Assembly: GCF_003148625.1 (NCBI RefSeq)
Contig: NZ_QGGO01000005.1
Span: forward strand, 1 to 64,000
Direction: 5' to 3'
DNA: 64,000 nt
Source of the DNA: Arcicella aurantiaca
GTDB lineage: Bacteria; Bacteroidota; Bacteroidia; Cytophagales; Spirosomataceae
Shown here piece after piece: positions 1 through 64,000 of the stretch. Within the stretch, counting starts at the first letter, position 1; each line of letters begins with the position of its first letter. Below the pieces are notes generated by a model. It was not told the origin of the DNA and searched no databases. It worked only from the letters and a program-made list of their open reading frames with translations. A program made the translations under genes and the position numbers.

Positions 1-2090
1 GTGATGCTATAATTGTAAGTACCCGCTGGTAAACCTGTGAAGTTTCCAGAAGTTGCCCCAGTAGTATTTGAGCCTGTTCCTGTGATAGTGTAAGCATAAG
101 GAGCTGTTCCACCCGCACCCGCTAAGGTAATCGTTCCGTTTGTTCCTCCATTACAAGATACATCAGTTTTAGAAGCGGTTGAAGCAGTGATTGCCGCAGG
201 TTGTGTAACCACCACTCCAGTAATACTAACCGTAGCTGTACACTGATTTTCATCCGTAGCAGTAATCGTTACAGCATAAGGTCCTGCTGTCAAAGATGAA
301 GGATTTTGAGCTGTTGAACTGAACCCTCCACCTGTTTTACTCCAAGCATAAGATAATGTCTTAATACCCGTACCACCAGAAACAGTAGTAGGATTTGTCA
401 AAGCTATTGAACCATTATTACCCCCAAAACAAGTTACTGCGGTTGGTGTTGCAGATTGCCCAGATAATGTAATTGCCGTACAAGTGCCAGTTCCTACACT
501 CAAAGTACCGGTATTTGTTGAGCCAAAATAGGTAGCATCTTTATAGGTAGCACTAGAACCTGTACTTCCCCACGTACCCGCAGGTGTTCCGCCTGACCTA
601 ATATTTAATGTACCCGTTGTAGATGCAAATGTCCCTAATGCAACTATTACGCCATTATCAACCGTAGTAGCACCACTAATAGCCACTGCATTACTAAATG
701 TTTTTGTGCCTGAACCTTTTAATTGTAGCGTTGCACCTCCAGTAAAACCACTCCCTAAACTTTGTGCCATTCCCGAATAAATATAATTCGCTCCGGTATT
801 ATAAGTTCTTGTACCTGTAACCTGTACGTTTCCAGTTGCTCCACTGCTTGTTATACCATCAGCAGATTTAATATCAATTGTTGCTCCACTATTCAAAGTA
901 AAAGAACCTCCACCAGTTATTGCTGTTGATGCAGATGCCATTATTAATGATTTGGTAGCATTAACAGTATAATTAATTACACCAGTATTTGTACCGCCAG
1001 AAGTATAGGTTGTTGTACCATCAAAATTTATTTGACCCGAACCACCCCCTGTTTGTGTTATTGTTCCTCCATTATGAGTAAAATTTCCTATTACATTAAT
1101 AGTACCTATTCCTGTACCTTCTCCAAGTTTTAATGTACCTGAATTTATTGTTACATTTCCAGCTACATTCCATGTTCTCGACGTACTTGATGATGCTGTT
1201 CTCACATACCCCGCTTGAATATAGTTTCCTCCAATGCTAAGTGGGGTTGTTGTAACTGATAATACCTGAGAATTAGTATTTTGAACATCAAAATTACCAG
1301 CAATTAAATTTGGTGTAAAAGTTGTTAAACCACTCTGCCCAGCACAATTCCAAATTACATTTCCAAAGTTTTGAGCCATACCAGAAAGCCCTCCGTTGGT
1401 AACCCCCGTAATTTTTAAATTAGAGTTTATATCCCAAGTTGCAGTAGGTACTAACCCTGCGTTTGCAGTTAATTCAAAACTTCCACCATTAAGGAAGTTT
1501 AAGTTAGTTGTTGAAGATACTATTACCGAAGATATGTTACTTGACCTTCTAAGAATACCACCAACACTCGTATGACTATTGGCACTATTAAAAGTTCCAT
1601 TATTTCCTATATTCAAAGTTCCATTAATAGCAAAAACTTCTGTTGTTCCTCCGTTAACGAAAACAAGAGAAATAGATCCTGTAGCAGTTTCAAGATTAAG
1701 GGTACTTCCAGCCTCAATAACGCTGTTGGTTCCTCCATCGCAAATCAAGTTAAATGCTCCCCCAATTGCATTAATATTAATCGTTGCATTATCGGTCACT
1801 TTTATTGCAGAAACTGTTACATCTGCGGTTTGCGAGACATTATCAGACGCATCAAAAACTACTCTATGTGAAGCAGTAGGTACACCTAAGCTCCAGTTTG
1901 CAGGTGAGGTCCAAAGTCCATCACCTGCCCCCCCAGTCCAAGTATTGTCTTGCCCAAACCCCACCTGAGCCATCACACTAAACATTAAAAATAACAGCAA
2001 AAACCGTAAAGGTTTAAATAAAAATATATTTGGTCTATCGACAAAGTTATAAATCGTTGATTTACCTGGAGACTGTAATATTGTTTTCAT
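1..2090 (-). CDS. Large SprB-type surface adhesin, N-terminal part (partial)
   Basis: This gene starts at the ATG complementary to 2088-2090 and stays open to the left edge, so its C-terminus lies outside the window. The first ~47 residues look like a long signal peptide with a hydrophobic stretch ending near GFGQ. After it comes a WTGGAGDGLWTSPANW-type opening, then a Thr/Ser/Gly/Asn-rich region with many short beta-strand repeats (NVTINSGTLKLGEGTG and similar), as in autotransporter-like beta-solenoids. From about residue 540 there are repeats of the SprB type, with blocks like TAVTCFGGNNGSI and DVSCNGGTNGTITL followed by PYAYTITG. SprB-like repeats are known from gliding and adhesion proteins exported by the type IX system. 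A C-terminal sorting domain would be expected outside the window but is not seen. Confidence 0.8.
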   Translation of the reverse strand, partial: MKTILQSPGKSTIYNFVDRPNIFLFKPLRFLLLFLMFSVMAQVGFGQDNTWTGGAGDGLWTSPANWSLGVPTASHRVVFDASDNVSQTADVTVSAIKVTDNATININAIGGAFNLICDGGTNSVIEAGSTLNLETATGSISLVFVNGGTTEVFAINGTLNIGNNGTFNSANSHTSVGGILRRSSNISSVIVSSTTNLNFLNGGSFELTANAGLVPTATWDINSNLKITGVTNGGLSGMAQNFGNVIWNCAGQSGLTTFTPNLIAGNFDVQNTNSQVLSVTTTPLSIGGNYIQAGYVRTASSSTSRTWNVAGNVTINSGTLKLGEGTGIGTINVIGNFTHNGGTITQTGGGSGQINFDGTTTYTSGGTNTGVINYTVNATKSLIMASASTAITGGGSFTLNSGATIDIKSADGITSSGATGNVQVTGTRTYNTGANYIYSGMAQSLGSGFTGGATLQLKGSGTKTFSNAVAISGATTVDNGVIVALGTFASTTGTLNIRSGGTPAGTWGSTGSSATYKDATYFGSTNTGTLSVGTGTCTAITLSGQSATPTAVTCFGGNNGSIALTNPTTVSGGTGIKTLSYAWSKTGGGFSSTAQNPSSLTAGPYAVTITATDENQCTATVSITGVVVTQPAAITASTASKTDVSCNGGTNGTITLAGAGGTAPYAYTITGTGSNTTGATSGNFTGLPAGTYNYSI

Positions 2091-2134
2091 AGAACGTGAA
2101 AATTGGAAGAAATAATAAGACTTTTACTGTATAA

Positions 2135-2488
2135 CTAAGCAGACATTTGTCTGCACTGGGAAGGAGGATAACCGTAAATTTTTGAGAAAGAACGACTGAA
2201 ATAATTGGCATCAGAATAACCAACTCTAAATGCTATTTCATAAATTGAATCCGTCGTATTCATCAGCAATTCTTTGGCTTTCTCAAGTCTGATTTGCTGT
2301 ATGAACTCTGAACAAGATAGCCCTGTCTCTTCTACTAATTTTCGGTGAACGTGCGAACGACTCATATTCAACCCTTCACATAAAGAAGGGCATCCAAATG
2401 ACTCGTCATCATAATTGTTTTCAACAATATTTCGTGCAACTGTTAAAAAATCATTGTATAAAGGCTTCATAGGTATAATTTTTTTCAT
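2135..2488 (-). CDS. Short AraC-family transcriptional regulator (DNA-binding domain only)
   Basis: The protein of about 117 residues is almost entirely an AraC-type DNA-binding domain. The two helix-turn-helix units are visible: SLCEGLNMSRSHVHRKLVEE, then SIYEIAFRVGYSDANYFSRS followed by the family signature FSKIYGYPPSQCR. There is no N-terminal sensor or receiver domain, so it is either a stand-alone regulator or a remnant of a larger hybrid sensor whose upstream part is lost. I placed the start at the ATG complementary to 2486-2488; a further in-frame ATG lies at 2468-2470, and a TTG-initiated extension to 2512 is possible but less likely. It lies 44 bp upstream of the adhesin start on the same strand, so it could control that gene, but no operator is visible. 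Confidence 0.75.
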   Translation of the reverse strand: MKKIIPMKPLYNDFLTVARNIVENNYDDESFGCPSLCEGLNMSRSHVHRKLVEETGLSCSEFIQQIRLEKAKELLMNTTDSIYEIAFRVGYSDANYFSRSFSKIYGYPPSQCRQMSA

Positions 2489-2512
2489 GGTTAAATTGTG
2501 AATAATAAACAA

Positions 2513-3194
2513 CCGTTTACCCCCATCTTATTACAGTATGGAGTGACCTACTTATTTTTTAATATTAGTGGTTGATAGCTATTGATTCCAAAATCTCATA
2601 ACTATATTAATTTTCACTTTTATAATATCGAAAACAGTTTTGCATTAGTCATACAAGCATCGCTTGAAAGATTAATCAAGGATTTTCGAGAAAGAAAGGA
2701 GTTATTATTTTGGAGTGTGTTATTGTTTTATTAGTCATATAGTTTACATTGTATCAGAACTACTAATTTTACTTAGAACTATTAATTATCGAGAACTATC
2801 ATTCATAATTCACTCATTTGCAAGTAGATACACGACTGGACGGGCAAAGAAAAAATATCTTCACTAATGTTGTTTTTATTATTTCCTATCCCCCAAAAAA
2901 TATATTGAGACTTTTTAATTAGTGAACAATGATACGAACAAGAGTAATATTTGATTCTTCACTAATGTTGTTTTTATTATTCGGTAAGAATAGGTATAGA
3001 TATTACCAAATAATAAAATATATACACGGTAGTATATACGTTTATCAAATAAAAGGCTAATTGCGGAAAATAAAAATTTGACGTTGAGAAGAGAAAAATG
3101 GGACTTTTGAAGCGTTATTATTTTAAAAGAAAAAAAAAATTATTTTTTCTTTCTCACAGAATATAATTTTTTTTTTAAGCTTATGAAATTGAAT
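2513..3194. other. AT-rich gene-poor gap with a direct repeat
   Basis: About 680 bp between the AraC-type gene and the carB terminator contain no credible ORF. The sequence is very AT-rich with long A and T runs around 3120-3180. The only structure I see is a 26-bp direct repeat, listed separately. It may hold the promoter of the AraC-type gene or be a decayed remnant. Confidence 0.5.
2858..2981. repeat. 26-bp exact direct repeat, two copies 98 bp apart
   Basis: The sequence beginning TCTTCACTAATGTTG occurs at 2858-2883 and again at 2956-2981 without a mismatch. No ORF covers it. It may be a paired binding site or a slippage product. Confidence 0.7.
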
Positions 3195-3240
3195 AAAACA
3201 AAAAATCCCAACCTTTTCAGATTGGGATTTTTTTTGTTTT
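3195..3240 (-). terminator. Rho-independent terminator of carB
   Basis: An A/T-flanked stem (AATCCCAA paired with TTGGGATT, extended by A-T pairs) with a 10-nt loop starts about two bases beyond the carB stop codon. On the minus strand it is followed by a T-rich tract. Confidence 0.85.
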
Positions 3241-3241
3241 A

Positions 3242-6082
3242 TTATCTTGAAAGATAAAGATTACGTTCTCCATAAACTTTTCTGAAGAAATCATCTTTTA
3301 ATGAGTCAATAAAGTAAATGGCTTCACCTGTTGATTTCATCTCTGGTCCTAATTCCATATTTACATTCGGGAATTTGTTGAATGAGAATACTGGAATTTT
3401 GATTGCCCATCCATGTTTCTTTGGTTGGAAATTGAAATCTTTTACCTTCGCTCCCAACATCACTTTTGTAGCATAATTCACGTAAGGCTCTTGGTAAGCT
3501 TTACAAATAAATGGTACTGTACGAGAAGCACGTGGGTTAGCTTCGATAATATAAACGATTTCGTCTTTTACAGCAAACTGGATATTTAGTAAACCTTTAG
3601 TTTTTAAGGCTACAGCAATTTTACGTGTATGTTCTTCGATTTGGCGAATTACATTCTCTGATAAATCAAATGGAGGAAGTACCGAGTGCGAGTCACCTGA
3701 GTGAATACCTGCTGGCTCGATATGCTCCATGATTCCGATGATATATACATCTTCACCGTCACAAATGGCATCTGCTTCTGCTTCGATAGCATTTTCTAAG
3801 AAATGGTCAAGCAAAATTTTATTTCCTGGAATATCTCTTAAAATATCTACTACGTGTTGCTCTAATTCTTGTTCGTTGATAACGATTTTCATTGATTGCC
3901 CACCTAATACATAAGAAGGACGAACCAACAATGGATAACCTAATTGACGACCTAATTCTACGGCATTATCAGCATCTTCACAAACACCAAATTTAGGGAA
4001 AGGAATTTCGTTATCTCTCAACAATGCTGAGAATGCACCTCTATCTTCTGCTAAATCAAGGGCTTCAAATGATGTTCCTATGATTTTGATACCGTATTTT
4101 GATAATTTTTCCGCCAATTTCAATGCCGTTTGTCCACCCAACTGTACGATAACTCCTTCTGGTTTTTCGTGCTGAATGATGTCGTAAACGTGTTCCCAGA
4201 AAACTGGCTCGAAATATAATTTATCCGCAATATCAAAGTCTGTTGAAACAGTCTCAGGGTTTGAGTTAATCATAATTGCCTCATAACCTGCTTCTTTGGC
4301 TGCCAAAATACCGTGTACACATGAATAGTCAAATTCAATACCTTGTCCGATACGGTTTGGTCCTGAACCCAAAACAACAATTTTTTTCTTATTGGTTGTT
4401 ACTGATTCATTATCTAATGTCTCAGAACCTTGCGAGAATGTTGAATAGAAATATGGTGTTTTCGCTTCAAATTCTGCCGCACAAGTATCTACACATTTAT
4501 AAACACGTTTGATGCCTAAGTTATTACGTTTGTCATAAACCTCCGACTCCATACAACGAAGTGTATAGGCAATCTGGCGGTCAGCAAACCCTTTATGTTT
4601 GGCTTCTTCTAATAATTCAGTTGGAATTGTATTGATTGAATATTTCTCCATTTCATTTTCAACTCTAACTAAATCTTCTACTTGGTATAAAAACCATCTG
4701 TCTATTTTAGTTGTCTGCTGAATTGTTTTGAAAGAAATACCCAATTTGAAAGCATCGTAAATATGGAAAAGACGATTCCAAGAAGGATTTGCCAATGAGT
4801 GCATAATGGCGTCTTGGTCACGAAGACCTTTCCCATCTGCTCCCATTCCGTTACGCTTAATTTCAAGTGATTGACAAGCTTTTTGAAGTGCCTCTTGGAA
4901 GTTACGACCAATACCCATTGTTTCACCTACCGACTTCATTTGTAAACCTAAAGTCTTATCAGCTCCTTTAAATTTATCAAAGTTCCAACGTGGTACTTTT
5001 ACGATAACATAGTCAAGTGCTGGCTCAAAAAATGCCGAAGTTGAACCTGTAATAGCATTTGTCAATTCATCTAAGTTATAACCGATTGCCATTTTAGCAG
5101 CAATTTTCGCAATTGGATAACCCGTTGCTTTTGAGGCTAAGGCAGATGAACGAGATACACGTGGGTTAATTTCGATGGCGATGATTTCGTCAGTCTCTGG
5201 ATTTAATGAGAACTGAACGTTACAACCACCTGCAAATTGACCAATAGCATTCATCATTTTAATTGCCATATCACGCATTTTCTGATAAATGGTATCAGGT
5301 AAAGTTTGTGCAGGGGCAACCGTAATTGAGTCTCCTGTGTGGATACCCATTGGGTCAAAGTTCTCGATAGAACAAATGATAATTACGTTTCCTAAATTAT
5401 CACGTAATAATTCTAATTCGTATTCTTTCCAACCCATAATTGACTGCTCTACCAATACTTCATGTGTTGGCGATGCGTGCAAACCTTTGTTAAGGGCTGC
5501 ATCAAAATCTTTAGGGTCATGAACAAAACCTCCACCAGTTCCACCCAAAGTAAATGAAGGACGAATTACTAATGGAAAACCTGTTTCTTGAGCAATTTCT
5601 TTTCCTTCCAAAAATGAGCGAGCTGTACGTCCTTTACAAACACCCACGCCAATCTCAATCATTTTCAAACGAAATTTCTCACGGTCTTCCGTAGTTTCGA
5701 TAGCTTTGATATCTACCCCAATAATCTCAACACCGTATTTTTTCCAAACACCTGCTGCATCACAGTCGATAGCTAAATTTAATGCCGTCTGACCACCCAT
5801 TGTTGGTAAAACGGCATCAATTGGCATTCCTTCTGCTTGGTGTTTTTCTAAGATTTCGATAATTGAATTTTTATCGAGGGGCTTCAAATAAACGTAATCG
5901 GCATTAAGGGGGTCAGTCATGATAGTTGCTGGATTGGAATTTATCAAGGCAACCTTGATACCTTCTTCACGCAACGAACGAGCCGCCTGAGAACCTGAAT
6001 AATCAAACTCGCAAGCCTGACCGATGATGATTGGACCTGAACCGATAATAAGAACGGACTTAATAGAAGTATTCTTTGGCAC
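3242..6082 (-). CDS. carB: Carbamoyl-phosphate synthase large subunit, lacking the allosteric domain
   Basis: CarB makes carbamoyl phosphate from bicarbonate, ammonia (from glutamine via CarA) and two ATP, feeding pyrimidine and arginine synthesis in the cytoplasm. Both homologous halves are clear. The first begins VLIIGSGPIIIGQACEFDYS near residue 9 and the second VLGSGPNRIGQGIEFDYS near residue 570; each has an ATP-grasp core with NPR-type motifs (EINPRVSRSSAL, EANPRASRTVPF). The protein is 946 residues against about 1073 in E. coli. It ends soon after GPEMKSTGEAIYFIDSLK, just where the MGS-like domain that binds UMP and ornithine in the E. coli enzyme would begin. The stop is followed at once by a terminator, so this looks like the natural end. 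carA is not adjacent; it lies at 26498. Confidence 0.97.
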   Translation of the reverse strand: MPKNTSIKSVLIIGSGPIIIGQACEFDYSGSQAARSLREEGIKVALINSNPATIMTDPLNADYVYLKPLDKNSIIEILEKHQAEGMPIDAVLPTMGGQTALNLAIDCDAAGVWKKYGVEIIGVDIKAIETTEDREKFRLKMIEIGVGVCKGRTARSFLEGKEIAQETGFPLVIRPSFTLGGTGGGFVHDPKDFDAALNKGLHASPTHEVLVEQSIMGWKEYELELLRDNLGNVIIICSIENFDPMGIHTGDSITVAPAQTLPDTIYQKMRDMAIKMMNAIGQFAGGCNVQFSLNPETDEIIAIEINPRVSRSSALASKATGYPIAKIAAKMAIGYNLDELTNAITGSTSAFFEPALDYVIVKVPRWNFDKFKGADKTLGLQMKSVGETMGIGRNFQEALQKACQSLEIKRNGMGADGKGLRDQDAIMHSLANPSWNRLFHIYDAFKLGISFKTIQQTTKIDRWFLYQVEDLVRVENEMEKYSINTIPTELLEEAKHKGFADRQIAYTLRCMESEVYDKRNNLGIKRVYKCVDTCAAEFEAKTPYFYSTFSQGSETLDNESVTTNKKKIVVLGSGPNRIGQGIEFDYSCVHGILAAKEAGYEAIMINSNPETVSTDFDIADKLYFEPVFWEHVYDIIQHEKPEGVIVQLGGQTALKLAEKLSKYGIKIIGTSFEALDLAEDRGAFSALLRDNEIPFPKFGVCEDADNAVELGRQLGYPLLVRPSYVLGGQSMKIVINEQELEQHVVDILRDIPGNKILLDHFLENAIEAEADAICDGEDVYIIGIMEHIEPAGIHSGDSHSVLPPFDLSENVIRQIEEHTRKIAVALKTKGLLNIQFAVKDEIVYIIEANPRASRTVPFICKAYQEPYVNYATKVMLGAKVKDFNFQPKKHGWAIKIPVFSFNKFPNVNMELGPEMKSTGEAIYFIDSLKDDFFRKVYGERNLYLSR

Positions 6083-6302
6083 TTTCTTGTTATTTTTTTG
6101 AGGGATGGAAGGGGAAATCAGTTATTGGTTAATCAGTTATTGGTTATCAGTAAAAGTGTGTATAGTCTCTAATAAACTGGAAAATTATCTACTTTTTAAG
6201 TTTCATCATTTCCCATTCAATATTAAATTTGATTAAAAACCTACAACCTCATACTTCATACCTCATATCTCATAATTCAATAACGTATCTCCAAAAATTG
6301 TA

Positions 6303-6310
6303 CAAAGGTA
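6303..6310 (-). promoter_or_regulatory. Candidate carB promoter -7 element
   Basis: On the minus strand the octamer TACCTTTG matches the Bacteroidota -7 consensus TAnnTTTG. It lies about 220 bp before the carB start codon. No good -33 TTTG is seen, so this is moderate evidence only. Confidence 0.4.
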
Positions 6311-6410
6311 ACAGAAACAGTTGAATGAAAAAGGCTTGTTTTTTTTTTCATAGATTTTTTAAACTTTTTCTTGAAGAAGTTAAAGTTGACAATTGCCATA
6401 AATTACTTCA

Positions 6411-6540
6411 AGCTTTAGGCAGTAAGCAATATGCTCAACATCGTATTTATTTAATAGTAAATTGCTTATTTACCTCCTGTATAGCTTAAATTACGGTATT
6501 TAATATCTATTGTATAAAGCATATTGTTTACTACCTAAAG
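6411..6540. repeat. 23-bp imperfect inverted repeat in the carB / dehydrogenase divergent gap
   Basis: The arm at 6411-6433 (GCTTTAGGCAGTAAGCAATA...) and the arm at 6518-6540 are complementary at 21 of 23 positions, with an 84-nt spacer. Related words recur just after the right arm (CTTAAAACCTATTGCCC) and again upstream of eno at 35386-35484. The element lies about 95 bp before the dehydrogenase start. Confidence 0.75.
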
Positions 6541-6635
6541 CATACAGCTTAAAACCTATTGCCCAAAATCAGGTCAGAACTTAGTTATACTTTTATAGTT
6601 TATATGTAAATTTAGAGCTTAAACACAAACTAATA

Positions 6636-7913
6636 ATGAGACATCTAATCTTATCTATTTCCTTGGCAACTCTTTGTATGAGTTTTAAGCCAATTGATAA
6701 AACGCCCAATAAAACGCAAAAACTAAAAGCAGATGCCGATAATGGAGGAATTACGCTTCCAAAAGGTTTTGGAGCTTTGGTGGTTTCGGAAGGTGTGGGA
6801 AAAGCACGCCACATTGCTGTAAGTGAAAAAGGAGATATTTATGTTCGCCTGAGTAAATTGAAAGATGGCAAAGGAACTATCATCTTGAAAGATACCAATG
6901 GCGACGGAAAAGCAGACGAAACAAAAGGTTTCGGAAATTTTGTAGGAACAGGAATTGCTATCGGGAATGGTTATTTATATGCGTCTTCTGATTCTTCGGT
7001 GTCACGTTATCCGATGAAAAATGGTATTCCTGACGAATCAAAACCAGAAACTATCGTTACAGGATTAGAATTGTACGGAGAACACGGAACAAAATCGTTA
7101 GCTTTAGATGACAAAGGACACCTTTATGTAACTTTTGGAGCTCCGTCTAACGCTTGTCAGGAAAAAAATCGTGTAAAAGGTTCAAAAGGAATGATGCCTT
7201 GTCCAATTTTAGATTGGCACGGTGGCGTTTGGCAATTTGATGCTAATAAGAAAAACCAAAAACACGCTGATGGCTTCCGTTATGCAACAGGTATCAGAAA
7301 TATTGTGGGCATAACTTGGAACAAAGAACAAGGGGAATTATATGCCATGCAACATGGACGTGACCAATTGACAACCCTTTATCCAGAAATGTACAATGCT
7401 GAACAAAGTGCAGAATTACCTTCTGAGGAGTTTTTATTATTAAAGAAAGGTTCAGATTTTGGTTGGCCTTATTGTTACCACGACCGTTTTCAAAATAAGA
7501 AAATCCTTGCTCCTGAGTACGGTGGGGATACTAAAACACAAGGAGTTTGCGAAGGCAAAGACAAGCCAATTATGGCGTTTCCTGCTCACTGGGCTCCAAA
7601 TGCTTTGATGTTTTATACTGGAAATCAATTTCCTGCAAAATACAAAAACGGTGCGTTTATCTGTTTTCATGGTTCTTGGAATAGAGCTCCATTAAAACAA
7701 GGTGGTTATTTTGTAGCTTTTGTTCCTTTCGGGAAAGACGGAAAACCATCGGGCGATTATGAAGTTTTTGCAGAAGGTTTTGCGGGTGGAGCAGAAATCA
7801 AAAGTGCTAATGATGCAAAAGCTCGACCAATGGGATTAGCTCAAGGAACAGACGGCTCTATTTACATTACTGATTCTGTAAAAGGAAAGGTTTGGAGAGT
7901 TATTTATCAATAA
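6636..7913 (+). CDS. Secreted PQQ-type sugar (sorbosone-like) dehydrogenase
   Basis: This is a 425-residue secreted beta-propeller protein of the soluble PQQ glucose/sorbosone dehydrogenase family, which oxidises sugars in the periplasm. The N-terminus MRHLILSISLATLCMSF is a signal peptide. Conserved blocks are LPKGFGALVVSEGVGKARHIAV at the first blade, YATGIRNIVGITWN and MQHGRDQL in the middle, then GSDFGWPYCYHD and FICFHGSWNRAPLKQGGY near the cofactor-binding end, closing with DGSIYITDSVKGKVWRV. A cytochrome c gene follows 78 bp downstream on the same strand, a common pairing in which the cytochrome accepts electrons from the dehydrogenase. The true substrate cannot be told from the sequence. 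Confidence 0.85.
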   Translation: MRHLILSISLATLCMSFKPIDKTPNKTQKLKADADNGGITLPKGFGALVVSEGVGKARHIAVSEKGDIYVRLSKLKDGKGTIILKDTNGDGKADETKGFGNFVGTGIAIGNGYLYASSDSSVSRYPMKNGIPDESKPETIVTGLELYGEHGTKSLALDDKGHLYVTFGAPSNACQEKNRVKGSKGMMPCPILDWHGGVWQFDANKKNQKHADGFRYATGIRNIVGITWNKEQGELYAMQHGRDQLTTLYPEMYNAEQSAELPSEEFLLLKKGSDFGWPYCYHDRFQNKKILAPEYGGDTKTQGVCEGKDKPIMAFPAHWAPNALMFYTGNQFPAKYKNGAFICFHGSWNRAPLKQGGYFVAFVPFGKDGKPSGDYEVFAEGFAGGAEIKSANDAKARPMGLAQGTDGSIYITDSVKGKVWRVIYQ

Positions 7914-7964
7914 TTGTAACTCGATGTTTCCACATCAGATTGTACAGTTTTAATTATACTATTG

Positions 7965-7984
7965 TCCGATGCGGAAGCATCGGA
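7965..7984. repeat. Perfect 8-bp hairpin (REP-like) between dehydrogenase and cytochrome c
   Basis: TCCGATGC and GCATCGGA flank a GGAA loop, forming a perfect stem that ends 7 nt before the cytochrome c ATG. A smaller hairpin (GATGT-TTCC-ACATC) lies just upstream at 7923-7936. No poly-T follows, so it is not a standard terminator. Confidence 0.7.
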
Positions 7985-7991
7985 ATACACA

Positions 7992-8411
7992 ATGAAATAC
8001 ATCATCACATTATCATTGCTTACGTTGTTTTTGAGTTCGGCAATGATGCAAAAAAATACCGTTTCTAAATCCAAATCTGCTAATTTTCAAGCAGATTCTG
8101 GAAAAATTATTTACGAAACTTACTGTCTCCCTTGTCACCAAGAGGACGGAAGCGGTGTGCCTAATATGAATCCTCCTTTAGTAAATACGGATTGGGTTTT
8201 AGGTGATTCCCTCCGCCTCATTAATGTTATTCTGAAAGGTCTGAAAGACGCAGAAGTTAATGGTGATAGCTTTTCAAACGAAATGCCATCGCATGATTTT
8301 CTGACAGATAAAGAGGTTGCAGAGGTACTCACGTATGTACGTAAAAGTTTTGGAAATAAGGCAGGAGCAATTCATCCCGAAGATGTAAAAAAACAAAGGG
8401 CTAAAAAATAG
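7992..8411 (+). CDS. Secreted monohaem cytochrome c
   Basis: The protein of 139 residues has an N-terminal signal segment (MKYIITLSLLTLFLSSAM) and one c-type haem site, CLPCH at residues 45-49, after the usual GKIIYETY lead. The distal Met ligand is probably in SFSNEMPSH, and the C-terminal helix LTDKEVAEVLTYVRKSF is typical of the fold. I chose the ATG at 7992; an upstream TTG at 7962 would start inside a hairpin. It probably carries electrons from the neighbouring sugar dehydrogenase. Haem attachment would depend on the ccm genes found later in the window. Confidence 0.88.
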   Translation: MKYIITLSLLTLFLSSAMMQKNTVSKSKSANFQADSGKIIYETYCLPCHQEDGSGVPNMNPPLVNTDWVLGDSLRLINVILKGLKDAEVNGDSFSNEMPSHDFLTDKEVAEVLTYVRKSFGNKAGAIHPEDVKKQRAKK

Positions 8412-8426
8412 CCTTTTGATATAAAA

Positions 8427-8470
8427 ATCTTTAAAACCTTTCCAGAGCTTTTTGGGAAGGTTTTTTTTAT
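8427..8470 (+). terminator. Terminator after cytochrome c
   Basis: A stem of AAAACCTTTCC with GGGAAGGTTTT around a ~9-nt loop is followed by a run of eight T. It ends the dehydrogenase-cytochrome unit. Confidence 0.8.
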
Positions 8471-8554
8471 GTTTTACAAGCAATAAGCTTTAAGCAAATG
8501 TTAGCTTGAAAACGTAACGCATATAGCTTACGGCTTAAAGCACTTAAAATAATT

Positions 8555-9466
8555 ATGACAAAATCACAAATACAGTATTTCATCGGGGCAATTTTGGTAA
8601 TTGTCGGCTCGATATGTTTTGCGGGAAAAGCCGTTTTAGTCAAATATAATTATATTCATTATCATGTGGATACTGTTTCTTTACTGGCTCTTAGAATGTT
8701 ATTTTCCGCTCCATTTTATTTGGTAATTCTATTTTTTCAGAATAAAAATCAGGCGGAAGTGCCAAAATTGAACCGCAAAGAATGGGTTTGGATGTTAGTA
8801 ATCGGTTTGGTTGGTTATTACTTAGCTGCCTTTTTCGACTTTTGGGGATTGAACTACATCACCGCCAGCGTTGAACGACTTATTTTGTTTATTTATCCAA
8901 CTTTGGTGGTGATTCTTTCGGGGATTTTTCTTAAAAAACCAATTCATAAAATTCAATATTTCGCTCTTATTATTACATATTTGGGCGTGGTTTTTGCATT
9001 TATCCCCGACCTCCGCATGGGTTTGCAAAAGGATTTAATCACAGGCTCATTTTTGATTTTCATGAGTTCACTCACGTATGCTTTGTATTTGATTGGGTCG
9101 GGCGAGATGATTCCTAAAATTGGGGCTTTACGATTTACTTGCTACGCCATGCTGATTTCTACCGCCATGATTATTGTGCATTATTACCTATCAATTGGTG
9201 GCGGATTACTTTCATATCAACCAGAAGTTTATTGGTTATCCATCACGATGGCGGTTTTTACGACGGTCATTCCATCGTTTATGATTTCGGAAGGAATCAA
9301 AAGAATTGGTTCGGGCAATGCTTCAATCATTGGTAGTATTGGACCAATCGCAACGATAATTATGGCAAATATTTTCTTAGACGAACACATTTCTACTTGG
9401 CAAATTATCGGAACAGTTATCGTTTTGGGTGGCGTTTTGATGATTTCTTGGAAAGGTAAAAAGTAG
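8555..9466 (+). CDS. EamA/DMT-family membrane transporter
   Basis: The 303-residue protein is hydrophobic throughout, with about ten membrane segments arranged as two five-helix EamA repeats. The first starts FIGAILVIVGSICFAGKAVLVK and the second begins near residue 157 with LITGSFLIFMSSLTYALYLIG. The family moves small metabolites across the inner membrane, often as exporters; the substrate here cannot be inferred. Near the end, GNASIIGSIGPIATIIMANIFLDEHIS is the conserved EamA block. It is a single-gene unit, with a REP-like pair and a terminator immediately downstream. Confidence 0.85.
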   Translation: MTKSQIQYFIGAILVIVGSICFAGKAVLVKYNYIHYHVDTVSLLALRMLFSAPFYLVILFFQNKNQAEVPKLNRKEWVWMLVIGLVGYYLAAFFDFWGLNYITASVERLILFIYPTLVVILSGIFLKKPIHKIQYFALIITYLGVVFAFIPDLRMGLQKDLITGSFLIFMSSLTYALYLIGSGEMIPKIGALRFTCYAMLISTAMIIVHYYLSIGGGLLSYQPEVYWLSITMAVFTTVIPSFMISEGIKRIGSGNASIIGSIGPIATIIMANIFLDEHISTWQIIGTVIVLGGVLMISWKGKK

Positions 9467-9526
9467 TATTGGCGAATAGCATTCGCCAGCTTGTAATTCA
9501 AAATTGGCGAATGCTATTCGCCAATA
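9467..9526. repeat. BIME-like pair of palindromes
   Basis: Two 22-bp units, 9467-9488 and 9505-9526, are perfect reverse complements of one another. Each is itself a near-palindrome (GGCGAATAGCATTCGCC). The arrangement is the same as two REP units in opposite orientation. A decayed version of the same family occurs at 16720-16770. Confidence 0.85.
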
Positions 9527-9535
9527 CATTCATTT

Positions 9536-9572
9536 AACGTCATAGGTTTTAAACTTATGACGTTTTTTGTTT
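9536..9572 (+). terminator. Terminator after the EamA gene
   Basis: AACGTCATA pairs with TATGACGTT across an 11-nt loop and is followed by TTTTTGTTTTT. Confidence 0.75.
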
Positions 9573-9827
9573 TTACATATAATTCATTCTTCGAGTATTA
9601 AAATCCTTCCATTTTCTTCTGAATAAAATGCCCCTTATTTCAAAATATAATTTTTTAAACAAAAAAATGAACATTTTTCACAAAACACTAAGGGTAGTAA
9701 AATTAATTCTTGTCATAATAATTAGACACGATGTAAGTATCGCCTTTTAGCAATTCATTACGCTTGCTTTCCAAAAACAGATAAATATCTCAATACTAAT
9801 TAATTGGCTCTAATAAAGTCTTTAACT

Positions 9828-10505
9828 ATGTCAGAAAATGTAGGATACACATTCAATGAGGATTCGCCAATAATTCGAGTTGTCAATGAGCATAGTGTTC
9901 AAGGAAAAATCACAGATTCTGAGGTTTTTATCCGACAGGCATTTCAAGATGACCCCAAAAAGGGGTACGAATTATTGTTCCGAAAATATTACCGTGCCTT
10001 ATGTAGCCATGCGGTTCGCTTTGTGTATTCCAAAGAAGTAGCGGAAGATATTGTCGGAGACGTTTTTTTAACTTTCTGGAAAAATCAAGGGCAAATACAA
10101 ATCACTACTTCTTTTCGCTCGTATTTGTACGCATCCGTCCGTAATCGTGCCTATAATTATCTACAATGGGAGTTTAAAAATGATTCTGATATTGACGAAA
10201 TTCCAGAGAATATTCTGAACCAAGTTTTGGAAGAAACGCCACAATCCATGCTTCAATATGATGAGCTTTTCTCAAAAATTGAAAATAGCATTAGCACACT
10301 CCCACCCCAATGTCAGCGAGTATTTTTGATGAGCCGTTTTGAAAATAAGAAAAATAAAGAGATAGCCGAAGAATTAGAAATTGCCTTAAAAACAGTTGAA
10401 GCACACATGATGAAGGCACTTTCACAAATGCGAAAAGCCTTAGACGGTTATTTAGTTTCGCTTTTCATTTTTCTCATTTTCAGTAACACAGACTTCAGTC
10501 TGTAA
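9828..10505 (+). CDS. ECF RNA polymerase sigma factor (Bacteroidota PUL type)
   Basis: A sigma-70 family factor of 225 residues without region 3. Region 2 is seen in LLFRKYYRALCSHAVRFV and SKEVAEDIVGDVFLTFWKN, and region 4 in LPPQCQRVFLMSRFENKKNKEIAEELEIALKTVEAHMMKAL, whose helix-turn-helix would read the -35 element. The next genes are a FecR anti-sigma, SusC and SusD, so it is expected to switch on this locus when the SusC/TonB receptor signals its ligand. I took the ATG at 9828 rather than a TTG at 9804. The last residues (NTDFSL) are encoded inside a palindromic repeat, so the C-terminus may have been altered by that element. Confidence 0.88.
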   Translation: MSENVGYTFNEDSPIIRVVNEHSVQGKITDSEVFIRQAFQDDPKKGYELLFRKYYRALCSHAVRFVYSKEVAEDIVGDVFLTFWKNQGQIQITTSFRSYLYASVRNRAYNYLQWEFKNDSDIDEIPENILNQVLEETPQSMLQYDELFSKIENSISTLPPQCQRVFLMSRFENKKNKEIAEELEIALKTVEAHMMKALSQMRKALDGYLVSLFIFLIFSNTDFSL

Positions 10506-10596
10506 GTAAAATTACTGGATACATATTTTAGTCTGCGTTACTCAATTACAGACTAAAATATGTGGCACTCAATTACAGACTAAAGTCTGTGTTACT
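10482..10596. repeat. Composite of three palindromes overlapping the sigma factor stop codon
   Basis: Outer arms at 10482-10503 and 10575-10596 are reverse complements at 21 of 22 positions, and each is itself palindromic (ACAGACTTCAGTCTGT; ACAGACTAAAGTCTGT). An inner inverted pair, CATATTTTAGTCTG and its exact complement, lies at 10522-10535 and 10549-10562. The left arm encodes the last residues of the sigma factor. Confidence 0.85.
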
Positions 10597-10619
10597 ATTA
10601 ACAGTAGAACAAACTAAAA

Positions 10620-11612
10620 ATGGACAAATCAGTAAATAAAAATATATTGTTTGAGAGTTTTTCGGGTAGAGCAACTCCACTACAAAAAAAGTTAATTGAA
10701 CAATGGCTTCTCGAACCTCAAAATCGAGAACAGTATTACGAATGGTTGGATGAATGGGAGAATCAATTTATTCAGATTTTACCCAATACGGAGGACGCTC
10801 TCCAAAAATCACTTCAAAAAATTGCTCAAAATGAGGCGTATTTAACGCCCATTTCCGTTGAGCCTACACCTAATTTTTTCCAACACAATTTTCGTTGGTT
10901 GGCTGCGGCGGCGGTAGTTTTACTTATTTCTTTTGGCGTTTTTATTGCCCGAGATTATATTTTTTATAAACGCTACCAAACTGCTTTTGGCGAAATTCAG
11001 AAAATACAACTGCCAGATGGTAGCCAAGTGTCGCTCAATGCTAATTCTGCTTTAAAGGTGGCTCGTTTTGGTTTTGGAACGAAAACTCGTGAGGTATTTT
11101 TAACAGGAGAAGCCAGTTTTTCAGTAAAACATACCATTGATAACCAACGATTTACTGTAAAAACTGACAAGAATTTTGAGGTAGAAGTTTTAGGAACAGA
11201 ATTCAACGTATATGCTCGTCAGAAAGAGGCGAAAGTAGTCTTGAACAAAGGGAAAGTACAGTTAAATTATTTGGTTGGAAAAGCGACCAAACAGTTAACG
11301 ATGAAACCGGGCGATTTAGTGACTTTCAACCCCATTGGGCAGGCAAAAGTCCAACAAATTGCCCAACCACAAAATTATTCTGCTTGGCAAGAACATCGTT
11401 TTGTTTTTGAACAAACACCCTTAAAAGAGGTTGCAACGATGATTTATGAAAATTTCGGGGTGAAAATTGAATTCCGAGATGAAGCCTTATCTCAAAGAAC
11501 AATCTCAGGAACTTTTCATGCTGAAAATGCCGACGAACTCCTCCAAGTCATTTCAGAATTATTAGAAATCAACTTTAATAGACAAGATAATAACGTTACT
11601 TTTTTTGAATAA
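10620..11612 (+). CDS. FecR-type anti-sigma factor / transmembrane signal relay
   Basis: The 330-residue protein has an N-terminal cytoplasmic part (residues 1-~90) that should bind the sigma factor encoded just upstream. One membrane helix follows (WLAAAAVVLLISFGVFIA, about 95-112). The periplasmic FecR domain contains LPDGSQVSLNANSALKV and FTVKTDKNFEVEVLGTEFNVYA. The C-terminal DUF4974-like domain (FEQTPLKEVATMIYENFGVKIEF) is thought to contact the N-terminal signalling domain of the SusC-type receptor. Gene order sigma-FecR-SusC-SusD is standard for Bacteroidota glycan loci. Confidence 0.9.
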   Translation: MDKSVNKNILFESFSGRATPLQKKLIEQWLLEPQNREQYYEWLDEWENQFIQILPNTEDALQKSLQKIAQNEAYLTPISVEPTPNFFQHNFRWLAAAAVVLLISFGVFIARDYIFYKRYQTAFGEIQKIQLPDGSQVSLNANSALKVARFGFGTKTREVFLTGEASFSVKHTIDNQRFTVKTDKNFEVEVLGTEFNVYARQKEAKVVLNKGKVQLNYLVGKATKQLTMKPGDLVTFNPIGQAKVQQIAQPQNYSAWQEHRFVFEQTPLKEVATMIYENFGVKIEFRDEALSQRTISGTFHAENADELLQVISELLEINFNRQDNNVTFFE

Positions 11613-11633
11613 TTTAAACCCAACTTTTTAGTT

Positions 11634-14600
11634 ATGAAACAAAAACTACGAATGGTTGGCAAGACTTTTTTTGCCTTCACTCTCCTATTTTTGTGGCAAA
11701 ATTCCAGTTTTGCACAGATGATGGCTTATGCCAAACTCCAAAAATCTCACTCCGAAAGTGTATCAAGCATTAGCTTGAAAGATGCTCTTCGCAATTTAAA
11801 ATCTCATTATAAAATCGACATTTTATTTGAAGATAGAGTTATTCAAGGCTTTAATGTTTCGAGCAACGCTATTCATTATGACCTAAAATTTGAGAAGAGT
11901 TTGGGAAGTATTTTGCGTCCGTTAGGCTTGCGTTACAAGAAAATAAAGGACGATTCTTATTTAATTTTAGCAGAAAAGAAATCAAAACAAACGGCAGATA
12001 ACGATGCCCGATTTCAAGAAAACATTTCGCTAACAACGACTAATATAGCCACACCGTTTAATGACGGAAAACTTAATGAAAATGAGGTTTTAGCCGTAAA
12101 AAATACGTCGAAAATCGAATCAATTGCTCAAACAATCAGCGGAACAGTTACCGATTCTGAAAGTGGACAAGGTTTGCCGGGTGTTAGTATTGGCATTAAA
12201 AATACCACAACAGGCACAAGTACAGATGGCAATGGTAATTTTCGTTTATCAGTTCCTGACGAAAAAACGGTTTTGGTTTTTAGTTATGTAGGATATTTGA
12301 ATCAAGAAGTTACCATTGGCAATCGTACCAAAATAAATGTGGCAATGGTTTTAGATACCAAAACGCTTTCGGAAGTGGTTGTGGTTGGGTATGGTAGCCA
12401 AGAAAGAAAAGATGTAACAGGAGCAGTTTCAAGCATTAAAGCCCAAAATATTAAAGACTTACCTGTTACAAGTATCGACCAAAAAATGGCAGGACAAGTA
12501 GCAGGTGTACAAGTTAGTCAGGTTTCGGGAGCTCCGGGAGCAGGTCCGGTTATTCGTATTCGTGGGGCGGGTTCATTAGGTGCAGGCGACGACCCTCTGT
12601 ATGTAATTGACGGCTTCCCTGTAACCAATTATTACAGTAAATTCTCTAATCCATTAAGTACGCTTGCCCCTGATGATATTGAGTCAATTTCTATCTTGAA
12701 AGATGCTTCTTCTACCGCAATTTATGGTTCGAGAGGCTCGAATGGCGTTATTTTGATTACTACTAAAAAAGCAAAATCAGGTGTAACTAACATTGAATTT
12801 AGTGCTTACACAGGTACGCAAGTCATAGCCGACCGCAACCGTGTACAAATGATGACGGCTGAACAATTTGCTCAAAATAGAATTGATGGTCAAGTACAAT
12901 TGGCGGCTATCAAAGGAGTTCCGTATAATATTTCAAGTGTTGCAGAAGCTTACAGAAATCCGTCTGCTTTGGGTGCAGGAACTGACTGGTTTAAAGAATT
13001 AACTCGCTCTGCTCCGATGCAAAATTATAATTTGAGCATTAGTAGAGGAACAGAAAACCTACGTTCAATGATTTCATTAGGTTATTTTAACCAACAAGGA
13101 ACATTGATGAATACAGATTTTCAACGTTTTTCAGTAAGAGCTAACGTTGATGCTAACTTAGGTAAAAAAGTAACTGTGGGTTTAAATGTTGCTCCATCAT
13201 TCTCAATTAGACATTTAGCCGAAACCGAAGGACACTTTAATAATGCCATCATTACACAGTCGTATTTGAACAGTCCATTGCCAAGTGTTTATCAGGCAGA
13301 CGGTACTTTTACGCCAAGTATTACCTCAACAGGTTTATTTGTGAATGCCAATCCCGTAAATATGTTGGTCAATACAACTAATATTGCTAACAATATCCGA
13401 AGTCTTGCCAATGTTTATTTAGGGGTTGAAATTATGCCCAATTTGAAGTTTTTAACGACTTTCAATGCCGACATTATTTTTGATACACAGGATAGGTTTA
13501 CGCCAACATTTGTGGGAGGTTTCCGTAATCCACCGCCAACCTTAGCAACAGGAAATAACTTTACGGCTCGTACTTATAACTGGTTATCTGAAAATACGCT
13601 TACCTATTCAAAAAGTGTAAAAGAACATCGTTTTACGGTAATGGCGGGTTATTCAGCTCAAAAAGAGGTAAATACAAATACGTCAGTAAATGGAAGTGGC
13701 TATGCAGATGACGTAATTCAAACCATTAACTCAGCTTTGGCGACTGGCGTAACGGCGGGTGCAGGTGGAGGAAAGGCATCTTTACTTTCCTATCTTGGAC
13801 GTGCCACTTATGCTTTCAAAGACAAATATTTGGTCAATGTGGCGGTTCGTCGTGATGGTTCTTCAAAATTTGGTGCGGATAATCGTTGGGGAACTTTCCC
13901 TTCGGCTTCGGTGGGTTGGAGAATTTCGGAGGAGAAATTTTTTCCACAAAATGACATCGTTGAGGACGTAAAACTTCGTGCAAGTTATGGTTTAGCAGGA
14001 AATAATAACATCGGAAATTTTACGGCTTTACAATTATTGAGTTTGGATAATTATGTAATTGGTGGAAAAATCGTGACGGGGCAAGCCATTAATTCACTCG
14101 GAAATTCAAATTTAGGTTGGGAACAATCGAAACAAACCGATATTGGTTTAGATGCGTCTTTGTTCAAAGGGAAACTCAGTTTGGTACTTGAATTTTATGA
14201 GCGTTTTACGCAAAGTATGCTCCAAAGCGTGGATATTCCTGCGTCTTCTGGTTTCACAACTGCCATTACCAATTTAGGAAATGTGCGTAACCGAGGCGTT
14301 GAAATCTCATTGAGCAGTAGAAATATTAGCACGAAAAAATTACATTGGGATACAGATTTTAACATTTCTTTCAACCGTAATAAAGTTATCAATTTGGGAA
14401 ATCGTACTCGTATCCAATCGGGCGACAATGGCAGTATTACCTTAGTTGACCAACCAATGGGCTTGTTTTATGGCTACAAAAAAGCGGGCGGATTCTTCAA
14501 TACTGCCGATGATTTAGCTAAATATCCACGTGCATCTGTGCAAACTATTGGTAGTATTCGTTTTGAAGATATTAACGGCGATGGCAAAATTGATGGCAAC

Positions 14601-15128
14601 GACCAAACCGTAATTGGTAGTCCTTACGCAGATTTTACTTGGGGCATGACCAACCGTGTAACCTACGGAGATTTAGATTTTTCAGTATTGGTAAATGGCT
14701 CACAAGGCGGACAAATTCTTGATTTCTACAAACGTTTTACTTACAATCAAGATGGCGTTTTCAATCTTCATTCCGACGTTTTGAACGCCTATAAAGACGT
14801 TAATAATCAAGGAAATGGCAATGTTCAAAGTACAGGTGCAGCATTAGCAGGTGATTCATTTTCAAGAAATACCAGCGATGCTTGGGTAATGGATGCCTCT
14901 TACATGGTGGTAAGAAACGTAACGTTGGGTTATAATTTCAAACCTAAAAAGTACGCAAAAGGGATTCGTTTGTACTTCTCAGGACAAAACTTATTGACCG
15001 TTTCGCCTTACAAAGGGGCATTTCCAGAAGTTGGATTTAATGGAAATAATTCGTTAGCACCGGGTGTCAACTACGGAAGTTATCCAATTGCTGCCACTTA
15101 TACGGTGGGACTTAACTGTAAATTTTAA
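11634..15128 (+). CDS. SusC/RagA-family TonB-dependent receptor with STN signalling domain
   Basis: A 1164-residue outer-membrane receptor that imports oligosaccharides together with the SusD lipoprotein. The order is: signal peptide to about residue 28 (SSFAQ); an STN domain at about 46-112 (ISLKDALRNLKSHYKIDILF); a carboxypeptidase-regulatory-like domain at about 169-250 (ISGTVTDSESGQGLPGVSI); a plug opening with EVVVVGYGSQERKDVTGAVS and containing DPLYVIDGFPV and ILKDASSTAIYGSRGSNGVI; then a long beta-barrel ending YTVGLNCKF. The STN domain marks it as a transducer able to signal through the FecR and sigma factor encoded upstream. The start is 22 bp after the FecR stop, consistent with one operon. 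Confidence 0.95.
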   Translation: MKQKLRMVGKTFFAFTLLFLWQNSSFAQMMAYAKLQKSHSESVSSISLKDALRNLKSHYKIDILFEDRVIQGFNVSSNAIHYDLKFEKSLGSILRPLGLRYKKIKDDSYLILAEKKSKQTADNDARFQENISLTTTNIATPFNDGKLNENEVLAVKNTSKIESIAQTISGTVTDSESGQGLPGVSIGIKNTTTGTSTDGNGNFRLSVPDEKTVLVFSYVGYLNQEVTIGNRTKINVAMVLDTKTLSEVVVVGYGSQERKDVTGAVSSIKAQNIKDLPVTSIDQKMAGQVAGVQVSQVSGAPGAGPVIRIRGAGSLGAGDDPLYVIDGFPVTNYYSKFSNPLSTLAPDDIESISILKDASSTAIYGSRGSNGVILITTKKAKSGVTNIEFSAYTGTQVIADRNRVQMMTAEQFAQNRIDGQVQLAAIKGVPYNISSVAEAYRNPSALGAGTDWFKELTRSAPMQNYNLSISRGTENLRSMISLGYFNQQGTLMNTDFQRFSVRANVDANLGKKVTVGLNVAPSFSIRHLAETEGHFNNAIITQSYLNSPLPSVYQADGTFTPSITSTGLFVNANPVNMLVNTTNIANNIRSLANVYLGVEIMPNLKFLTTFNADIIFDTQDRFTPTFVGGFRNPPPTLATGNNFTARTYNWLSENTLTYSKSVKEHRFTVMAGYSAQKEVNTNTSVNGSGYADDVIQTINSALATGVTAGAGGGKASLLSYLGRATYAFKDKYLVNVAVRRDGSSKFGADNRWGTFPSASVGWRISEEKFFPQNDIVEDVKLRASYGLAGNNNIGNFTALQLLSLDNYVIGGKIVTGQAINSLGNSNLGWEQSKQTDIGLDASLFKGKLSLVLEFYERFTQSMLQSVDIPASSGFTTAITNLGNVRNRGVEISLSSRNISTKKLHWDTDFNISFNRNKVINLGNRTRIQSGDNGSITLVDQPMGLFYGYKKAGGFFNTADDLAKYPRASVQTIGSIRFEDINGDGKIDGNDQTVIGSPYADFTWGMTNRVTYGDLDFSVLVNGSQGGQILDFYKRFTYNQDGVFNLHSDVLNAYKDVNNQGNGNVQSTGAALAGDSFSRNTSDAWVMDASYMVVRNVTLGYNFKPKKYAKGIRLYFSGQNLLTVSPYKGAFPEVGFNGNNSLAPGVNYGSYPIAATYTVGLNCKF

Positions 15129-15139
15129 TCAAGACGAAA

Positions 15140-16606
15140 ATGAAAAAATTAACGATACTTTTACTCACATTTGCGTTGGTTTCATGCAAGGACAATTTCC
15201 TTGAATTGACACCCGACACCAATGGGTCGGCGGGTAGTTTTTACCAAACCAAAGACCAATTTATTCAAGCCATCAATTCAGCTTATTCGCCATTACAGGG
15301 CATTCATAATAACACGATTTGGCTCTTTGCAGAATTACGTTCTGACAATACTTCGTACCAACAAAATACCGCTGACCGCTCAGGAACGATTCGGGAAGAA
15401 TTGGACGAATTTCGTGAAAACGACCAAAATTCAAACTTTCAGTCATTTTTCAATGCCAGTTATTTAGGAATTAGTCGTTGTAATTTACTTTTAACAAAGA
15501 TTCAATCGGCTACTTTCGACCAAGCGTCTCGCAATCAAATTGAAGGTGAAGCTCGTTTTTTACGTGCTTACTATTATTTTAATTTAAGTAGAGTTTTTGG
15601 CAATGTGCCTTTGATTTTGAAAGAAGTAACTTCACCAGAAGAAGCATTTGCCACTGCTCCAAGAGTAGCCGAAGCTCAAGTTTTGTCAGCAGTTATTGAT
15701 GATTTTAAAGTTGCTATCACAAAATTACCTGCCAAATATCCAGCTTCTGACATCGGAAGAGCTACTTCGGGAGCAGCAAAAGCGTTGTTAGGAGAAGTTT
15801 ACTTAACTCAGAAAAATTATACTTCGGCAACAGAAATTTTAAAAGGAATTGAAACCGAAGGAGGTTATTCTTTAGCGGCAAATTATGCGGATAATTTCAA
15901 AAAGAAAAACGGTTCAGAATCAATTTTTGAGGTGCAATTTGTAGAAGGCGTAGGCGGAAAAGTTAGTAATTTTATCTATTCTTTCGCTCCTTATAATTCT
16001 GGAACATTAGCAACAGGTTATGCTTTGGGTTCGGGTGCGGCAGCAGGTTGGAACATTCCTACTCAAGATTTAATCAATGCTTACGAACCTTCTGATAAAC
16101 GTTTGGTTGCTTCTATCAACTCAACTTTCACTGACCCAACGACTAAAAAAATTGTGCCATTCATTCAAAAATACTCAAATCCACCGTATTTAGAGCGTTT
16201 TAATACAGGAGATAATTTTATCGTTTCTCGTTTGGCTGATGTATTGTTGATGCAAGCAGAGGCGTTGAATGAAGCAGGTTTTCCAAATGCTGAGGCTTTT
16301 ACATACCTTAACCGTGTGCGTACCAGAGCGGGGCTTCCTGCTAAAACGGCTGATAATGCTGATGCAAAATTGAAGATTTCTTCACAAGCGGAGTTTAGAA
16401 CAGCCATTGCCCAAGAACGTAGAATTGAATTGGCTTTTGAAAATCACCGTTGGTTTGATTTGGTTCGTACAGGACAAGCAGTTTCTGTAATGACGGCTCA
16501 CGCAACGGCTGAAAAAGCTTTGAAAAGTTATATTTTACCAAGTTCTTTTGCAACGATAAGTTTGAAATTCCCTTATCCGTATAGAGAAGTACAGATTACG
16601 AAATAG
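15140..16606 (+). CDS. SusD/RagB-family glycan-binding lipoprotein
   Basis: A 488-residue outer-membrane lipoprotein that captures glycans above the SusC pore. The lipobox LVSC puts the lipidated Cys at residue 16. The mature start CKDNFLELTPD, the TPR-like helices around GEARFLRAYYYFNLSRVFGNVPLI, and the C-terminal block FLNRVRTRAGLP...AIAQERRIELAFENHRWFDLVRTG are hallmarks of the family. It follows SusC by 11 bp. No catalytic function is expected. Confidence 0.95.
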   Translation: MKKLTILLLTFALVSCKDNFLELTPDTNGSAGSFYQTKDQFIQAINSAYSPLQGIHNNTIWLFAELRSDNTSYQQNTADRSGTIREELDEFRENDQNSNFQSFFNASYLGISRCNLLLTKIQSATFDQASRNQIEGEARFLRAYYYFNLSRVFGNVPLILKEVTSPEEAFATAPRVAEAQVLSAVIDDFKVAITKLPAKYPASDIGRATSGAAKALLGEVYLTQKNYTSATEILKGIETEGGYSLAANYADNFKKKNGSESIFEVQFVEGVGGKVSNFIYSFAPYNSGTLATGYALGSGAAAGWNIPTQDLINAYEPSDKRLVASINSTFTDPTTKKIVPFIQKYSNPPYLERFNTGDNFIVSRLADVLLMQAEALNEAGFPNAEAFTYLNRVRTRAGLPAKTADNADAKLKISSQAEFRTAIAQERRIELAFENHRWFDLVRTGQAVSVMTAHATAEKALKSYILPSSFATISLKFPYPYREVQITK

Positions 16607-16617
16607 ATAAATTTAAA

Positions 16618-16854
16618 ATAGACCACAGATTGTACGGATTTGGCAGATTTAGACAGATTTTTAATTTATCTGTTTGAAGCTAAAAATTCGTCTAATTTGT
16701 GGTTTATTGTTAGCTAAGGGTGAATAGCATTCACTCGTTTAAATATGGGAATTGGATGAATGCTATTCATACCTACCTAAATGATGTATGAAAATTATCA
16801 AATCTGAAATTAAATCTGTGTAAATCGGCTGAATCCGTACAATCTGTGGTCTAT
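16618..16854. repeat. Nested inverted-repeat element between susD and the GH106 gene
   Basis: A perfect 23-bp inverted repeat (ATAGACCACAGATTGTACGG...) at 16618-16640 and 16832-16854 flanks an imperfect extension of the arms. At the centre is a pair of palindromes, GTGAATAGCATTCAC at 16720-16734 and ATGAATGCTATTCAT at 16756-16770, of the same type as the BIME-like pair at 9467-9526. Together they fill nearly the whole 275-bp gap. Confidence 0.8.
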
Positions 16855-16881
16855 CTTCCAAGATAATTCTGTATCCAAATT

Positions 16882-19692
16882 ATGAAAACACTCATCAAAA
16901 TACTCTTCTTCCTTTTCTTATCGAACACTATTTTTGCCCAAATCTCAGATAAAAATTTCCAAAATCCGCCCTCAGAATATGGAATTCGGTGTTGGTGGTG
17001 GTGGCTCAATGGTAATGTAACCAAAGAAGCTATTACCAGAGATTTACACGAAATGAAAGCCAAAGGATTTAGTGGAGCGTGTATTTTTGATGCAGGTGGA
17101 CAAAATCAGCGAGGCAATGGCGACGTTCCCGAAGGGCCACTTTGGGGTTCGCCCGCTTGGCGTGAGTTATACCTTCATGCCATTAACGAGGCAGACCGTT
17201 TGGGTTTGGTCATGTCATTGAGTATTCAAAGCGGTTGGAATTTGGGAGGACCAGATATTACACCTGCCGAAGCAGCCAAACAGGTCGTTTTTTCGGAAGT
17301 AAATGTAAAAGGCGGTACTAAAATTCAACAGATTTTACCTCAACCCAAAGGACATGAAGGCTTCTATCAGGATATTATTGTATTAGCAATTCCTACTAAA
17401 AACTTCCCAAATCGTCAGCCAATTAGAGATTTTCAGAATAAAGCTGCTACCAAAGAAGTGGGTTGGTCTGTGCCAGAAACTCGCCCACTTTTAACAGATA
17501 TTCTAGCAACCGAAGGCGAAGAAGATGCAAGCGTAGGTCAGGTTTCCAACCTATCTCAATTCGTAAAAGATGGCGTTTTAAATTGGGATGCTCCCGAAGG
17601 AGAATGGACAATTATTCGTTTTGGATATGCTCCAACGGGTGCGGAAGTTTCTACATCAAGTGGCAAATGGCAAGGACACGTAATTGACTACACAAGCGAA
17701 AAACATTTTAATCGCTATTGGGACACCAACGTTGAGCCATTGTTAAAAATGATTGGCAACAAAGCAGGCAAAACATTGAAATATCTACAAACTGATAGTT
17801 TTGAAGCGGGTGGCATGAATTGGTCGGATAAATTTGAAGACGAATTTAAAAAACGTCGTGGCTACGACCCTACGCCTTATTTACCCGTTTTGGCAGGAAA
17901 AATCATTGAAAATCGTGAAGCAAGCAACCGTTTTTTAACAGATTTACGCAAAACTCTAAGCGATTGTATTGCTGATAATCATTACCGAGTATTTGCAAAA
18001 CGTGCCAAAGAATACGGTATGGGCATTCAGCCCGAATCGGCAGGGCCACACGCAGGCCCTTTTGATGGACTCAAAAACTACGGACATTCAGAAATTATGA
18101 TGTCTGAATTTTGGTCGCCTTCGCCTCACCGTTCCAAAGATATTGACCGATTTTTTGTAAAACAGGCGGCAAGTGCAGCAAAAATTTTCAATAAAACATT
18201 GGTTGGTGCAGAATCATTTACAACGATTGGACCTCATTGGAACGACGTTATTTGGGCAGATATGAAACCCTCTGCCGACCATGAATTTTGTGCGGGATTG
18301 AACCTTGTTTATTTGCATACTTTCACTTGTTCGCCCAAAGAAATGGGCTTACCGGGGCAAGAGTATTTTGCAGGAACGCACTTTAACCCAAATGTAACTT
18401 GGTGGAATTATTCTATGCCTTTTGTAAAATATCTCAGTCGTATTCAATATTTAATGCAAAATGGTGTAGCACAAGCAGATGTTTTATATTATTATGGCGA
18501 CCATATTCCCAATATTGGACGATACAAAGATGACGACCCCGCACAAGCATTGCCAAACTACGACTACGACCTTATCAACGAAGATAAATTGATGGATTTA
18601 TCGGTAAAAAATGGCAAAATTTATCTTCCACATGGCGTTTCATATCAAGTTTTGGCTTTACCAAATCATCAAATATTATCCTTAAAAGCACTCAGAAAAG
18701 TAAAAGAATTAGTTGAAAATGGAGCAACCGTTGTGGGTGAAAAACCTTTCTCAACAGCCAGTTTAGTAGGTGGTAATGAAGCAGAAAAAGAACTCGAAAC
18801 TATCACAGAACAGCTTTGGAATTCGTCAAAAATTCGTCCAATATCATCTAAGGAAGCCCTAAAAAATAAAGGTATTTTGCCTGACTGTGAGTTTGTTTAT
18901 AAATCTGATAGTAAAAAATTTGATTACATTCACCGAGTAGCCGACAATACCGATTATTATTTCATTAGTAATCAGAATAAAGAGGCAATTTCTTTAACGG
19001 CGGCATTCAGAATAACAGGAAAACAACCTGAAATATGGAATACTGTTACGGGTGAAATTAGTCCTGCCAAGCGTTTTCATCAAATAAATGGACGCACTTT
19101 CGTGGATTTATCTTTCAATCCCAATGGGTCAGTTTTTGTTGTTTTCAGAAAAGATATTCCGAATCATACACCCGAAAAATCTAAAAACAACCCATTGGTT
19201 TACAAGCCATTACAAGAAATAAATAATACATGGAATGTAAGTTTTGACACCAAATGGGGCGGTCCAAAATCGGCTAAATTTGATAAATTAATCAGTTGGA
19301 CAGACAGACCCGAAGAAGGCATTAAATATTATTCTGGCAAGGCAATTTATAAGACAACTTTTGATGTTTTTAACGTCGGCAAGGTTCTAAACCTTGCCGA
19401 CGTTAAGCTAAGTTTAGGCGAAGTTAAAGACGTTGGGATTGCTAAAGTAAAGCTCAATGGAAAAGATTTGGGCATTTTGTGGTGTCCACCATACCAAGTT
19501 TCGGTTGCAGGTTTATTAAAAGAAAAAGGAAATAAACTCGAAATTGAAATTGTAAATACTTGGCGAAACCGCTTGATTGGAGACCGTGAAAAACCTCAAA
19601 ATGAGCGTTTTACGAAAACAAATATTACCATAAAGCCCGATTGGAAATTAGAACAATCGGGACTTTTGGGACCTGTAAGGTTATTGGATTAG
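16882..19692 (+). CDS. Secreted GH106-like alpha-L-rhamnosidase
   Basis: A 936-residue secreted enzyme with signal peptide MKTLIKILFFLFLSNTIFAQ. The family signature is at the N-terminus (IRCWWWWLNGNVTKEAITRDL, EMKAKGFSGACIFDAGG) with the acidic active-site region around GMGIQPESAGPHAGPFDG, MMSEFWSPSPHR and LVGAESFTTIGPHW. The C-terminal beta-sandwich (KVKLNGKDLGILWCPPYQV) resembles a carbohydrate-binding module. GH106 enzymes release L-rhamnose from plant polysaccharides such as rhamnogalacturonan; the PUL context fits, but the glycan specificity is inferred. A perfect 17-bp palindrome at 19370-19406 is translated in frame as about NVGKVLNLADVK (residues ~830-842), probably an inserted repeat. 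Confidence 0.82.
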   Translation: MKTLIKILFFLFLSNTIFAQISDKNFQNPPSEYGIRCWWWWLNGNVTKEAITRDLHEMKAKGFSGACIFDAGGQNQRGNGDVPEGPLWGSPAWRELYLHAINEADRLGLVMSLSIQSGWNLGGPDITPAEAAKQVVFSEVNVKGGTKIQQILPQPKGHEGFYQDIIVLAIPTKNFPNRQPIRDFQNKAATKEVGWSVPETRPLLTDILATEGEEDASVGQVSNLSQFVKDGVLNWDAPEGEWTIIRFGYAPTGAEVSTSSGKWQGHVIDYTSEKHFNRYWDTNVEPLLKMIGNKAGKTLKYLQTDSFEAGGMNWSDKFEDEFKKRRGYDPTPYLPVLAGKIIENREASNRFLTDLRKTLSDCIADNHYRVFAKRAKEYGMGIQPESAGPHAGPFDGLKNYGHSEIMMSEFWSPSPHRSKDIDRFFVKQAASAAKIFNKTLVGAESFTTIGPHWNDVIWADMKPSADHEFCAGLNLVYLHTFTCSPKEMGLPGQEYFAGTHFNPNVTWWNYSMPFVKYLSRIQYLMQNGVAQADVLYYYGDHIPNIGRYKDDDPAQALPNYDYDLINEDKLMDLSVKNGKIYLPHGVSYQVLALPNHQILSLKALRKVKELVENGATVVGEKPFSTASLVGGNEAEKELETITEQLWNSSKIRPISSKEALKNKGILPDCEFVYKSDSKKFDYIHRVADNTDYYFISNQNKEAISLTAAFRITGKQPEIWNTVTGEISPAKRFHQINGRTFVDLSFNPNGSVFVVFRKDIPNHTPEKSKNNPLVYKPLQEINNTWNVSFDTKWGGPKSAKFDKLISWTDRPEEGIKYYSGKAIYKTTFDVFNVGKVLNLADVKLSLGEVKDVGIAKVKLNGKDLGILWCPPYQVSVAGLLKEKGNKLEIEIVNTWRNRLIGDREKPQNERFTKTNITIKPDWKLEQSGLLGPVRLLD
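19370..19406. repeat. REP-like palindrome inside the GH106 coding sequence
   Basis: A perfect 17-bp stem (TTAACGTCGGCAAGGTT and its complement) with a 3-nt CTA loop. A related palindrome with compensating changes, AACGTTGTCAGCGTT-TTG-AACGCTGACAACGTT in three parts, lies at 28539-28571. Confidence 0.85.
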
Positions 19693-19693
19693 C

Positions 19694-20728
19694 TTATTTT
19701 TTTAAAATCTCAAGGTCTAATTTCCCAATTGCTCCTTTGCCCCCAACTGCCCAAATGCCATTTTCAGCAATACTAATAGCATGAAAAGGCGTTTTGTCAA
19801 TCATTATCCAAGACTTACCAAAATCTTTTGAAAAACAAGTTCCTGATGGTCCAACGGCTATCAGGAATTTCTTTTTATAAATCCCCATACCCTCTTTTAA
19901 TCCAGCAGGATTGGTTTGCGGAGCATTTTGCCAAGTCTTTCCACCGTCAGATGTTAATAAAACATTAGGAATTGCTTTTTCAACTTCTTGATAATCGCCA
20001 CCTACGGCAATTCCGTGCTGATTATCCCAAAATCTTAGCCCAAATAATCCATTCGTTTTACCTGCGGGCATATCGGTTTTTATCACTGACCAAGTTTCGC
20101 CCTGATTGTCGGTTTTGAAAATACGAGCAAATTCTCCTCCACCCGTACAAATATAAGCCTGCTTTGTTCCTACCGTAATTAAACTTGTTCCACTGGCAGC
20201 AAAAGCCGCTTCATTTTCTTGATTTAAAGGAATATTTGCGGGATTGACAGGCAACCAAGTCTTTCCTCCATCTTTTGTCTTTACAATGAAAAACTTGCCA
20301 TCAATTGGGTCGCTAAATGCAATACCATTTTGTTTATCCCAAAAATCAATTCCATCAAAAAATACACCTTTTTGAGTAGTTTCATAAACAACTTTCCAAG
20401 ACTTCCCTCCGTCTTCGGTTCTATAAAATTTTGCATTCCCTTGTTCAGCTTCACCCGCACTCATCAAAATAGCATTCTTGTCATCAAAGGCATGAACATC
20501 TCTAAAATCAAGTTTCTCTGCTCCAACAACTTGTTGCGTTATCCACTTTTTGCCACCATCATTTGTATGTAAAAATGTGCCTTTCGCCCCTCCTATCCAA
20601 ACAATTTTATCGGAAACCGCACAAATTGCTCTAAAACTTGCGTCAGTATTAGAAGCCTGTTTTTGCCATTGTGCATTCACTTGAAATGTAATGAACACAC
20701 TTAAAATTATCTGTTGAATCTTTTTCAT
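19694..20728 (-). CDS. Secreted Ycf48/BNR-repeat beta-propeller protein
   Basis: About 344 residues, with a signal peptide (MKKIQQIILSVFITFQVNAQ) and at least six Asp-box motifs spaced around the chain: TNDGGKKW, TEDGGKSW, TKDGGKTW, TDNQGETW, TSDGGKTW and SKDFGKSW. This predicts a sialidase-like or Ycf48-like propeller, but no sialidase catalytic residues are recognisable and many such secreted Bacteroidota proteins have no known activity. I took the ATG at 20726-20728 so that the signal peptide begins MKKIQQ; the frame stays open to a GTG at 20749. It is convergent with the GH106 gene, separated by one base, so it is not part of that operon. Confidence 0.75.
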   Translation of the reverse strand: MKKIQQIILSVFITFQVNAQWQKQASNTDASFRAICAVSDKIVWIGGAKGTFLHTNDGGKKWITQQVVGAEKLDFRDVHAFDDKNAILMSAGEAEQGNAKFYRTEDGGKSWKVVYETTQKGVFFDGIDFWDKQNGIAFSDPIDGKFFIVKTKDGGKTWLPVNPANIPLNQENEAAFAASGTSLITVGTKQAYICTGGGEFARIFKTDNQGETWSVIKTDMPAGKTNGLFGLRFWDNQHGIAVGGDYQEVEKAIPNVLLTSDGGKTWQNAPQTNPAGLKEGMGIYKKKFLIAVGPSGTCFSKDFGKSWIMIDKTPFHAISIAENGIWAVGGKGAIGKLDLEILKK

Positions 20729-20756
20729 ATTTATAAAAATCTCTTTCACGAAAATA

Positions 20757-20797
20757 ACAAAAAAAGGCTCGGAATTAATATTCTAAGCCTTTTAAAA
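20757..20797 (-). terminator. Terminator of the 155-residue secreted protein gene
   Basis: AAAAGGCT pairs with AGCCTTTT around an AT-rich loop; on the minus strand it is followed by a T run. It separates the small secreted protein gene from the Asp-box protein gene. Confidence 0.7.
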
Positions 20798-20813
20798 TCA
20801 TTTCAGATTATGA

Positions 20814-21281
20814 TTATCTTAATTTCTTTATGCTATTTAATATTGCCAAAGCATCTTTTTCAGCAGTAGTATCTTTGTCATCGAAGTTAATTTCTACTAC
20901 AATATTGGTATGCGAATTTGGCACAATTAAGCCTGCTAACATAATTCTATCTCCGTCTTTAAATCCTTCTACATAAAAGCCGTCCAAACCATTAATATGT
21001 ACTTCGTGAGCAGCATCAACTTCTGTCATTTTCATGTTCAAAGCATATTTAGCAACCGCTTCATCCATGTCTTCAACGGCAATATTTTCTTCCCAAACAT
21101 CTACATAAACTTCCATTCCATCACCTTCTGCTCTAAACTCTTCGTCTGTATTTTTAGTTACTTTAAAATCATCATGCAAAGTCAACGCTACCTTATAATA
21201 ATTCCAAACAAACTGTTGTTGAGCCGAAGCCGAAACGCTAATAAAAATTAGCAATGCGATACTTAATAGTAATTTTTTCAT
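20814..21281 (-). CDS. Small secreted protein of unknown function
   Basis: A 155-residue protein with a clear signal peptide (MKKLLLSIALLIFISVSASAQ) and an acidic mature part predicted to be soluble. It has no Cys or known catalytic motif. The sequence ALTLHDDFKVTKNTDEEFRAEGDGMEVYVDV and the ending EKDALAILNSIKKLR suggest a compact alpha/beta domain like those in periplasmic stress or lipid-related proteins, but I do not recognise the family. It has its own candidate promoter and terminator. Confidence 0.7.
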   Translation of the reverse strand: MKKLLLSIALLIFISVSASAQQQFVWNYYKVALTLHDDFKVTKNTDEEFRAEGDGMEVYVDVWEENIAVEDMDEAVAKYALNMKMTEVDAAHEVHINGLDGFYVEGFKDGDRIMLAGLIVPNSHTNIVVEINFDDKDTTAEKDALAILNSIKKLR

Positions 21282-21316
21282 TTTGGGTATGTATGGTTAA
21301 ATTGTTTAAAACGCTT

Positions 21317-21324
21317 CAAAGGTA
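21317..21324 (-). promoter_or_regulatory. Candidate -7 element for the 155-residue secreted protein
   Basis: Minus-strand TACCTTTG fits TAnnTTTG and lies 36 bp before the start codon. A -33 element is not obvious. Confidence 0.45.
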
Positions 21325-21386
21325 TCATAAATATTTAATTCATTTTAGGGTAGTTTTACGGTTTTTGCAGGAACATTATTCTATAA

Positions 21387-21548
21387 TAGACTTCTTGCGA
21401 AAGTGTTTTAAGTCGTAAAACAATATCTTTTCGGCTACAAATAGCGAAAATTTTTCAACCGTAGCTCTGCTATGCTTTCAAAATTCTCGCTATTTTCACT
21501 CGAAAATATATCATTTTTCAATCATAAAACACTTTCGCAAGAAGTCTA
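21387..21548. mobile_element. MITE, complete copy 1 (162 bp)
   Basis: The ends are perfect 24-bp terminal inverted repeats beginning TAGACTTCTTGCGAAAGTG. The element is flanked by a 4-bp direct repeat ATAA (21383-21386 and 21549-21552), as expected for a target-site duplication. The interior has a second pair of inverted words (AGCGAAAA / TTCTCGCT) and no ORF. A second complete copy is at 27686-27860 and a left-end fragment at 50130-50176. No transposase is in the window. Confidence 0.85.
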
Positions 21549-21561
21549 ATAAATTAACAAA

Positions 21562-21600
21562 CAAAAAGCCTTCTCTAATTGCTTAAAGAAGGCTTTTGTA
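21562..21600 (-). terminator. Terminator of the T9SS-exported protein gene
   Basis: AAAAGCCTTCT pairs with AGAAGGCTTTT across a 12-nt loop, 22 bp beyond the stop codon; A/T-rich flanks give a U tract on the minus strand. Confidence 0.8.
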
Positions 21601-21621
21601 ATTTTATTCTAAGAAGAATGA

Positions 21622-24021
21622 TTATCTATTAATGATAATACGTTTTGCTAAATCAAAACCTGATGCTTTAAAACGAAGCATATATTCACCTTCTGGTTGG
21701 TTTCTTAAATCAACAATTAATTTACCTTTAATAGAAGGAACAGTTCCTGTATAGATTAATCTTCCTAAAAGGTCATAAATAATAATTTCTGGATTCTCAT
21801 AATCTGCTAAAGTTTCAATCGTTAACAAACCATTACTTGGGTTTGGATAAATTGATAAACCTTTGAAATCTGGGTCTTCTTTGAAATTAAATGGTTTTAC
21901 AAAATCAGAGAAACAAGCTAATGTATTAGTTGGAGCTGGTACTGTGAAAACTGTTTTTCTACGAGCTGTATAATCTCCATAACGATTTGCTTTGATAACA
22001 CCTTCTGTAAATTTCAATACTTCTGTACCATATTTCCATTCATAATCTGTTCCGTCTGGAAAGTTCACCGCTTTCAACGTAAACGTACCATCTTTATCAA
22101 TACTTGAAGCCGAAACATCTGGGTTATTTTTCACAACAATTACCAAAGGAACTGATTTTGAAGAAATACAACCTGTTGTTGCATCTTTTGCAGTAGCTGT
22201 ATATTCTCTTGAAATATCTATAAATTTACCGTCTGCACCGATTGCTGTTAATGTTAATGTTTTAGCTACTAAACCTGTACTCCAAGTTACCACATTTTGA
22301 CTTGTTGCAATTAGATTAACGCTATTAGGTTTTGTATAGTCAGCATTACTTCTCGCACAGAATACCAATGGGCCATCTGCTGTAACTGTTGGAGCTGGAG
22401 GCAATGGTAATGCAATCGTAGAAATAGGGTCTGACGCTGGCGACAAACAGTTGCGAGGGTCAAGCACACGAACTGTAAATGTTGCAGAAGTCTTAACTGT
22501 TAAAGATTTTGTTGAGTCTGTTGTACTCCAACGGTAACGAGTTTTTTCTCCGTTTATTAAATCAGAAGAAGTTAAAACAACACTTTGGTCAGCACAGAAT
22601 GAAAGTGGTCCACTTGCTGTAATTGTCGGTTTTGCAGGCAAAGCATAAACGGTAACTTTTACAATGTCTGAAGTTGGAGAAAGACAGTTATTTACGTCTC
22701 TAACTGCAACAGTAAAGTCTCCCGAAGTATTCACGTTAATTGCACGTGTTGTTGCTTTGGTACTCCAAATATAAGTTGTGTTAGGAGTTGATGTTAAATT
22801 AACACTTCCACCACTACAAAATGCGATTGGACCATCAGCAGAAATAACAGGTTTTGCAGGCAATTTGAAAACAGTAATCGTTGTTGTATCAGAAGGCTTA
22901 GAAACACAACCACTTGTATCTATTACTTGCACAGCGTATTTGCCAACGGCTGAGATATTTCTGATACTTGGTGTAATGGCACCGTTACTCCACTTATACT
23001 TAAATCCTAAACTTGATGTTAAAGAAAGCGTATCACCTTGGCAAATAGCAGCTCCAGTTTTAGAAGGAGTAATTACAGGTTTTGCAGGAACTCTTAACGC
23101 TCTTACAGAAACAACATCTGACAAAGGTGATTTACAACTCAATCTTGTTCCAATAGCTAATGCTTGAATTTTAGCCGTTTTATTGAAGAATTTTATAAAA
23201 CTTTTTGAACCTAAGCTATCTTGTTTAGTACCATTTACATACCATTCGTATTTAGTTACAAATTGTGTTGAATCTGATTTCAAAGAAATTGATTTATCCT
23301 CACAAAATGTACTATCACTTGCCGTAACTTTCGGTTTTGGTACTGAGAAGAACTCTGCATAAACTTGTCCTTGTGCATACACACGAACACTCGGACAGTC
23401 AGGAGATGTCACAGAAAGGAAATAATATCCAGATTTGGTAACTTTTAATTCTGGAGAACCTTGTCCTTTGGTTGACTCATCAATTAAATATCCATAGGTA
23501 GTTTGAGAAATACCTCTCTCCCATGAATAGATATATTTTGAATCTGTTACACTTGATTTTAAAGTTATCGTCTCACCATCACAAACAGTAGCTTTATCTT
23601 GAGCAATGAATGGTTGAGCACTTGGAGCTGCCAAATATCTAATGAAAAGACTTTGTGAACGTGGGCTTTCTTCTCCAAATTCAGTACAAGTGGCAGAAAC
23701 AACCATGTCATTTGTAACATCTAAATATTTTAAATCTGAACTTGGTAGATTTCTTCCAAGATTAGCTCCATTCGAGTCATACCATTGGATAAATCCATTG
23801 CCACAACCTTTTGCTTGAAGAATAGCAGACATTCTGGCATCTCCAGCCGCTTGATAACCACATCTGTCCACACCTAAGTATGCAACAGCTGGTGCTGCAG
23901 GAGGAATTGCTACCGAAGTTGTTTTTTTAGAAGTCGGAGTTTCGTTTCCTTTCGCCCATACAGATACAGACGTTGCAACGAATAAAAGGACTAAAAAAAT
24001 CTTATGAGTAAGGTTGTTCAT
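21622..24021 (-). CDS. Ig-like-repeat surface protein with type IX sorting domain
   Basis: A 799-residue exported protein with signal peptide MNNLTHKIFLVLLFVATSVSVWA. The middle contains at least five Ig/PKD-like repeats of about 80 residues, recognisable by the block ITADGPLAFCxGxSVxLTSS, then YxWSTxATTRxIxV and VRDxNNCLSPxSD. The last ~80 residues are a type A T9SS C-terminal domain (LSIYPNPSNGLLTIETLADYE ... IYDLLGRLIY ... LRNQPEGEYMLRFKA ... KRIIINR), which directs export through the type IX system and anchoring to surface lipopolysaccharide. It is probably an adhesive or structural surface protein. Confidence 0.88.
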   Translation of the reverse strand: MNNLTHKIFLVLLFVATSVSVWAKGNETPTSKKTTSVAIPPAAPAVAYLGVDRCGYQAAGDARMSAILQAKGCGNGFIQWYDSNGANLGRNLPSSDLKYLDVTNDMVVSATCTEFGEESPRSQSLFIRYLAAPSAQPFIAQDKATVCDGETITLKSSVTDSKYIYSWERGISQTTYGYLIDESTKGQGSPELKVTKSGYYFLSVTSPDCPSVRVYAQGQVYAEFFSVPKPKVTASDSTFCEDKSISLKSDSTQFVTKYEWYVNGTKQDSLGSKSFIKFFNKTAKIQALAIGTRLSCKSPLSDVVSVRALRVPAKPVITPSKTGAAICQGDTLSLTSSLGFKYKWSNGAITPSIRNISAVGKYAVQVIDTSGCVSKPSDTTTITVFKLPAKPVISADGPIAFCSGGSVNLTSTPNTTYIWSTKATTRAINVNTSGDFTVAVRDVNNCLSPTSDIVKVTVYALPAKPTITASGPLSFCADQSVVLTSSDLINGEKTRYRWSTTDSTKSLTVKTSATFTVRVLDPRNCLSPASDPISTIALPLPPAPTVTADGPLVFCARSNADYTKPNSVNLIATSQNVVTWSTGLVAKTLTLTAIGADGKFIDISREYTATAKDATTGCISSKSVPLVIVVKNNPDVSASSIDKDGTFTLKAVNFPDGTDYEWKYGTEVLKFTEGVIKANRYGDYTARRKTVFTVPAPTNTLACFSDFVKPFNFKEDPDFKGLSIYPNPSNGLLTIETLADYENPEIIIYDLLGRLIYTGTVPSIKGKLIVDLRNQPEGEYMLRFKASGFDLAKRIIINR

Positions 24022-24482
24022 AATTAATAATATTTGGATAAGAATTTTTAGGTTAAGATTGATGCCAAAATACTCAGCGTAACTATTACAATAATAATTG
24101 ATTTTGCCAGAATGATTTTGACCAAATCAAAACTTTATCAAATGACAAGTAAATTTAAGATAAGAACGGCTATAAACCATACAAAAGTGTTCAAAGTTTT
24201 TAAACGGTCAGTTCTTTTTTATGATAATATATTTAACTAAAAAAAACCAAAAAAGTATAAGTCATTGATATAAAGCCACTTAACATGTTTACTATTTTTT
24301 CATTACTAAGATTAGTTATTTCATAGACGGTTTTCTACTAAAAAGGGTTGTCTGAACTTAATAAAAATATGCTTGTGAGGGTCAAACAATTGAAAAATAT
24401 CGAAGCATTAAGCATCTAATATTACTTTTGATGTATTATCTTTGAAAACTATTAATCATTTTATATTTTTTATAACAATTCT
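24022..24482. other. Divergent intergenic gap
   Basis: 461 bp of AT-rich sequence between the surface protein and the acyl-CoA ligase, with no ORF and no clear repeat. A TATCTTTG match to the Bacteroidota -7 consensus at 24437-24444 could start the ligase mRNA 40 bp before its ATG, but no -33 box is visible. Confidence 0.5.
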
Positions 24483-26135
24483 ATGAATATTCGTAGATTA
24501 CCATCAGCAAGCAACGCATTTAAGTATCCATTACTTATTAAAAGTATTTTGGCATATTCTGTAATGTTAGAGCCAGAAAATGAAATTGTTTATAAAGACC
24601 AAGTAAGATATAACTATTTTGAACTAAATCGTCGGGTAAGAAAGCAAGCTAATGTTTTTAAAAAATTAGGCTTAGATGGCGGACAAACGATTGCTGTTTT
24701 AGATTACGATTCTCACCGATATTTGGAAGCCTTTTTTGGCGTTCCCATGACAGGCAATGTGCTTCATACTATCAATTGGCGTTTATCTCCTGTTCAAATT
24801 CTTTATACCATTAATCATGCTGAAGATGTTGTAATTATTTGTCATTCAGACTTTTTGCCTTTATTAGAATCGTTGGCAAAAGAAATGAAAACGGTAAAAA
24901 GTATCATCGTTTGTGCTGATGGAGGTGAATATTCAAAAAGTCCTTTACTACCAATTATTGGTGAATATGAAGAGCTTTTAGCAGAAGCATCTGATGAATA
25001 TGATTTTGAGGATTTTGATGAAGATGCCGTTGCTACAACCTTTTATACAACGGGTACAACTGGAAACCCAAAAGGAGTATATTTTACGCATCGTCAATTA
25101 GTTTTGCATACGCTTTCGGTTGGACTAACTTTTAGTGCTATCGACGGGGCTTGTAGATTTAACAATTCTGATGTTTATATGCCACTAACCCCCATGTTTC
25201 ATGTTCACGCATGGGGTTTTCCATACGTGGCAACATTATGTAATACAAAACAAGTTTATATTGGTAAATTTGACCCCGAAACGGTTTTAAAGTGTTTTGT
25301 TAAAGAAAAACCGACTTTCTCGCATTGTGTTCCGACTATCTTGCAAATGTTTGTCTCGCACCCTGCTACTCAAAATATTGACCTTTCTAAATGGAAAGTG
25401 GTCATTGGAGGTTCAGCTTTACCGAAAGCTCTGGCAAAAGCGGCAATATTAAGAGGAGTTGATGTAATTACAGGTTATGGAATGTCTGAAACTTGTCCAA
25501 TTTTATCAACTGTTTATGTGAGTCCGAAAGACAAAATAAATCCCGATGTTGATTTTCAAGTGGAAGCACGTACACGTTCGGGTACACCTGCCATGTTTGT
25601 AGATTTACGTCTGTTAGATGATGAAGGTAAAGTAGCTCCGAAAGACGGAGAAACCATCGGAGAAGTAACTGCCAGAACTCCTTGGTTAACACAAGGCTAT
25701 TATAATGAACCTCAAAAATCAGAAGAATTATGGTTTGATGGTTGGCTACATACAGGTGATGTGGCAACAATGAATGAAAATAATTCACTGAAAATTACCG
25801 ATAGAATAAAAGACGTTATCAAATCAGGAGGCGAATGGGTAAGTTCAATTGATTTAGAAAATATCATTGGACAACACGAAGCCATACAAGAAGTTGCTAT
25901 TGTGGGGATTCCAGATGCCAAATGGGGAGAACGCCCGCACGCAATGATTGTTCTGAAAGAAGGGAAAAGTTTAACAAAAGACGACCTAAAAGCTTTTATG
26001 CAACGCTATGTAGATGACAAAACCATTACGGCTTGGACAATTCCGAGTTCAGTAGAGTTTGCCGTTGCCATTCCGAAGACTTCTGTTGGTAAAATTGACA
26101 AAAAAGTTATCAGAGCAACCTTGTTGACTCAGTAA
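24483..26135 (+). CDS. Long-chain fatty-acid--CoA ligase (AMP-binding family)
   Basis: A 550-residue adenylate-forming enzyme that activates fatty acids to acyl-CoA via acyl-AMP. The phosphate-binding motif TTFYTTGTTGNPKGVYFTH lies near residue 190, followed by YGMSETCPIL near 330, GWLHTGDVATM near 420 and the hinge ITDRIKDVIKSGGEWVSS. The C-terminal catalytic Lys is in PKTSVGKIDKKVIR. Length and motifs match the medium/long-chain group typified by the Thermus thermophilus enzyme. The chain-length preference cannot be set from the sequence. It is a single-gene unit with its own terminator. Confidence 0.9.
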   Translation: MNIRRLPSASNAFKYPLLIKSILAYSVMLEPENEIVYKDQVRYNYFELNRRVRKQANVFKKLGLDGGQTIAVLDYDSHRYLEAFFGVPMTGNVLHTINWRLSPVQILYTINHAEDVVIICHSDFLPLLESLAKEMKTVKSIIVCADGGEYSKSPLLPIIGEYEELLAEASDEYDFEDFDEDAVATTFYTTGTTGNPKGVYFTHRQLVLHTLSVGLTFSAIDGACRFNNSDVYMPLTPMFHVHAWGFPYVATLCNTKQVYIGKFDPETVLKCFVKEKPTFSHCVPTILQMFVSHPATQNIDLSKWKVVIGGSALPKALAKAAILRGVDVITGYGMSETCPILSTVYVSPKDKINPDVDFQVEARTRSGTPAMFVDLRLLDDEGKVAPKDGETIGEVTARTPWLTQGYYNEPQKSEELWFDGWLHTGDVATMNENNSLKITDRIKDVIKSGGEWVSSIDLENIIGQHEAIQEVAIVGIPDAKWGERPHAMIVLKEGKSLTKDDLKAFMQRYVDDKTITAWTIPSSVEFAVAIPKTSVGKIDKKVIRATLLTQ

Positions 26136-26160
26136 AATTTTATATAAATGCTTGATTACT

Positions 26161-26197
26161 TAAACCTTGCTCGGATTCTGAGCAAGGTTTTTTGTTT
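26161..26197 (+). terminator. Terminator after the acyl-CoA ligase
   Basis: AAACCTTGCTC pairs with GAGCAAGGTTT over an 8-nt loop followed by TTTTTGTTT. Confidence 0.85.
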
Positions 26198-26207
26198 GTC
26201 GAAATAA

Positions 26208-26239
26208 TTTGTCAAAAAATCATTTATCCCCTATCTTTG
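26208..26239 (+). promoter_or_regulatory. Promoter of the carA leader transcript
   Basis: TTTG at 26208-26211 and TATCTTTG at 26232-26239 are separated by 20 bp, close to the Bacteroidota promoter consensus TTTG-N19-21-TAnnTTTG. Transcription should begin near 26244, about 25 nt before the leader ORF. Confidence 0.75.
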
Positions 26240-26269
26240 CAGTGTTAATTAAAAATTAAAAAATTAGAA

Positions 26270-26344
26270 ATGTACAAAAACTGGAAAAAGACCGAAGATT
26301 TCCCTTCTCAGAAGGTCGCTTTCTCGTTTTTAATAATATTTTAG
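26270..26344 (+). CDS. Candidate 24-residue leader peptide upstream of carA
   Basis: An ATG-initiated ORF of 24 codons lies between a strong promoter and a strong terminator. Its second half is T-rich and encodes VAFSFLIIF; the stop TAG overlaps the first bases of the terminator stem. This is the layout of pyrimidine attenuators such as E. coli pyrL-pyrBI, where UTP-dependent pausing in a U-rich leader couples a ribosome to polymerase and blocks the terminator. That it works this way here is an inference. The peptide itself resembles nothing I know, and the ORF could be accidental on a small RNA. Confidence 0.5.
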   Translation: MYKNWKKTEDFPSQKVAFSFLIIF

Positions 26345-26373
26345 GAGGTCAAATTCATTGACCTCCTTTTTTT
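26343..26373 (+). terminator. Leader terminator (candidate attenuator) upstream of carA
   Basis: A perfect 10-bp stem AGGAGGTCAA / TTGACCTCCT with a 5-nt loop runs into seven more T. It lies about 125 bp before carA on the same strand and overlaps the stop codon of the leader ORF. Confidence 0.85.
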
Positions 26374-26497
26374 AGAGGTATGAGGTAGAAGGTAGAAGGT
26401 AGAAGGCAATAAAATAAGCAAAATCACTTGTAACTATTGTTCTAAAACCCAAAACCTAAAACCCAAAACCTATTACTTACATAAAAAGCAAGGATAA

Positions 26498-27595
26498 ATG
26501 AAAGTAACACAAAGCCAACCAGCTATTTTGTTGTTGGAAGACGGTACAGTTTTTAAAGGAAATGCCCTCGGCAAAATCGGAACACACGGCGGAGAAATTT
26601 GCTTCAATACAGGTATGACGGGTTATCAGGAAATTTATACTGACCCTTCTTATTTTGGTCAAGTTGTTGTCAATACTACTTCTCACATCGGGAATTATGG
26701 CGTTGTTGAAGATTTGGAAGCAGAATCTTCTTCTGTGAAAATTTCAGGAATGGTTTGTAATGAATTTTCTCCTATCCATTCTCGTAAAACTGCCGACGAT
26801 TCTCTTCAAAATTATTTTGAAAAAGCTGGAATCGTAGGTATTTCAGGCGTTGATACTCGTCAAATTGTACGTCATATCCGTGAAGCAGGTGTAATGAATT
26901 GCATTATTTCTTCTGAAATTTTAGACGTAGAAGAATTGAAGAAAGAATTGGCAAAAGTTCCGCCAATGGAAGGTTTAGAATTGTCTTCGCAAGTATGTAC
27001 GCAAGAAACTTATTTCTTGGGAAATCCAGATGCTGAAAAGAAAGTAGCAGTTTTAGATTTAGGAGTTAAGAAAAGCATTTTGAGCAACTTAACGGATAGA
27101 GGTTGTTATTTAAAAGTATTCCCTGCTAAGACTTCTTTTGAAGAAATGAAAGCTTGGAACCCAGATGGTTACTTTGTTTCTAATGGCCCTGGCGACCCTG
27201 CGGTAATGCCTTACGCTGTTGAAACGGTTAAACAAATTGTTGATGGAAATAACCCAACGTTTGGTATTTGTTTAGGACACCAAATTTTGGCACAAGCGTC
27301 TGGACTTTCAACCTATAAAATGAAAAACGGACACCGTGGTTTGAATCACCCAGTGAAAAATTTAGTTACTGGATTGTCTGAAATTACTTCTCAAAATCAT
27401 GGTTTTGCTGTGAAAATGGAAGAATTAAAAGCAGCTTCAAACGTAGAGTTGACACACATAAACTTAAACGACCAAACGGTTGAAGGTTTACGTAGAACTG
27501 ACAAGCCTGCATTCTCGGTACAACACCACCCAGAAGCATCTCCGGGGCCACACGATTCACGTTATTTGTTCGACAATTTCGTTGGAATGTTATAA
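26498..27595 (+). CDS. carA: Carbamoyl-phosphate synthase small (glutaminase) subunit
   Basis: CarA hydrolyses glutamine and passes ammonia to CarB. The 365-residue protein has the N-terminal CarA domain (LLLEDGTVFKGNALG, GEICFNTGMTGYQEIYTDPSYFGQ) and a class I amidotransferase domain. The catalytic Cys lies in FGICLGHQILAQASG; the His-Glu pair is in VQHHPEASPGPHDS. The ATG at 26498 is preceded by AGGAT, one of the few SD-like sequences in the window. The gene is likely controlled by the leader at 26208-26373. Between the leader terminator and the start codon lie short-word repeats (GGTAGAA three times, then AAAACCC/AAAACCT). Confidence 0.97.
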   Translation: MKVTQSQPAILLLEDGTVFKGNALGKIGTHGGEICFNTGMTGYQEIYTDPSYFGQVVVNTTSHIGNYGVVEDLEAESSSVKISGMVCNEFSPIHSRKTADDSLQNYFEKAGIVGISGVDTRQIVRHIREAGVMNCIISSEILDVEELKKELAKVPPMEGLELSSQVCTQETYFLGNPDAEKKVAVLDLGVKKSILSNLTDRGCYLKVFPAKTSFEEMKAWNPDGYFVSNGPGDPAVMPYAVETVKQIVDGNNPTFGICLGHQILAQASGLSTYKMKNGHRGLNHPVKNLVTGLSEITSQNHGFAVKMEELKAASNVELTHINLNDQTVEGLRRTDKPAFSVQHHPEASPGPHDSRYLFDNFVGML

Positions 27596-27685
27596 CAGGG
27601 GTTAGGGGCTGGGTTTTAGGATTTAGTTAAATTGCTTAGATATTTTGCTTGACAACTAAATCCTAAAAAACATCCCCTTATTTAT

Positions 27686-27860
27686 TAGACTTCCTGCGAA
27701 GGTGTTTTAAGTCGTAAAACAACATCTTTTCGGCTACAAATAGCGAAATTTTTTCAAGATTGGGCATCCCCCCATTTCTCTGCTATGCTTTCAAAATCCC
27801 CGCTATTTTCACTCGAAAATATACCATTTTTCAATCATAAAACACTTTCGCAGAAGTCTA
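27686..27860. mobile_element. MITE, complete copy 2 (175 bp), abutting the mnmD-like start codon
   Basis: The same element as 21387-21548, with slightly diverged ends (TAGACTTCCTGCGAAGGTG on the left, one base missing on the right) and an internal replacement around 27756-27778. It is flanked by the 4-bp direct repeat TTAT (27682-27685 and 27861-27864). The right-hand duplication supplies the A and T of the ATG at 27863. Confidence 0.85.
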
Positions 27861-27862
27861 TT

Positions 27863-28516
27863 ATGGAAAGATTAAGAATTACGGACGATGGTTTTACCAC
27901 GTTGTATAGCTCTGAATTTGGGCAATTTTACCATTCTGTTCGTGGTGCAATGGCTGAAACTCAATTAGTTTACATTGACTTAGGATTATTAGCTAAAGCC
28001 CAAGAAATCAAAGAGATAAATGTTTTAGAAATAGGCTTTGGTACAGGCTTAAATGCTTTGGTAAGTGTTTTAGAAGCTCAAAAACACGATTTAAAACTTC
28101 ATTATACCACACTTGAACCCTTCCCAATTTCAAATGATGATGTGCAACTTTTGAATTATCAAGATGAATTGCACACGCAAATATTAAAAAATCTTCACGA
28201 AGCAAAATGGGAAGAAGAAGTGGAAATAAACTCCAATTTCTACTTAACAAAAATCAAGACAACTTTACAGAATTTTTCATCTAATAAACTTTTTGATGTA
28301 GTTTATTATGACGCTTTTGCCCCATCGTCTCAACCAGAACTTTGGACAGAAGAAACATTTGCAAAAGTGGCTTCTGTGATGCAAAAAGGCGGTTTTTTAA
28401 CCACTTATTGTTCAAAAACGGTAGTTAGAAAGGCTATGCAGGCGGCAGGTTTTATTGTTGAGAAACACCAAGGAATGTGGGGAAAACGAGAGGTGGTTAG
28501 GGCGGTTAAGGGGTGA
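27863..28516 (+). CDS. mnmD: MnmD-like tRNA U34 methyltransferase
   Basis: A 217-residue SAM-dependent methyltransferase matching the methyltransferase half of MnmC, which finishes 5-methylaminomethyl-2-thiouridine at the wobble base of tRNA. Key blocks are RITDDGFTTLYSSEFGQFYHSVRGAMAET, the SAM site VLEIGFGTGLNAL, and YYDAFAPSSQPELWTEETF, with GMWGKREVVRA at the C-terminus. It lacks the FAD oxidase half, as is common outside enterobacteria. I start it at 27863 because the family begins here; the frame is open upstream only through the MITE. The original 5' leader appears to have been replaced by that element. Confidence 0.85.
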   Translation: MERLRITDDGFTTLYSSEFGQFYHSVRGAMAETQLVYIDLGLLAKAQEIKEINVLEIGFGTGLNALVSVLEAQKHDLKLHYTTLEPFPISNDDVQLLNYQDELHTQILKNLHEAKWEEEVEINSNFYLTKIKTTLQNFSSNKLFDVVYYDAFAPSSQPELWTEETFAKVASVMQKGGFLTTYCSKTVVRKAMQAAGFIVEKHQGMWGKREVVRAVKG

Positions 28517-28538
28517 TGGGTTAATGGAAAGTATTTTT

Positions 28539-28571
28539 AACGTTGTCAGCGTTTTGAACGCTGACAACGTT
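28539..28571. terminator. Bidirectional terminator built from a REP-like palindrome
   Basis: A perfect 15-bp stem (AACGTTGTCAGCGTT) with loop TTG lies in the convergent gap between the mnmD-like gene and the next minus-strand gene, with T/A runs on both sides. It belongs to the same family as the palindrome inside the GH106 gene. Confidence 0.7.
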
Positions 28572-28577
28572 TTAATT

Positions 28578-30002
28578 TTAAACTGGCGTAACCTCGCAAG
28601 GATAACCAAATAAACAGTTTTCTTTCACTAATTTTACAACCGTTGGTGGTACTAATTCTTCCCAACCTTCTTCTCCCGACTGAATTTGGGCTAAAACATT
28701 ATCGGTTTTTATGCTCAAAAGATTCTGATTATAATCTTTAATATCAGCAAATTTGTCGTTATCCTGTAAATACTGAAAAAGTCCTTTCAAATGCGTTGGC
28801 GGAATAAATTCTTTCGTTGTCACAATTTCTCCCTTTTCATTCATTGTTGGGTGCAAATACAATTTAATTTTGGGAGCAAAAAGTGTTGAAAAAGCTGCCA
28901 AAATCCCGCCTGAAATATTCGTATAGTGCTTTTCTTCAAAAATGTAATCCAAATTTGGCATTCCTAAAATTAAGCCCATTCTTACTTTCGTGAATCCTGC
29001 CAAATACTGAACCAAACGATAATATTCATGGAAATTTGAAATCAATACTGTTTGTCCCAACGAACACAAAATATCAACTCTATCCAAAAAGTCTTTTTCA
29101 TTGATTTGCTCATTACCAGCTTGAAGGTTTTTCAATGTTAATTCTGCCAACAAAACCACTTTATCATCGTCAACGTCGGGTTCGCTTTCAAATTGCTTCA
29201 AACCTTTTTTAATCATATCCAAAGACACATTCGTTACAGGTCTGAAACGCCCACGCACTGCCACAATATGCTTTTTGTAAAATGCTTCAGAAGGCTGCAT
29301 CACGTTTCCGTCTGGTCCAAAAAGTGCGGCATTGGTAAACCCATTTTTCACTAAATGTAATGACATCACACGGTCATCAACTTCCTTAAAATCAGGGCCA
29401 CTAAAACGAATCATGTCAATTTCAATACGGTCAGACGAAAGGTCATCCATCAGCGATTGAAGTAAAATTTCTGGTTGTTCGTGATAATAAAAACAGCCAA
29501 ACATCAAATTCACACCGATAATACCAAGAGCTTGTTGTTGAAGGACATTATCATTATCCTTCATTCTAACGTGAATAACCACATCATTTGGCTGACCATT
29601 GGGTTCAAGTTGAAAACGTAAACCAATCCAACCGTGCGGGTCATTTGTTTTCTGATAATTTAGAGCAGAAACGGTATCCGCAAAAGCAAAAAATGTCCGC
29701 TCTGATGCCATTTCGGTCAAGCGAACATTAAGTAATTTGTACTCACGATTGAGCATTTTCATCAAACGTGCCTCTACCACATATCTTCCAGATGCCTCTT
29801 CTCCATAAATAGCATCCGAAAATGCCATGTCATAGGCTGAAATAGTTTTAGCGATAGTTCCAGACGCTCCTCCCGACTTAAAAAAGTTAGCAGCTACATC
29901 TTGTCCTGCCCCAATTTCGGCAAATGAACCGTAAATACGACGGTCAAGATTTATGCGTAAAGCCTTTTGTTTTGTTCCAATGTTTCTATCGTAAGTTAGC
30001 AT
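28578..30002 (-). CDS. Conserved Bacteroidota protein of unknown function
   Basis: The protein of about 474 residues from this start has the look of a conserved cytosolic family, opening MLTYDRNIGTKQKALRINLD followed by IYGSFAEIGAGQDVAANFFKSGGASGTIAKTISAYD. I recall similar Bacteroidota proteins being labelled nicotinate-nucleotide adenylyltransferase, but I see no (H/T)xGH motif or other support for that, so I leave the function open. The frame continues upstream to an ATG at 30113, adding 37 residues with a hydrophobic start (MLFSVMVLTCVSAGFIGYL); I prefer the internal ATG because the conserved part begins there. Confidence 0.6.
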   Translation of the reverse strand: MLTYDRNIGTKQKALRINLDRRIYGSFAEIGAGQDVAANFFKSGGASGTIAKTISAYDMAFSDAIYGEEASGRYVVEARLMKMLNREYKLLNVRLTEMASERTFFAFADTVSALNYQKTNDPHGWIGLRFQLEPNGQPNDVVIHVRMKDNDNVLQQQALGIIGVNLMFGCFYYHEQPEILLQSLMDDLSSDRIEIDMIRFSGPDFKEVDDRVMSLHLVKNGFTNAALFGPDGNVMQPSEAFYKKHIVAVRGRFRPVTNVSLDMIKKGLKQFESEPDVDDDKVVLLAELTLKNLQAGNEQINEKDFLDRVDILCSLGQTVLISNFHEYYRLVQYLAGFTKVRMGLILGMPNLDYIFEEKHYTNISGGILAAFSTLFAPKIKLYLHPTMNEKGEIVTTKEFIPPTHLKGLFQYLQDNDKFADIKDYNQNLLSIKTDNVLAQIQSGEEGWEELVPPTVVKLVKENCLFGYPCEVTPV

Positions 30003-30160
30003 GGTTTTGTCAATAAATTTATTTAAAAAGTCAAAATTGGGAAGTGTTTTGTACCTTAAATAGCCTATAAAGCCAGCACTTACACAAGTTAATACCATAA
30101 CGCTAAAAAGCATGATTCAGCACTGAAAAATACATTTATTTCACAAAATAAATCAATAAA

Positions 30161-31003
30161 TTATTTATAAAATAAAGTTAACCCCGCAATTGGACTTTCC
30201 ATAATTACCCCAATGGTACAGCCTTTTTCAACCGCAACTCTTCTTAGAATATCCGAATAATAAAACGCTACCGAACCCGTAAAATGGATTTTATATTTCG
30301 AAAAATCGGGATATTTTAATAGATATTTTTCAAAAAACAAGCCAAAAGCATTACTCACCAATTGGTACACAAAAGGATGTTGACGATTATCAAATAAAAA
30401 CTTAGAAAACGAAGCAAAATACCGATTAGGAAATGGTTTCTGATAAGCATTTTCTATAATTTCAAGACGTTCTTTTACTCCAAAACGCTTATCAAATTTA
30501 GCTCGTAAATCTTCGGGCAATTCTTCATGCAAATAACTCAAAATAAGCTGTTTACCCAAATATCCTCCAGAACCTTCATCGCCCAACCAAAAGCCAAGTG
30601 GTGGCACTTGAAAGGTAATTTTATCACCATCATAAAAACAAGAATTTGAACCCGTACCCAAAATACACGCAATACCTGCCTCACGTCCACACAAAGCACG
30701 GGCAGCAGCAAGCATATCCGAATGAGCTTCAATCGTTTTGACATCATTAAAGACCATTCCAATTGCCTGACGAATCACCTCCGCTTTTTCATCGTTAGTA
30801 ATACCCGTTCCGTAATAAAATACTTCGTCAATATTTGTATTGGGTAAATTTGGTAAAAGATTTGCACGTAATTCTTCGGCAATATTCTCCGCCGTTTGGT
30901 AATAAGGATTAAACCCAACCGTTTTATATTGAGAAATTTGTCCGTCGGCAGTAATTGTACGCCAATCGGTTTTAGTTGAGCCACTTTCGGCGATTAGTTT
31001 CAT
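30161..31003 (-). CDS. BadF/BcrA-type sugar kinase, probable N-acetylglucosamine kinase
   Basis: A 280-residue ASKHA-fold protein. The phosphate 1 loop is LIAESGSTKTDWRTI at the N-terminus, and the central GIACILGTGSNSCFYDG and LGFWLGDEGSGGYLGKQLI match the N-acetylglucosamine kinase group of the BadF/BadG/BcrA/BcrD family. The adenosine motif is probably KIHFTGSVAFYYSDILRRV. It would phosphorylate an amino sugar recovered from cell wall or chitin-like material. The gene stands alone; its start MKLIAES is well placed and no signal peptide is seen. Confidence 0.82.
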   Translation of the reverse strand: MKLIAESGSTKTDWRTITADGQISQYKTVGFNPYYQTAENIAEELRANLLPNLPNTNIDEVFYYGTGITNDEKAEVIRQAIGMVFNDVKTIEAHSDMLAAARALCGREAGIACILGTGSNSCFYDGDKITFQVPPLGFWLGDEGSGGYLGKQLILSYLHEELPEDLRAKFDKRFGVKERLEIIENAYQKPFPNRYFASFSKFLFDNRQHPFVYQLVSNAFGLFFEKYLLKYPDFSKYKIHFTGSVAFYYSDILRRVAVEKGCTIGVIMESPIAGLTLFYK

Positions 31004-31107
31004 GGTTTTATCTTAGAAATTCTTATAAAGTAATGCAACCTTTTCACAGGTTAAAGTAGTCTTTATCAATAGGAAATAAACTTTTACGAAAATTGGAAGT
31101 CTAAAGG

Positions 31108-31392
31108 TTAAAGTAATTTCCCAACGATTTCAAACTTGGCAAAAACAGTTTCTGAATGAGGTGCATCGGCAAGTTCTTCGGTGAGGTCTTGCCCAGCCCA
31201 ATGTTCATAATGTTTGCCATTTTTCCAAAGGCGAGACTTTGTAACATCATAAATTTGTCCTTGGAAGGCAACCCAAATTTCGTCTCGGTCTTGCCCATTT
31301 CTTAAAGCTAATTGTGATTTCGTATATTCTTTCAATTTATTACCATTTAAACATAAAATACTAAAAATCAACACTTTAAATACATTATCCAT
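31108..31392 (-). CDS. Small cytochrome b5-like haem-binding protein
   Basis: A 94-residue protein whose residues ~20-94 match a cytochrome b5-like fold: LKEYTKSQLALRNGQDRDE, then WVAFQGQIYDVTKSRLWKNGKHYEHWAGQDLTEEL, then APHSETVFAKFEIVGKLL. The two haem-ligand His residues are probably the ones in KHYEHWAG and APHSE. The first ~19 residues (MDNVFKVLIFSILCLNGNK) look like a short hydrophobic lead or possibly non-coding sequence, since relatives begin near LKEYT. Partner and role are unknown. Confidence 0.75.
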   Translation of the reverse strand: MDNVFKVLIFSILCLNGNKLKEYTKSQLALRNGQDRDEIWVAFQGQIYDVTKSRLWKNGKHYEHWAGQDLTEELADAPHSETVFAKFEIVGKLL

Positions 31393-31417
31393 ACTTTTAA
31401 AGCGTCATTTTTTTTAT

Positions 31418-31425
31418 TAGATTTG
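31418..31425 (+). promoter_or_regulatory. Candidate -7 element for the lipoprotein gene
   Basis: TAGATTTG fits TAnnTTTG and lies 58 bp before the lipoprotein ATG. Confidence 0.45.
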
Positions 31426-31482
31426 CTCGTTTCAAATTAATTTATCATTTTTAACCTTCAAAATTAAAATCTTACAATCATT

Positions 31483-31965
31483 ATGAGAAAAATATTTCTT
31501 TACTTACCTATACTATTTGCCTTTATATTGGTTTTAAGCTGTGGTAAAACTTCTACTACTGAACCTACCGCTGCTGAAAATTTAGCTAATAAAACTTGGA
31601 CGGTTAGCATTGCTAAACAAAACGGAACTCAAGTCTATCAAAAAGGAGGTACTTCTAATATTGAAGGAGGTTACAGTAATTATAAACTTACCTTAGGGAC
31701 TATCGCTAATGGTTCGGGTACTGCCAGCTTAACAGCAAGAGATGGTTCAACTTTCTCTGGTACTTGGGCATTATCAGGTAGTGACAAAGTTTTAACACTA
31801 TCAGGTTTAAAAAATACCGCTGGAGCTCCACCAACAGGAACCTCTGGAACAATCGTATATAATATTACTTCAACAGTAACTGCAACTGCTGTAACATTAG
31901 AGTCAGCACAACCAGACCTCAAAGCAGGTAATACAACCGTGAATTTACAATTAGTGAATCCGTAA
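31483..31965 (+). CDS. Small lipoprotein of unknown function
   Basis: 160 residues with a lipoprotein signal peptide ending LVLSC (Cys at residue 20). The mature part is rich in Thr, Ser and Gly and looks like a small beta-barrel or lipocalin-like fold: NLANKTWTVSIAKQNGTQVYQKG, then FSGTWALSGSDKVLTLSGLKN. These features recall the DUF5004/lipocalin-like lipoproteins of Bacteroidota, but the family is not certain. It has its own candidate promoter and a terminator. Confidence 0.75.
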   Translation: MRKIFLYLPILFAFILVLSCGKTSTTEPTAAENLANKTWTVSIAKQNGTQVYQKGGTSNIEGGYSNYKLTLGTIANGSGTASLTARDGSTFSGTWALSGSDKVLTLSGLKNTAGAPPTGTSGTIVYNITSTVTATAVTLESAQPDLKAGNTTVNLQLVNP

Positions 31966-31983
31966 ACCAAATATAAATAATTT

Positions 31984-32020
31984 CGAAAGCCGTTCTGAAA
32001 AGGACGGCTTTTTTCGTTTT
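31984..32020 (+). terminator. Terminator of the lipoprotein gene
   Basis: AAGCCGTTC pairs with GGACGGCTT (one G-T pair) over a short loop and is followed by TTTTTCGTTTTT. Confidence 0.85.
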
Positions 32021-32021
32021 T

Positions 32022-32119
32022 AGGGGTTAGGAGTTGGAATTTAGGGATTGGAACTTTAGACATTCTAATAATTAAAAGCCTGAATCTAACACCCAACATC
32101 TAACACCTAACACCTAAAC
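32022..32119. repeat. Short-word inverted repeat upstream of thiL
   Basis: The left arm has TTTTAGGGGTTAGGAGTTGG-type words; the right arm has CTAACACCTAACACCTAAACT-type words of opposite sense. They can pair imperfectly across about 40 nt. Confidence 0.6.
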
Positions 32120-32123
32120 TTAT

Positions 32124-32131
32124 TATCTTTG
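32124..32131 (+). promoter_or_regulatory. Candidate thiL -7 element very close to the start codon
   Basis: TATCTTTG matches TAnnTTTG and ends only 4 bp before the ATG, which would give a nearly leaderless mRNA. No clear -33 box is seen. Confidence 0.4.
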
Positions 32132-32135
32132 TAGC

Positions 32136-33164
32136 ATGGAACAAAGAACAGAACTAAGCACTCTTGGCGAATTCGGATTAATAAAGTTAATCAACGAGAA
32201 ATTTCCCATAAATAATCCAGAAACGCTTAAAGGCATTGGCGATGATGCTGCCGTAATTGATTCGGCGGGAAAAGAATTAGTCGTTTCAACTGATTTATTG
32301 ATTGAAGGAATCCATTTTGATTTATCCTACTGCCCTATCAAACTTTTAGGATACAAATCTGTGGCAGTTAATGTTTCTGACATTGCGGCAATGAATGCCA
32401 TTCCAAAACAAATTACGGTTAGTTTAGGTTTGAGTAATCGGATTTCAGTAGAGGCAGTTGAGGAATTATATGAAGGGATAAAAGCCGCTTGCGATGAATA
32501 TAAAGTGGATTTAGTAGGTGGAGATACCTCCGCTTCTCGCTCTGGATTGGTCATTTCAATAACGGCTTTGGGATTTGCAGAAAAGGAAAAAATCGTTTAC
32601 AGAAATACGGCAAAAGTAAATGATATTGTTTGTGTTTCGGGAGATTTCGGAGCGGCTTTAATGGGTTTACAAACACTTGAACGGGAGAAACAGGTATTCT
32701 TGGCGAATCCTGATATGCAACCACAAATTGATAAAGATAGAGATTATGTGATTGAGCGTCAGTTGAAACCGCAAGCTCGCATGGACGTTGTGTATGAATT
32801 ACGTGATTTGGGCGTTGTACCAACTTCGATGATTGATGTTTCAGACGGATTGGCGGCTGAACTTTTGCATATTTGTAAAAACTCGGGCGTTGGAGCAGTC
32901 ATTTTTGAAGACAAAATTCCGATTGAAGACCAAACCTATTTAACGGCTACTGAGCTAAATTTCAGTCCAATGACGGCAGCTTTAAATGGCGGAGAAGACT
33001 ATGAATTACTCTTCACGGTGAAACAAGAAGATTACGAAAAAATCAAGAATATGAATGATGTTAGCATCATTGGCTATATTACAAATGATGTTACTGACGC
33101 AAAAATGATGATGAAATCAGGGAATTTAGTGAATATTACTGCCCCGGGTTATGAACATTTTTAG
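32136..33164 (+). CDS. thiL: Thiamine-monophosphate kinase
   Basis: ThiL phosphorylates thiamine monophosphate to the active cofactor thiamine diphosphate. The 342-residue protein has the expected order: GEFGLIKLIN, GIGDDAAVID (metal/ATP site), VVSTDLLIEGIHFDLSY, the dimer block LLGYKSVAVNVSDIAAMNAIP, DLVGGDTSAS, and SMIDVSDGLAAELLHIC with LNGGEDYELLFTV at the C-terminal domain. No other thiamine gene is nearby. Length and motifs are standard for the family. Confidence 0.95.
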   Translation: MEQRTELSTLGEFGLIKLINEKFPINNPETLKGIGDDAAVIDSAGKELVVSTDLLIEGIHFDLSYCPIKLLGYKSVAVNVSDIAAMNAIPKQITVSLGLSNRISVEAVEELYEGIKAACDEYKVDLVGGDTSASRSGLVISITALGFAEKEKIVYRNTAKVNDIVCVSGDFGAALMGLQTLEREKQVFLANPDMQPQIDKDRDYVIERQLKPQARMDVVYELRDLGVVPTSMIDVSDGLAAELLHICKNSGVGAVIFEDKIPIEDQTYLTATELNFSPMTAALNGGEDYELLFTVKQEDYEKIKNMNDVSIIGYITNDVTDAKMMMKSGNLVNITAPGYEHF

Positions 33165-33210
33165 TTAGAGTTTATGAGTTTAAAAGTTTATGAGTGATGA
33201 GATACGTTTT

Positions 33211-33400
33211 CTCATAAACCTTTAACTCATAAACCTTTAACTCATAAACTCTTTACTCATAAACTCTTAACTCATAAACTCTTAACTCATAAACTCTTAA
33301 CTCATAAACTCTTAACTCATAAACTCTTAACTCATAAACCTTTAACTCATAAACTCTTAACTCATAAACTCTTAACTCATAAACTCTTAACTCATAAACT
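33211..33400. repeat. Tandem array of a 15-bp unit (CTCATAAACTCTTAA), about 12.7 copies
   Basis: Thirteen starts of CTCATAAAC occur at exact 15-bp spacing from 33211 to 33391, with a few variant units (ACCTTTAA, CTCTTTA). Just upstream (33167-33196) are words of the opposite strand, GAGTTTATGAG and AAGTTTATGAG, so the array can fold back. It fills the convergent gap between thiL and the acyltransferase gene. Units are contiguous with no spacers. Confidence 0.9.
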
Positions 33401-33406
33401 CCATAT

Positions 33407-34444
33407 CTACCCCGTAATCCAATGTCCTTTCGGCAATCTTCTAATAATTCCAATCACGACAATACAAATAACTGCCGTAAGAATAAAATGAAGTAACATT
33501 CCCGGAATTGGATTTTTATACATCGCAAAATTTATCTTAAAATCTCTCGAAAGAATTTTCATCACCAACCAGTGAAATAAGAAAACTCCGTAGCTACTCG
33601 CATCAATTTCTCCAATAGCTTTTTCGGCAAATGGTTTATTAAATATTTGTTGAAAAAATAAGACAATTCCAAAACTCATCATTACTACCAAAGGACTATG
33701 ATAGCCCAATAAATCTATGTATTTGCCTGCTTGTTTCGAGAAAAATTCAACGGTAAACATCGTAGAAATCCAACCAATCAGAAATAAAGCAATAGCTAAT
33801 AACAACGTTTGAGCAGAAGGCAAAATTGGGTATTTTTTCAAGTAAGCTCCCAAAACAAAATATCCTGCAAAACCTGTAAAATATCGAAAATCAAAATAAG
33901 GTTTTATGTTCATCGTTTTTTCCAAAACTAAAAAACAAGAATTGGCAACAAACCACATTCCTAAGAAAAATAAAACCTCATTTTTGGGAGCAGCCACAAA
34001 CCAACGGCTCAAAATTGGTGTAAACAAATACAAACCCAAAAGCATATACACAAACCATAATTGCCCAGAGCCACTGGCATTATTCGTCAAAATTCTCACA
34101 AGCCAATCGGCTGATAACCAATTTACTTGTTCCGCTTTTATGCCTTTAAAAGTACCGTGAATCATGTAAATGAAAAGCCAAACCAAGAAAGGAACGAAAA
34201 TTCTACTAAAACGTTTTGAAAGAAATGCACCCAAATCATCATAACGGTCTAAAAGCAAATACCCCGACAACATCACAAAAACAGGCACAGCAAAACGCCC
34301 AAACGTATTGATAATATTGCAAATCCACCAAGTATCTACGGGCATTTTCCCAAAGTGATAAACGCCATTACTCGCCGTATGAAGCAAAATAACGATTAAG
34401 GTTGCAAATACTCTGAGATTGCTTATCCAATATATTTTGGGCAT
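33407..34444 (-). CDS. Membrane acyltransferase family 3 protein
   Basis: 345 residues with about ten membrane helices. The family opening YWISNLRVFATLIVILLHTAS carries the conserved His of acyltransferase 3 proteins, and FAVPVFVMLSGYLLLDR and LSKRFSRIFVPFLVWLFIY follow in the usual order. The family transfers acyl groups (often acetyl) to cell-surface polysaccharides or lipids; the acceptor is unknown. I took the ATG at 34442-34444; a TTG-initiated extension to 34516 reads through sequence unlike a membrane protein start. The 3' end abuts the 15-bp tandem array. Confidence 0.85.
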   Translation of the reverse strand: MPKIYWISNLRVFATLIVILLHTASNGVYHFGKMPVDTWWICNIINTFGRFAVPVFVMLSGYLLLDRYDDLGAFLSKRFSRIFVPFLVWLFIYMIHGTFKGIKAEQVNWLSADWLVRILTNNASGSGQLWFVYMLLGLYLFTPILSRWFVAAPKNEVLFFLGMWFVANSCFLVLEKTMNIKPYFDFRYFTGFAGYFVLGAYLKKYPILPSAQTLLLAIALFLIGWISTMFTVEFFSKQAGKYIDLLGYHSPLVVMMSFGIVLFFQQIFNKPFAEKAIGEIDASSYGVFLFHWLVMKILSRDFKINFAMYKNPIPGMLLHFILTAVICIVVIGIIRRLPKGHWITG

Positions 34445-34582
34445 TTCATTAGTGGTTTTGTTTGTTAAATTAGGCAAATTTTGCCATTGAGGAGGTTTCT
34501 GACAGTTTACAGGCAAAGATTTTTCCTTTTTTTTTCATCACTCATACAGATTGCTTCGTGCCTCGCAATGACAAAATTCAAG

Positions 34583-35290
34583 TTACTCTCCAATCATTTC
34601 TCTGAATCCTTTTTCAGTCTGGAAACCTACTGCACGCATCGTCAATTTACCATTTTTATAAATCAAAAACGTAGGGATTTCATCAATTTTGTATTCAGCA
34701 ATCAACGCTTTATTGGCATCTGAATCTACTTTTTCAAAGACAACTTTACCTTCCAACTCTGCTTTTAATTTATCAACAGTGGGCATCATTTTGATACAAG
34801 GACCACACCAAGTAGCATAAAAATCTAACACAACTATTTTATTGTCTTTCAAGAGTTTATCCACATATTCTTTTGACAAAGCATTTGATTTTTCCACAGG
34901 TTTTACGCCCTCAACAGGTTTCATTTTGGTTGTCCATTTCAAATATCCTCCGCCTAAATCGTAAACTTGCGTAAAACCATTTTGCTTAAAAATATTGGCA
35001 GCCTCAGCACTACGCCCGCCTGCCAAACAATACACAAAAACTGGTTTTGATTTATCTAATGTTTGAATCTTCTGGGTAAAATCTGCACTACGATAATCAA
35101 TATTCTGAGCTTTGGGTAAATGCCCGCCACCGTATTCACCCGTTGTGCGTACATCTACCAACTGAGCGGTTGGTGTTTCAGCATATTTTTTCTCAAATTC
35201 CTCAACTGACAAAACTTGTGAGAAGCCAATTGACGTATTTACAAAATATACTATTGCAAAAAATATGATTGAACAAATATTATTTTTCAT
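34583..35290 (-). CDS. Secreted rhodanese-thioredoxin fusion protein
   Basis: 235 residues with a signal peptide (to about GFSQ, residue 25), so it acts in the periplasm. Residues ~26-125 are a rhodanese domain with catalytic Cys88 in VYCLAGGRS; residues ~137-235 are a thioredoxin with WCGPC at 161-165 and the cis-Pro in EIPTFLIY. The fusion suggests a sulfurtransferase whose persulfide or disulfide is recycled by the attached thioredoxin, or a sulfur-linked step in protein disulfide reduction. That coupling is an inference from domain order. The gene stands alone between the acyltransferase and enolase. Confidence 0.88.
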   Translation of the reverse strand: MKNNICSIIFFAIVYFVNTSIGFSQVLSVEEFEKKYAETPTAQLVDVRTTGEYGGGHLPKAQNIDYRSADFTQKIQTLDKSKPVFVYCLAGGRSAEAANIFKQNGFTQVYDLGGGYLKWTTKMKPVEGVKPVEKSNALSKEYVDKLLKDNKIVVLDFYATWCGPCIKMMPTVDKLKAELEGKVVFEKVDSDANKALIAEYKIDEIPTFLIYKNGKLTMRAVGFQTEKGFREMIGE

Positions 35291-35479
35291 TTTTAAGGGG
35301 ATTAAAACAATTATGACATGAAACTATTAGAAAAGTACAAACAATCTTGAAAAAAGAATTAATTTTGTTTAGAATTTCTAAGCTATGAGCAATATGCTGT
35401 ACGCTTTAGGCAATATGTTTTTTTGAAAGCATATAAAGTTATCCCAATATACTGTAAAAGCCTATTGCCCAATGCGTAA

Positions 35480-36802
<1,323 letters not shown>

Positions 36803-36819
36803 GAATTTGATTTTCATGA

Positions 36820-36864
36820 AATGTAAAAATGCCCTACGGATTGTTCTGTAGGGCATTTTTTGTA
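36820..36864 (+). terminator. Terminator after eno
   Basis: AAATGCCCTAC pairs with GTAGGGCATTT around a ~10-nt loop and is followed by TTTTGT. Confidence 0.88.
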
Positions 36865-36894
36865 ATTTGGTATAGAAATAATTATTATTAATCA

Positions 36895-37317
36895 ATGAGA
36901 AAGTTGTTTAAGTATATTTTAAAAAGAGCATATTATGCCAGTTTAATTAATAATCATATTTTGACTACTTCAAATGAACATTTTGATGCAGTCAAAAAAA
37001 ATCTGTCTCGTGTACTTTCTTTTGGTATGTTTTTCATGCCTATTGTCGGAATCTTAATGATGATTGCAAAGATTTTAAAGCTATATAATACAATTCCATT
37101 TATTTTTCAATTGATTATTGCCTTGATTTCAATACCACTTATTCTTAATCCAGTAACAAGGATTTTAAACACTATTTCTTTGACTGAATTAGAAGAAAAC
37201 AATGCTGAAATACAGAAAAAATTAAGCAATGAATATTCATGGTTCGTCTTAATTTTTATGGCAAGTCTTGTATTTTTTATGGGTATGATACGATTTACTT
37301 ATTTACATTTTAGATGA
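36895..37317 (+). CDS. Small membrane protein of unknown function
   Basis: 140 residues with three likely membrane helices: FGMFFMPIVGILMMIAKIL, IPFIFQLIIALISIPLIL and WFVLIFMASLVFFMGMI. A short basic N-terminus (MRKLFKYILKRAYYASL) would face the cytoplasm. A charged stretch (LTELEENNAEIQKKL) lies between helices 2 and 3. I do not recognise the family. It starts 30 bp after the eno terminator. Confidence 0.6.
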   Translation: MRKLFKYILKRAYYASLINNHILTTSNEHFDAVKKNLSRVLSFGMFFMPIVGILMMIAKILKLYNTIPFIFQLIIALISIPLILNPVTRILNTISLTELEENNAEIQKKLSNEYSWFVLIFMASLVFFMGMIRFTYLHFR

Positions 37318-37371
37318 AATGAAAAACTAAAATACCGCTCTCAAATGTAAATTTTTCGTAAATAATTCCCC

Positions 37372-37379
37372 TATATTTG
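37372..37379 (+). promoter_or_regulatory. Candidate -7 element of the PIN toxin module
   Basis: TATATTTG matches TAnnTTTG and lies 17 bp before the first ORF of the module. Confidence 0.5.
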
Positions 37380-37396
37380 TATCAAAATAATCAACC

Positions 37397-37618
37397 ATGA
37401 CAAACACAACATACCAGCAAAATATCATTCCTCTTTTACAAAAAGGAAAGACCAATAGCTATCGTCCCGAAGACATAAAACGTTGGGGTGTTGAGAGGTT
37501 TTTAGACACCGTTTGTTCAAAAGAAGAAATTATTATACCTGTACTTGGGTTCACTGATGAAGAAAACAAAAGAATGACTACAACCTTAATTGAAGATACT
37601 AAAGAACATGATATTTGA
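37397..37618 (+). CDS. Candidate antitoxin of the PIN module
   Basis: 73 residues encoded directly upstream of, and overlapping by 11 bp, a PIN-domain gene, which is the usual position for the antitoxin. The central part (SYRPEDIKRWGVERFLDTVCSKEE) is helical and the C-terminus acidic (LIEDTKEHDI), which would suit wrapping the PIN active site. I see no classical ribbon-helix-helix or AbrB motif, so the antitoxin role is inferred from position. Confidence 0.6.
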   Translation: MTNTTYQQNIIPLLQKGKTNSYRPEDIKRWGVERFLDTVCSKEEIIIPVLGFTDEENKRMTTTLIEDTKEHDI

Positions 37619-38015
37619 TACAAATCTAATCATAAAACATATTCGTAAATCACAGAATCTACCCTCAAGAATTATTATCCCAATGCCCGTCGTTGGAGAA
37701 TTGAAAGCATTTGCACTAAAGTCTGATTGGGGAATACAAAAGGTGCTTTTTATGAATAATCTCTTTAATTTATTTCCATTAGTTGAAATAACCGAAGAAC
37801 TTACTGAAATCTACGCCCAAACCGATGCTTATAGTCAAGGAAGACTACAAGGGAATCCACTTCCACTCGGTGTCTCAGCCCGAAATATGGGTAAAAATGA
37901 TTTATGGATTGCTACCACTGCCTTATATTTCGACTTAGAACTCCATACAACTGATAATGATTTTGACCACTTAATTAATTTTGGGCTAAAATTAATTAAA
38001 CATCTTCCGTCATAA
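37608..38015 (+). CDS. PIN-domain (VapC-like) ribonuclease toxin
   Basis: 135 residues with the PIN-fold acidic residues in order: Asp in MIFDTNLIIKHI at the N-terminus, Glu in PVVGELKAFAL, Asp in GKNDLWIATTALYFDLELHTTDNDFDHL. VapC-type enzymes cut RNA, often tRNA, when the antitoxin is lost. I take the ATG at 37608, overlapping the antitoxin stop, which implies translational coupling; an ORF start at 37590 would add six residues. The tail INFGLKLIKHLPS is typical of the family. Confidence 0.85.
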   Translation: MIFDTNLIIKHIRKSQNLPSRIIIPMPVVGELKAFALKSDWGIQKVLFMNNLFNLFPLVEITEELTEIYAQTDAYSQGRLQGNPLPLGVSARNMGKNDLWIATTALYFDLELHTTDNDFDHLINFGLKLIKHLPS

Positions 38016-38079
38016 ATTTATCAATATATGAGATAGCATAAAATTACCCATTCAGTTAAAATCAGCACACATAATTCCC

Positions 38080-38087
38080 TATTTTTG
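38080..38087 (+). promoter_or_regulatory. Candidate -7 element of the potassium channel gene
   Basis: TATTTTTG fits TAnnTTTG and ends 16 bp before the ATG at 38104. Confidence 0.5.
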
Positions 38088-38103
38088 TACAAAAGCTGAT
38101 TAT

Positions 38104-38916
38104 ATGACTTCACTCAGAAAACGTGTACACAACATTCTTGAAATTTCTATCCGACGAAAAAGCGGAATTAGTTTCGTGATTAATCTTTTCTTGACGCTTG
38201 TTATTTTCTTCAATACCATTTCTATCATTTTGCATACTGTTCCATCAATCAGAGAAAAATACGAGCGTTTTTTTCATGAGTTTGAGATTTTTTCAGTGTC
38301 TGTTTTTGGTATTGAATATTTACTTAGAATTTGGTCGTGTGTAGAAAATGACAAATACAAACACCCTATTAAAGGTCGTTTAAAATTCGTTTTTTCTGTT
38401 TGGGGACTTATTGATTTACTCGCAATCTTACCTTTTTTTGCGTCTTATTTCACTAAAGATTTAGGATTTATTCGGATTCTTCGTTTACTCAGAATGTTGC
38501 GTTTGTTCAGAGTAAGTAAGTATTTTCATGCCCTAATCGTCATTCAACGGGTGATAAAAGACAAACAAGAAGAATTAGTTTTGAGTATGGTTTTTATCAT
38601 TTTTACGCTCATTATTTCATCAAGTTTAGTGTATTATGTAGAACATCCTGCTCAACCAGAAGCATTTAGTAGTATTCCAGAAGCGATGTGGTGGGGCGTC
38701 AATAACATGACAACGGCTGGTTATGGAGATTTAAAACCTATAACTCCATTGGGCAAAGTCTTAGGAGGTATTATTGCTATTTTGGGTGTATCATTTTTTG
38801 CTTTGCCAACAGGTATTTTGGCATCGGGATTTGCAGAACAAATTAGAGAACAAAGCGAAAGAAGAAAAATTAAATGCCCACATTGCGGAAAAGATTTTAA
38901 TGAACATAAACATTGA
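38104..38916 (+). CDS. Voltage-gated potassium channel with C-terminal zinc-ribbon-like tail
   Basis: 270 residues with six membrane segments. S4 carries regularly spaced Arg residues (FIRILRLLRMLRLFRVSKYF), marking a voltage sensor. The pore loop is SIPEAMWWGVNNMTTAGYGDLKPITPLGK, with a TAGYGD filter selective for K+. After S6 (GILASGFAEQIREQSERRK) the protein ends in KCPHCGKDFNEHKH, a CxxC...HxH cluster that could bind a metal. The Kv-type core is certain; a metal-sensing role for the tail is an inference. Confidence 0.92.
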   Translation: MTSLRKRVHNILEISIRRKSGISFVINLFLTLVIFFNTISIILHTVPSIREKYERFFHEFEIFSVSVFGIEYLLRIWSCVENDKYKHPIKGRLKFVFSVWGLIDLLAILPFFASYFTKDLGFIRILRLLRMLRLFRVSKYFHALIVIQRVIKDKQEELVLSMVFIIFTLIISSSLVYYVEHPAQPEAFSSIPEAMWWGVNNMTTAGYGDLKPITPLGKVLGGIIAILGVSFFALPTGILASGFAEQIREQSERRKIKCPHCGKDFNEHKH

Positions 38917-38965
38917 TGAAGCTTATGAGTTATTAAGGAATGAGTAAAGGGTATTTTACTCATAA

Positions 38966-39014
38966 CCTAAAAAAAGCCTTGCAGAATCATTTTCTACAAG
39001 GCTTTTTTAATTGA
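38966..39014. terminator. Bidirectional terminator between the potassium channel gene and ccmF
   Basis: AAAAAAGCCTTG pairs with CAAGGCTTTTTT around a ~15-nt loop, with A and T runs on opposite sides; it can serve both convergent genes. Confidence 0.85.
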
Positions 39015-39023
39015 TAAGTAATA

Positions 39024-41627
39024 TTATAATCCTTTATCTCGCATTAATCTGAATTCTCGATAACGTCTGATAATTGCCATTACAAAACCCAAAGAAAGTA
39101 CCAAAGTTCCAATCCATAAAAGGTTGATTAATGGTTTTTCGATAGCTTTTAGTACCACATAATCTCTTTGTGTTGTATTGAAAGCAAATTCAAATTTACC
39201 CGTTTTAGGGTCGATATTAACAAATTTTGCTCTAATACCTACTTCGTTATTTTCAATTGGTGGCATGGCTACCATTCCTCCACGAATCACAAAAATTGGC
39301 TTTATTTCATATTGAATAAACTCTTTGCCCATTACTTTGATAGTTGCTTGCACGGCAGCATCTCCTGCACCTAATGGTTTTCCTTCAAATTCATTCACAC
39401 GAGTTACGTTATCTAATACTGCAACATAATCATTCAAAAAGAAAGTATCTTTTATAGCTACTGAATAGTTTTCCGTTTTACTCCACTCACGTTGGTCTAA
39501 GTCTGGAGCAAGGGCAACGTAAGTATATAAATCTGTCCCAAGATTACGTTTTAGAGCTGGAGACACCGAATTACCCATTTTCTTATTAATCTGAAAACGA
39601 GGGAAAAGCGTTGTTATCTTTCCATCTTTATCTCTAAAGTCAATTTCATAATATTTATTTTCTGGGAAAACGGGCAAGGTATCTCCTTTTGAATAATATT
39701 TCTTTCCTTTTTGCTCAATGTCTTGCAAAGCAACTGCGTGGAAGTCATTTTCAATAATTTCCACCTGCTCTGGACGAAGATAATCTGGTAATTCACGTCC
39801 TTCTACACGCACGCCTTTGTAAGTAAGCGTATAATCGTCCATTTTTTGTGGCGTATTTAGCCACAACATAACGTTTTCTTTATTTTCCTTCCCGTTATTA
39901 TCCGTAAATGATTTATCGTTTGAAATGTTAAAACCTGCGGTATTAATAGAAACAACTTTTGAATATCCAGAAGAGAATAAAATCCCTAAAAGCATCATGG
40001 CAACGCCTATATGTGTAACCGCCCCACCTGATAGCTTGTAGTTTCCTTTGAAAATATCAAACAAAATTGAGCCGTTGGTGATGATAGAGAAAATTCCACC
40101 AAACAATAAAATAATATAAGTTGGCGACTCAAAGAAATCTCCTGTTTGAGATTTTGTTGTGAAGAAAATGACAACAAATGTCAAGATTAAACTTGCCAAC
40201 AATGGTGTTAAAAAATATTTTGCAAAATTCTCTTGTTTAATTTTCTTCCACCAAAAAGCTTGTCCAATACCCGAAAATACTGCCATTCCGACGCCAAACC
40301 ACAACTGAAATTTAGAGTAATAAGTTGGAGCATCAGCAGGAGGAGCTAATTTTGACACAAAACCCAAACCTTCTACAATTTTATTATAAACAGGCAATGA
40401 GGTTGCCGCAATGATTTGGAAAGCAGATAAACAAAGAGTTGTTGCCCCTAAGAAAATCCAAAACTCACGACTATAAGTTGACACTTCTTTTTCGTCTGAT
40501 GGGACTTCTTTCCATCTCCAAACTAACAAACCAATGGCAATAAATAAGAAGAAAAGTAAGTAAATCAACAATTGACCCGAAAGCCCTAAATCAGTAAATG
40601 AGTGAACCGAAGCTTCTCCTAAAATACCACTTCTATTCAAAAATGTTGAGTACAAAACCAATATAAACGTAGCAATTACCAAAATAAATGAGGTTCTTAG
40701 AGCAGTTTGATTCGTTTTGTAAATAATCATACAGTGAATGGTGGCAACTAATACCAACCAAGGTACAAAAGAAGCATTTTCAACAGGGTCCCAGTTCCAA
40801 TATCCACCAAAGTTCAGGGTTTCATACGCCCAATAGCCACCCATGATAATACCAACGCCTAAAACCAAACCCGATACCAAAGCCCAAGGCAAAGCTGGAC
40901 GAATCCAAGCTGAATATTCACCTCTCCACAAACCCGCCATTGCATAAGCGAAAGGAATTAGGGTTGTTGCAAAACCTAAGAAAAGGGTTGGCGGGTGAAT
41001 TACCATCCAATAATTTTGAAGCAATGGATTCAATCCACGACCATCTTCTGCAATGAAATCAGGTTTCATTTGCCAAATGGGTAAATCAGGCATGGCTTCT
41101 CTCATCATTAAGAACGGCGATGACCCAATTTTCAAATCAATTACAGGCAAAACAACTCCCAAAATCATTGAACAAAGGAAAGTTTGAACTGCTGCAAAAA
41201 TTGCCATTACGGGTGCTTCCCAATGTTTATTGGTTTTGATAAGGATAATTCCTAAAACTGCGTGCCAGAATATCCACAAAAGGAAACTTCCCTCCTGCCC
41301 TTCCCAGAAACAAGAAATTATATAGTAAACAGGCAGTGCTTTTGATGAGTGCGACCAAGCGTAATGATATTCAAAATAATGGTTGTAAATAATTGAGAAT
41401 AAAGAAATTATTACGCCTACAACTGCTGCACCATGAATATAAAAGGCATAGCGAGAAAAGCGTTTCCAAGATTCTTGTTGGTCTAAATCAGTGGTTTGTA
41501 CAGATTTGAAATAGCCAAAAGTTGCAATTACTGATGCCACGAATGACAGAATAATGCACAAATGACCTATATTTCCGATGGTTGTATGAAACATTTTATT
41601 TTTGAATGTACTGAGTTTGTTTATCAT
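39024..41627 (-). CDS. ccmF: Cytochrome c maturation protein CcmF (haem lyase)
   Basis: CcmF joins haem to apocytochrome c at the periplasmic face of the inner membrane. The 867-residue protein is longer than the E. coli one (about 650). It has many membrane helices and the haem-handling WWD motif GGYWNWDPVENASFVPWL near residue 280, preceded by NPLLQNYWMVIHPPTLFLGF with a haem-ligand-type His. The C-terminal half adds a large soluble region (residues ~560-830) before a last membrane helix. The first ATG is at 41627, but relatives often begin at MFHTTIGNIGHL (41594). It is the last gene of the ccm operon and follows a HEPN-MNT pair rather than ccmE directly. Confidence 0.92.
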   Translation of the reverse strand: MINKLSTFKNKMFHTTIGNIGHLCIILSFVASVIATFGYFKSVQTTDLDQQESWKRFSRYAFYIHGAAVVGVIISLFSIIYNHYFEYHYAWSHSSKALPVYYIISCFWEGQEGSFLLWIFWHAVLGIILIKTNKHWEAPVMAIFAAVQTFLCSMILGVVLPVIDLKIGSSPFLMMREAMPDLPIWQMKPDFIAEDGRGLNPLLQNYWMVIHPPTLFLGFATTLIPFAYAMAGLWRGEYSAWIRPALPWALVSGLVLGVGIIMGGYWAYETLNFGGYWNWDPVENASFVPWLVLVATIHCMIIYKTNQTALRTSFILVIATFILVLYSTFLNRSGILGEASVHSFTDLGLSGQLLIYLLFFLFIAIGLLVWRWKEVPSDEKEVSTYSREFWIFLGATTLCLSAFQIIAATSLPVYNKIVEGLGFVSKLAPPADAPTYYSKFQLWFGVGMAVFSGIGQAFWWKKIKQENFAKYFLTPLLASLILTFVVIFFTTKSQTGDFFESPTYIILLFGGIFSIITNGSILFDIFKGNYKLSGGAVTHIGVAMMLLGILFSSGYSKVVSINTAGFNISNDKSFTDNNGKENKENVMLWLNTPQKMDDYTLTYKGVRVEGRELPDYLRPEQVEIIENDFHAVALQDIEQKGKKYYSKGDTLPVFPENKYYEIDFRDKDGKITTLFPRFQINKKMGNSVSPALKRNLGTDLYTYVALAPDLDQREWSKTENYSVAIKDTFFLNDYVAVLDNVTRVNEFEGKPLGAGDAAVQATIKVMGKEFIQYEIKPIFVIRGGMVAMPPIENNEVGIRAKFVNIDPKTGKFEFAFNTTQRDYVVLKAIEKPLINLLWIGTLVLSLGFVMAIIRRYREFRLMRDKGL

Positions 41628-41702
41628 TATATCCCAAATATTGGGAATCTATTTTCAATCAAATGAAGACGAAAGATTAGCAGGCTGAAAGAATATAAAT
41701 AT

Positions 41703-42050
41703 TTACGAAATTGTTTCAATAATCCTTTCAATATTTGGAATTAGAGAGGGTATCTCATTTTGAATAACTGTCCAAACAATCTTATCATCCAGTCCAAAGT
41801 ATTCATGAACAATTACGTTTCTAAATCCAATAATTGTTCGCCATGGAATCTCTGGGTTTGCTGCATGAATATTTTCAGATAGTCTATTTGAAGCCTCGCC
41901 TATTATTTCAAGTTGCCGAACCGATGCGTTTAACATCATTGAGTTACTCGAAAACTCTTCAAAAGTAGCATCTTTTACATATTCCAAAATCTCACTTGCG
42001 GCTTCAAGAATATGTAATAAACGAACTTTATCTCCCAATCTATCTTGCAT
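41703..42050 (-). CDS. HEPN-domain toxin-like protein (DUF86/HepT type)
   Basis: 115 residues, all helical, with the HEPN RNase motif R-x4-H in GFRNVIVHEYFG. HepT-like proteins are RNases that pair with MNT nucleotidyltransferases, which inactivate them by adding AMP near the active site. Its start overlaps the upstream MNT gene by 11 bp, the normal coupled arrangement. The pair sits between ccmE and ccmF on the same strand. Confidence 0.9.
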   Translation of the reverse strand: MQDRLGDKVRLLHILEAASEILEYVKDATFEEFSSNSMMLNASVRQLEIIGEASNRLSENIHAANPEIPWRTIIGFRNVIVHEYFGLDDKIVWTVIQNEIPSLIPNIERIIETIS

Positions 42051-42333
42051 ATATTAGTTCCTTTTCTTGTTCAACAAGTGGTCTTACAAATTTTGACAAT
42101 GCTCTTTCTGATACTAAATCTACTTTTCTGAGCAGCTTTTCTTGCAAATCCAGTTGCATTTGAACAAATCCTAAACCGATAGACTGAGAATAATCTAACT
42201 CTACCAAAATATCAATGTCACTTTTTTCAGTAGCTTCTCCTCTGACAAATGACCCAAAAAGATATGCTTTCAAAACTGGCTTGTCTTGAAAATAATCAAT
42301 TATAATTTGGCGATATTTTGAATCTAAAGTCAT
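42040..42333 (-). CDS. MNT-type minimal nucleotidyltransferase antitoxin
   Basis: 97 residues with the nucleotidyltransferase motif LFGSFVRGEATEKSDIDILVEL near residue 25 (GSxxRG...SDxD). The remainder (FVQMQLDLQEKLLRKVDLVSERAL) carries the third acidic position, VDLV. In HepT-MntA modules this enzyme modifies the HEPN toxin. It starts 6 bp after the ccmE stop, so it is probably transcribed with the ccm genes. Confidence 0.9.
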   Translation of the reverse strand: MTLDSKYRQIIIDYFQDKPVLKAYLFGSFVRGEATEKSDIDILVELDYSQSIGLGFVQMQLDLQEKLLRKVDLVSERALSKFVRPLVEQEKELIYAR

Positions 42334-42339
42334 CTAATT

Positions 42340-42780
42340 TTATGACTGCTTCGCTGGTTTTTCTACTTCTTTAAACTCAGCATTTCCATCTTGATATTTT
42401 GATGGACATTTCAACAAGATTTTTTCACATTTGAAAACCTGCCCTTCCATATTACCGATGATAACAATTTGTTCAGCTTTTCCTAAATCTTGTGGCTTAG
42501 GAGCATTATAAACTACTTTTTGTGAGCGACCTTTGTTATCAGTTAAGGTAAATTCTAAGTGATTGGCGTCAATCGCTGGGTTATAAATCAAATCTTCAAT
42601 ATCCCCCGAAGCACTTTTTTTCAGTTTACCAACCACGTGAACTTGATTAACATCACCGCTTTTCGCCTTTACTTCCGCATCAGCAAAATCTGTGTAGGTA
42701 CTTGCTTCTGTACCTGTTGAAACAAGGATTGCCACAGCAATAGCAATCACGATAAGTCCGAAAATATGTGTCTTTTTCAT
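42340..42780 (-). CDS. ccmE: Haem chaperone CcmE, CXXXY variant
   Basis: CcmE carries haem from CcmC to CcmF in the periplasm. The 146-residue protein has an N-terminal membrane anchor (IFGLIVIAIAVAILVSTG) and an OB-fold (VNQVHVVGKLKKS, LEFTLTDNKGRSQKVVYNA, VIIGNMEGQVFKCEKILLKCPSKYQDG). In E. coli haem is attached to a His in a LAKHDENY-type motif; here the equivalent site reads LLKCPSKYQ, which is the Cys-x-x-x-Tyr form described for archaea and some bacteria that also lack CcmH. No CcmH is seen in this window. A hairpin of short words precedes the start codon. Confidence 0.9.
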   Translation of the reverse strand: MKKTHIFGLIVIAIAVAILVSTGTEASTYTDFADAEVKAKSGDVNQVHVVGKLKKSASGDIEDLIYNPAIDANHLEFTLTDNKGRSQKVVYNAPKPQDLGKAEQIVIIGNMEGQVFKCEKILLKCPSKYQDGNAEFKEVEKPAKQS

Positions 42781-42790
42781 ATTAGTTGTT

Positions 42791-42860
42791 AGGTTTTAGT
42801 GGTTAGGTTTTAGGAGTTAGTTACAAAATACTAAGACCTAAAACCTAACTCCTAAAACCT
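42791..42860. repeat. Short-word hairpin directly upstream of ccmE
   Basis: The 30-nt arms 42791-42820 (AGGTTTTAGTGGTTAGG...) and 42831-42860 are complementary at 26 of 30 positions around a 10-nt loop. The hairpin ends 10 nt before the ccmE start codon on the coding strand, and overlaps the ccmD stop codon. Confidence 0.85.
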
Positions 42861-43080
42861 ATTTTTTAATTTGTTTTTCTAACTTTGAAATTTTACTGTC
42901 AAGGTTTACTAAATAAACGATGATTCCTGTAAAAATGGTTGCAACAACCGCTACTACTACATAGATTCTACCATCTTCATAAAGTTTATCTGCCATGTCT
43001 ATTTCATTTGAGGCATTTTCCTGAGCAAACAAACTTACCGAGATTAATAAAAACGTGATTAGGGAAAGTATTTTTTTCAT
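42859..43080 (-). CDS. ccmD: CcmD-family small membrane protein
   Basis: 73 residues: a signal peptide (MKKILSLITFLLISVSLFAQ), a short acidic linker (ENASNEIDMADKLYEDG), one membrane helix (IYVVVAVVATIFTGIIVYLV) and a basic coiled C-terminus (NLDSKISKLEKQIKK). This matches the CcmD-like proteins of Bacteroidota ccm operons. CcmD helps release haem-loaded CcmE from CcmC. It follows the DUF4365 gene by 2 bp. Confidence 0.8.
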   Translation of the reverse strand: MKKILSLITFLLISVSLFAQENASNEIDMADKLYEDGRIYVVVAVVATIFTGIIVYLVNLDSKISKLEKQIKK

Positions 43081-43082
43081 TT

Positions 43083-43562
43083 TTAAAATATTATAAAGTC
43101 TTCAAAATTGTTTTGATATTCGGTTAGGTCAATTTGCTTATTGGTCACCTTTCCGTTTTTGAAAGTTAATCTTAGTGTAAGATTGTCTTTGTATTCAGAA
43201 CCTGACGATTGATTTTCATATAATCCAAGCAATGTTTCTTGGTCAATTATAATTGGTTGATTCCAATTCTCAATTTCTCTGACTACCAAGACATAGCTAA
43301 CTTCTTTAATGGAGTCTCTTAATTGTTTCAGAGACAATTTGAATTGAGCTGTATAACCTCCATTTTTAAGATAAATTGCCTTTGAGGTCTTTACTTGTAC
43401 TCGTACAAGTTCCCCGTTAAAATCTTTCACCACGAAAATATCATCACCAACATCTACCTCTGGAATTGCCACATTCCAACCTCTTAAAAGAAATTCAGAC
43501 ATCACAAACAAATGCCCTGCCTTACCAAAATATAGATGTTCGTTAGGGAATTGGTTATTCAT
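43083..43562 (-). CDS. DUF4365-like predicted nuclease-fold protein
   Basis: 159 residues with the order expected for a PD-(D/E)xK-like core: GKAGHLFVMSEFLLRGWNVAIPEVDVGDDIFVV, then VRVQVKTS. The Asp in DVGDD and the Q-V-K of RVQVKTS would be the metal-binding residues, with Gln in place of Glu as in some resolvases. DUF4365 proteins often occur in defence or mobile contexts. It overlaps the preceding 99-residue ORF by 8 bp, so the two form a pair embedded between ccmC and ccmD. Nuclease activity is an inference. Confidence 0.7.
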   Translation of the reverse strand: MNNQFPNEHLYFGKAGHLFVMSEFLLRGWNVAIPEVDVGDDIFVVKDFNGELVRVQVKTSKAIYLKNGGYTAQFKLSLKQLRDSIKEVSYVLVVREIENWNQPIIIDQETLLGLYENQSSGSEYKDNLTLRLTFKNGKVTNKQIDLTEYQNNFEDFIIF

Positions 43563-43854
43563 ATAAATTCAAATCTTCTATTTTCGTGTCTGATTCTGGG
43601 TCGTAAAACGAGACTGTTTTGATTTTTTTAAGGTCTTCTTGATTATACATTCCTAAAAGTAGTGGAAGTACAGCCGTTTCTAACCATCCTAACATGGATT
43701 GAAAATTACTTTTTTTTCCATAATTAACAACAATAAAACTTGCAGGATTTGCTCTATCTCCAAATTCTTCAATAATTTTCAATTTCTGATTTGGTAGAAT
43801 TGAAAAACCGTAGCCACTTGACTGCTTTGTTAGATAAACTCTTAAATTCTCCAT
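43555..43854 (-). CDS. Small protein of unknown function paired with the DUF4365 gene
   Basis: 99 residues, soluble, mixed charge, with FIVVNYGKKSNFQSMLGWLETAVLPLLLGMYNQEDLKK in the middle and an acidic end (YDPESDTKIEDLNLYE). I do not recognise a family. The 8-bp overlap with the predicted nuclease gene and the 4-bp gap to ccmC indicate co-translation. It could be an immunity or antitoxin partner, which is only a guess from gene order. Confidence 0.65.
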   Translation of the reverse strand: MENLRVYLTKQSSGYGFSILPNQKLKIIEEFGDRANPASFIVVNYGKKSNFQSMLGWLETAVLPLLLGMYNQEDLKKIKTVSFYDPESDTKIEDLNLYE

Positions 43855-43858
43855 AACC

Positions 43859-44524
43859 TTAACTATTTTCTTGATGAATTTGCTCTAAATTTTTCAAGCG
43901 TAATCTCAAATTAGTAATCCAATATCCCAAACAAATCCAGCCAAGACAAGCAGGGTAAAATACAATTCTCATGGTATGTTCTGTATCCATTGGTTTAAAA
44001 CCGGGATTTCCTCCATTTCCTGGGTGCAAAGAATCCGTCATTCTTGGCAAAATAATCAACAATGGAATTAGAAGTGCAACCGCAAAAATATTGTAAATGG
44101 CAGAAATTCTTGCCCTTTGTTGTTCATCGTTGAACGAACCACGTAAGATGATATATGCAAAATAAATCAATAGTCCAATGGCTGCACCATTGAGTTTTAC
44201 GTCGTTGGTCCACCAAGCTCCCCACGTATATCTTGCCCAAATACTGCCCGTTGCGATTCCTACAATTCCGAATAAAATCCCTGTGCTGGCATATTCAGCG
44301 GCTTTTGTATCGAACAATGTTTGCGGACTACGAAGATATTTTATCGAATTCCACACTGAAACGCTCAACATCGTAAACATTCCAAACCACATGGGTACGT
44401 GGAAATACAAATTACGGGCAGTCTCGTGTAAAACGGGCTGACGTGGAATTCTACCTAAAAATCCCCAAATTAATACATAATAAAGTAGCCCTACGGCTAA
44501 GAATTTATACCAATTGTTTTTCAT
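43859..44524 (-). CDS. ccmC: Haem exporter/handling protein CcmC
   Basis: CcmC loads haem onto CcmE. The 221-residue protein has six membrane helices. The WWD-type motif reads RYTWGAWWTNDVKLNG near residue 105, and the two haem-ligand His residues are likely those in ARNLYFHVPMWFG and in MTDSLHPGNGGNPG. The motif is complete through WGxWWxxD. The start codon is only 2-5 nt from a short-word inverted repeat. Confidence 0.93.
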   Translation of the reverse strand: MKNNWYKFLAVGLLYYVLIWGFLGRIPRQPVLHETARNLYFHVPMWFGMFTMLSVSVWNSIKYLRSPQTLFDTKAAEYASTGILFGIVGIATGSIWARYTWGAWWTNDVKLNGAAIGLLIYFAYIILRGSFNDEQQRARISAIYNIFAVALLIPLLIILPRMTDSLHPGNGGNPGFKPMDTEHTMRIVFYPACLGWICLGYWITNLRLRLKNLEQIHQENS

Positions 44525-44527
44525 AAT

Positions 44528-44680
44528 ATCAGTTATCAGTAAACAATTATCAGTTATCAGTCGGACTGCAAACAGTTTGTCTGTAAACCTCTAAAACATT
44601 CATTGATAAGTCTATTTTATATCACTACATTTTTAAATCTCTATTTTCTATTAACTGTTTACTGATAACTGTAAACTGAT
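44528..44680. repeat. Short-word inverted repeat between ccmB and ccmC
   Basis: TTATCAGT-type words at 44528-44560 pair with ACTGATAA-type words at 44651-44680; the best segment is 19 of 20 complementary (44530-44549). The left arm ends three bases from the ccmC start codon. Confidence 0.8.
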
Positions 44681-45346
44681 TTAGCTTCTCCACAAATACG
44701 GAAACAAAATCACACTTAACACCAACACGATTCCATCAATTGCTAAAAGCGTCAGGATTTCGTCTAAACTACTTCCTCTATCCAATCCGTCAAGGGCATT
44801 TTTAGAGATTTTCAGAAGCATTATCAACATCGGAATAATAATCGGGAAACTCAAAATTGCCATGAGCGTCGCACTGTTTTCTGCTTTTGAGGCAATTCCT
44901 GCTACCATTGTTAGCGTACTCGAAAACCCGACTGCTCCCAAAACAATACTCAACAGATAAATTCCCATATCTTCTACGGGATTTCCCATTACCACCGCAT
45001 ATACACCAAAACCAACTAATGCCAATACCAGCATCAAAATTGTGTTGTAAATAATCTTTGAAAGAATTATCCCTACGGGGCTTGCCAAGGTATAATAATA
45101 CAACAATCTTCCAAAACGCTCTTGAGTAAAACTCTTTGCAATGGCATTCATCGCTGTAAACAATAGGATAATCCAGAACAAAGTATTCCACGTAAGTTTG
45201 TCAATCTGGTTTGACTTCAATCTAAACGACAAATAACAAACATAAACCGTACTTACGATATACAATAACATTCCGTTAAGGGCATATTTCTGCCGAAGTT
45301 CCAGTCTAATTTCTTTATCAATTAGTGCTTTTATTTCTTTTAGCAT
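44681..45346 (-). CDS. ccmB: Haem exporter subunit CcmB
   Basis: The membrane subunit of the CcmAB ABC transporter that drives release of haem-loaded CcmE. The 221-residue protein has six membrane helices; ALIDKEIRLELRQKYALNG at the N-terminus and SFTQERFGRLLYYYTLASPVGIILSK are conserved CcmB blocks. The partner ATPase CcmA is not in the window. This is the first gene of the visible ccm operon; its 5' leader is occupied by a long hairpin just after a candidate promoter. Confidence 0.92.
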   Translation of the reverse strand: MLKEIKALIDKEIRLELRQKYALNGMLLYIVSTVYVCYLSFRLKSNQIDKLTWNTLFWIILLFTAMNAIAKSFTQERFGRLLYYYTLASPVGIILSKIIYNTILMLVLALVGFGVYAVVMGNPVEDMGIYLLSIVLGAVGFSSTLTMVAGIASKAENSATLMAILSFPIIIPMLIMLLKISKNALDGLDRGSSLDEILTLLAIDGIVLVLSVILFPYLWRS

Positions 45347-45349
45347 TTT

Positions 45350-45449
45350 ATTAGGACTTGGGTTTTAGGAGTTAGGATATAGGTAACAAATGGCAGAAAT
45401 CCTTTCATAGAAATATCTAAATCCTAACCCCTAAATCCCAAGCCCTAAT
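45350..45449. repeat. Leader hairpin of the ccm operon
   Basis: The 29-nt arms 45350-45378 (ATTAGGACTTGGGTTTTAGG...) and 45421-45449 are complementary at 26 of 29 positions with a 42-nt loop. The structure ends 3 nt before the ccmB ATG. Confidence 0.85.
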
Positions 45450-45455
45450 TCGTTG

Positions 45456-45463
45456 CAAAGTTA
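45456..45463 (-). promoter_or_regulatory. Candidate ccm operon promoter -7 element
   Basis: Minus-strand TAACTTTG matches TAnnTTTG and ends 7 bp before the ccm leader hairpin, so the hairpin would begin near the first transcribed base. The -33 box is weak. Confidence 0.5.
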
Positions 45464-45600
45464 CGACACAAACAAACCTCAAGCACATAAACAAAATAAT
45501 ATTTTGATAATCGAAAATGTTTTCCTCCCGAATAGTTTACAATGAAGGAACTCTTTGGTAATTTTGTTTTGTTTTGAATAAATCTAAATAAGAGTATTTT

Positions 45601-45693
45601 CAGTTATCAGTAAACAATTATCAGTTATGCAGTAAGGAGATTACTGACATAACTTTTATGCTCTGATAACTACTTACTGATAACTGATAACTG
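45601..45693. repeat. Short-word inverted repeat upstream of feoA
   Basis: CAGTTATCAGTAAACAATTA-type words at 45601-45636 face CTTACTGATAACTGATAACTG at 45673-45693. The right arm ends 3 nt before the TTG start of feoA. Confidence 0.8.
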
Positions 45694-45696
45694 AAT

Positions 45697-45915
45697 TTGA
45701 AAACTATAGCAGATTTGAAAATTGGAGAAAGAGGTATCATCGTTAATTTTACCGACGAAGGGCTTTCTCTAAAATTATTAGAAATGGGCTGTTTGCCAGG
45801 TACGCAAGTGACCATGACACACATCGCACCTTTCGGTGACCCTATTGCGGTCAAAGTTACGGGGTATGTTCTTTCCATGCGAAAGGACGAAGCTGCAACA
45901 ATTATTGTAGCTTAG
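45697..45915 (+). CDS. feoA: Ferrous iron transport accessory protein FeoA
   Basis: 72 residues forming an SH3-like fold that binds the cytoplasmic part of FeoB. The sequence ADLKIGERGIIVNFTDEGLSLKLLEMGCLPGTQVTMTHIAPFGDPIAVKV with GYVLSMRKDEAATIIV is typical. The only suitable start is TTG at 45697: an in-frame TAA lies at 45688-45690, and the next in-frame Met is too far inside. The start is preceded directly by a short-word hairpin. feoB follows 71 bp later. Confidence 0.9.
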   Translation: MKTIADLKIGERGIIVNFTDEGLSLKLLEMGCLPGTQVTMTHIAPFGDPIAVKVTGYVLSMRKDEAATIIVA

Positions 45916-45986
45916 AGTTTTAACGATTGGTGTATCATCTTTACTAATCACTTATAAAAGATAGCCAATAAAACGGTTTACAAGTT

Positions 45987-48107
45987 TTGAAAAAATTACC
46001 AAAAATAGCCCTTATCGGCAATCCCAATGCAGGAAAATCGTCACTGTTTAACTCTATAACGGGTTTACGCCAAAAAACTGGTAATTTTCCCGGAGTTACG
46101 ATGGATATGCTCATTGGCAAGTGGCACTTGGATAATGGCGGAGATGCAGAAATTCTGGATTTACCCGGAATTTATAGTATTTACCCAAAATCAGTTGATG
46201 AACAAGTCGTTATTAATATTTTAGCAAATCCACAACACCCAGATTATCCAGATTTAGCCATCGTTGTTGTTGATGCGTCCAATATTAAACGTAATCTTTT
46301 GTTATTCAGTCAGGTACGAGATTTAGGAATTCCTACGGTTTTGGCTTTGAATATGATTGACGTTGCTGAAAATCAAGGAATTGTTATTAATTCTGTAAAA
46401 TTAGCACGAGAACTCAACGTTGAAGTTGCCGAAGTAAATGCCAAAAAAGGGATTGGGCTCAACGGTTTGCGTTTGGCCGTAAACAAAACCTTAGAGTCTG
46501 GCTATAATTCAAATGATTCTTTACCAATGGAATATTCTCATGAATTGGTAGCGGAAATCAAACAGAAATATGGCGATACTGACGACTATCACGCTCTTTT
46601 GTGGCTTTCTGAACACGATAATTTGCAACAATTCAATACTCAACAAAGAGTAGGTTTTGATAAACTACAAGAAAAGTACGGTTGGAATACGCAAAATGCA
46701 CAGTCGAAAGAGACAATGGCAAGATACGCCCAACTCAATGAAATTGTTGATAATTGTCTTCACCAAATGCCTGTTGAAGATGAAGTTGTTAATACTTGGA
46801 CTGACCGTTTGGATAAAATTTTCTTACATCGTTTTTGGGGATATTTTATTTTCTTGGGAATCTTATTCATCATGTTCCAAGCCATTTTTACTTGGGCAAC
46901 TTACCCGATGGACTTGATTGATGGTGGAGTCGCTCAATTAAATGACTTTTTGAAATCTCAACTCCCTCCTACCAAATTAACCGATTTATTGACCGATGGG
47001 CTAATTGCAGGGATTGGTGGTGTTTTGATTTTCATTCCTCAAATTGCCTTTTTATTCTTGTTTATTTCGCTTTTGGAAGAGACAGGTTATATGTCGAGAG
47101 TAATGTTTATTATGGATAAACTTATGCGACGTTTTGGCTTAAACGGAAAATCGGTTGTACCACTCATTTCAGGCGTTGCCTGTGCCGTTCCTGCCATTAT
47201 GAGTACCCGAAGCATTACTTCATGGAAAGACAGATTAATTACCATCATGGTAACGCCGCTAATGTCATGCTCTGCTCGTTTGCCAATTTATACGGTGCTT
47301 ATCGCTTTAGTTGTTCCCGAAAAAAGTACGCTTTTCGGAATCTTTAATCTTCAAGGCGTTGCATTATTTGCTTTGTACTTATTAGGTTTCTTTATGGCTT
47401 TATTTTCGGCTTGGGTCATGAAAATCCTTTTGAAAGTTAAAGAAAGAAGCTATTTCATCATGGAATTACCTTCTTACAAAGGGCCCCGTTTTTCACACGT
47501 AATGTTTACCATTTGGAATTCTACTAAAGCATTTGTTTTTGAAGCAGGAAAAATCATCGTTGCGATTTCTATTGTACTTTGGGTTTTTGCAAGTTATGGA
47601 CCCGGAGACGCCATCGAACAAGCTGAAATTAATGTTAAAATGCAAAATCCAACATTGACAGGTATTGATTTAGAGAATAAAATTGCGGCTCAAAAATTAG
47701 AAAATTCGTATGCAGGACATTTTGGCAAGTTCATTGAACCTGCTATTAAACCTTTAGGTTACGACTGGAAAATTGGAATTGCCTTGATAACGTCTTTTGC
47801 AGCACGTGAAGTTTTTGTGGGGACAATGTCAACCATTTATAGTTTAGGTGGCGAAGTTGAAGACGAAAACGCAACAGTCATGAACAGAATGCGTGCAGAA
47901 ATCAATCCTGAAACAGGAAAGCCACTCTATGATGCTGCTTTGGGCTTTTCACTACTCATATTTTACGCTTTTGCGATGCAATGTATGAGTACGCTCGCAA
48001 CTACTTATCGAGAAACCAAGTCGTGGAAATATCCTGCAATACAGTTTTTCTATATGACTTCTTTAGCTTATTTTTCAGCATTCATTGTTTATCAATTTTT
48101 GAAATAA
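45987..48107 (+). CDS. feoB: Ferrous iron transporter FeoB
   Basis: A 706-residue Fe(II) transporter of the inner membrane. The N-terminal G domain has IALIGNPNAGKSSLFNSITG (G1), DLPGIYSIYP (G3) and LALNMIDVAEN (G4). The membrane part has the two Gate motifs, ISLLEETGYMSRVMFIMDKLMRRFGLNGKS and VAISIVLWVFASYG, and AAREVFVGTMSTIYSLGG near the end. The start is TTG at 45987, with an in-frame TAA 18 nt upstream, so an ATG start is excluded. It forms an operon with feoA, divergent from ccm. Confidence 0.95.
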   Translation: MKKLPKIALIGNPNAGKSSLFNSITGLRQKTGNFPGVTMDMLIGKWHLDNGGDAEILDLPGIYSIYPKSVDEQVVINILANPQHPDYPDLAIVVVDASNIKRNLLLFSQVRDLGIPTVLALNMIDVAENQGIVINSVKLARELNVEVAEVNAKKGIGLNGLRLAVNKTLESGYNSNDSLPMEYSHELVAEIKQKYGDTDDYHALLWLSEHDNLQQFNTQQRVGFDKLQEKYGWNTQNAQSKETMARYAQLNEIVDNCLHQMPVEDEVVNTWTDRLDKIFLHRFWGYFIFLGILFIMFQAIFTWATYPMDLIDGGVAQLNDFLKSQLPPTKLTDLLTDGLIAGIGGVLIFIPQIAFLFLFISLLEETGYMSRVMFIMDKLMRRFGLNGKSVVPLISGVACAVPAIMSTRSITSWKDRLITIMVTPLMSCSARLPIYTVLIALVVPEKSTLFGIFNLQGVALFALYLLGFFMALFSAWVMKILLKVKERSYFIMELPSYKGPRFSHVMFTIWNSTKAFVFEAGKIIVAISIVLWVFASYGPGDAIEQAEINVKMQNPTLTGIDLENKIAAQKLENSYAGHFGKFIEPAIKPLGYDWKIGIALITSFAAREVFVGTMSTIYSLGGEVEDENATVMNRMRAEINPETGKPLYDAALGFSLLIFYAFAMQCMSTLATTYRETKSWKYPAIQFFYMTSLAYFSAFIVYQFLK

Positions 48108-48140
48108 TAAAACTGATTTATACTTTATAAAAAAGGAATT

Positions 48141-48205
48141 GCGTATCTGAGCGTTTTGAACGACGACTTCCGTAAAGTACGCATCAAATTTTTATAATTG
48201 GTATT
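48141..48205. repeat. Dispersed palindromic repeat, copy A
   Basis: The core CTTCCGTAAAGTACGCATCA followed by AATTTTTATAATTGGTATTA recurs at 50025-50070 and, inverted, at 53738-53819. Copy A is about 65 bp and lies just downstream of feoB. Confidence 0.8.
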
Positions 48206-48207
48206 AG

Positions 48208-48255
48208 AAAACAATAAAGCCTGTAAGATTGAAAACTTACAGGCTTTATTGTTTT
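48208..48255. terminator. Strong hairpin terminator downstream of feoB
   Basis: A perfect 20-bp stem (AAAACAATAAAGCCTGTAAG) with an 8-nt loop. A/T-rich arm ends allow termination on either strand; it should end feoAB transcripts. Confidence 0.8.
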
Positions 48256-48490
48256 GTCTAAGGTAAAGTTCCACAAAATTTAATAGCTCCCTATCATCAA
48301 TTTTAGATTTGCATTTTGCTTCTTTATCTCGCTTCATCAAATAATTAAGTAAATAATATCCGAAAGTCTATACAAAGACAACTTTTGACGAAATTCCACT
48401 TTTTTATTTGGGCGATTAATACTCAAGTCCTATCTTGAAATAGGATAAAACAAAGATTTTTTTTCTGTTAAACAAGTATTAAACAAAGCA

Positions 48491-49156
48491 ATGCCTCATC
48501 AACACGCCCTAATTATTTTTATCGACAATTCCCTAAAAAGAGAAAATAATAAACTTATAGAGAAACTCGGTCTTGAAAAAACTCAAGCAATTCAACAGGT
48601 TTTAATGCAAATTACTCAGTCTATTACTGACCAATTGTTATATACTAAAATCATTTTTTATTCTGACTATATTAACCAAAATGACAATTGGAGCAATACT
48701 GATTATGATAAGCAATTGCAAAACGGTAAAAATATAGGCGAACGCATGAGAAATGCCTTTGAGTATGCTTTTAACCTAAAAGATAAAAATATCAAACAAG
48801 CGTGTATCATTTGGGGCGATGTTACCGAATTAACGCTTTGGCATCTTACCAAATCATATTATGCACTGAATACTCACGATTGCGTTCTTGGCCCAAGCAA
48901 TAATGGTACTTATTATTTATTAGGAATGAAAAACCTGATTGAAGAGGTTTTTCAAAACAAATCTCAGGGAAACTCCAACATGATTCGTACAACTTGTGAT
49001 GAAATGTACCAACTACGGAAATCATATTATTTGCTCCCATATCTTTCTGATATAAATTCTATCGAAAATTTCACCCCACAATTTTCAAAATTATTGCACG
49101 AAGCTGGAATTATCTCGGAGGACGAATTAATCAATTTAAAAGATTCAAAACAGTAA
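48491..49156 (+). CDS. DUF2064 / TIGR04282-type glycosyl- or nucleotidyltransferase
   Basis: 221 residues with the layout of the TIGR04282 family: a beta-strand start (HALIIFIDNSLKRENN), YSDYINQNDNWSN, GKNIGERMRNAFEYAF, the acidic motif IIWGDVTELTLWHL in place of the usual GSDCPEL, and CVLGPSNNGTYYLLGMK. The family is linked to arsenosugar or related sugar biosynthesis in some bacteria. The motif GDVTEL keeps one acidic pair but loses the Cys-Pro, so activity is uncertain. It converges with the siroheme synthase gene with 2 bp between stops. Confidence 0.75.
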   Translation: MPHQHALIIFIDNSLKRENNKLIEKLGLEKTQAIQQVLMQITQSITDQLLYTKIIFYSDYINQNDNWSNTDYDKQLQNGKNIGERMRNAFEYAFNLKDKNIKQACIIWGDVTELTLWHLTKSYYALNTHDCVLGPSNNGTYYLLGMKNLIEEVFQNKSQGNSNMIRTTCDEMYQLRKSYYLLPYLSDINSIENFTPQFSKLLHEAGIISEDELINLKDSKQ

Positions 49157-49158
49157 AT

Positions 49159-49761
49159 TCACGATTTTCGCTCATTGACCATACTTTCAGTTACTTCATT
49201 CAAGACTCTAATTTTCTCTTGAAAATCTCCCTTAATTGACTTTCTGATTTCTCGAAGATTATCTAACAACTGTTGGATATTTTCGGGAATGATGTCGTCT
49301 AAAAACTCTCTCATTCGTTTTGCCATAGTTGGCGATTTTCCATTGGTGGAAATTCCAATTTTCAAATCTCCCTTCTGCACAATTGAACCCAAATAAAAAT
49401 CACATAAATCGGGCGTATCAGCTACATTGCAAAGGATATGGCGTTCGGCAGTAACTCGTTTGATGCTGGCGTGTAAATCAGGATTATCCGTAGCCAAAAT
49501 CACCAAATCCTTATCATTCAAATCGTTAAAGTCAAATTTTCTTTCTACTAAAACAACCTTTGGATAACCTTTCACATATTCTCTGATTTCATCTCGAAAA
49601 AAATCCGCCACAACTGTTACACATGAATCTGGACTATTATTCAACATGGCTGAAAGTTTTTCTAAGCCCACATTTCCACCACCCACTAATAGAACGTTGA
49701 GTTCTTCCAACTTCAAAAAAACTGGAAAAAGACGATTTTTAATTTCTTGATTATTTTGCAT
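49159..49761 (-). CDS. Precorrin-2 dehydrogenase / sirohydrochlorin ferrochelatase (CysG N-terminal type)
   Basis: 200 residues matching the N-terminal half of CysG or yeast Met8p, which oxidises precorrin-2 with NAD+ and inserts iron to give siroheme. The NAD-binding loop LNVLLVGGGNVGLEKLSAML and the active-site stretch LCNVADTPDLCDFYLGSIVQKGDLKIGISTNGKSPTMAKRMREFL are intact, including the Asp that acts in both reactions. No methyltransferase half is fused. Siroheme serves sulfite and nitrite reductases; none is in the window. A TAGATTTG match on the minus strand at 49800-49807 may be its promoter. Confidence 0.9.
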   Translation of the reverse strand: MQNNQEIKNRLFPVFLKLEELNVLLVGGGNVGLEKLSAMLNNSPDSCVTVVADFFRDEIREYVKGYPKVVLVERKFDFNDLNDKDLVILATDNPDLHASIKRVTAERHILCNVADTPDLCDFYLGSIVQKGDLKIGISTNGKSPTMAKRMREFLDDIIPENIQQLLDNLREIRKSIKGDFQEKIRVLNEVTESMVNERKS

Positions 49762-49934
49762 ATTTAGAATTGAAAATTCTATGAATTTGGTATAAATTAC
49801 AAATCTATTGATTTAACAGAACCTAAAACTATTTATTACAGACAAATTTAGCCCACTCTTGTACAGACTTTATTGATTTACAGGGATAATCTATTAAATC
49901 CTTATATTTAAAAAATTGCTTTTCGCATCATTTT

Positions 49935-49982
49935 CGGTGGGTTAAAACCCACCGCTACAAAATTTAACCGAGCCTATGGCTC
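49935..49982. repeat. Two adjacent REP-like hairpins
   Basis: CGGTGGGTT-AA-AACCCACCG is a perfect 9-bp stem at 49935-49954, and GAGCC-TAT-GGCTC a 5-bp stem at 49970-49982. Two unlike hairpins side by side are typical of a BIME. Confidence 0.75.
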
Positions 49983-50024
49983 TAAATCGATATTCAAATA
50001 CTTGTGTATAAACCGTAGCCTTTG

Positions 50025-50070
50025 GAAGGACGACCTCCGTAAAGTACGCATCAAATCTTTAAAATGGTAT
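50025..50070. repeat. Dispersed palindromic repeat, copy B
   Basis: GACGACCTCCGTAAAGTACG followed by CATCAAATCTTTAAAATGGTAT matches copies A and C closely; only about 46 bp of the element is recognisable here. Confidence 0.75.
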
Positions 50071-50129
50071 AAGGTTAAAACCACCAAAATGTACTTTACT
50101 ACATTAAGTAATTATTTTGCCTTACTCAA

Positions 50130-50176
50130 TAGACTTCTTGCGAAAGTGTTTGTATCCGTAAAACAACATTTTTTTT
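50130..50176. mobile_element. MITE left-end fragment (copy 3)
   Basis: TAGACTTCTTGCGAAAGTG and the following CCGTAAAACAACATTTT match the left end of the MITE copies at 21387 and 27686. The rest of the element, including the right terminal repeat, is missing. Confidence 0.75.
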
Positions 50177-50250
50177 CAAGAACTCTAATCAAGAACTGGC
50201 AAATTCATGCTGTTTACTAACACAAAAGTAACTTCAAAAATTTTACATTC

Positions 50251-53200
50251 TCAATATCCTAAAGAAAGTTTGCTTGCTGGAGTTGAGAATTGAAGGTTTG
50301 TTGCCTCTCCGACTTCAAGGCATTGTGCTGCTGCCGTAGCAGTGGTAATTGTAACAGTATCATTAGGTCTAATGATTACTAAATCGCCATTCTGAGGACT
50401 TCTACCAATACTCCACGTACTTGGTGATTCCCAATTTCCAGAAGTTATACTGGTTAATTCCTCTCCTGATGGAATCACTTTTAGAAAAACATCAGGACTG
50501 TTTCCTGTCAAACAACTTGTTCCTCCATTTGTTTCTATACATTGGGCAAAATATTTTTCTGAGCATTTTGGGGAAATTGGCATAACTACCGAACCACCCA
50601 TTTTTTTTTGCCAAACTAATACTCCCATACAACCAGTAGCTTGAAGATTTACAAAATTGCCATAATTAACTGTAACCAACGTTGAAGAAACACTTGGCGG
50701 AGAACTAACAGTTAACGTGGCTATACTTGAATAAGCAACAGGTGCAGTGCTATATTTAACCACTGCCCGATAATATTTTGTAGAAGCAACATTTTGTGTA
50801 TTCAGCGTATTAGTAGTATTTTCAATATCAGTGGCAGGACTAAAATTAATATTATCCGCAGATTGCCATTTTAAAATATCTCCTGTCTGCCCACTTAGAG
50901 TTAAGGTATTGTTATTGATATTTGGACATATTCTTGCACTTCCAGAAACATCTCCCCCTACCGAAATCAGTTGAAACAGATTGACGGAATAATCCTCTCC
51001 CTCTCCATAATAATAATTAGCACATGGGTCTGTCGGAGCTGAACCACTTCTACTTCTTACTCGCATACGAGTATTACCTTGCAATGTTGTATTAGGAATA
51101 GTAAATGTACCCGAAAGAGAATAGCCACTCGTTGGGGATTGCCAAACCAATTCACCCGCATCCGCAAAGCTATTATTTTTATTGTAATCAATCCATACAC
51201 TAAAATACTGCGAATAATACCCATTTGACCCATAATAGCCTTTTACATTTACTGTATAAATACTATCACCTTTTAGAACTGGTGCTGTCAGGTTAGTATA
51301 ATCACTAAAATTATCGCTTGAACAGTTTGAATTGTCATTGTCCAACAAAATTCTATTGGTACTATTTTGCAACCATACTCTATTAATGGCTATTTTAGCA
51401 GTTGTACTACTGGGCGAACAAACAGAAGTATATAAGGGTACACAATATGGAATCACACTTACGCCTACCGAACCAGTTACATTCGCAACGCCACAACTAC
51501 CCGATGCCGACACAATCGTAAAATTGGTAGAAGCAATTGGTTTTACGTAAAAATCATAGGTATCAGTTGTAATTCCCGTTACAGTTTTGCCATTTGATAA
51601 TACAAAAGCGTATGGCTTCGCTCCCACAAAAGTGATTCTCAGAAGGCTACTATCTCCAGCAGATATTACACCTTTGCTCAACAACGAAAGAGTAGCAGTG
51701 GCAATACCATACCCAAAACTAACACTCTCATTACCCATGATAACAGGGCTACTTCCTTTAACTCTTAATTTATATAAACTCGCAGACTCCGCTGTGTTGG
51801 GCATAGTTATCGTAATAGGACTCATCGTTCCTGAACCTACCACCAAAGGAGTTTGCCCAAATACTCCATTTGCGTCGGATAACTCTACTGTAAAATTATT
51901 ATCGGCATTAGCGATATAATTGATATTAAAATTTAATGACGTAGTATTATTACTTGGACATAATAATGCAGGAGAGTTATTTACCGTAATCGATTTTACC
52001 ACTGAAAGTAAATAATCCTCTGTTTCACCTGAATTATTAGCATCACATGGACTCGTCACAATACCTTCATATTGAGCTTTGCTTCTTATTCTTAATCTTA
52101 TATTTCCAACATTGGTCATAGCTGGAATTGTAAAAACGCCATCAATTTGCGTTGTACCGTACATCACCCCACTCCCCGAACTCTGATAAATCATTTCACC
52201 TACATCATCAAAATCATTGTCTTGATTAGCATCTATCCAAATTCCAATATGCTGAGGATAATAGCCATTAAGGTATCCAGTTTTCATTGAAAAATTATAC
52301 GCTTTACCTGCATTCATAGTTGGTGAAGCCAGATTTGTAAAATCTCCATAGCTATTTGATGAACAACCACTATTAGAATTGTCCAAAATAGTTATTCCTG
52401 TATTATTCACGATTTTAAACACATTGATATTTCCATTACTAATACAAGCCGACGTTTGCAGAGGGCCACAAATCGCAGGCGTAGTAATAGCTGGTATAAC
52501 GGTATTGTAGTTTTCTTTCGTATTTGATGCCTTCACTCGGTAATAATATGTCATATTTCTTACCACATTTCTATCTACAAAATTTACTATATCAGCATCT
52601 ACACCCCCAATTGCTACAAACCCTTCAGTCGAAGAAGTTATTGAACGTTCTATAATATAACCCGTTTCAACGTTAGAATTATCTGTCCAAGTAATTGAAA
52701 CACCCGATGAAACACCCGTTGACAGGTTTGTCAAAACCACATTTGTTGCAACATTTTGAGCAGTCTCCGCACAGTCCAAAGTATAACGATTGTTGACATC
52801 AGGATTAGGAGTATTATTCACCGCCAAAGCAGCATTGATTCTGGCATATTGTCCTCTCGAAAAATTATATGGTGAACAAAAATAGTAATTCATTATATTT
52901 AAGGAAGAAGGCATAAAATGGTCGCCATTAGCATCTACAACGGTTATGCCATCTCCTGATTCATTGCACGACGACAACTCTCCACCATTTAGATTATAAG
53001 GGTCTGCGGGTGTATCACAAACAAAATCTCCTGTTGTTAAGCAATTGGAAGAAACTCTTGGACTTATTTCAGTTGAATTTCGAGTAACCAATTCTCGAAG
53101 TGAAATATTTGATGAAGCACTATTATTAAAAGTATGAGAAAGGTTAAAGTAATGTCCTAATTCGTGAGCCAAAGTCTTATTATCATCCGTCTGAGCATTA

Positions 53201-53715
53201 AGAATAAATGTTCGATTATTCGTTTTACTTTGGGTCATTCCAAATGAAAATCCTCCAACACCACCTAAACTATTACTAAAATAAATATTGTGAGCATTAT
53301 TAACATTATTCGCCGCCGTAATAGAATCTCGATTAAAAGCCGTAGTATTCCAATTATACATAGCGGTTTTATTAATGTAATTGGGAGTATTTGAAGAAGT
53401 TCCACAGATATAAAATTGAATACCTGCATTAATAAAATATTGATTGCATATAGCAATAGCATTATTAAATGCACCCATATTCAAATCGGTTATTCCAGCA
53501 TCAGTTCTCACAAAATGAGGTTTTACAGCAATATAAGTAATACCATAAAGCAATCCATCTTGTGTTGAGTAGGATTTATATTGTTGAATTAACTTCTGGG
53601 TAATAAGTTCTTCTTGATAGCTTACATCAGGCTTTCCACAAGGTAATTGAGCATACAAAACATAATGACTCATCAACATAAAAATGAGTCCCCAAATAAT
53701 ACTATTTTTTTTCAT
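50251..53715 (-). CDS. Secreted M43 (cytophagalysin-like) metalloprotease with GEVED domains
   Basis: 1154 residues with a signal peptide (MKKNSIIWGLIFMLMSHYVLYAQ). The protease domain has the zinc site LAHELGHYFNLSHTFN (HExxHxxxxxH) near residue 183 and the Met-turn block SSLNIMNYYFCSPYNFSRGQ near 275. A fibronectin type III-like domain follows (NVVLTNLSTGVSSGVSITWTDNS). Two GEVED domains come next (CSSNSYGDFTNLASPT ... CDANNSGETEDYLLSV; CSSDNFSDYTNLTAPV ... YYYGEGEDYSVNL). The end ITSGNWESPSTWSIGRSPQNGD resembles adhesin modules. No type IX C-terminal sorting domain is visible, so the export route or true C-terminus is uncertain. Confidence 0.85.
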   Translation of the reverse strand: MKKNSIIWGLIFMLMSHYVLYAQLPCGKPDVSYQEELITQKLIQQYKSYSTQDGLLYGITYIAVKPHFVRTDAGITDLNMGAFNNAIAICNQYFINAGIQFYICGTSSNTPNYINKTAMYNWNTTAFNRDSITAANNVNNAHNIYFSNSLGGVGGFSFGMTQSKTNNRTFILNAQTDDNKTLAHELGHYFNLSHTFNNSASSNISLRELVTRNSTEISPRVSSNCLTTGDFVCDTPADPYNLNGGELSSCNESGDGITVVDANGDHFMPSSLNIMNYYFCSPYNFSRGQYARINAALAVNNTPNPDVNNRYTLDCAETAQNVATNVVLTNLSTGVSSGVSITWTDNSNVETGYIIERSITSSTEGFVAIGGVDADIVNFVDRNVVRNMTYYYRVKASNTKENYNTVIPAITTPAICGPLQTSACISNGNINVFKIVNNTGITILDNSNSGCSSNSYGDFTNLASPTMNAGKAYNFSMKTGYLNGYYPQHIGIWIDANQDNDFDDVGEMIYQSSGSGVMYGTTQIDGVFTIPAMTNVGNIRLRIRSKAQYEGIVTSPCDANNSGETEDYLLSVVKSITVNNSPALLCPSNNTTSLNFNINYIANADNNFTVELSDANGVFGQTPLVVGSGTMSPITITMPNTAESASLYKLRVKGSSPVIMGNESVSFGYGIATATLSLLSKGVISAGDSSLLRITFVGAKPYAFVLSNGKTVTGITTDTYDFYVKPIASTNFTIVSASGSCGVANVTGSVGVSVIPYCVPLYTSVCSPSSTTAKIAINRVWLQNSTNRILLDNDNSNCSSDNFSDYTNLTAPVLKGDSIYTVNVKGYYGSNGYYSQYFSVWIDYNKNNSFADAGELVWQSPTSGYSLSGTFTIPNTTLQGNTRMRVRSRSGSAPTDPCANYYYGEGEDYSVNLFQLISVGGDVSGSARICPNINNNTLTLSGQTGDILKWQSADNINFSPATDIENTTNTLNTQNVASTKYYRAVVKYSTAPVAYSSIATLTVSSPPSVSSTLVTVNYGNFVNLQATGCMGVLVWQKKMGGSVVMPISPKCSEKYFAQCIETNGGTSCLTGNSPDVFLKVIPSGEELTSITSGNWESPSTWSIGRSPQNGDLVIIRPNDTVTITTATAAAQCLEVGEATNLQFSTPASKLSLGY

Positions 53716-53737
53716 AATTAATCAAAACAATGAGGAA

Positions 53738-53819
53738 TTAATACCAATTTTAAAGATTTGATGCGTACTTGGAAGGCGTCGTTTAAAACGACGATTTCCG
53801 TTGAGACTCAGATATGCAA
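53738..53819. repeat. Dispersed palindromic repeat, copy C (inverted)
   Basis: Its reverse complement contains AAGTACGCATCAAATCTTTA and AAATTGGTATTA as in copies A and B. Inside is a perfect palindrome CGTCGTTT-A-AAACGACG at 53777-53793. Confidence 0.8.
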
Positions 53820-54062
53820 AACCTTTTTCAAACAGCTTCTTAGTATAAGATATAAGGATTAAAATCAAGTAAAAAACGGCATACAACCTTGAGTTGCCAT
53901 AATTTTTCTTTAGAAAAAATAAAACTGTTTTAAAGTAATTGAATAAAAATCACTTTCAAATCGTAACTATTCCACAATGGCTAAAACACATGAATATTTA
54001 ACGACTAAAACCTACTAATTCATTCCACACCAATTCTCGCTTTTAATTACACCATTTATCAT

Positions 54063-54103
54063 AAAAAAAGGGCTTTAACCTAAGTTAAAACCCTTTTTTA
54101 AGA
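54063..54103 (-). terminator. Terminator at the end of the ribosomal protein operon
   Basis: AAAAAAGGG...TTTAAC pairs with GTTAAAACCCTTTTTT over a 4-nt loop, 15 bp beyond the rplQ stop, with a T run on the minus strand. Confidence 0.85.
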
Positions 54104-54117
54104 TAAATCTTTGAAAA

Positions 54118-54657
54118 TTACTCTGCTGCTTTTTCTTCTTCTGAAGTTTCAGTAGCAGGAGCTTCGTCTTCAACAACCTCAGCAGAAGGAGCCTCAGCAG
54201 CAGGAGTAGCTTCAACAGCAACTTCTTCTTTCTTAGCACCACTTCTACGGCTACGACGAGTTTTAACTGCTTTTTCTTCAGTTGCAGCTAACATCGTCTC
54301 GTTGAAGTCAACTAATTCCATCAAGCACATCTCAGCATTATCACCAAGACGATTACCTAATTTAATAATTCTTGTATAACCACCTGGGCGATTAGCAACT
54401 TTCTCAGCAACTACACCAAAAAGCTCTTTAATAGCTTCTTTGTTTTGTAAGTAAGAGAATACAACACGACGATTGTTAGTATCATCCGTTTTAGCTTTTG
54501 TAATCAAAGGCTCAGCGTATTTTCTTAATTCTTTAGCTTTCGCTAATGTAGTTTCGATTCTTTTGTGAAGAATCAATGAAGAAGCCATGTTCGACAACAT
54601 AGCGGCTCTGTGAGGAGCAGTTCTACCTAAATGGTTGTTTTTTTTACCGTGTCTCAT
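54118..54657 (-). CDS. rplQ: 50S ribosomal protein L17 with acidic tail
   Basis: The first ~118 residues are a standard L17 ([84 protein letters not shown]). About 60 further residues are low complexity and rich in Ala and Glu ([22 protein letters not shown]). Such tails are common on Bacteroidota L17. It follows rpoA in the usual order, but a strong hairpin lies between them. Confidence 0.95.
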
Positions 54658-54768
54658 TGTATTGGAGTAAGTTTAAAATGACTAATGAATCTTCCAACGA
54701 AAAAACATCTATCACTGCGGTTAAGTTAATTCACATCAACTCACCTATTACTGCTTTTAGTTAAAAAT

Positions 54769-54812
54769 AATAATAAGGTATAAACTAAGTTTTCAGTTTA
54801 TACCTTATTATT
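54769..54812 (-). terminator. Perfect 18-bp hairpin between rpoA and rplQ
   Basis: AATAATAAGGTATAAACT and its exact complement flank an 8-nt loop, 12 bp beyond the rpoA stop; on the minus strand it is followed by ATTTTTAA. It could act as a partial terminator or an RNA processing/stability element. Confidence 0.65.
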
Positions 54813-54823
54813 TTAAATCAGAA

Positions 54824-55813
54824 TCAGTCTTCATCTAAACGGTAACGAACAACGTCCATACCAAAATGAAGTCCCTTATCTTCAATTAATTGCTCTAATT
54901 CTGTCAATGATTTTTTACCGAAATTACGGAATTTCATCATATCTGAAATTTCTAATCTTGCTAAATCACCTAAAGTTTTCACATCAGCTGATTTTAAACA
55001 GTTGTAAGCACGTACAGATAAGTCTAAATCTGCCAATGGTGTTTTCAACAATTTTCTCATGTGTAACATTTCTTCATCCACAACATTGTCTTCCTCAGCC
55101 TTCATTGACTCGAAAGTCATCGTTTGGTCAGAGAATAACATGAAGTGTTGAATCAAGATATACGCAGCTCCTTTCAAGGCATCTTCAGGGTGGATAGAAC
55201 CATCCGTTTCAATGTCAATAACTAACTTTTCGTAATCTGTTTTTTGCTCAACACGAGTATTTTCGATACTAAATTTCACGTTTTTAATTGGCGTGTAAAT
55301 AGCATCGATTGGAATGTGTCCGAACGGTGGTTCAGAATTTCTAACTTCGTCAGAAGGAACATAACCACGACCTTTCTCAACGATGATTTCCATTTCAAAC
55401 TCTTTTGACTCATCAAGGTTACAGATAACTAAATCTGGATTCAAGATGTCAAAATAGTTAGTAAATTTAGAAATATCACCCGCTTTCAAAGTCGTCTGAC
55501 CTTTAACTCTAACGTTAATTTTGTTTTCGAGAATTTCTTGAGATTTCTTAAAACGAACTTTTTTCAAGTTCAAAATAATCTCAGTCATGTCCTCAATCAC
55601 GCCTTCAATGGCTGAAAATTCGTGCTGAACTCCTCCAACCTTAACGCTTGTAATAGCGTAGCCTTCTAAAGAAGACAATAAGATTCTACGAAGTGCATTA
55701 CCGATTGTAACGCCATAGCCTTTTTCGAGTGGCTTAAACTCAAATAACCCGTGAAAGTCGTCGGCTTTTTCCATGACAACTTTATCGGGCATTTGGAATG
55801 CTAATATTGACAT
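54824..55813 (-). CDS. rpoA: RNA polymerase alpha subunit
   Basis: 329 residues. The N-terminal domain for assembly includes [61 protein letters not shown]; the C-terminal domain has [57 protein letters not shown], with the usual DNA-contacting residues. It follows rpsD after a 305-bp gap that may hold an additional promoter. Confidence 0.98.
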
Positions 55814-56118
55814 ATTTCGTAGCGTAATTTACCTTGGAATGTATTAAGAATAGAGTAACCGATTCGCAATTTACAAATAAAGTCTGTGATTCAACGAATA
55901 TTCCATAAAATATTTACAAAAATAACTTGACAATCATAAACTTATCATTTATATTACAAGTTTGCAAAAAAAATAAGCCCCATTTTCATGTATAAATTCA
56001 AGAAATTGGCAACTTTTGAAATATTGTTTAAAACAGACTTGACAGCATAAAATATGCTGTCAAATCTAATTTCAAAATGTATATTGCTAATAGTATTCCG
56101 AAGAATAATATTAAAAGA
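55814..56118. other. Gap between rpsD and rpoA with a perfect palindrome
   Basis: 305 bp without an ORF inside an otherwise compact operon. TTGACAGCATA-AAA-TATGCTGTCAA at 56039-56063 is a perfect 11-bp palindrome. A minus-strand TATTTTTG matching TAnnTTTG lies near 55930 and could begin a separate rpoA transcript; no good -33 box is seen. Confidence 0.5.
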
Positions 56119-56724
56119 TTACTTCGAGTAAAGTTCGACGATTGCCTGCTCATTAAAGTTTTCAGGAATATCTGAACGCTCAGGGTAAGAAACAAACTTA
56201 CCAGTCATTGTAGGTGCATCCCACTCTAACCAATTGAAACGTTTTCCAGCTTTTCCAGTCAATGAGTTTGTAACAACTTCTAAAGATTTAGATTTCTCAC
56301 GAACACTTACTAACTGACCTGGCTTTAATGAATATGAAGGAATGTTTACAATCTCTCCATCAACCATAATATGTTTGTGAATAACTAACTGACGTGCAGC
56401 ACGACGAGTTGGAGCAATTCCTAAACGATAAACAGTATTGTCTAAACGTGCTTCACAAAGTTTCAATAAGTTTTCACCTTTGATACCTTCTCTTACAGCA
56501 GCTTTATGGAATAAGTTTTCGAATTGTTTTTCAAGAATACCATAAGTGTATTTCACTTTTTGTTTTTCTTTCAATTGTAAAGCATATTCTGAAACTTTAC
56601 CACGTTTTCCTTTTCCGTGTTGACCTGGACCATAGTTTTTGCGAGCTAACGCTTTACTTGGACCTAAGATTGGCTCACCGAAACGACGAGCAATTTTTGA
56701 TTTTGGACCTGTGTATCTTGCCAT
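56119..56724 (-). CDS. rpsD: 30S ribosomal protein S4
   Basis: 201 residues from the ATG at 56724 ([21 protein letters not shown]). The S4 RNA-binding domain is in the second half ([48 protein letters not shown]). The frame is open upstream to 56799, but the family start is clear. S4 is a primary 16S rRNA binder and in many bacteria represses its own operon. Confidence 0.97.
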
Positions 56725-56851
56725 TATTTGATAAAATTGAGTCATTAGCCCTCTTATGACTAATGAAGTAATTATGAAACATAAAGAAACGAAGGGCAAT
56801 AATTACTAATTACCCTTCGCTAATTTTTTACTTTTCAGATTAACTCTGAAA

Positions 56852-57247
56852 TTATACTCTACGACGTTTTGGAGGACGACATCCGTTGTGAGGAAGTGGA
56901 GTAATATCTTTGATAGATAAAACTTCAATACCTGCATTAGAAACAGTTCTAATAGCAGATTCACGACCAGCACCAGGACCTTTCACAAAAACCTCTGCTT
57001 TTTTCATACCTGCCTCAACTGCAACTGCTGCACAGTTTGATGCTGCCATTTGTGCAGCATAAGGAGTATTCTTTTTAGAGCCTTTAAAGCCCATTTTACC
57101 AGCAGATGCCCAAGATATAACTTGACCTTGAGTATTTGTGATAGAGATAATGATATTGTTGAAAGAAGCTTTGATGTGTACTTGACCAACTGGTTCAATT
57201 ACAACAACTCTTTTCTTTGCTTTGTCTTTTCTTTTAGCCTGTGCCAT
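56852..57247 (-). CDS. rpsK: 30S ribosomal protein S11
   Basis: 131 residues with a basic N-terminus and the conserved [46 protein letters not shown] and the C-terminal [18 protein letters not shown]. The alpha operon order S13-S11-S4-alpha is kept. Confidence 0.97.
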
Positions 57248-57362
57248 TTGTTTTTTTGTTTTCTATTCCAGTTTTGAGTACGTACATTCTATGAACAACC
57301 TTCTCATCTTAGAACCTTAGCGAATTGGGAATCTCTCTGTATCCTCAATCTCAGCTTAATTT

Positions 57363-57740
57363 TTACTTAGTTGCTTTTTTCTTGTTGGCAATAGTCTTAC
57401 GTTTACCTTTACGAGTACGAGAGTTATTCTTCGTTCTCTGACCACGTAATGGAAGACCTTTACGGTGACGTAATCCACGATAACAACCAATGTCCATTAA
57501 ACGTTTGATGTTCAACTGGATTTCAGAACGAAGTTGACCTTCAGTCTTGAATTCTCCAGCGATAATCGCACGGATGGCACTTGCTTCTTCATCGTTCCAT
57601 TCGCCAGCTTTTTTGTCGAAAGAAATGTTAGCCTGTGTTAAAATTTTCTGAGCAGTGCTACGACCAATACCGAAGATATAAGTCAAAGCAATTTCGCCTC
57701 TTTTTTTGTCGGGAATATCAACCCCTGCAATACGAGCCAT
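57363..57740 (-). CDS. rpsM: 30S ribosomal protein S13
   Basis: 125 residues: [34 protein letters not shown] at the start, the H2TH-type middle, and the basic tail [32 protein letters not shown] that reaches the P-site tRNA. Confidence 0.97.
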
Positions 57741-57797
57741 ACTTTTTTAGCTTTTAGATTTTAAATAAGGAAGTTTCACAACTACCCTATTATATTA

Positions 57798-57914
57798 TCA
57801 TCCTTGTCTTTGTTTAAACTTTGGATTTTTCTTGTTAATAACGAAAAGTTTTCCGTGACGACGAATTACTTTACATTCAGCACTACGTTTCTTGATAGAC
57901 GCTTTTACTTTCAT
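57798..57914 (-). CDS. rpmJ: 50S ribosomal protein L36 (zinc-free form)
   Basis: 38 residues: [20 protein letters not shown] followed by [18 protein letters not shown]. The fold and the C-terminal KQRQG are standard. Of the four zinc ligands (Cys, Cys, Cys, His) of the C+ form only one Cys (residue 14) remains, so it should not bind zinc. It lies between infA and rpsM in the normal order. Confidence 0.95.
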
Positions 57915-57929
57915 TTTAGTAATTATTTT

Positions 57930-58148
57930 TTACTTGTAACGATACACTATTCTTGCTTTACTCAAATCATAAGGAGACATTTCTAATTTCACCTTATCAC
58001 CAGGTAAGATTTTGATATAATTCATCCTCATCTTCCCTGAAATATGGGCAATCACTTGATGGGTATTCTCCAACTCAACTCTAAACATAGCATTTGAGAG
58101 AGCCTCAATGATAATTCCATCTACTTCTATTGATGATTGTTTTGCCAT
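57930..58148 (-). CDS. infA: Translation initiation factor IF-1
   Basis: 72 residues forming an S1-like OB-fold: [74 protein letters not shown]-1 binds the ribosomal A site during initiation. It is 2 bp after map, so translation is probably coupled. Confidence 0.97.
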
Positions 58149-58150
58149 AA

Positions 58151-58957
58151 TTAAATTTTAACGATATACTCGGATTTACTTATTGCTTCTTCGATATATT
58201 TAAACGTTGTCAATATATCAGCTTTGTTCTTTTTAACTGCAACGGTATGTTCAAAATGAGCAGAAGGTTTTCTATCTTGTGTTCTAATTGTCCAACCATC
58301 ATTTTCTTGATGTATGCTCTTTTTACCTTGATTCACCATAGGTTCAATCGCAATAACCATGTTCTCTTTTAACTTAGGTCCATCTCCACGTTTACCATAG
58401 TTTGCAACTTCAGGCTTTTCATGTAAAGATTTCCCCACACCGTGTCCAACTAACTCTCTAACTATCGTAAAGCCTAAACTTTCACAATAGTGTTGAACAG
58501 CAAAACCTATATCTCCAATTCTTTTACCAAAAACAGCTTGTTCAATAGCCAAAGCTAAAGATTCCTTCGTTGTTCTTAGCAATTTAAGTGTTTCTTCTTT
58601 GACATTTCCAATAGCATAAGTATAAGCACTATCTGCATGAAAACCATTTTTATAAACACCGCAATCAATCGAAACTATATCTCCATCCTTTAGCTGATAG
58701 TTACTCGGAATTCCATGAACAACAATATCATTTACCGAGATACAAAGTGAAGCAGGAAATTTATTGCCACTTACATTGTAATTTAAAAATGAAGGATGTC
58801 CATTATTATCTTTAATGAATTCGAAAGCAATTTTATCTAACTCCTTTGTTGTTACTCCTGGTTTTATAATCTTTGCGACCTCGGCATGAGCTTGACCCAA
58901 AATAACTCCGTTGGCTCTGATTATATCTAACTCAGCATTTGTTTTTAAAAAAATCAT
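58151..58957 (-). CDS. map: Methionine aminopeptidase type I
   Basis: 268 residues. The metal ligands sit in [41 protein letters not shown] (two Asp), [15 protein letters not shown] (His), IAIEPMV (Glu) and [10 protein letters not shown] (Glu). It removes the initiator Met from new proteins. The secY-map-infA order is typical of Gram-positive and Bacteroidota spc regions. Confidence 0.96.
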
Positions 58958-58987
58958 CTTTTAAAGAGTCCTTTCAACTCTCTTGAA

Positions 58988-60310
58988 TTATACGGTAGCT
59001 TGAGCTCTACCTTGTACTCTACCTGATTGCATCAATCCTTCGTATTTACGCATTAACAAGTAGCTTTCAATTTGTTGAAGAGTATCTAAAACAACTCCTA
59101 CTAAAATTAATAATGATGTTCCTCCAAAGAATGAAGCAAAACCACGAGTAATTCCAAATAGTCCTGCAATAGCTGGCAAAATTGCAATGATAGCTAACAT
59201 AATAGCTCCTGGAAGAGTAATTCTGTCTAAAATATCTGCAATAAAGTTTGAAGTTGCTTCTCCGGGTTTAACACCTGGAACAAATCCTCCCCCACGCTTC
59301 ATATCATCTGAAATCTGGGTAGGGTTAATTGAAATTGCTGTATAGAAAAATGTAAATACAATAATCAAGAAGGCAAAAAGTAAATTATACCCCCATGAAC
59401 TTGGGTCTCCAAAGTTTTGAACTACAGATTGTGCAAATTCACTTTTATCAGCAAATTGTCCTGCTAATAATCCAGGTACAAACATCAACGCTTGAGCGAA
59501 AATAATTGGCATAACTCCTGCAGCATTAAGCTTCAAAGGAATATACTGTCTTTCTCCACCAACAGCTGTTGAGGCTCTATTACCTACAACTTGCTTTGCA
59601 TACTGAACGGGAATTCGACGAACAGCTTGAGTAACCATTACAGCTCCCATCACAACGAAGAATAAAGCAACCATTTCAATAACAAATAATAAAGCACCAG
59701 ACATTCCACGAGATTGAGCCTCACCAATAATAGAACTTGGGAAACGAGATACAATACCAATCATAATTAGCATTGAAATACCATTACCAATTCCTTTATC
59801 TGTGATTTTTTCTCCTAACCACATACAAAACATAGTCCCTGCAATTAAAATAATCACTGAGAATATACGGAATGACCAAGCACTTACAACAATAGCTTCA
59901 GCAGGAATTGTTGTTTGTAAATAAGCAGTCGCTTGAGCAGCAGTTACTAATATTGTTAAAACACGAGTAATCTGATTCAACTTCTTACGTCCTGACTCTC
60001 CGTCTTTTTGCATTTTTTGGAAATAAGGCAATGCAATTGTCAATAACTGTATAGCAATTGACGCAGAAATATAAGGCATAATACCCAAAGCAAATATTGA
60101 AGCATTATTAAATGCTCCACCAGAGAACATATTTAATAATCCTAATAAACCTCCATCTCCTTTGGCATCCAATTTATTGGCATCTACTCCTGGCAATACA
60201 ATGTATGAACCTAAGCGAAAAAAGGTAATAAACAACAGGGTATTAAGAATTCTACCTCTTAATTCCTCTATTGAGAAAATGTTTTTGATAGTGTTAATAA
60301 ACTTGTTCAT
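58988..60310 (-). CDS. secY: Preprotein translocase channel SecY
   Basis: 440 residues with ten membrane helices. Recognisable blocks are LFITFFRLGSYIVLPGVD in helix 1, GGAFNNASIFALGIMPYISASI forming the plug and helix 2b, and PTQISDDMKRGGGFVPGVKPGEAT in the cytoplasmic loop that meets SecA and ribosomes. It is the inner-membrane pore for the Sec-exported proteins in this window. Confidence 0.97.
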   Translation of the reverse strand: MNKFINTIKNIFSIEELRGRILNTLLFITFFRLGSYIVLPGVDANKLDAKGDGGLLGLLNMFSGGAFNNASIFALGIMPYISASIAIQLLTIALPYFQKMQKDGESGRKKLNQITRVLTILVTAAQATAYLQTTIPAEAIVVSAWSFRIFSVIILIAGTMFCMWLGEKITDKGIGNGISMLIMIGIVSRFPSSIIGEAQSRGMSGALLFVIEMVALFFVVMGAVMVTQAVRRIPVQYAKQVVGNRASTAVGGERQYIPLKLNAAGVMPIIFAQALMFVPGLLAGQFADKSEFAQSVVQNFGDPSSWGYNLLFAFLIIVFTFFYTAISINPTQISDDMKRGGGFVPGVKPGEATSNFIADILDRITLPGAIMLAIIAILPAIAGLFGITRGFASFFGGTSLLILVGVVLDTLQQIESYLLMRKYEGLMQSGRVQGRAQATV

Positions 60311-60484
60311 GCTATCTGTTTAAATAATCGTTAAGGAATAAAAATCCAAATTGTTCAACTTTTTCTTTAAATACAAATCTGTTGCCAGTTTTCGCACGAT
60401 TACTTAAATATTTCTGTTGCCTATCCTGATTAATTTGAAAATTTCCATAAATCGAAGTTTTTTCGACTTATGGAAATAAATATT

Positions 60485-60931
60485 TTATCCAACAATTGCC
60501 TTTCCACCAGCTGCTTCAATTGCAGATTTAGCTGATGCTGAAAAACCTTTAACTGTTACTTCTAATGCTGATTTAACTTCACCACGAGAAAGGATTTTCA
60601 CTAAGTCATTTTTAGAAACTAAACCATTGTGATACAATACATCATGATTGATTACTGAAACACCAGCAGATTCAGCTAATGCTTGCAAAGTATCAAGATT
60701 GATAGCTTTGTATTCTACTCGGTTAATATTTTTAAAACCAAATTTAGGGACACGACGTTGAAGAGGCATTTGACCACCTTCAAAACCACTCTTACGTGAA
60801 TAACCTGAACGAGATTTAGCACCTTTGTGTCCACGAGCTGAAGTTGCTCCGATACCTGACCCCTGACCACGACCTACTCTTTTTCTAATTTTAGTAGAAC
60901 CTTGTGCGGGTTTTAATGAAGAAAGATTCAT
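60485..60931 (-). CDS. rplO: 50S ribosomal protein L15
   Basis: 148 residues from the ATG at 60931 (MNLSSLKPAQGSTKIRKRVGRGQGSGIGATSARGHKGAKSRSG). The C-terminal globular part ends GGKAIVG. The open frame upstream to 61006 is not part of the family. Confidence 0.96.
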   Translation of the reverse strand: MNLSSLKPAQGSTKIRKRVGRGQGSGIGATSARGHKGAKSRSGYSRKSGFEGGQMPLQRRVPKFGFKNINRVEYKAINLDTLQALAESAGVSVINHDVLYHNGLVSKNDLVKILSRGEVKSALEVTVKGFSASAKSAIEAAGGKAIVG

Positions 60932-61032
60932 TGTAAATTTTGTTAAATGTTTGCTAAACGCTACCTCACCGTGAGGCAACTCGCTTGTACTCGACCAAAA
61001 GGTCATCTAAACAGCAAGAGCTGGAGTAACTA

Positions 61033-61212
61033 TTAGATATTTTCGATAACAATCATGTGTTTTACCGCACGAATCATTCCTTCGATTGCAGGGTTCAACT
61101 CTTTTTCTACGCTTTTGTTGATTTTACCTAAACCCAATGCTTGCATTGTACGTTTCTGAACTTCAGGGCGTTTGATTGTACTCTTAACTTGTGTAATTTT
61201 TACCTTTGACAT
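61033..61212 (-). CDS. rpmD: 50S ribosomal protein L30
   Basis: 59 residues: MSKVKITQVKSTIKRPEVQK followed by RTMQALGLGKINKSVEKELN and a short C-terminal strand ending MIVIENI. It lies in its normal place between rpsE and rplO. The ORF is short but unmistakable. Confidence 0.95.
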   Translation of the reverse strand: MSKVKITQVKSTIKRPEVQKRTMQALGLGKINKSVEKELNPAIEGMIRAVKHMIVIENI

Positions 61213-61229
61213 GGCTTATTTGAATTCTA

Positions 61230-61293
61230 AATTATGAGTTATGAATTCGTATTGGTAATAGACCTCATAACTCATAATTCATAACTAATAATT
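61230..61293. repeat. Short-word inverted repeat between rpsE and rpmD
   Basis: AATTATGAGTTATGAA at 61230-61245 pairs with TTCATAACTCATAATTC-type sequence at 61265-61293. It lies 17 nt before the rpmD start codon. Confidence 0.75.
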
Positions 61294-61300
61294 AGAGTAA

Positions 61301-61819
61301 TTACCCGTTAAATACTTTTGCTAATGATATTCCTCTTTGGAAAGCAACGGTATGTGGATTTCTCATTTTCACAAGAGCATCAACTGTTGCTTTAACCACG
61401 TTATGTGGGTTAGAAGAACCTTTAGATTTTGCTAATACGTCATGAACACCAGCAGATTCTAATACAGCACGCATTGCACCTCCAGCGATTACTCCAGTAC
61501 CAGGAGCAGCAGGCTTTAACAATACGAAACCACCTGAGAATTTACCAATTTGTTCGTGAGGTACACTTGCTTTTAAAAGAGCAACTTGGAAAACGTTTTT
61601 CTTAGCATCTTCAATTCCTTTTGCGATAGCATCAGTAACTTCATTTGCTTTTCCTAAACCGAATCCAACAACGCCTTTACCATCACCTACTACTACGATA
61701 GCTGAAAAACTGAATCTACGTCCACCTTTAACAACTTTCGCTACACGATTGATAGCAACAACTTTTTCTTTTAATTCGCCTTCGTTAACCTTAATTGGTT
61801 TTGATATTAATTGCGACAT
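61301..61819 (-). CDS. rpsE: 30S ribosomal protein S5
   Basis: 172 residues with the dsRNA-binding-like N-terminal domain ([50 protein letters not shown]) and the C-terminal [41 protein letters not shown]. Confidence 0.97.
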
Positions 61820-61877
61820 TTTATCTGAATTTGAAAATTTGTGGATTTGAAACTGTCTCCAATTTCAAATTAACTCA

Positions 61878-62225
61878 TTAGAATTTAAGACCTCCCTCTC
61901 TTGCACCTTCAGCAACTGCTTGAACACGTCCGTGATATAAATATCCATTACGGTCAAATACAACTGATGAAATCCCTGCTGCCAAAGCCTTTTCAGCAAC
62001 TTTTGCTCCTACTAATTTAGCATTTTCAACGTTTCCGTTTGCCAATCCTAATTCTTTTGAAGAAGCTGCTGCTAATGTATGTCCTTTTACGTCATCAATA
62101 ACTTGAGCATAGATACCTGCGTTTGAACGAAAAACAGATAATCTTGGCTTTTCAGCTGTACCAGAAATCTTTGCTCTGATTGACAACTTGATACGTAATC
62201 TTCTTGAATCTTTTTGCGTAGCCAT
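61878..62225 (-). CDS. rplR: 50S ribosomal protein L18
   Basis: 115 residues: a basic N-terminus ([38 protein letters not shown]) and the 5S rRNA-binding core ending [37 protein letters not shown]-word inverted repeat occupies the spacer upstream (62259-62345). Confidence 0.97.
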
Positions 62226-62351
62226 TGTAATGTTTGTATGTTTTGTGGATTACCGACCCACGATTTCAATTTGGAAATAAATAATTTGAAAATTTGAAAA
62301 CTAAATAAATTAACCTTCAAATTTTCAAATTGAAGAATTCTCAAATTATGA

Positions 62352-62906
62352 TTATTTCTTACCACCAGTTTTACCAGCTTTTCTACGAATTTGTTCTCCA
62401 ACAAAACGAATACCTTTACCTTTGTAAGGCTCAATTTTACGTAATGAACGAATTTTTGCTGATACTTGACCGACTAATTCTTTATCAATACCCTCAAGAG
62501 TAACTTTTGGATTCTGTCCTTTTTCCATTGCAGTTGTAACTTTCAATTCTGCAGGAATCTGAACAAATACACCGTGAGAATACCCTAAGGCTAATTCAAG
62601 GATATTCCCTTGATTAGAAGCTTTATAACCAACCCCAACAATTTCCATTTCAGCTTTATAACCTTCACTTACACCAACAACCATATTGTTGATTAATGAA
62701 CGATATAAACCGTGCAATGCTTTGTGACGTTTTTGTTCAGTTGGACGAACTACGGTCATTTCTGCACCTTCAATTTCAACTGTAATATCAGGGTCAATTG
62801 TACGAGACAAAGTACCTTTTGGTCCTTTTACTGATACGTTATTTTTATCAACTGTAACTGTTACACCAGCAGGGATAATAATAACTTTTTTGCCAATTCT
62901 TGACAT
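62352..62906 (-). CDS. rplF: 50S ribosomal protein L6
   Basis: 184 residues in two related domains; the C-terminal signature PKVTLEGIDKELVGQVSAKIRSLRKIEPYKGKGIRFVGEQIRRKAGKTGGKK is intact. Confidence 0.97.
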   Translation of the reverse strand: MSRIGKKVIIIPAGVTVTVDKNNVSVKGPKGTLSRTIDPDITVEIEGAEMTVVRPTEQKRHKALHGLYRSLINNMVVGVSEGYKAEMEIVGVGYKASNQGNILELALGYSHGVFVQIPAELKVTTAMEKGQNPKVTLEGIDKELVGQVSAKIRSLRKIEPYKGKGIRFVGEQIRRKAGKTGGKK

Positions 62907-62992
62907 GACTTTGTGTTTTGTGCTTAAATGGAAGGTTATTTAATTATCTGTATTAACAAAAACTAAAACCGCTTCTTTCAGCAATGTGATTA

Positions 62993-63388
62993 TTAATAAA
63001 CGTGGCAAAGAACTTCACCACCTACGTTCAACACACGAGCTTCTTTGTCGGTGATAACGCCTTTTGATGTTGAAAGAATTGAAATACCTAATCCGTTTAA
63101 TACACGTGGTAATTCACCTGCACCTTTGTACTTACGTAAACCTGGCTTAGAAATTCTTTCTAATTTAACGATTGCTGACTGCTTAGTAGTAGGATTATAC
63201 TTCAATGCAATTTTGATAGTACCCTGTACAGTTGTATCGTCAAATTTGTAGTTTTGAATATATCCTTTATCAAAAAGAACTTTAGTTATTTCTTTTTTGA
63301 TGTTAGAAGCAGGGATTTCAACGATTCTGTGACGTGCCTTGATGGCATTTCTCAATCGTGTTAAGTAATCTGCTATTGGATCTGTCAT
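62993..63388 (-). CDS. rpsH: 30S ribosomal protein S8
   Basis: 131 residues: [34 protein letters not shown] at the N-terminus and [28 protein letters not shown] at the rRNA-binding C-terminus. S8 often acts as the translational repressor of the spc operon. A candidate promoter and a hairpin lie just upstream, separating it from rpsN. Confidence 0.97.
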
Positions 63389-63406
63389 TGTTTTCGATAT
63401 TTGAAA

Positions 63407-63462
63407 CGAGCCTTATTTCTGAAAAGGCTCGCAAAATTACGGAATTAAATTTATAAAGACAA
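63407..63462 (-). promoter_or_regulatory. Candidate internal promoter and 5' hairpin upstream of rpsH
   Basis: On the minus strand TTG (63460-63462), a 20-bp spacer and TAATTTTG (63439-63432) fit the Bacteroidota promoter. Just downstream CGAGCCTT and AAGGCTCG (63407-63431) form an 8-bp hairpin at or near the 5' end of the predicted RNA. The rpsN-rpsH gap is 173 bp, longer than most others in the operon. Confidence 0.55.
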
Positions 63463-63561
63463 GTTGTTTTGAATTAAAGAGTTAAGGAAGTTCTAAAGTC
63501 TTTTAAATGTGTAATAATAAAATCTATTTAAAACACTCTAACCTTCTCTAACAATCAATAA

Positions 63562-63831
63562 CTACCAACTTGATTTTGTTACACCTGGAATTAAACCATC
63601 AGATGCCATTTGGCGGAACGTAACACGGTTGATACCGAATTTACGCATATAACCTCTTGGACGACCTGTCAATTTACAACGGTTGTGTAAACGTACTGGA
63701 GAAGCATTTTTAGGTAATTTATCTAATCCTAAATAATCACCTGCTGCTTTCAAAGCTGCACGTTTTGCAGCATATTTAGCAACTGTAGCTTCTTTTTTTC
63801 TTTCTCTTGCTTTGACTGATTCTTTTGCCAT
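63562..63831 (-). CDS. rpsN: 30S ribosomal protein S14 (long, zinc-free type)
   Basis: 89 residues: [24 protein letters not shown] ... [42 protein letters not shown]. It lacks the CxxC pairs of the short zinc-binding form. Upstream words (63846-63910) form a short-word inverted repeat ending about 14 nt before the start codon. Confidence 0.97.
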
Positions 63832-63845
63832 TGTGTTTAGAATCT

Positions 63846-63910
63846 ATGTTTTTGAGTTTTGAGTTATGAGCTATGAGTTAAAAAGTTATTACTCTTAACT
63901 CCTAACTCTT
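63846..63910. repeat. Short-word inverted repeat between rplE and rpsN
   Basis: GAGTTTTGAGTTATGAGC-type words on the left face ACTCTTAACTCCTAACTC-type words on the right, allowing imperfect pairing across a short AT-rich centre. Confidence 0.65.
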
Positions 63911-63919
63911 CACACCTAA

Positions 63920-64000
63920 TTATTTCTTCTGATTTGCGAAAGGCATTCCCATTGCAGTTAACAATGCGTTTGCTTCTTCATCTGTTTCAGCAGTGGTTAC
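63920..64000 (-). CDS. rplE: 50S ribosomal protein L5, C-terminal end (partial)
   Basis: The last 26 codons and the stop are present: VTTAETDEEANALLTAMGMP followed by FANQKK, the typical L5 C-terminus. The rest continues beyond the right edge, consistent with the spc gene order. Confidence 0.88.
   Translation of the reverse strand, partial: VTTAETDEEANALLTAMGMPFANQKK

Follow-up and report, generated by a model that had tools for sequence, protein, structure and literature searches.

Is carA, which encodes the small subunit of carbamoyl-phosphate synthase, controlled in Arcicella aurantiaca by a ribosome that follows RNA polymerase along a short leader? Ribosome-coupled transcription attenuation is known mainly from Proteobacteria, and a preliminary description of this locus had proposed a pyrimidine-type attenuator with a leader peptide upstream of the gene, naming a stand-alone small RNA as the alternative. 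Here, we present a computational analysis of the locus, located in a 64,000-nucleotide stretch of contig NZ_QGGO01000005.1 (hereafter the window), and of its counterparts in related genomes.

Architecture of the carA leader

The carA leader comprised the following parts:

26208..26239, + strand: promoter TTTG-N20-TATCTTTG of the Bacteroidota type (TTTG at 26208-26211, spacer of 20, TATCTTTG at 26232-26239)
26244..26373, + strand: predicted attenuated leader transcript, deduced from the promoter and the terminator
26270..26344, + strand: leader ORF of 24 codons, ATG to TAG, MYKNWKKTEDFPSQKVAFSFLIIF, open in 8/8 genomes
26313..26342, + strand: U-rich tract by its T fraction, candidate pause region, directly before the terminator
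26343..26373, + strand: intrinsic terminator with a 10-bp stem, a 5-nt loop and a U tract, its arms invariant in 8/8 genomes
26498..27595, + strand: carA, carbamoyl-phosphate synthase small subunit, the presumed controlled gene (TIGR01368, PF00988, PF00117)

The coordinates initially given for the promoter, the 24-codon ORF with its U-rich last third and the 10-bp stem lying over the stop codon were all correct, and the predicted transcription start at 26244 follows the rule that places TAnnTTTG at -12 to -5, as worded in a section of PMC9723704. The stem is formed by the arms AGGAGGTCAA (26343-26352) and TTGACCTCCT (26358-26367) around the loop ATTCA, with a hairpin energy of -14.9 kcal/mol in the studied genome and of -15.8 or -15.9 kcal/mol in the other seven genomes of the genus. 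The perfect stem and the T7 run (26367-26373) that had been announced are both present, but the first T is also the last paired base, which leaves six T beyond the stem. The terminator is one-directional, with no T run after the stem on the complementary strand. Within the 30 nt adjoining the stem on its 5′ side, T content was 0.53, versus 0.25 earlier in the studied leader. The UAG stop codon (26342-26344) shares its last two bases with the start of the stem, and is thereby overlapped by the AGGAGGU of the 5′ arm, which is also Shine-Dalgarno-like. This heptamer (26343-26349) represents a perfect Shine-Dalgarno core, invariant in the eight genomes. Such sites are seldom used in the phylum; Bacteroidota ribosomes mostly ignore them, according to excerpts of PMC9976891.

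The carA product scored 451.7 bits to TIGR01368 for a cut-off of 307.35, and carB lies apart from it, about 20 kb away on the minus strand (window 3302-6082). Downstream of the terminator, window positions 26374-26470 carry GGTAGAAGGT-/GGTTGGGGAT-like runs followed by rough complements, as do the regions preceding pyrB and carB in this genome, possibly a widespread intergenic inverted-repeat family.

Compared with shuffled sequences, the 128-nt stretch 26246-26373 folded at z -4.97, a value equalled by 0 of 200 shuffles, and the studied leader deprived of its terminator at z -2.2, equalled by 7 of 500. ORFs of at least 18 codons ending between -12 and +3 nt of the stem arose in 51 of 2000 shuffles of the studied leader, and in 2.5-9.7% of 2000 dinucleotide shuffles per leader when all eight leaders were considered; such an ORF can be obtained by chance in A+T-rich DNA. 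The ORF layout of a single genome being only mildly unlikely, its evidential weight lies in its conservation in 8/8 genomes. A simple terminator scan of positions 24000-28000 remained at chance level, with 3 terminators found for 2.8 expected from shuffles.

Conservation within the genus Arcicella

The promoter-ORF-terminator unit was recovered once per genome in all eight Arcicella genomes (the studied one included), each time upstream of carA and on its strand, CarA itself sharing 93 and 96% protein identity with two records labelled Arcicella sp. Promoter layout was identical throughout, with a spacer that was largely conserved as well, and the promoter-to-stem distance ranged from 100 to 117 nt. 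Mean pairwise identity across the eight genomes was highest in the terminator (0.94), followed by the 32-nt promoter (0.88) and the leader (0.69, with 0.43 in the least similar pair). As yardsticks, fourfold sites of carA gave 0.51, the 100 nt preceding the promoter 0.36 and the 40 nt that follow the terminator 0.34. Identities so far above those of the fourfold sites and flanks indicate an element under selection, the terminator most of all. The U-rich tract was likewise kept: in 8/8 genomes the 30 nt preceding the stem have a T fraction of 0.50-0.57, versus 0.20-0.26 in the rest of the leader. Conservation of the ORF, the U-rich tract and the terminator upstream of carA, which the attenuator proposal had predicted in relatives, was thus observed in every genome of the genus; the covarying stems that were also anticipated did not appear, as the arms are identical in all eight genomes and leave no covariation to count.

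The terminator pattern GGAGGTCAA-loop-TTGACCTCCTTTTT occurred in 9 of 200 family genomes, namely the eight genus members and 1 of the 192 others, with a single copy per genus genome that was always located at the carA unit. Within the genus, a DNA search returned only one further match, short and weak (G000, 34 nt, E 8e-4). As a control, the terminators detected downstream of carB with a simple finder, in the small sample of five of seven genomes, displayed four different sequences (G052 and G077 being alike). The same finder retrieved terminators after carA in 1/8, after pyrB in 1/8 and after hisB in 1/7 genomes, too few to compare.

A conserved leader ORF

The leader ORF spans 20-36 codons depending on the genome, and its stop ends between -9 and +2 nt relative to the stem in 8/8 genomes, despite frame-shifting single-base indels at its 3′ end. 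Seven genomes start at an ATG in a common position, while G036 uses upstream in-frame ATGs. The peptide core W(K/E)xx(E/K)D(L/F/S)P(S/F)xK(G/V) is common to the relatives. Across the 15 core codons, a pN/pS of 0.47 and 6, 8 and 11 variable columns at codon positions 1, 2 and 3, respectively, give weak support to a possible selection on the leader peptide. None of the eight peptides contains an arginine or control-codon run. An origin of the ORF from hisB was also envisaged from the likeness between the HisB C-terminus of the own genome (LPSTKGVL) and the leader of G105 (EDLPSTKGIL), a weak model match; it was rejected as unsupported, given that the hisB tails of seven genomes have no longer stretch in common (by eye).

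Position relative to carA and neighbouring genes

In three genomes (G105, G097 and G036), only 42-43 nt separate the 3′ arm of the terminator from the carA start codon, a gap without any TAnnTTTG and too short for a usual promoter, so that transcription of carA probably passes through the terminator. The gap extends to 130 and 148 nt in G000 and G052, which could leave room for a further promoter, and one TAnnTTTG lies inside that of G052. In G088, G077 and G065, the terminator is located about 600 nt before carA with an additional ORF between them, so that the control of carA is less direct there. This intervening ORF matches the nuclease-like Pfam family PBECR3 in G088 (L070:2438-2884) and is similar in G077 and G065. 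The 115 nt that follow the PBECR3 ORF in G088 contain, on the other strand, a small conserved promoter-like stretch, an ORF of 11 codons (by eye, MRDLLKYMALV in G088) and a hairpin resembling a terminator, for which no Rfam match was obtained.

The gene before the unit is an acyl-CoA ligase in three genomes, the studied one included, and a different gene in each of the other five (by eye). In G105, the gene divergent from the unit (L005:732-1460) is presumably, by eye, a uridine kinase of pyrimidine salvage; this possible neighbour is restricted to G105, the neighbours differing in the other genomes.

Distribution beyond the genus

Searches with a covariance model of the unit (R1) among 100 carA loci (80 named records and 20 family loci) gave strong matches only in three Arcicella-type records (L070, L071 and L072), together with a match in G028, which belongs to another genus (30.7 bits, E 0.019, truncated where the contig stops), and four further matches with E 0.47-0.92. 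A terminator of -14.4 kcal/mol lies directly before carA in G028, with GGGGGGTCAA versus TTGACCTCCT. Applied with stricter filters to 291 genomes of the order, the same model returned only the own copy as strong, and seven others with E 0.014-0.060, none with carA in its locus; no other genus member appears among these matches, and hence none was present in that draw. A DNA search of 200 family genomes with E up to 10 produced weak matches in every genome, among the matches listed, and carA was found in only one (G028) of the 22 weak-match loci kept (L010-L031). Over the whole window, Rfam gave 0 matches at gathering score and nothing credible at a permissive threshold.

Outside the genus, carA resides in different contexts. 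The genera represented by G001, G037, G066 and G010 place it behind rplQ (by eye) with a promoter of its own; it closely follows rplQ and a terminator in five Aquirufa/Spirosoma/Larkinella/Fibrella-type records (L075, L082, L084, L086 and L088), and is preceded by a gene that differs from rplQ in G005 (Pseudarcicella). These contexts, along with the R1 searches, make the unit seem a local invention. Conservation across Cytophagales, which the initial proposal had envisaged, was not found: it stops at the limits of this genus, save for a similar terminator in a single genome of a different one.

Two observations concern the carA genes of these relatives. Ten of the 80 named records (L075-L077, L079, L082 and L084-L088, from Aquirufa, Spirosoma, Fibrella and Larkinella) display a terminator 27-42 nt before carA, leaving little promoter room, and an rplQ-like gene precedes this terminator in the five that were checked (by eye); carA may live on read-through there too. 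At seven other loci, from sister genomes (L040-L045 and L047, from G001, G037, G053, G066, G078, G010 and G005), the TAnnTTTG of carA is followed by CAT(A/G)ATTTTTTAACC, a start that we retain as a lead, being a candidate for UTP-sensitive reiterative transcription and a possible ancestral theme. The pattern TANNTTTGN5T6 was not clearly commoner than its reversed control in nine genomes, and a gene that by eye resembles glycogen synthase is preceded by the same start in 4 of the 6 stretches retrieved.

A probable ribosome-controlled attenuator and its alternatives

We favour, with moderate confidence, a cis-acting and ribosome-controlled transcription attenuator of carA, with a leader ORF and UTP as the inferred signal. 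The attenuator step is its firm part and appears likely: the leader-ORF attenuator first suggested for carA is supported by conservation in 8/8 genomes and by the kept linkage with carA. The weaker part is the nature of the signal: UTP is a tentative proposal by analogy, to which we give slightly less than an even chance and which fits the U-rich tract.

In this attenuator, RNA polymerase would slow in the U-rich tract ahead of the terminator. A closely following ribosome at the stop codon would then cover the 5′ arm, preventing the hairpin and allowing carA to be transcribed, whereas a polymerase running ahead of the ribosome would let the terminator form and release a leader RNA of about 130 nt. 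UTP supply would set the polymerase pause, as in E. coli pyrBI, low UTP leading to carA expression. Termination in E. coli was reported to fall from about 90% to less than 10% when the stop codon was moved from 28 to 5 bp before the terminator, and efficient termination is possible within the first 100 bp of a coding region (both from portions of PMC4824070). With a stop codon within that effective range in 8/8 genomes, the 5′ arm would be masked by a ribosome that completes the ORF; and with an ORF of just 75 nt, termination would occur by default, the ribosome arriving in time only if the polymerase is delayed. A plausible UTP-dependent pausing site, by the same analogy, is the 30-nt stretch directly before the stem. 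The scheme would imply close transcription-translation coupling in Bacteroidota.

The most serious competitor, which we judge unlikely but worth retaining at about one chance in four, is a translation-coupled attenuator deprived of any pyrimidine sensor, whose read-through would track leader translation (ribosome supply, growth rate, starvation) and whose U-rich tract would merely be an A+T-rich approach to the terminator. A stop codon at the foot of the stem would indeed block termination whenever the ribosome is timely, the UTP signal is an indirect proposal, and the eight peptides are devoid of arginine or control-codon runs. However, the U-rich tract is kept in 8/8 genomes while the remaining leader has 20-26% T, and UTP control is to be expected for carA, an early pyrimidine step.

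We consider it distinctly improbable that the unit is a stand-alone small RNA or small-protein gene lying by chance before carA, the carA promoter being further downstream. The unit is complete with its promoter and terminator, bears a weak likeness to the Bacteroides sRNA GibS (25.3 bits versus a gathering score of 115, E 0.16) and is separated from carA by an extra ORF in three genomes. Yet its permanence upstream of carA although the preceding gene changes speaks against this alternative, as do the 42-43 nt gap devoid of TAnnTTTG in three genomes and the terminator pattern without a second copy in the genus.

Slightly less probable still is a direct role of the conserved parts themselves, with the peptide core (consensus NWKxxEDLPSxKG) as the sensor or, as a second option, AGGAGGU kept as a Shine-Dalgarno site. 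In the former case, the core would pause the ribosome near the end of the ORF on a pyrimidine/arginine metabolite, holding it on the terminator; in the latter, ribosomes using AGGAGGU, rare in the phylum, would compete with the terminator.

PyrR-dependent attenuation, in which, as in Bacillus, the leader RNA would be bound by PyrR together with UMP to promote termination, is very unlikely. The genome does encode a PyrR homologue (NF003549, 178.9 bits versus a cut-off of 138) in the pyrB locus, and a homologue precedes pyrB in 7 of 8 genus genomes, the contig of G088 beginning at pyrB. Nevertheless, no PyrR site was found in the leader, the RF00515 match (17.9 bits versus a gathering score of 54) falling at 26150-26197 on the terminator of the upstream gene; no antiterminator competes with the stem, and the terminator belongs to the minimum-energy fold in 8/8 genomes. 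Furthermore, the residues H22, R27 and R146, on which RNA binding by B. subtilis PyrR depends, align with Q, N and N, in alignments to related or reconstructed PyrR chains rather than to that of B. subtilis. Among the pyrR loci compared (including L178, L174, L175, L179, L180 and L181), pyrR starts 6 nt behind a TAnnTTTG box in six of the seven genomes, which leaves no room there for such a leader, the distance being 45 nt in G036; judging from these starts, the pyrR mRNA is probably leaderless or nearly so.

Finally, a classical amino-acid attenuator or a structured riboswitch with an alternative antiterminator hairpin is the least probable of all, for although pairing between CCUUC/CCUUU of the ORF and GGAGG of the terminator is possible in 8/8 genomes by eye and the leaders of G000 and G036 fold at z -2.2 and -2.8 (7 of 500 shuffles being as good in each), the remaining six leaders reach only 0.0 to -1.3, 0 of 19 tested pairs covary, covariation staying at shuffle level with none in the predicted consensus (8 related sequences, small power), the mean upstream-pairing probability of the 5′ arm is merely 0.06-0.36, and no peptide has a control-codon run. 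A leader hairpin between the A-rich ORF start and the U-rich tract was likewise not supported, with no covariation.

Implications of a probable carA attenuator in Bacteroidota

No carA attenuator from Bacteroidota was found among the titles and abstract openings listed, a corpus beyond which most subscription journals lie; within that literature, the view that carA attenuation was undescribed in the phylum holds. Leader-peptide attenuation is itself known, and its lineage-restricted form at carA seems to be what is new. If the favoured attenuator is true, ribosome and polymerase run close enough in Bacteroidota for gene regulation, and the unit offers a small testable reporter of transcription-translation coupling in this phylum. 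It would also mean that carA gained a new control in a genus where its position behind rplQ is lost, several relatives keeping the rplQ-carA arrangement (by eye).

Comparison with known systems

The preliminary description had attributed to the leader the same layout as E. coli pyrBI with its leader peptide PyrL. The order of the parts matches, with a promoter, a leader ORF, a T-rich stretch, an intrinsic terminator and a short gap to a pyrimidine gene, but the relation between ORF and terminator does not: pyrL (44 codons) runs through the terminator, whereas the Arcicella ORF (20-36 codons, with conserved core residues) stops at the foot of the stem in 8/8 genomes. In addition, the gene controlled is carA in Arcicella and pyrB in E. 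coli.

The E. coli carAB operon encodes the same enzyme and combines two promoters, repressors and reiterative initiation, one of its controls being UTP-dependent reiterative transcription and attenuation not being involved at P2, according to parts of PMC6245113. Arcicella differs by its candidate attenuator and by the lack of a T run at the predicted start. In the same phylum as Arcicella, strong clues for leader-peptide attenuation were reported at amino-acid operons of Flavobacterium psychrophilum, where the leaders precede such operons and carA is absent from the main text (portions of PMC9723704), and sORFs reminiscent of leader peptides were described in Bacteroides thetaiotaomicron (portions of PMC7366714). 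PyrR attenuation of Firmicutes (RF00515) also acts on pyrimidine genes, and Arcicella encodes a PyrR homologue, but its leader carries an ORF, with neither a binding site nor an antiterminator found.

The arginine attenuator peptide of fungi is encoded by a short conserved uORF before CPA1/arg-2, the gene of the carbamoyl-phosphate synthase small subunit. Its ORF is similar in size to that of Arcicella, while the fungal system is eukaryotic, translational and based on arginine-dependent stalling. Should the peptide core of Arcicella act as a sensor, the unit would represent a bacterial counterpart of this fungal peptide, at the same enzyme.
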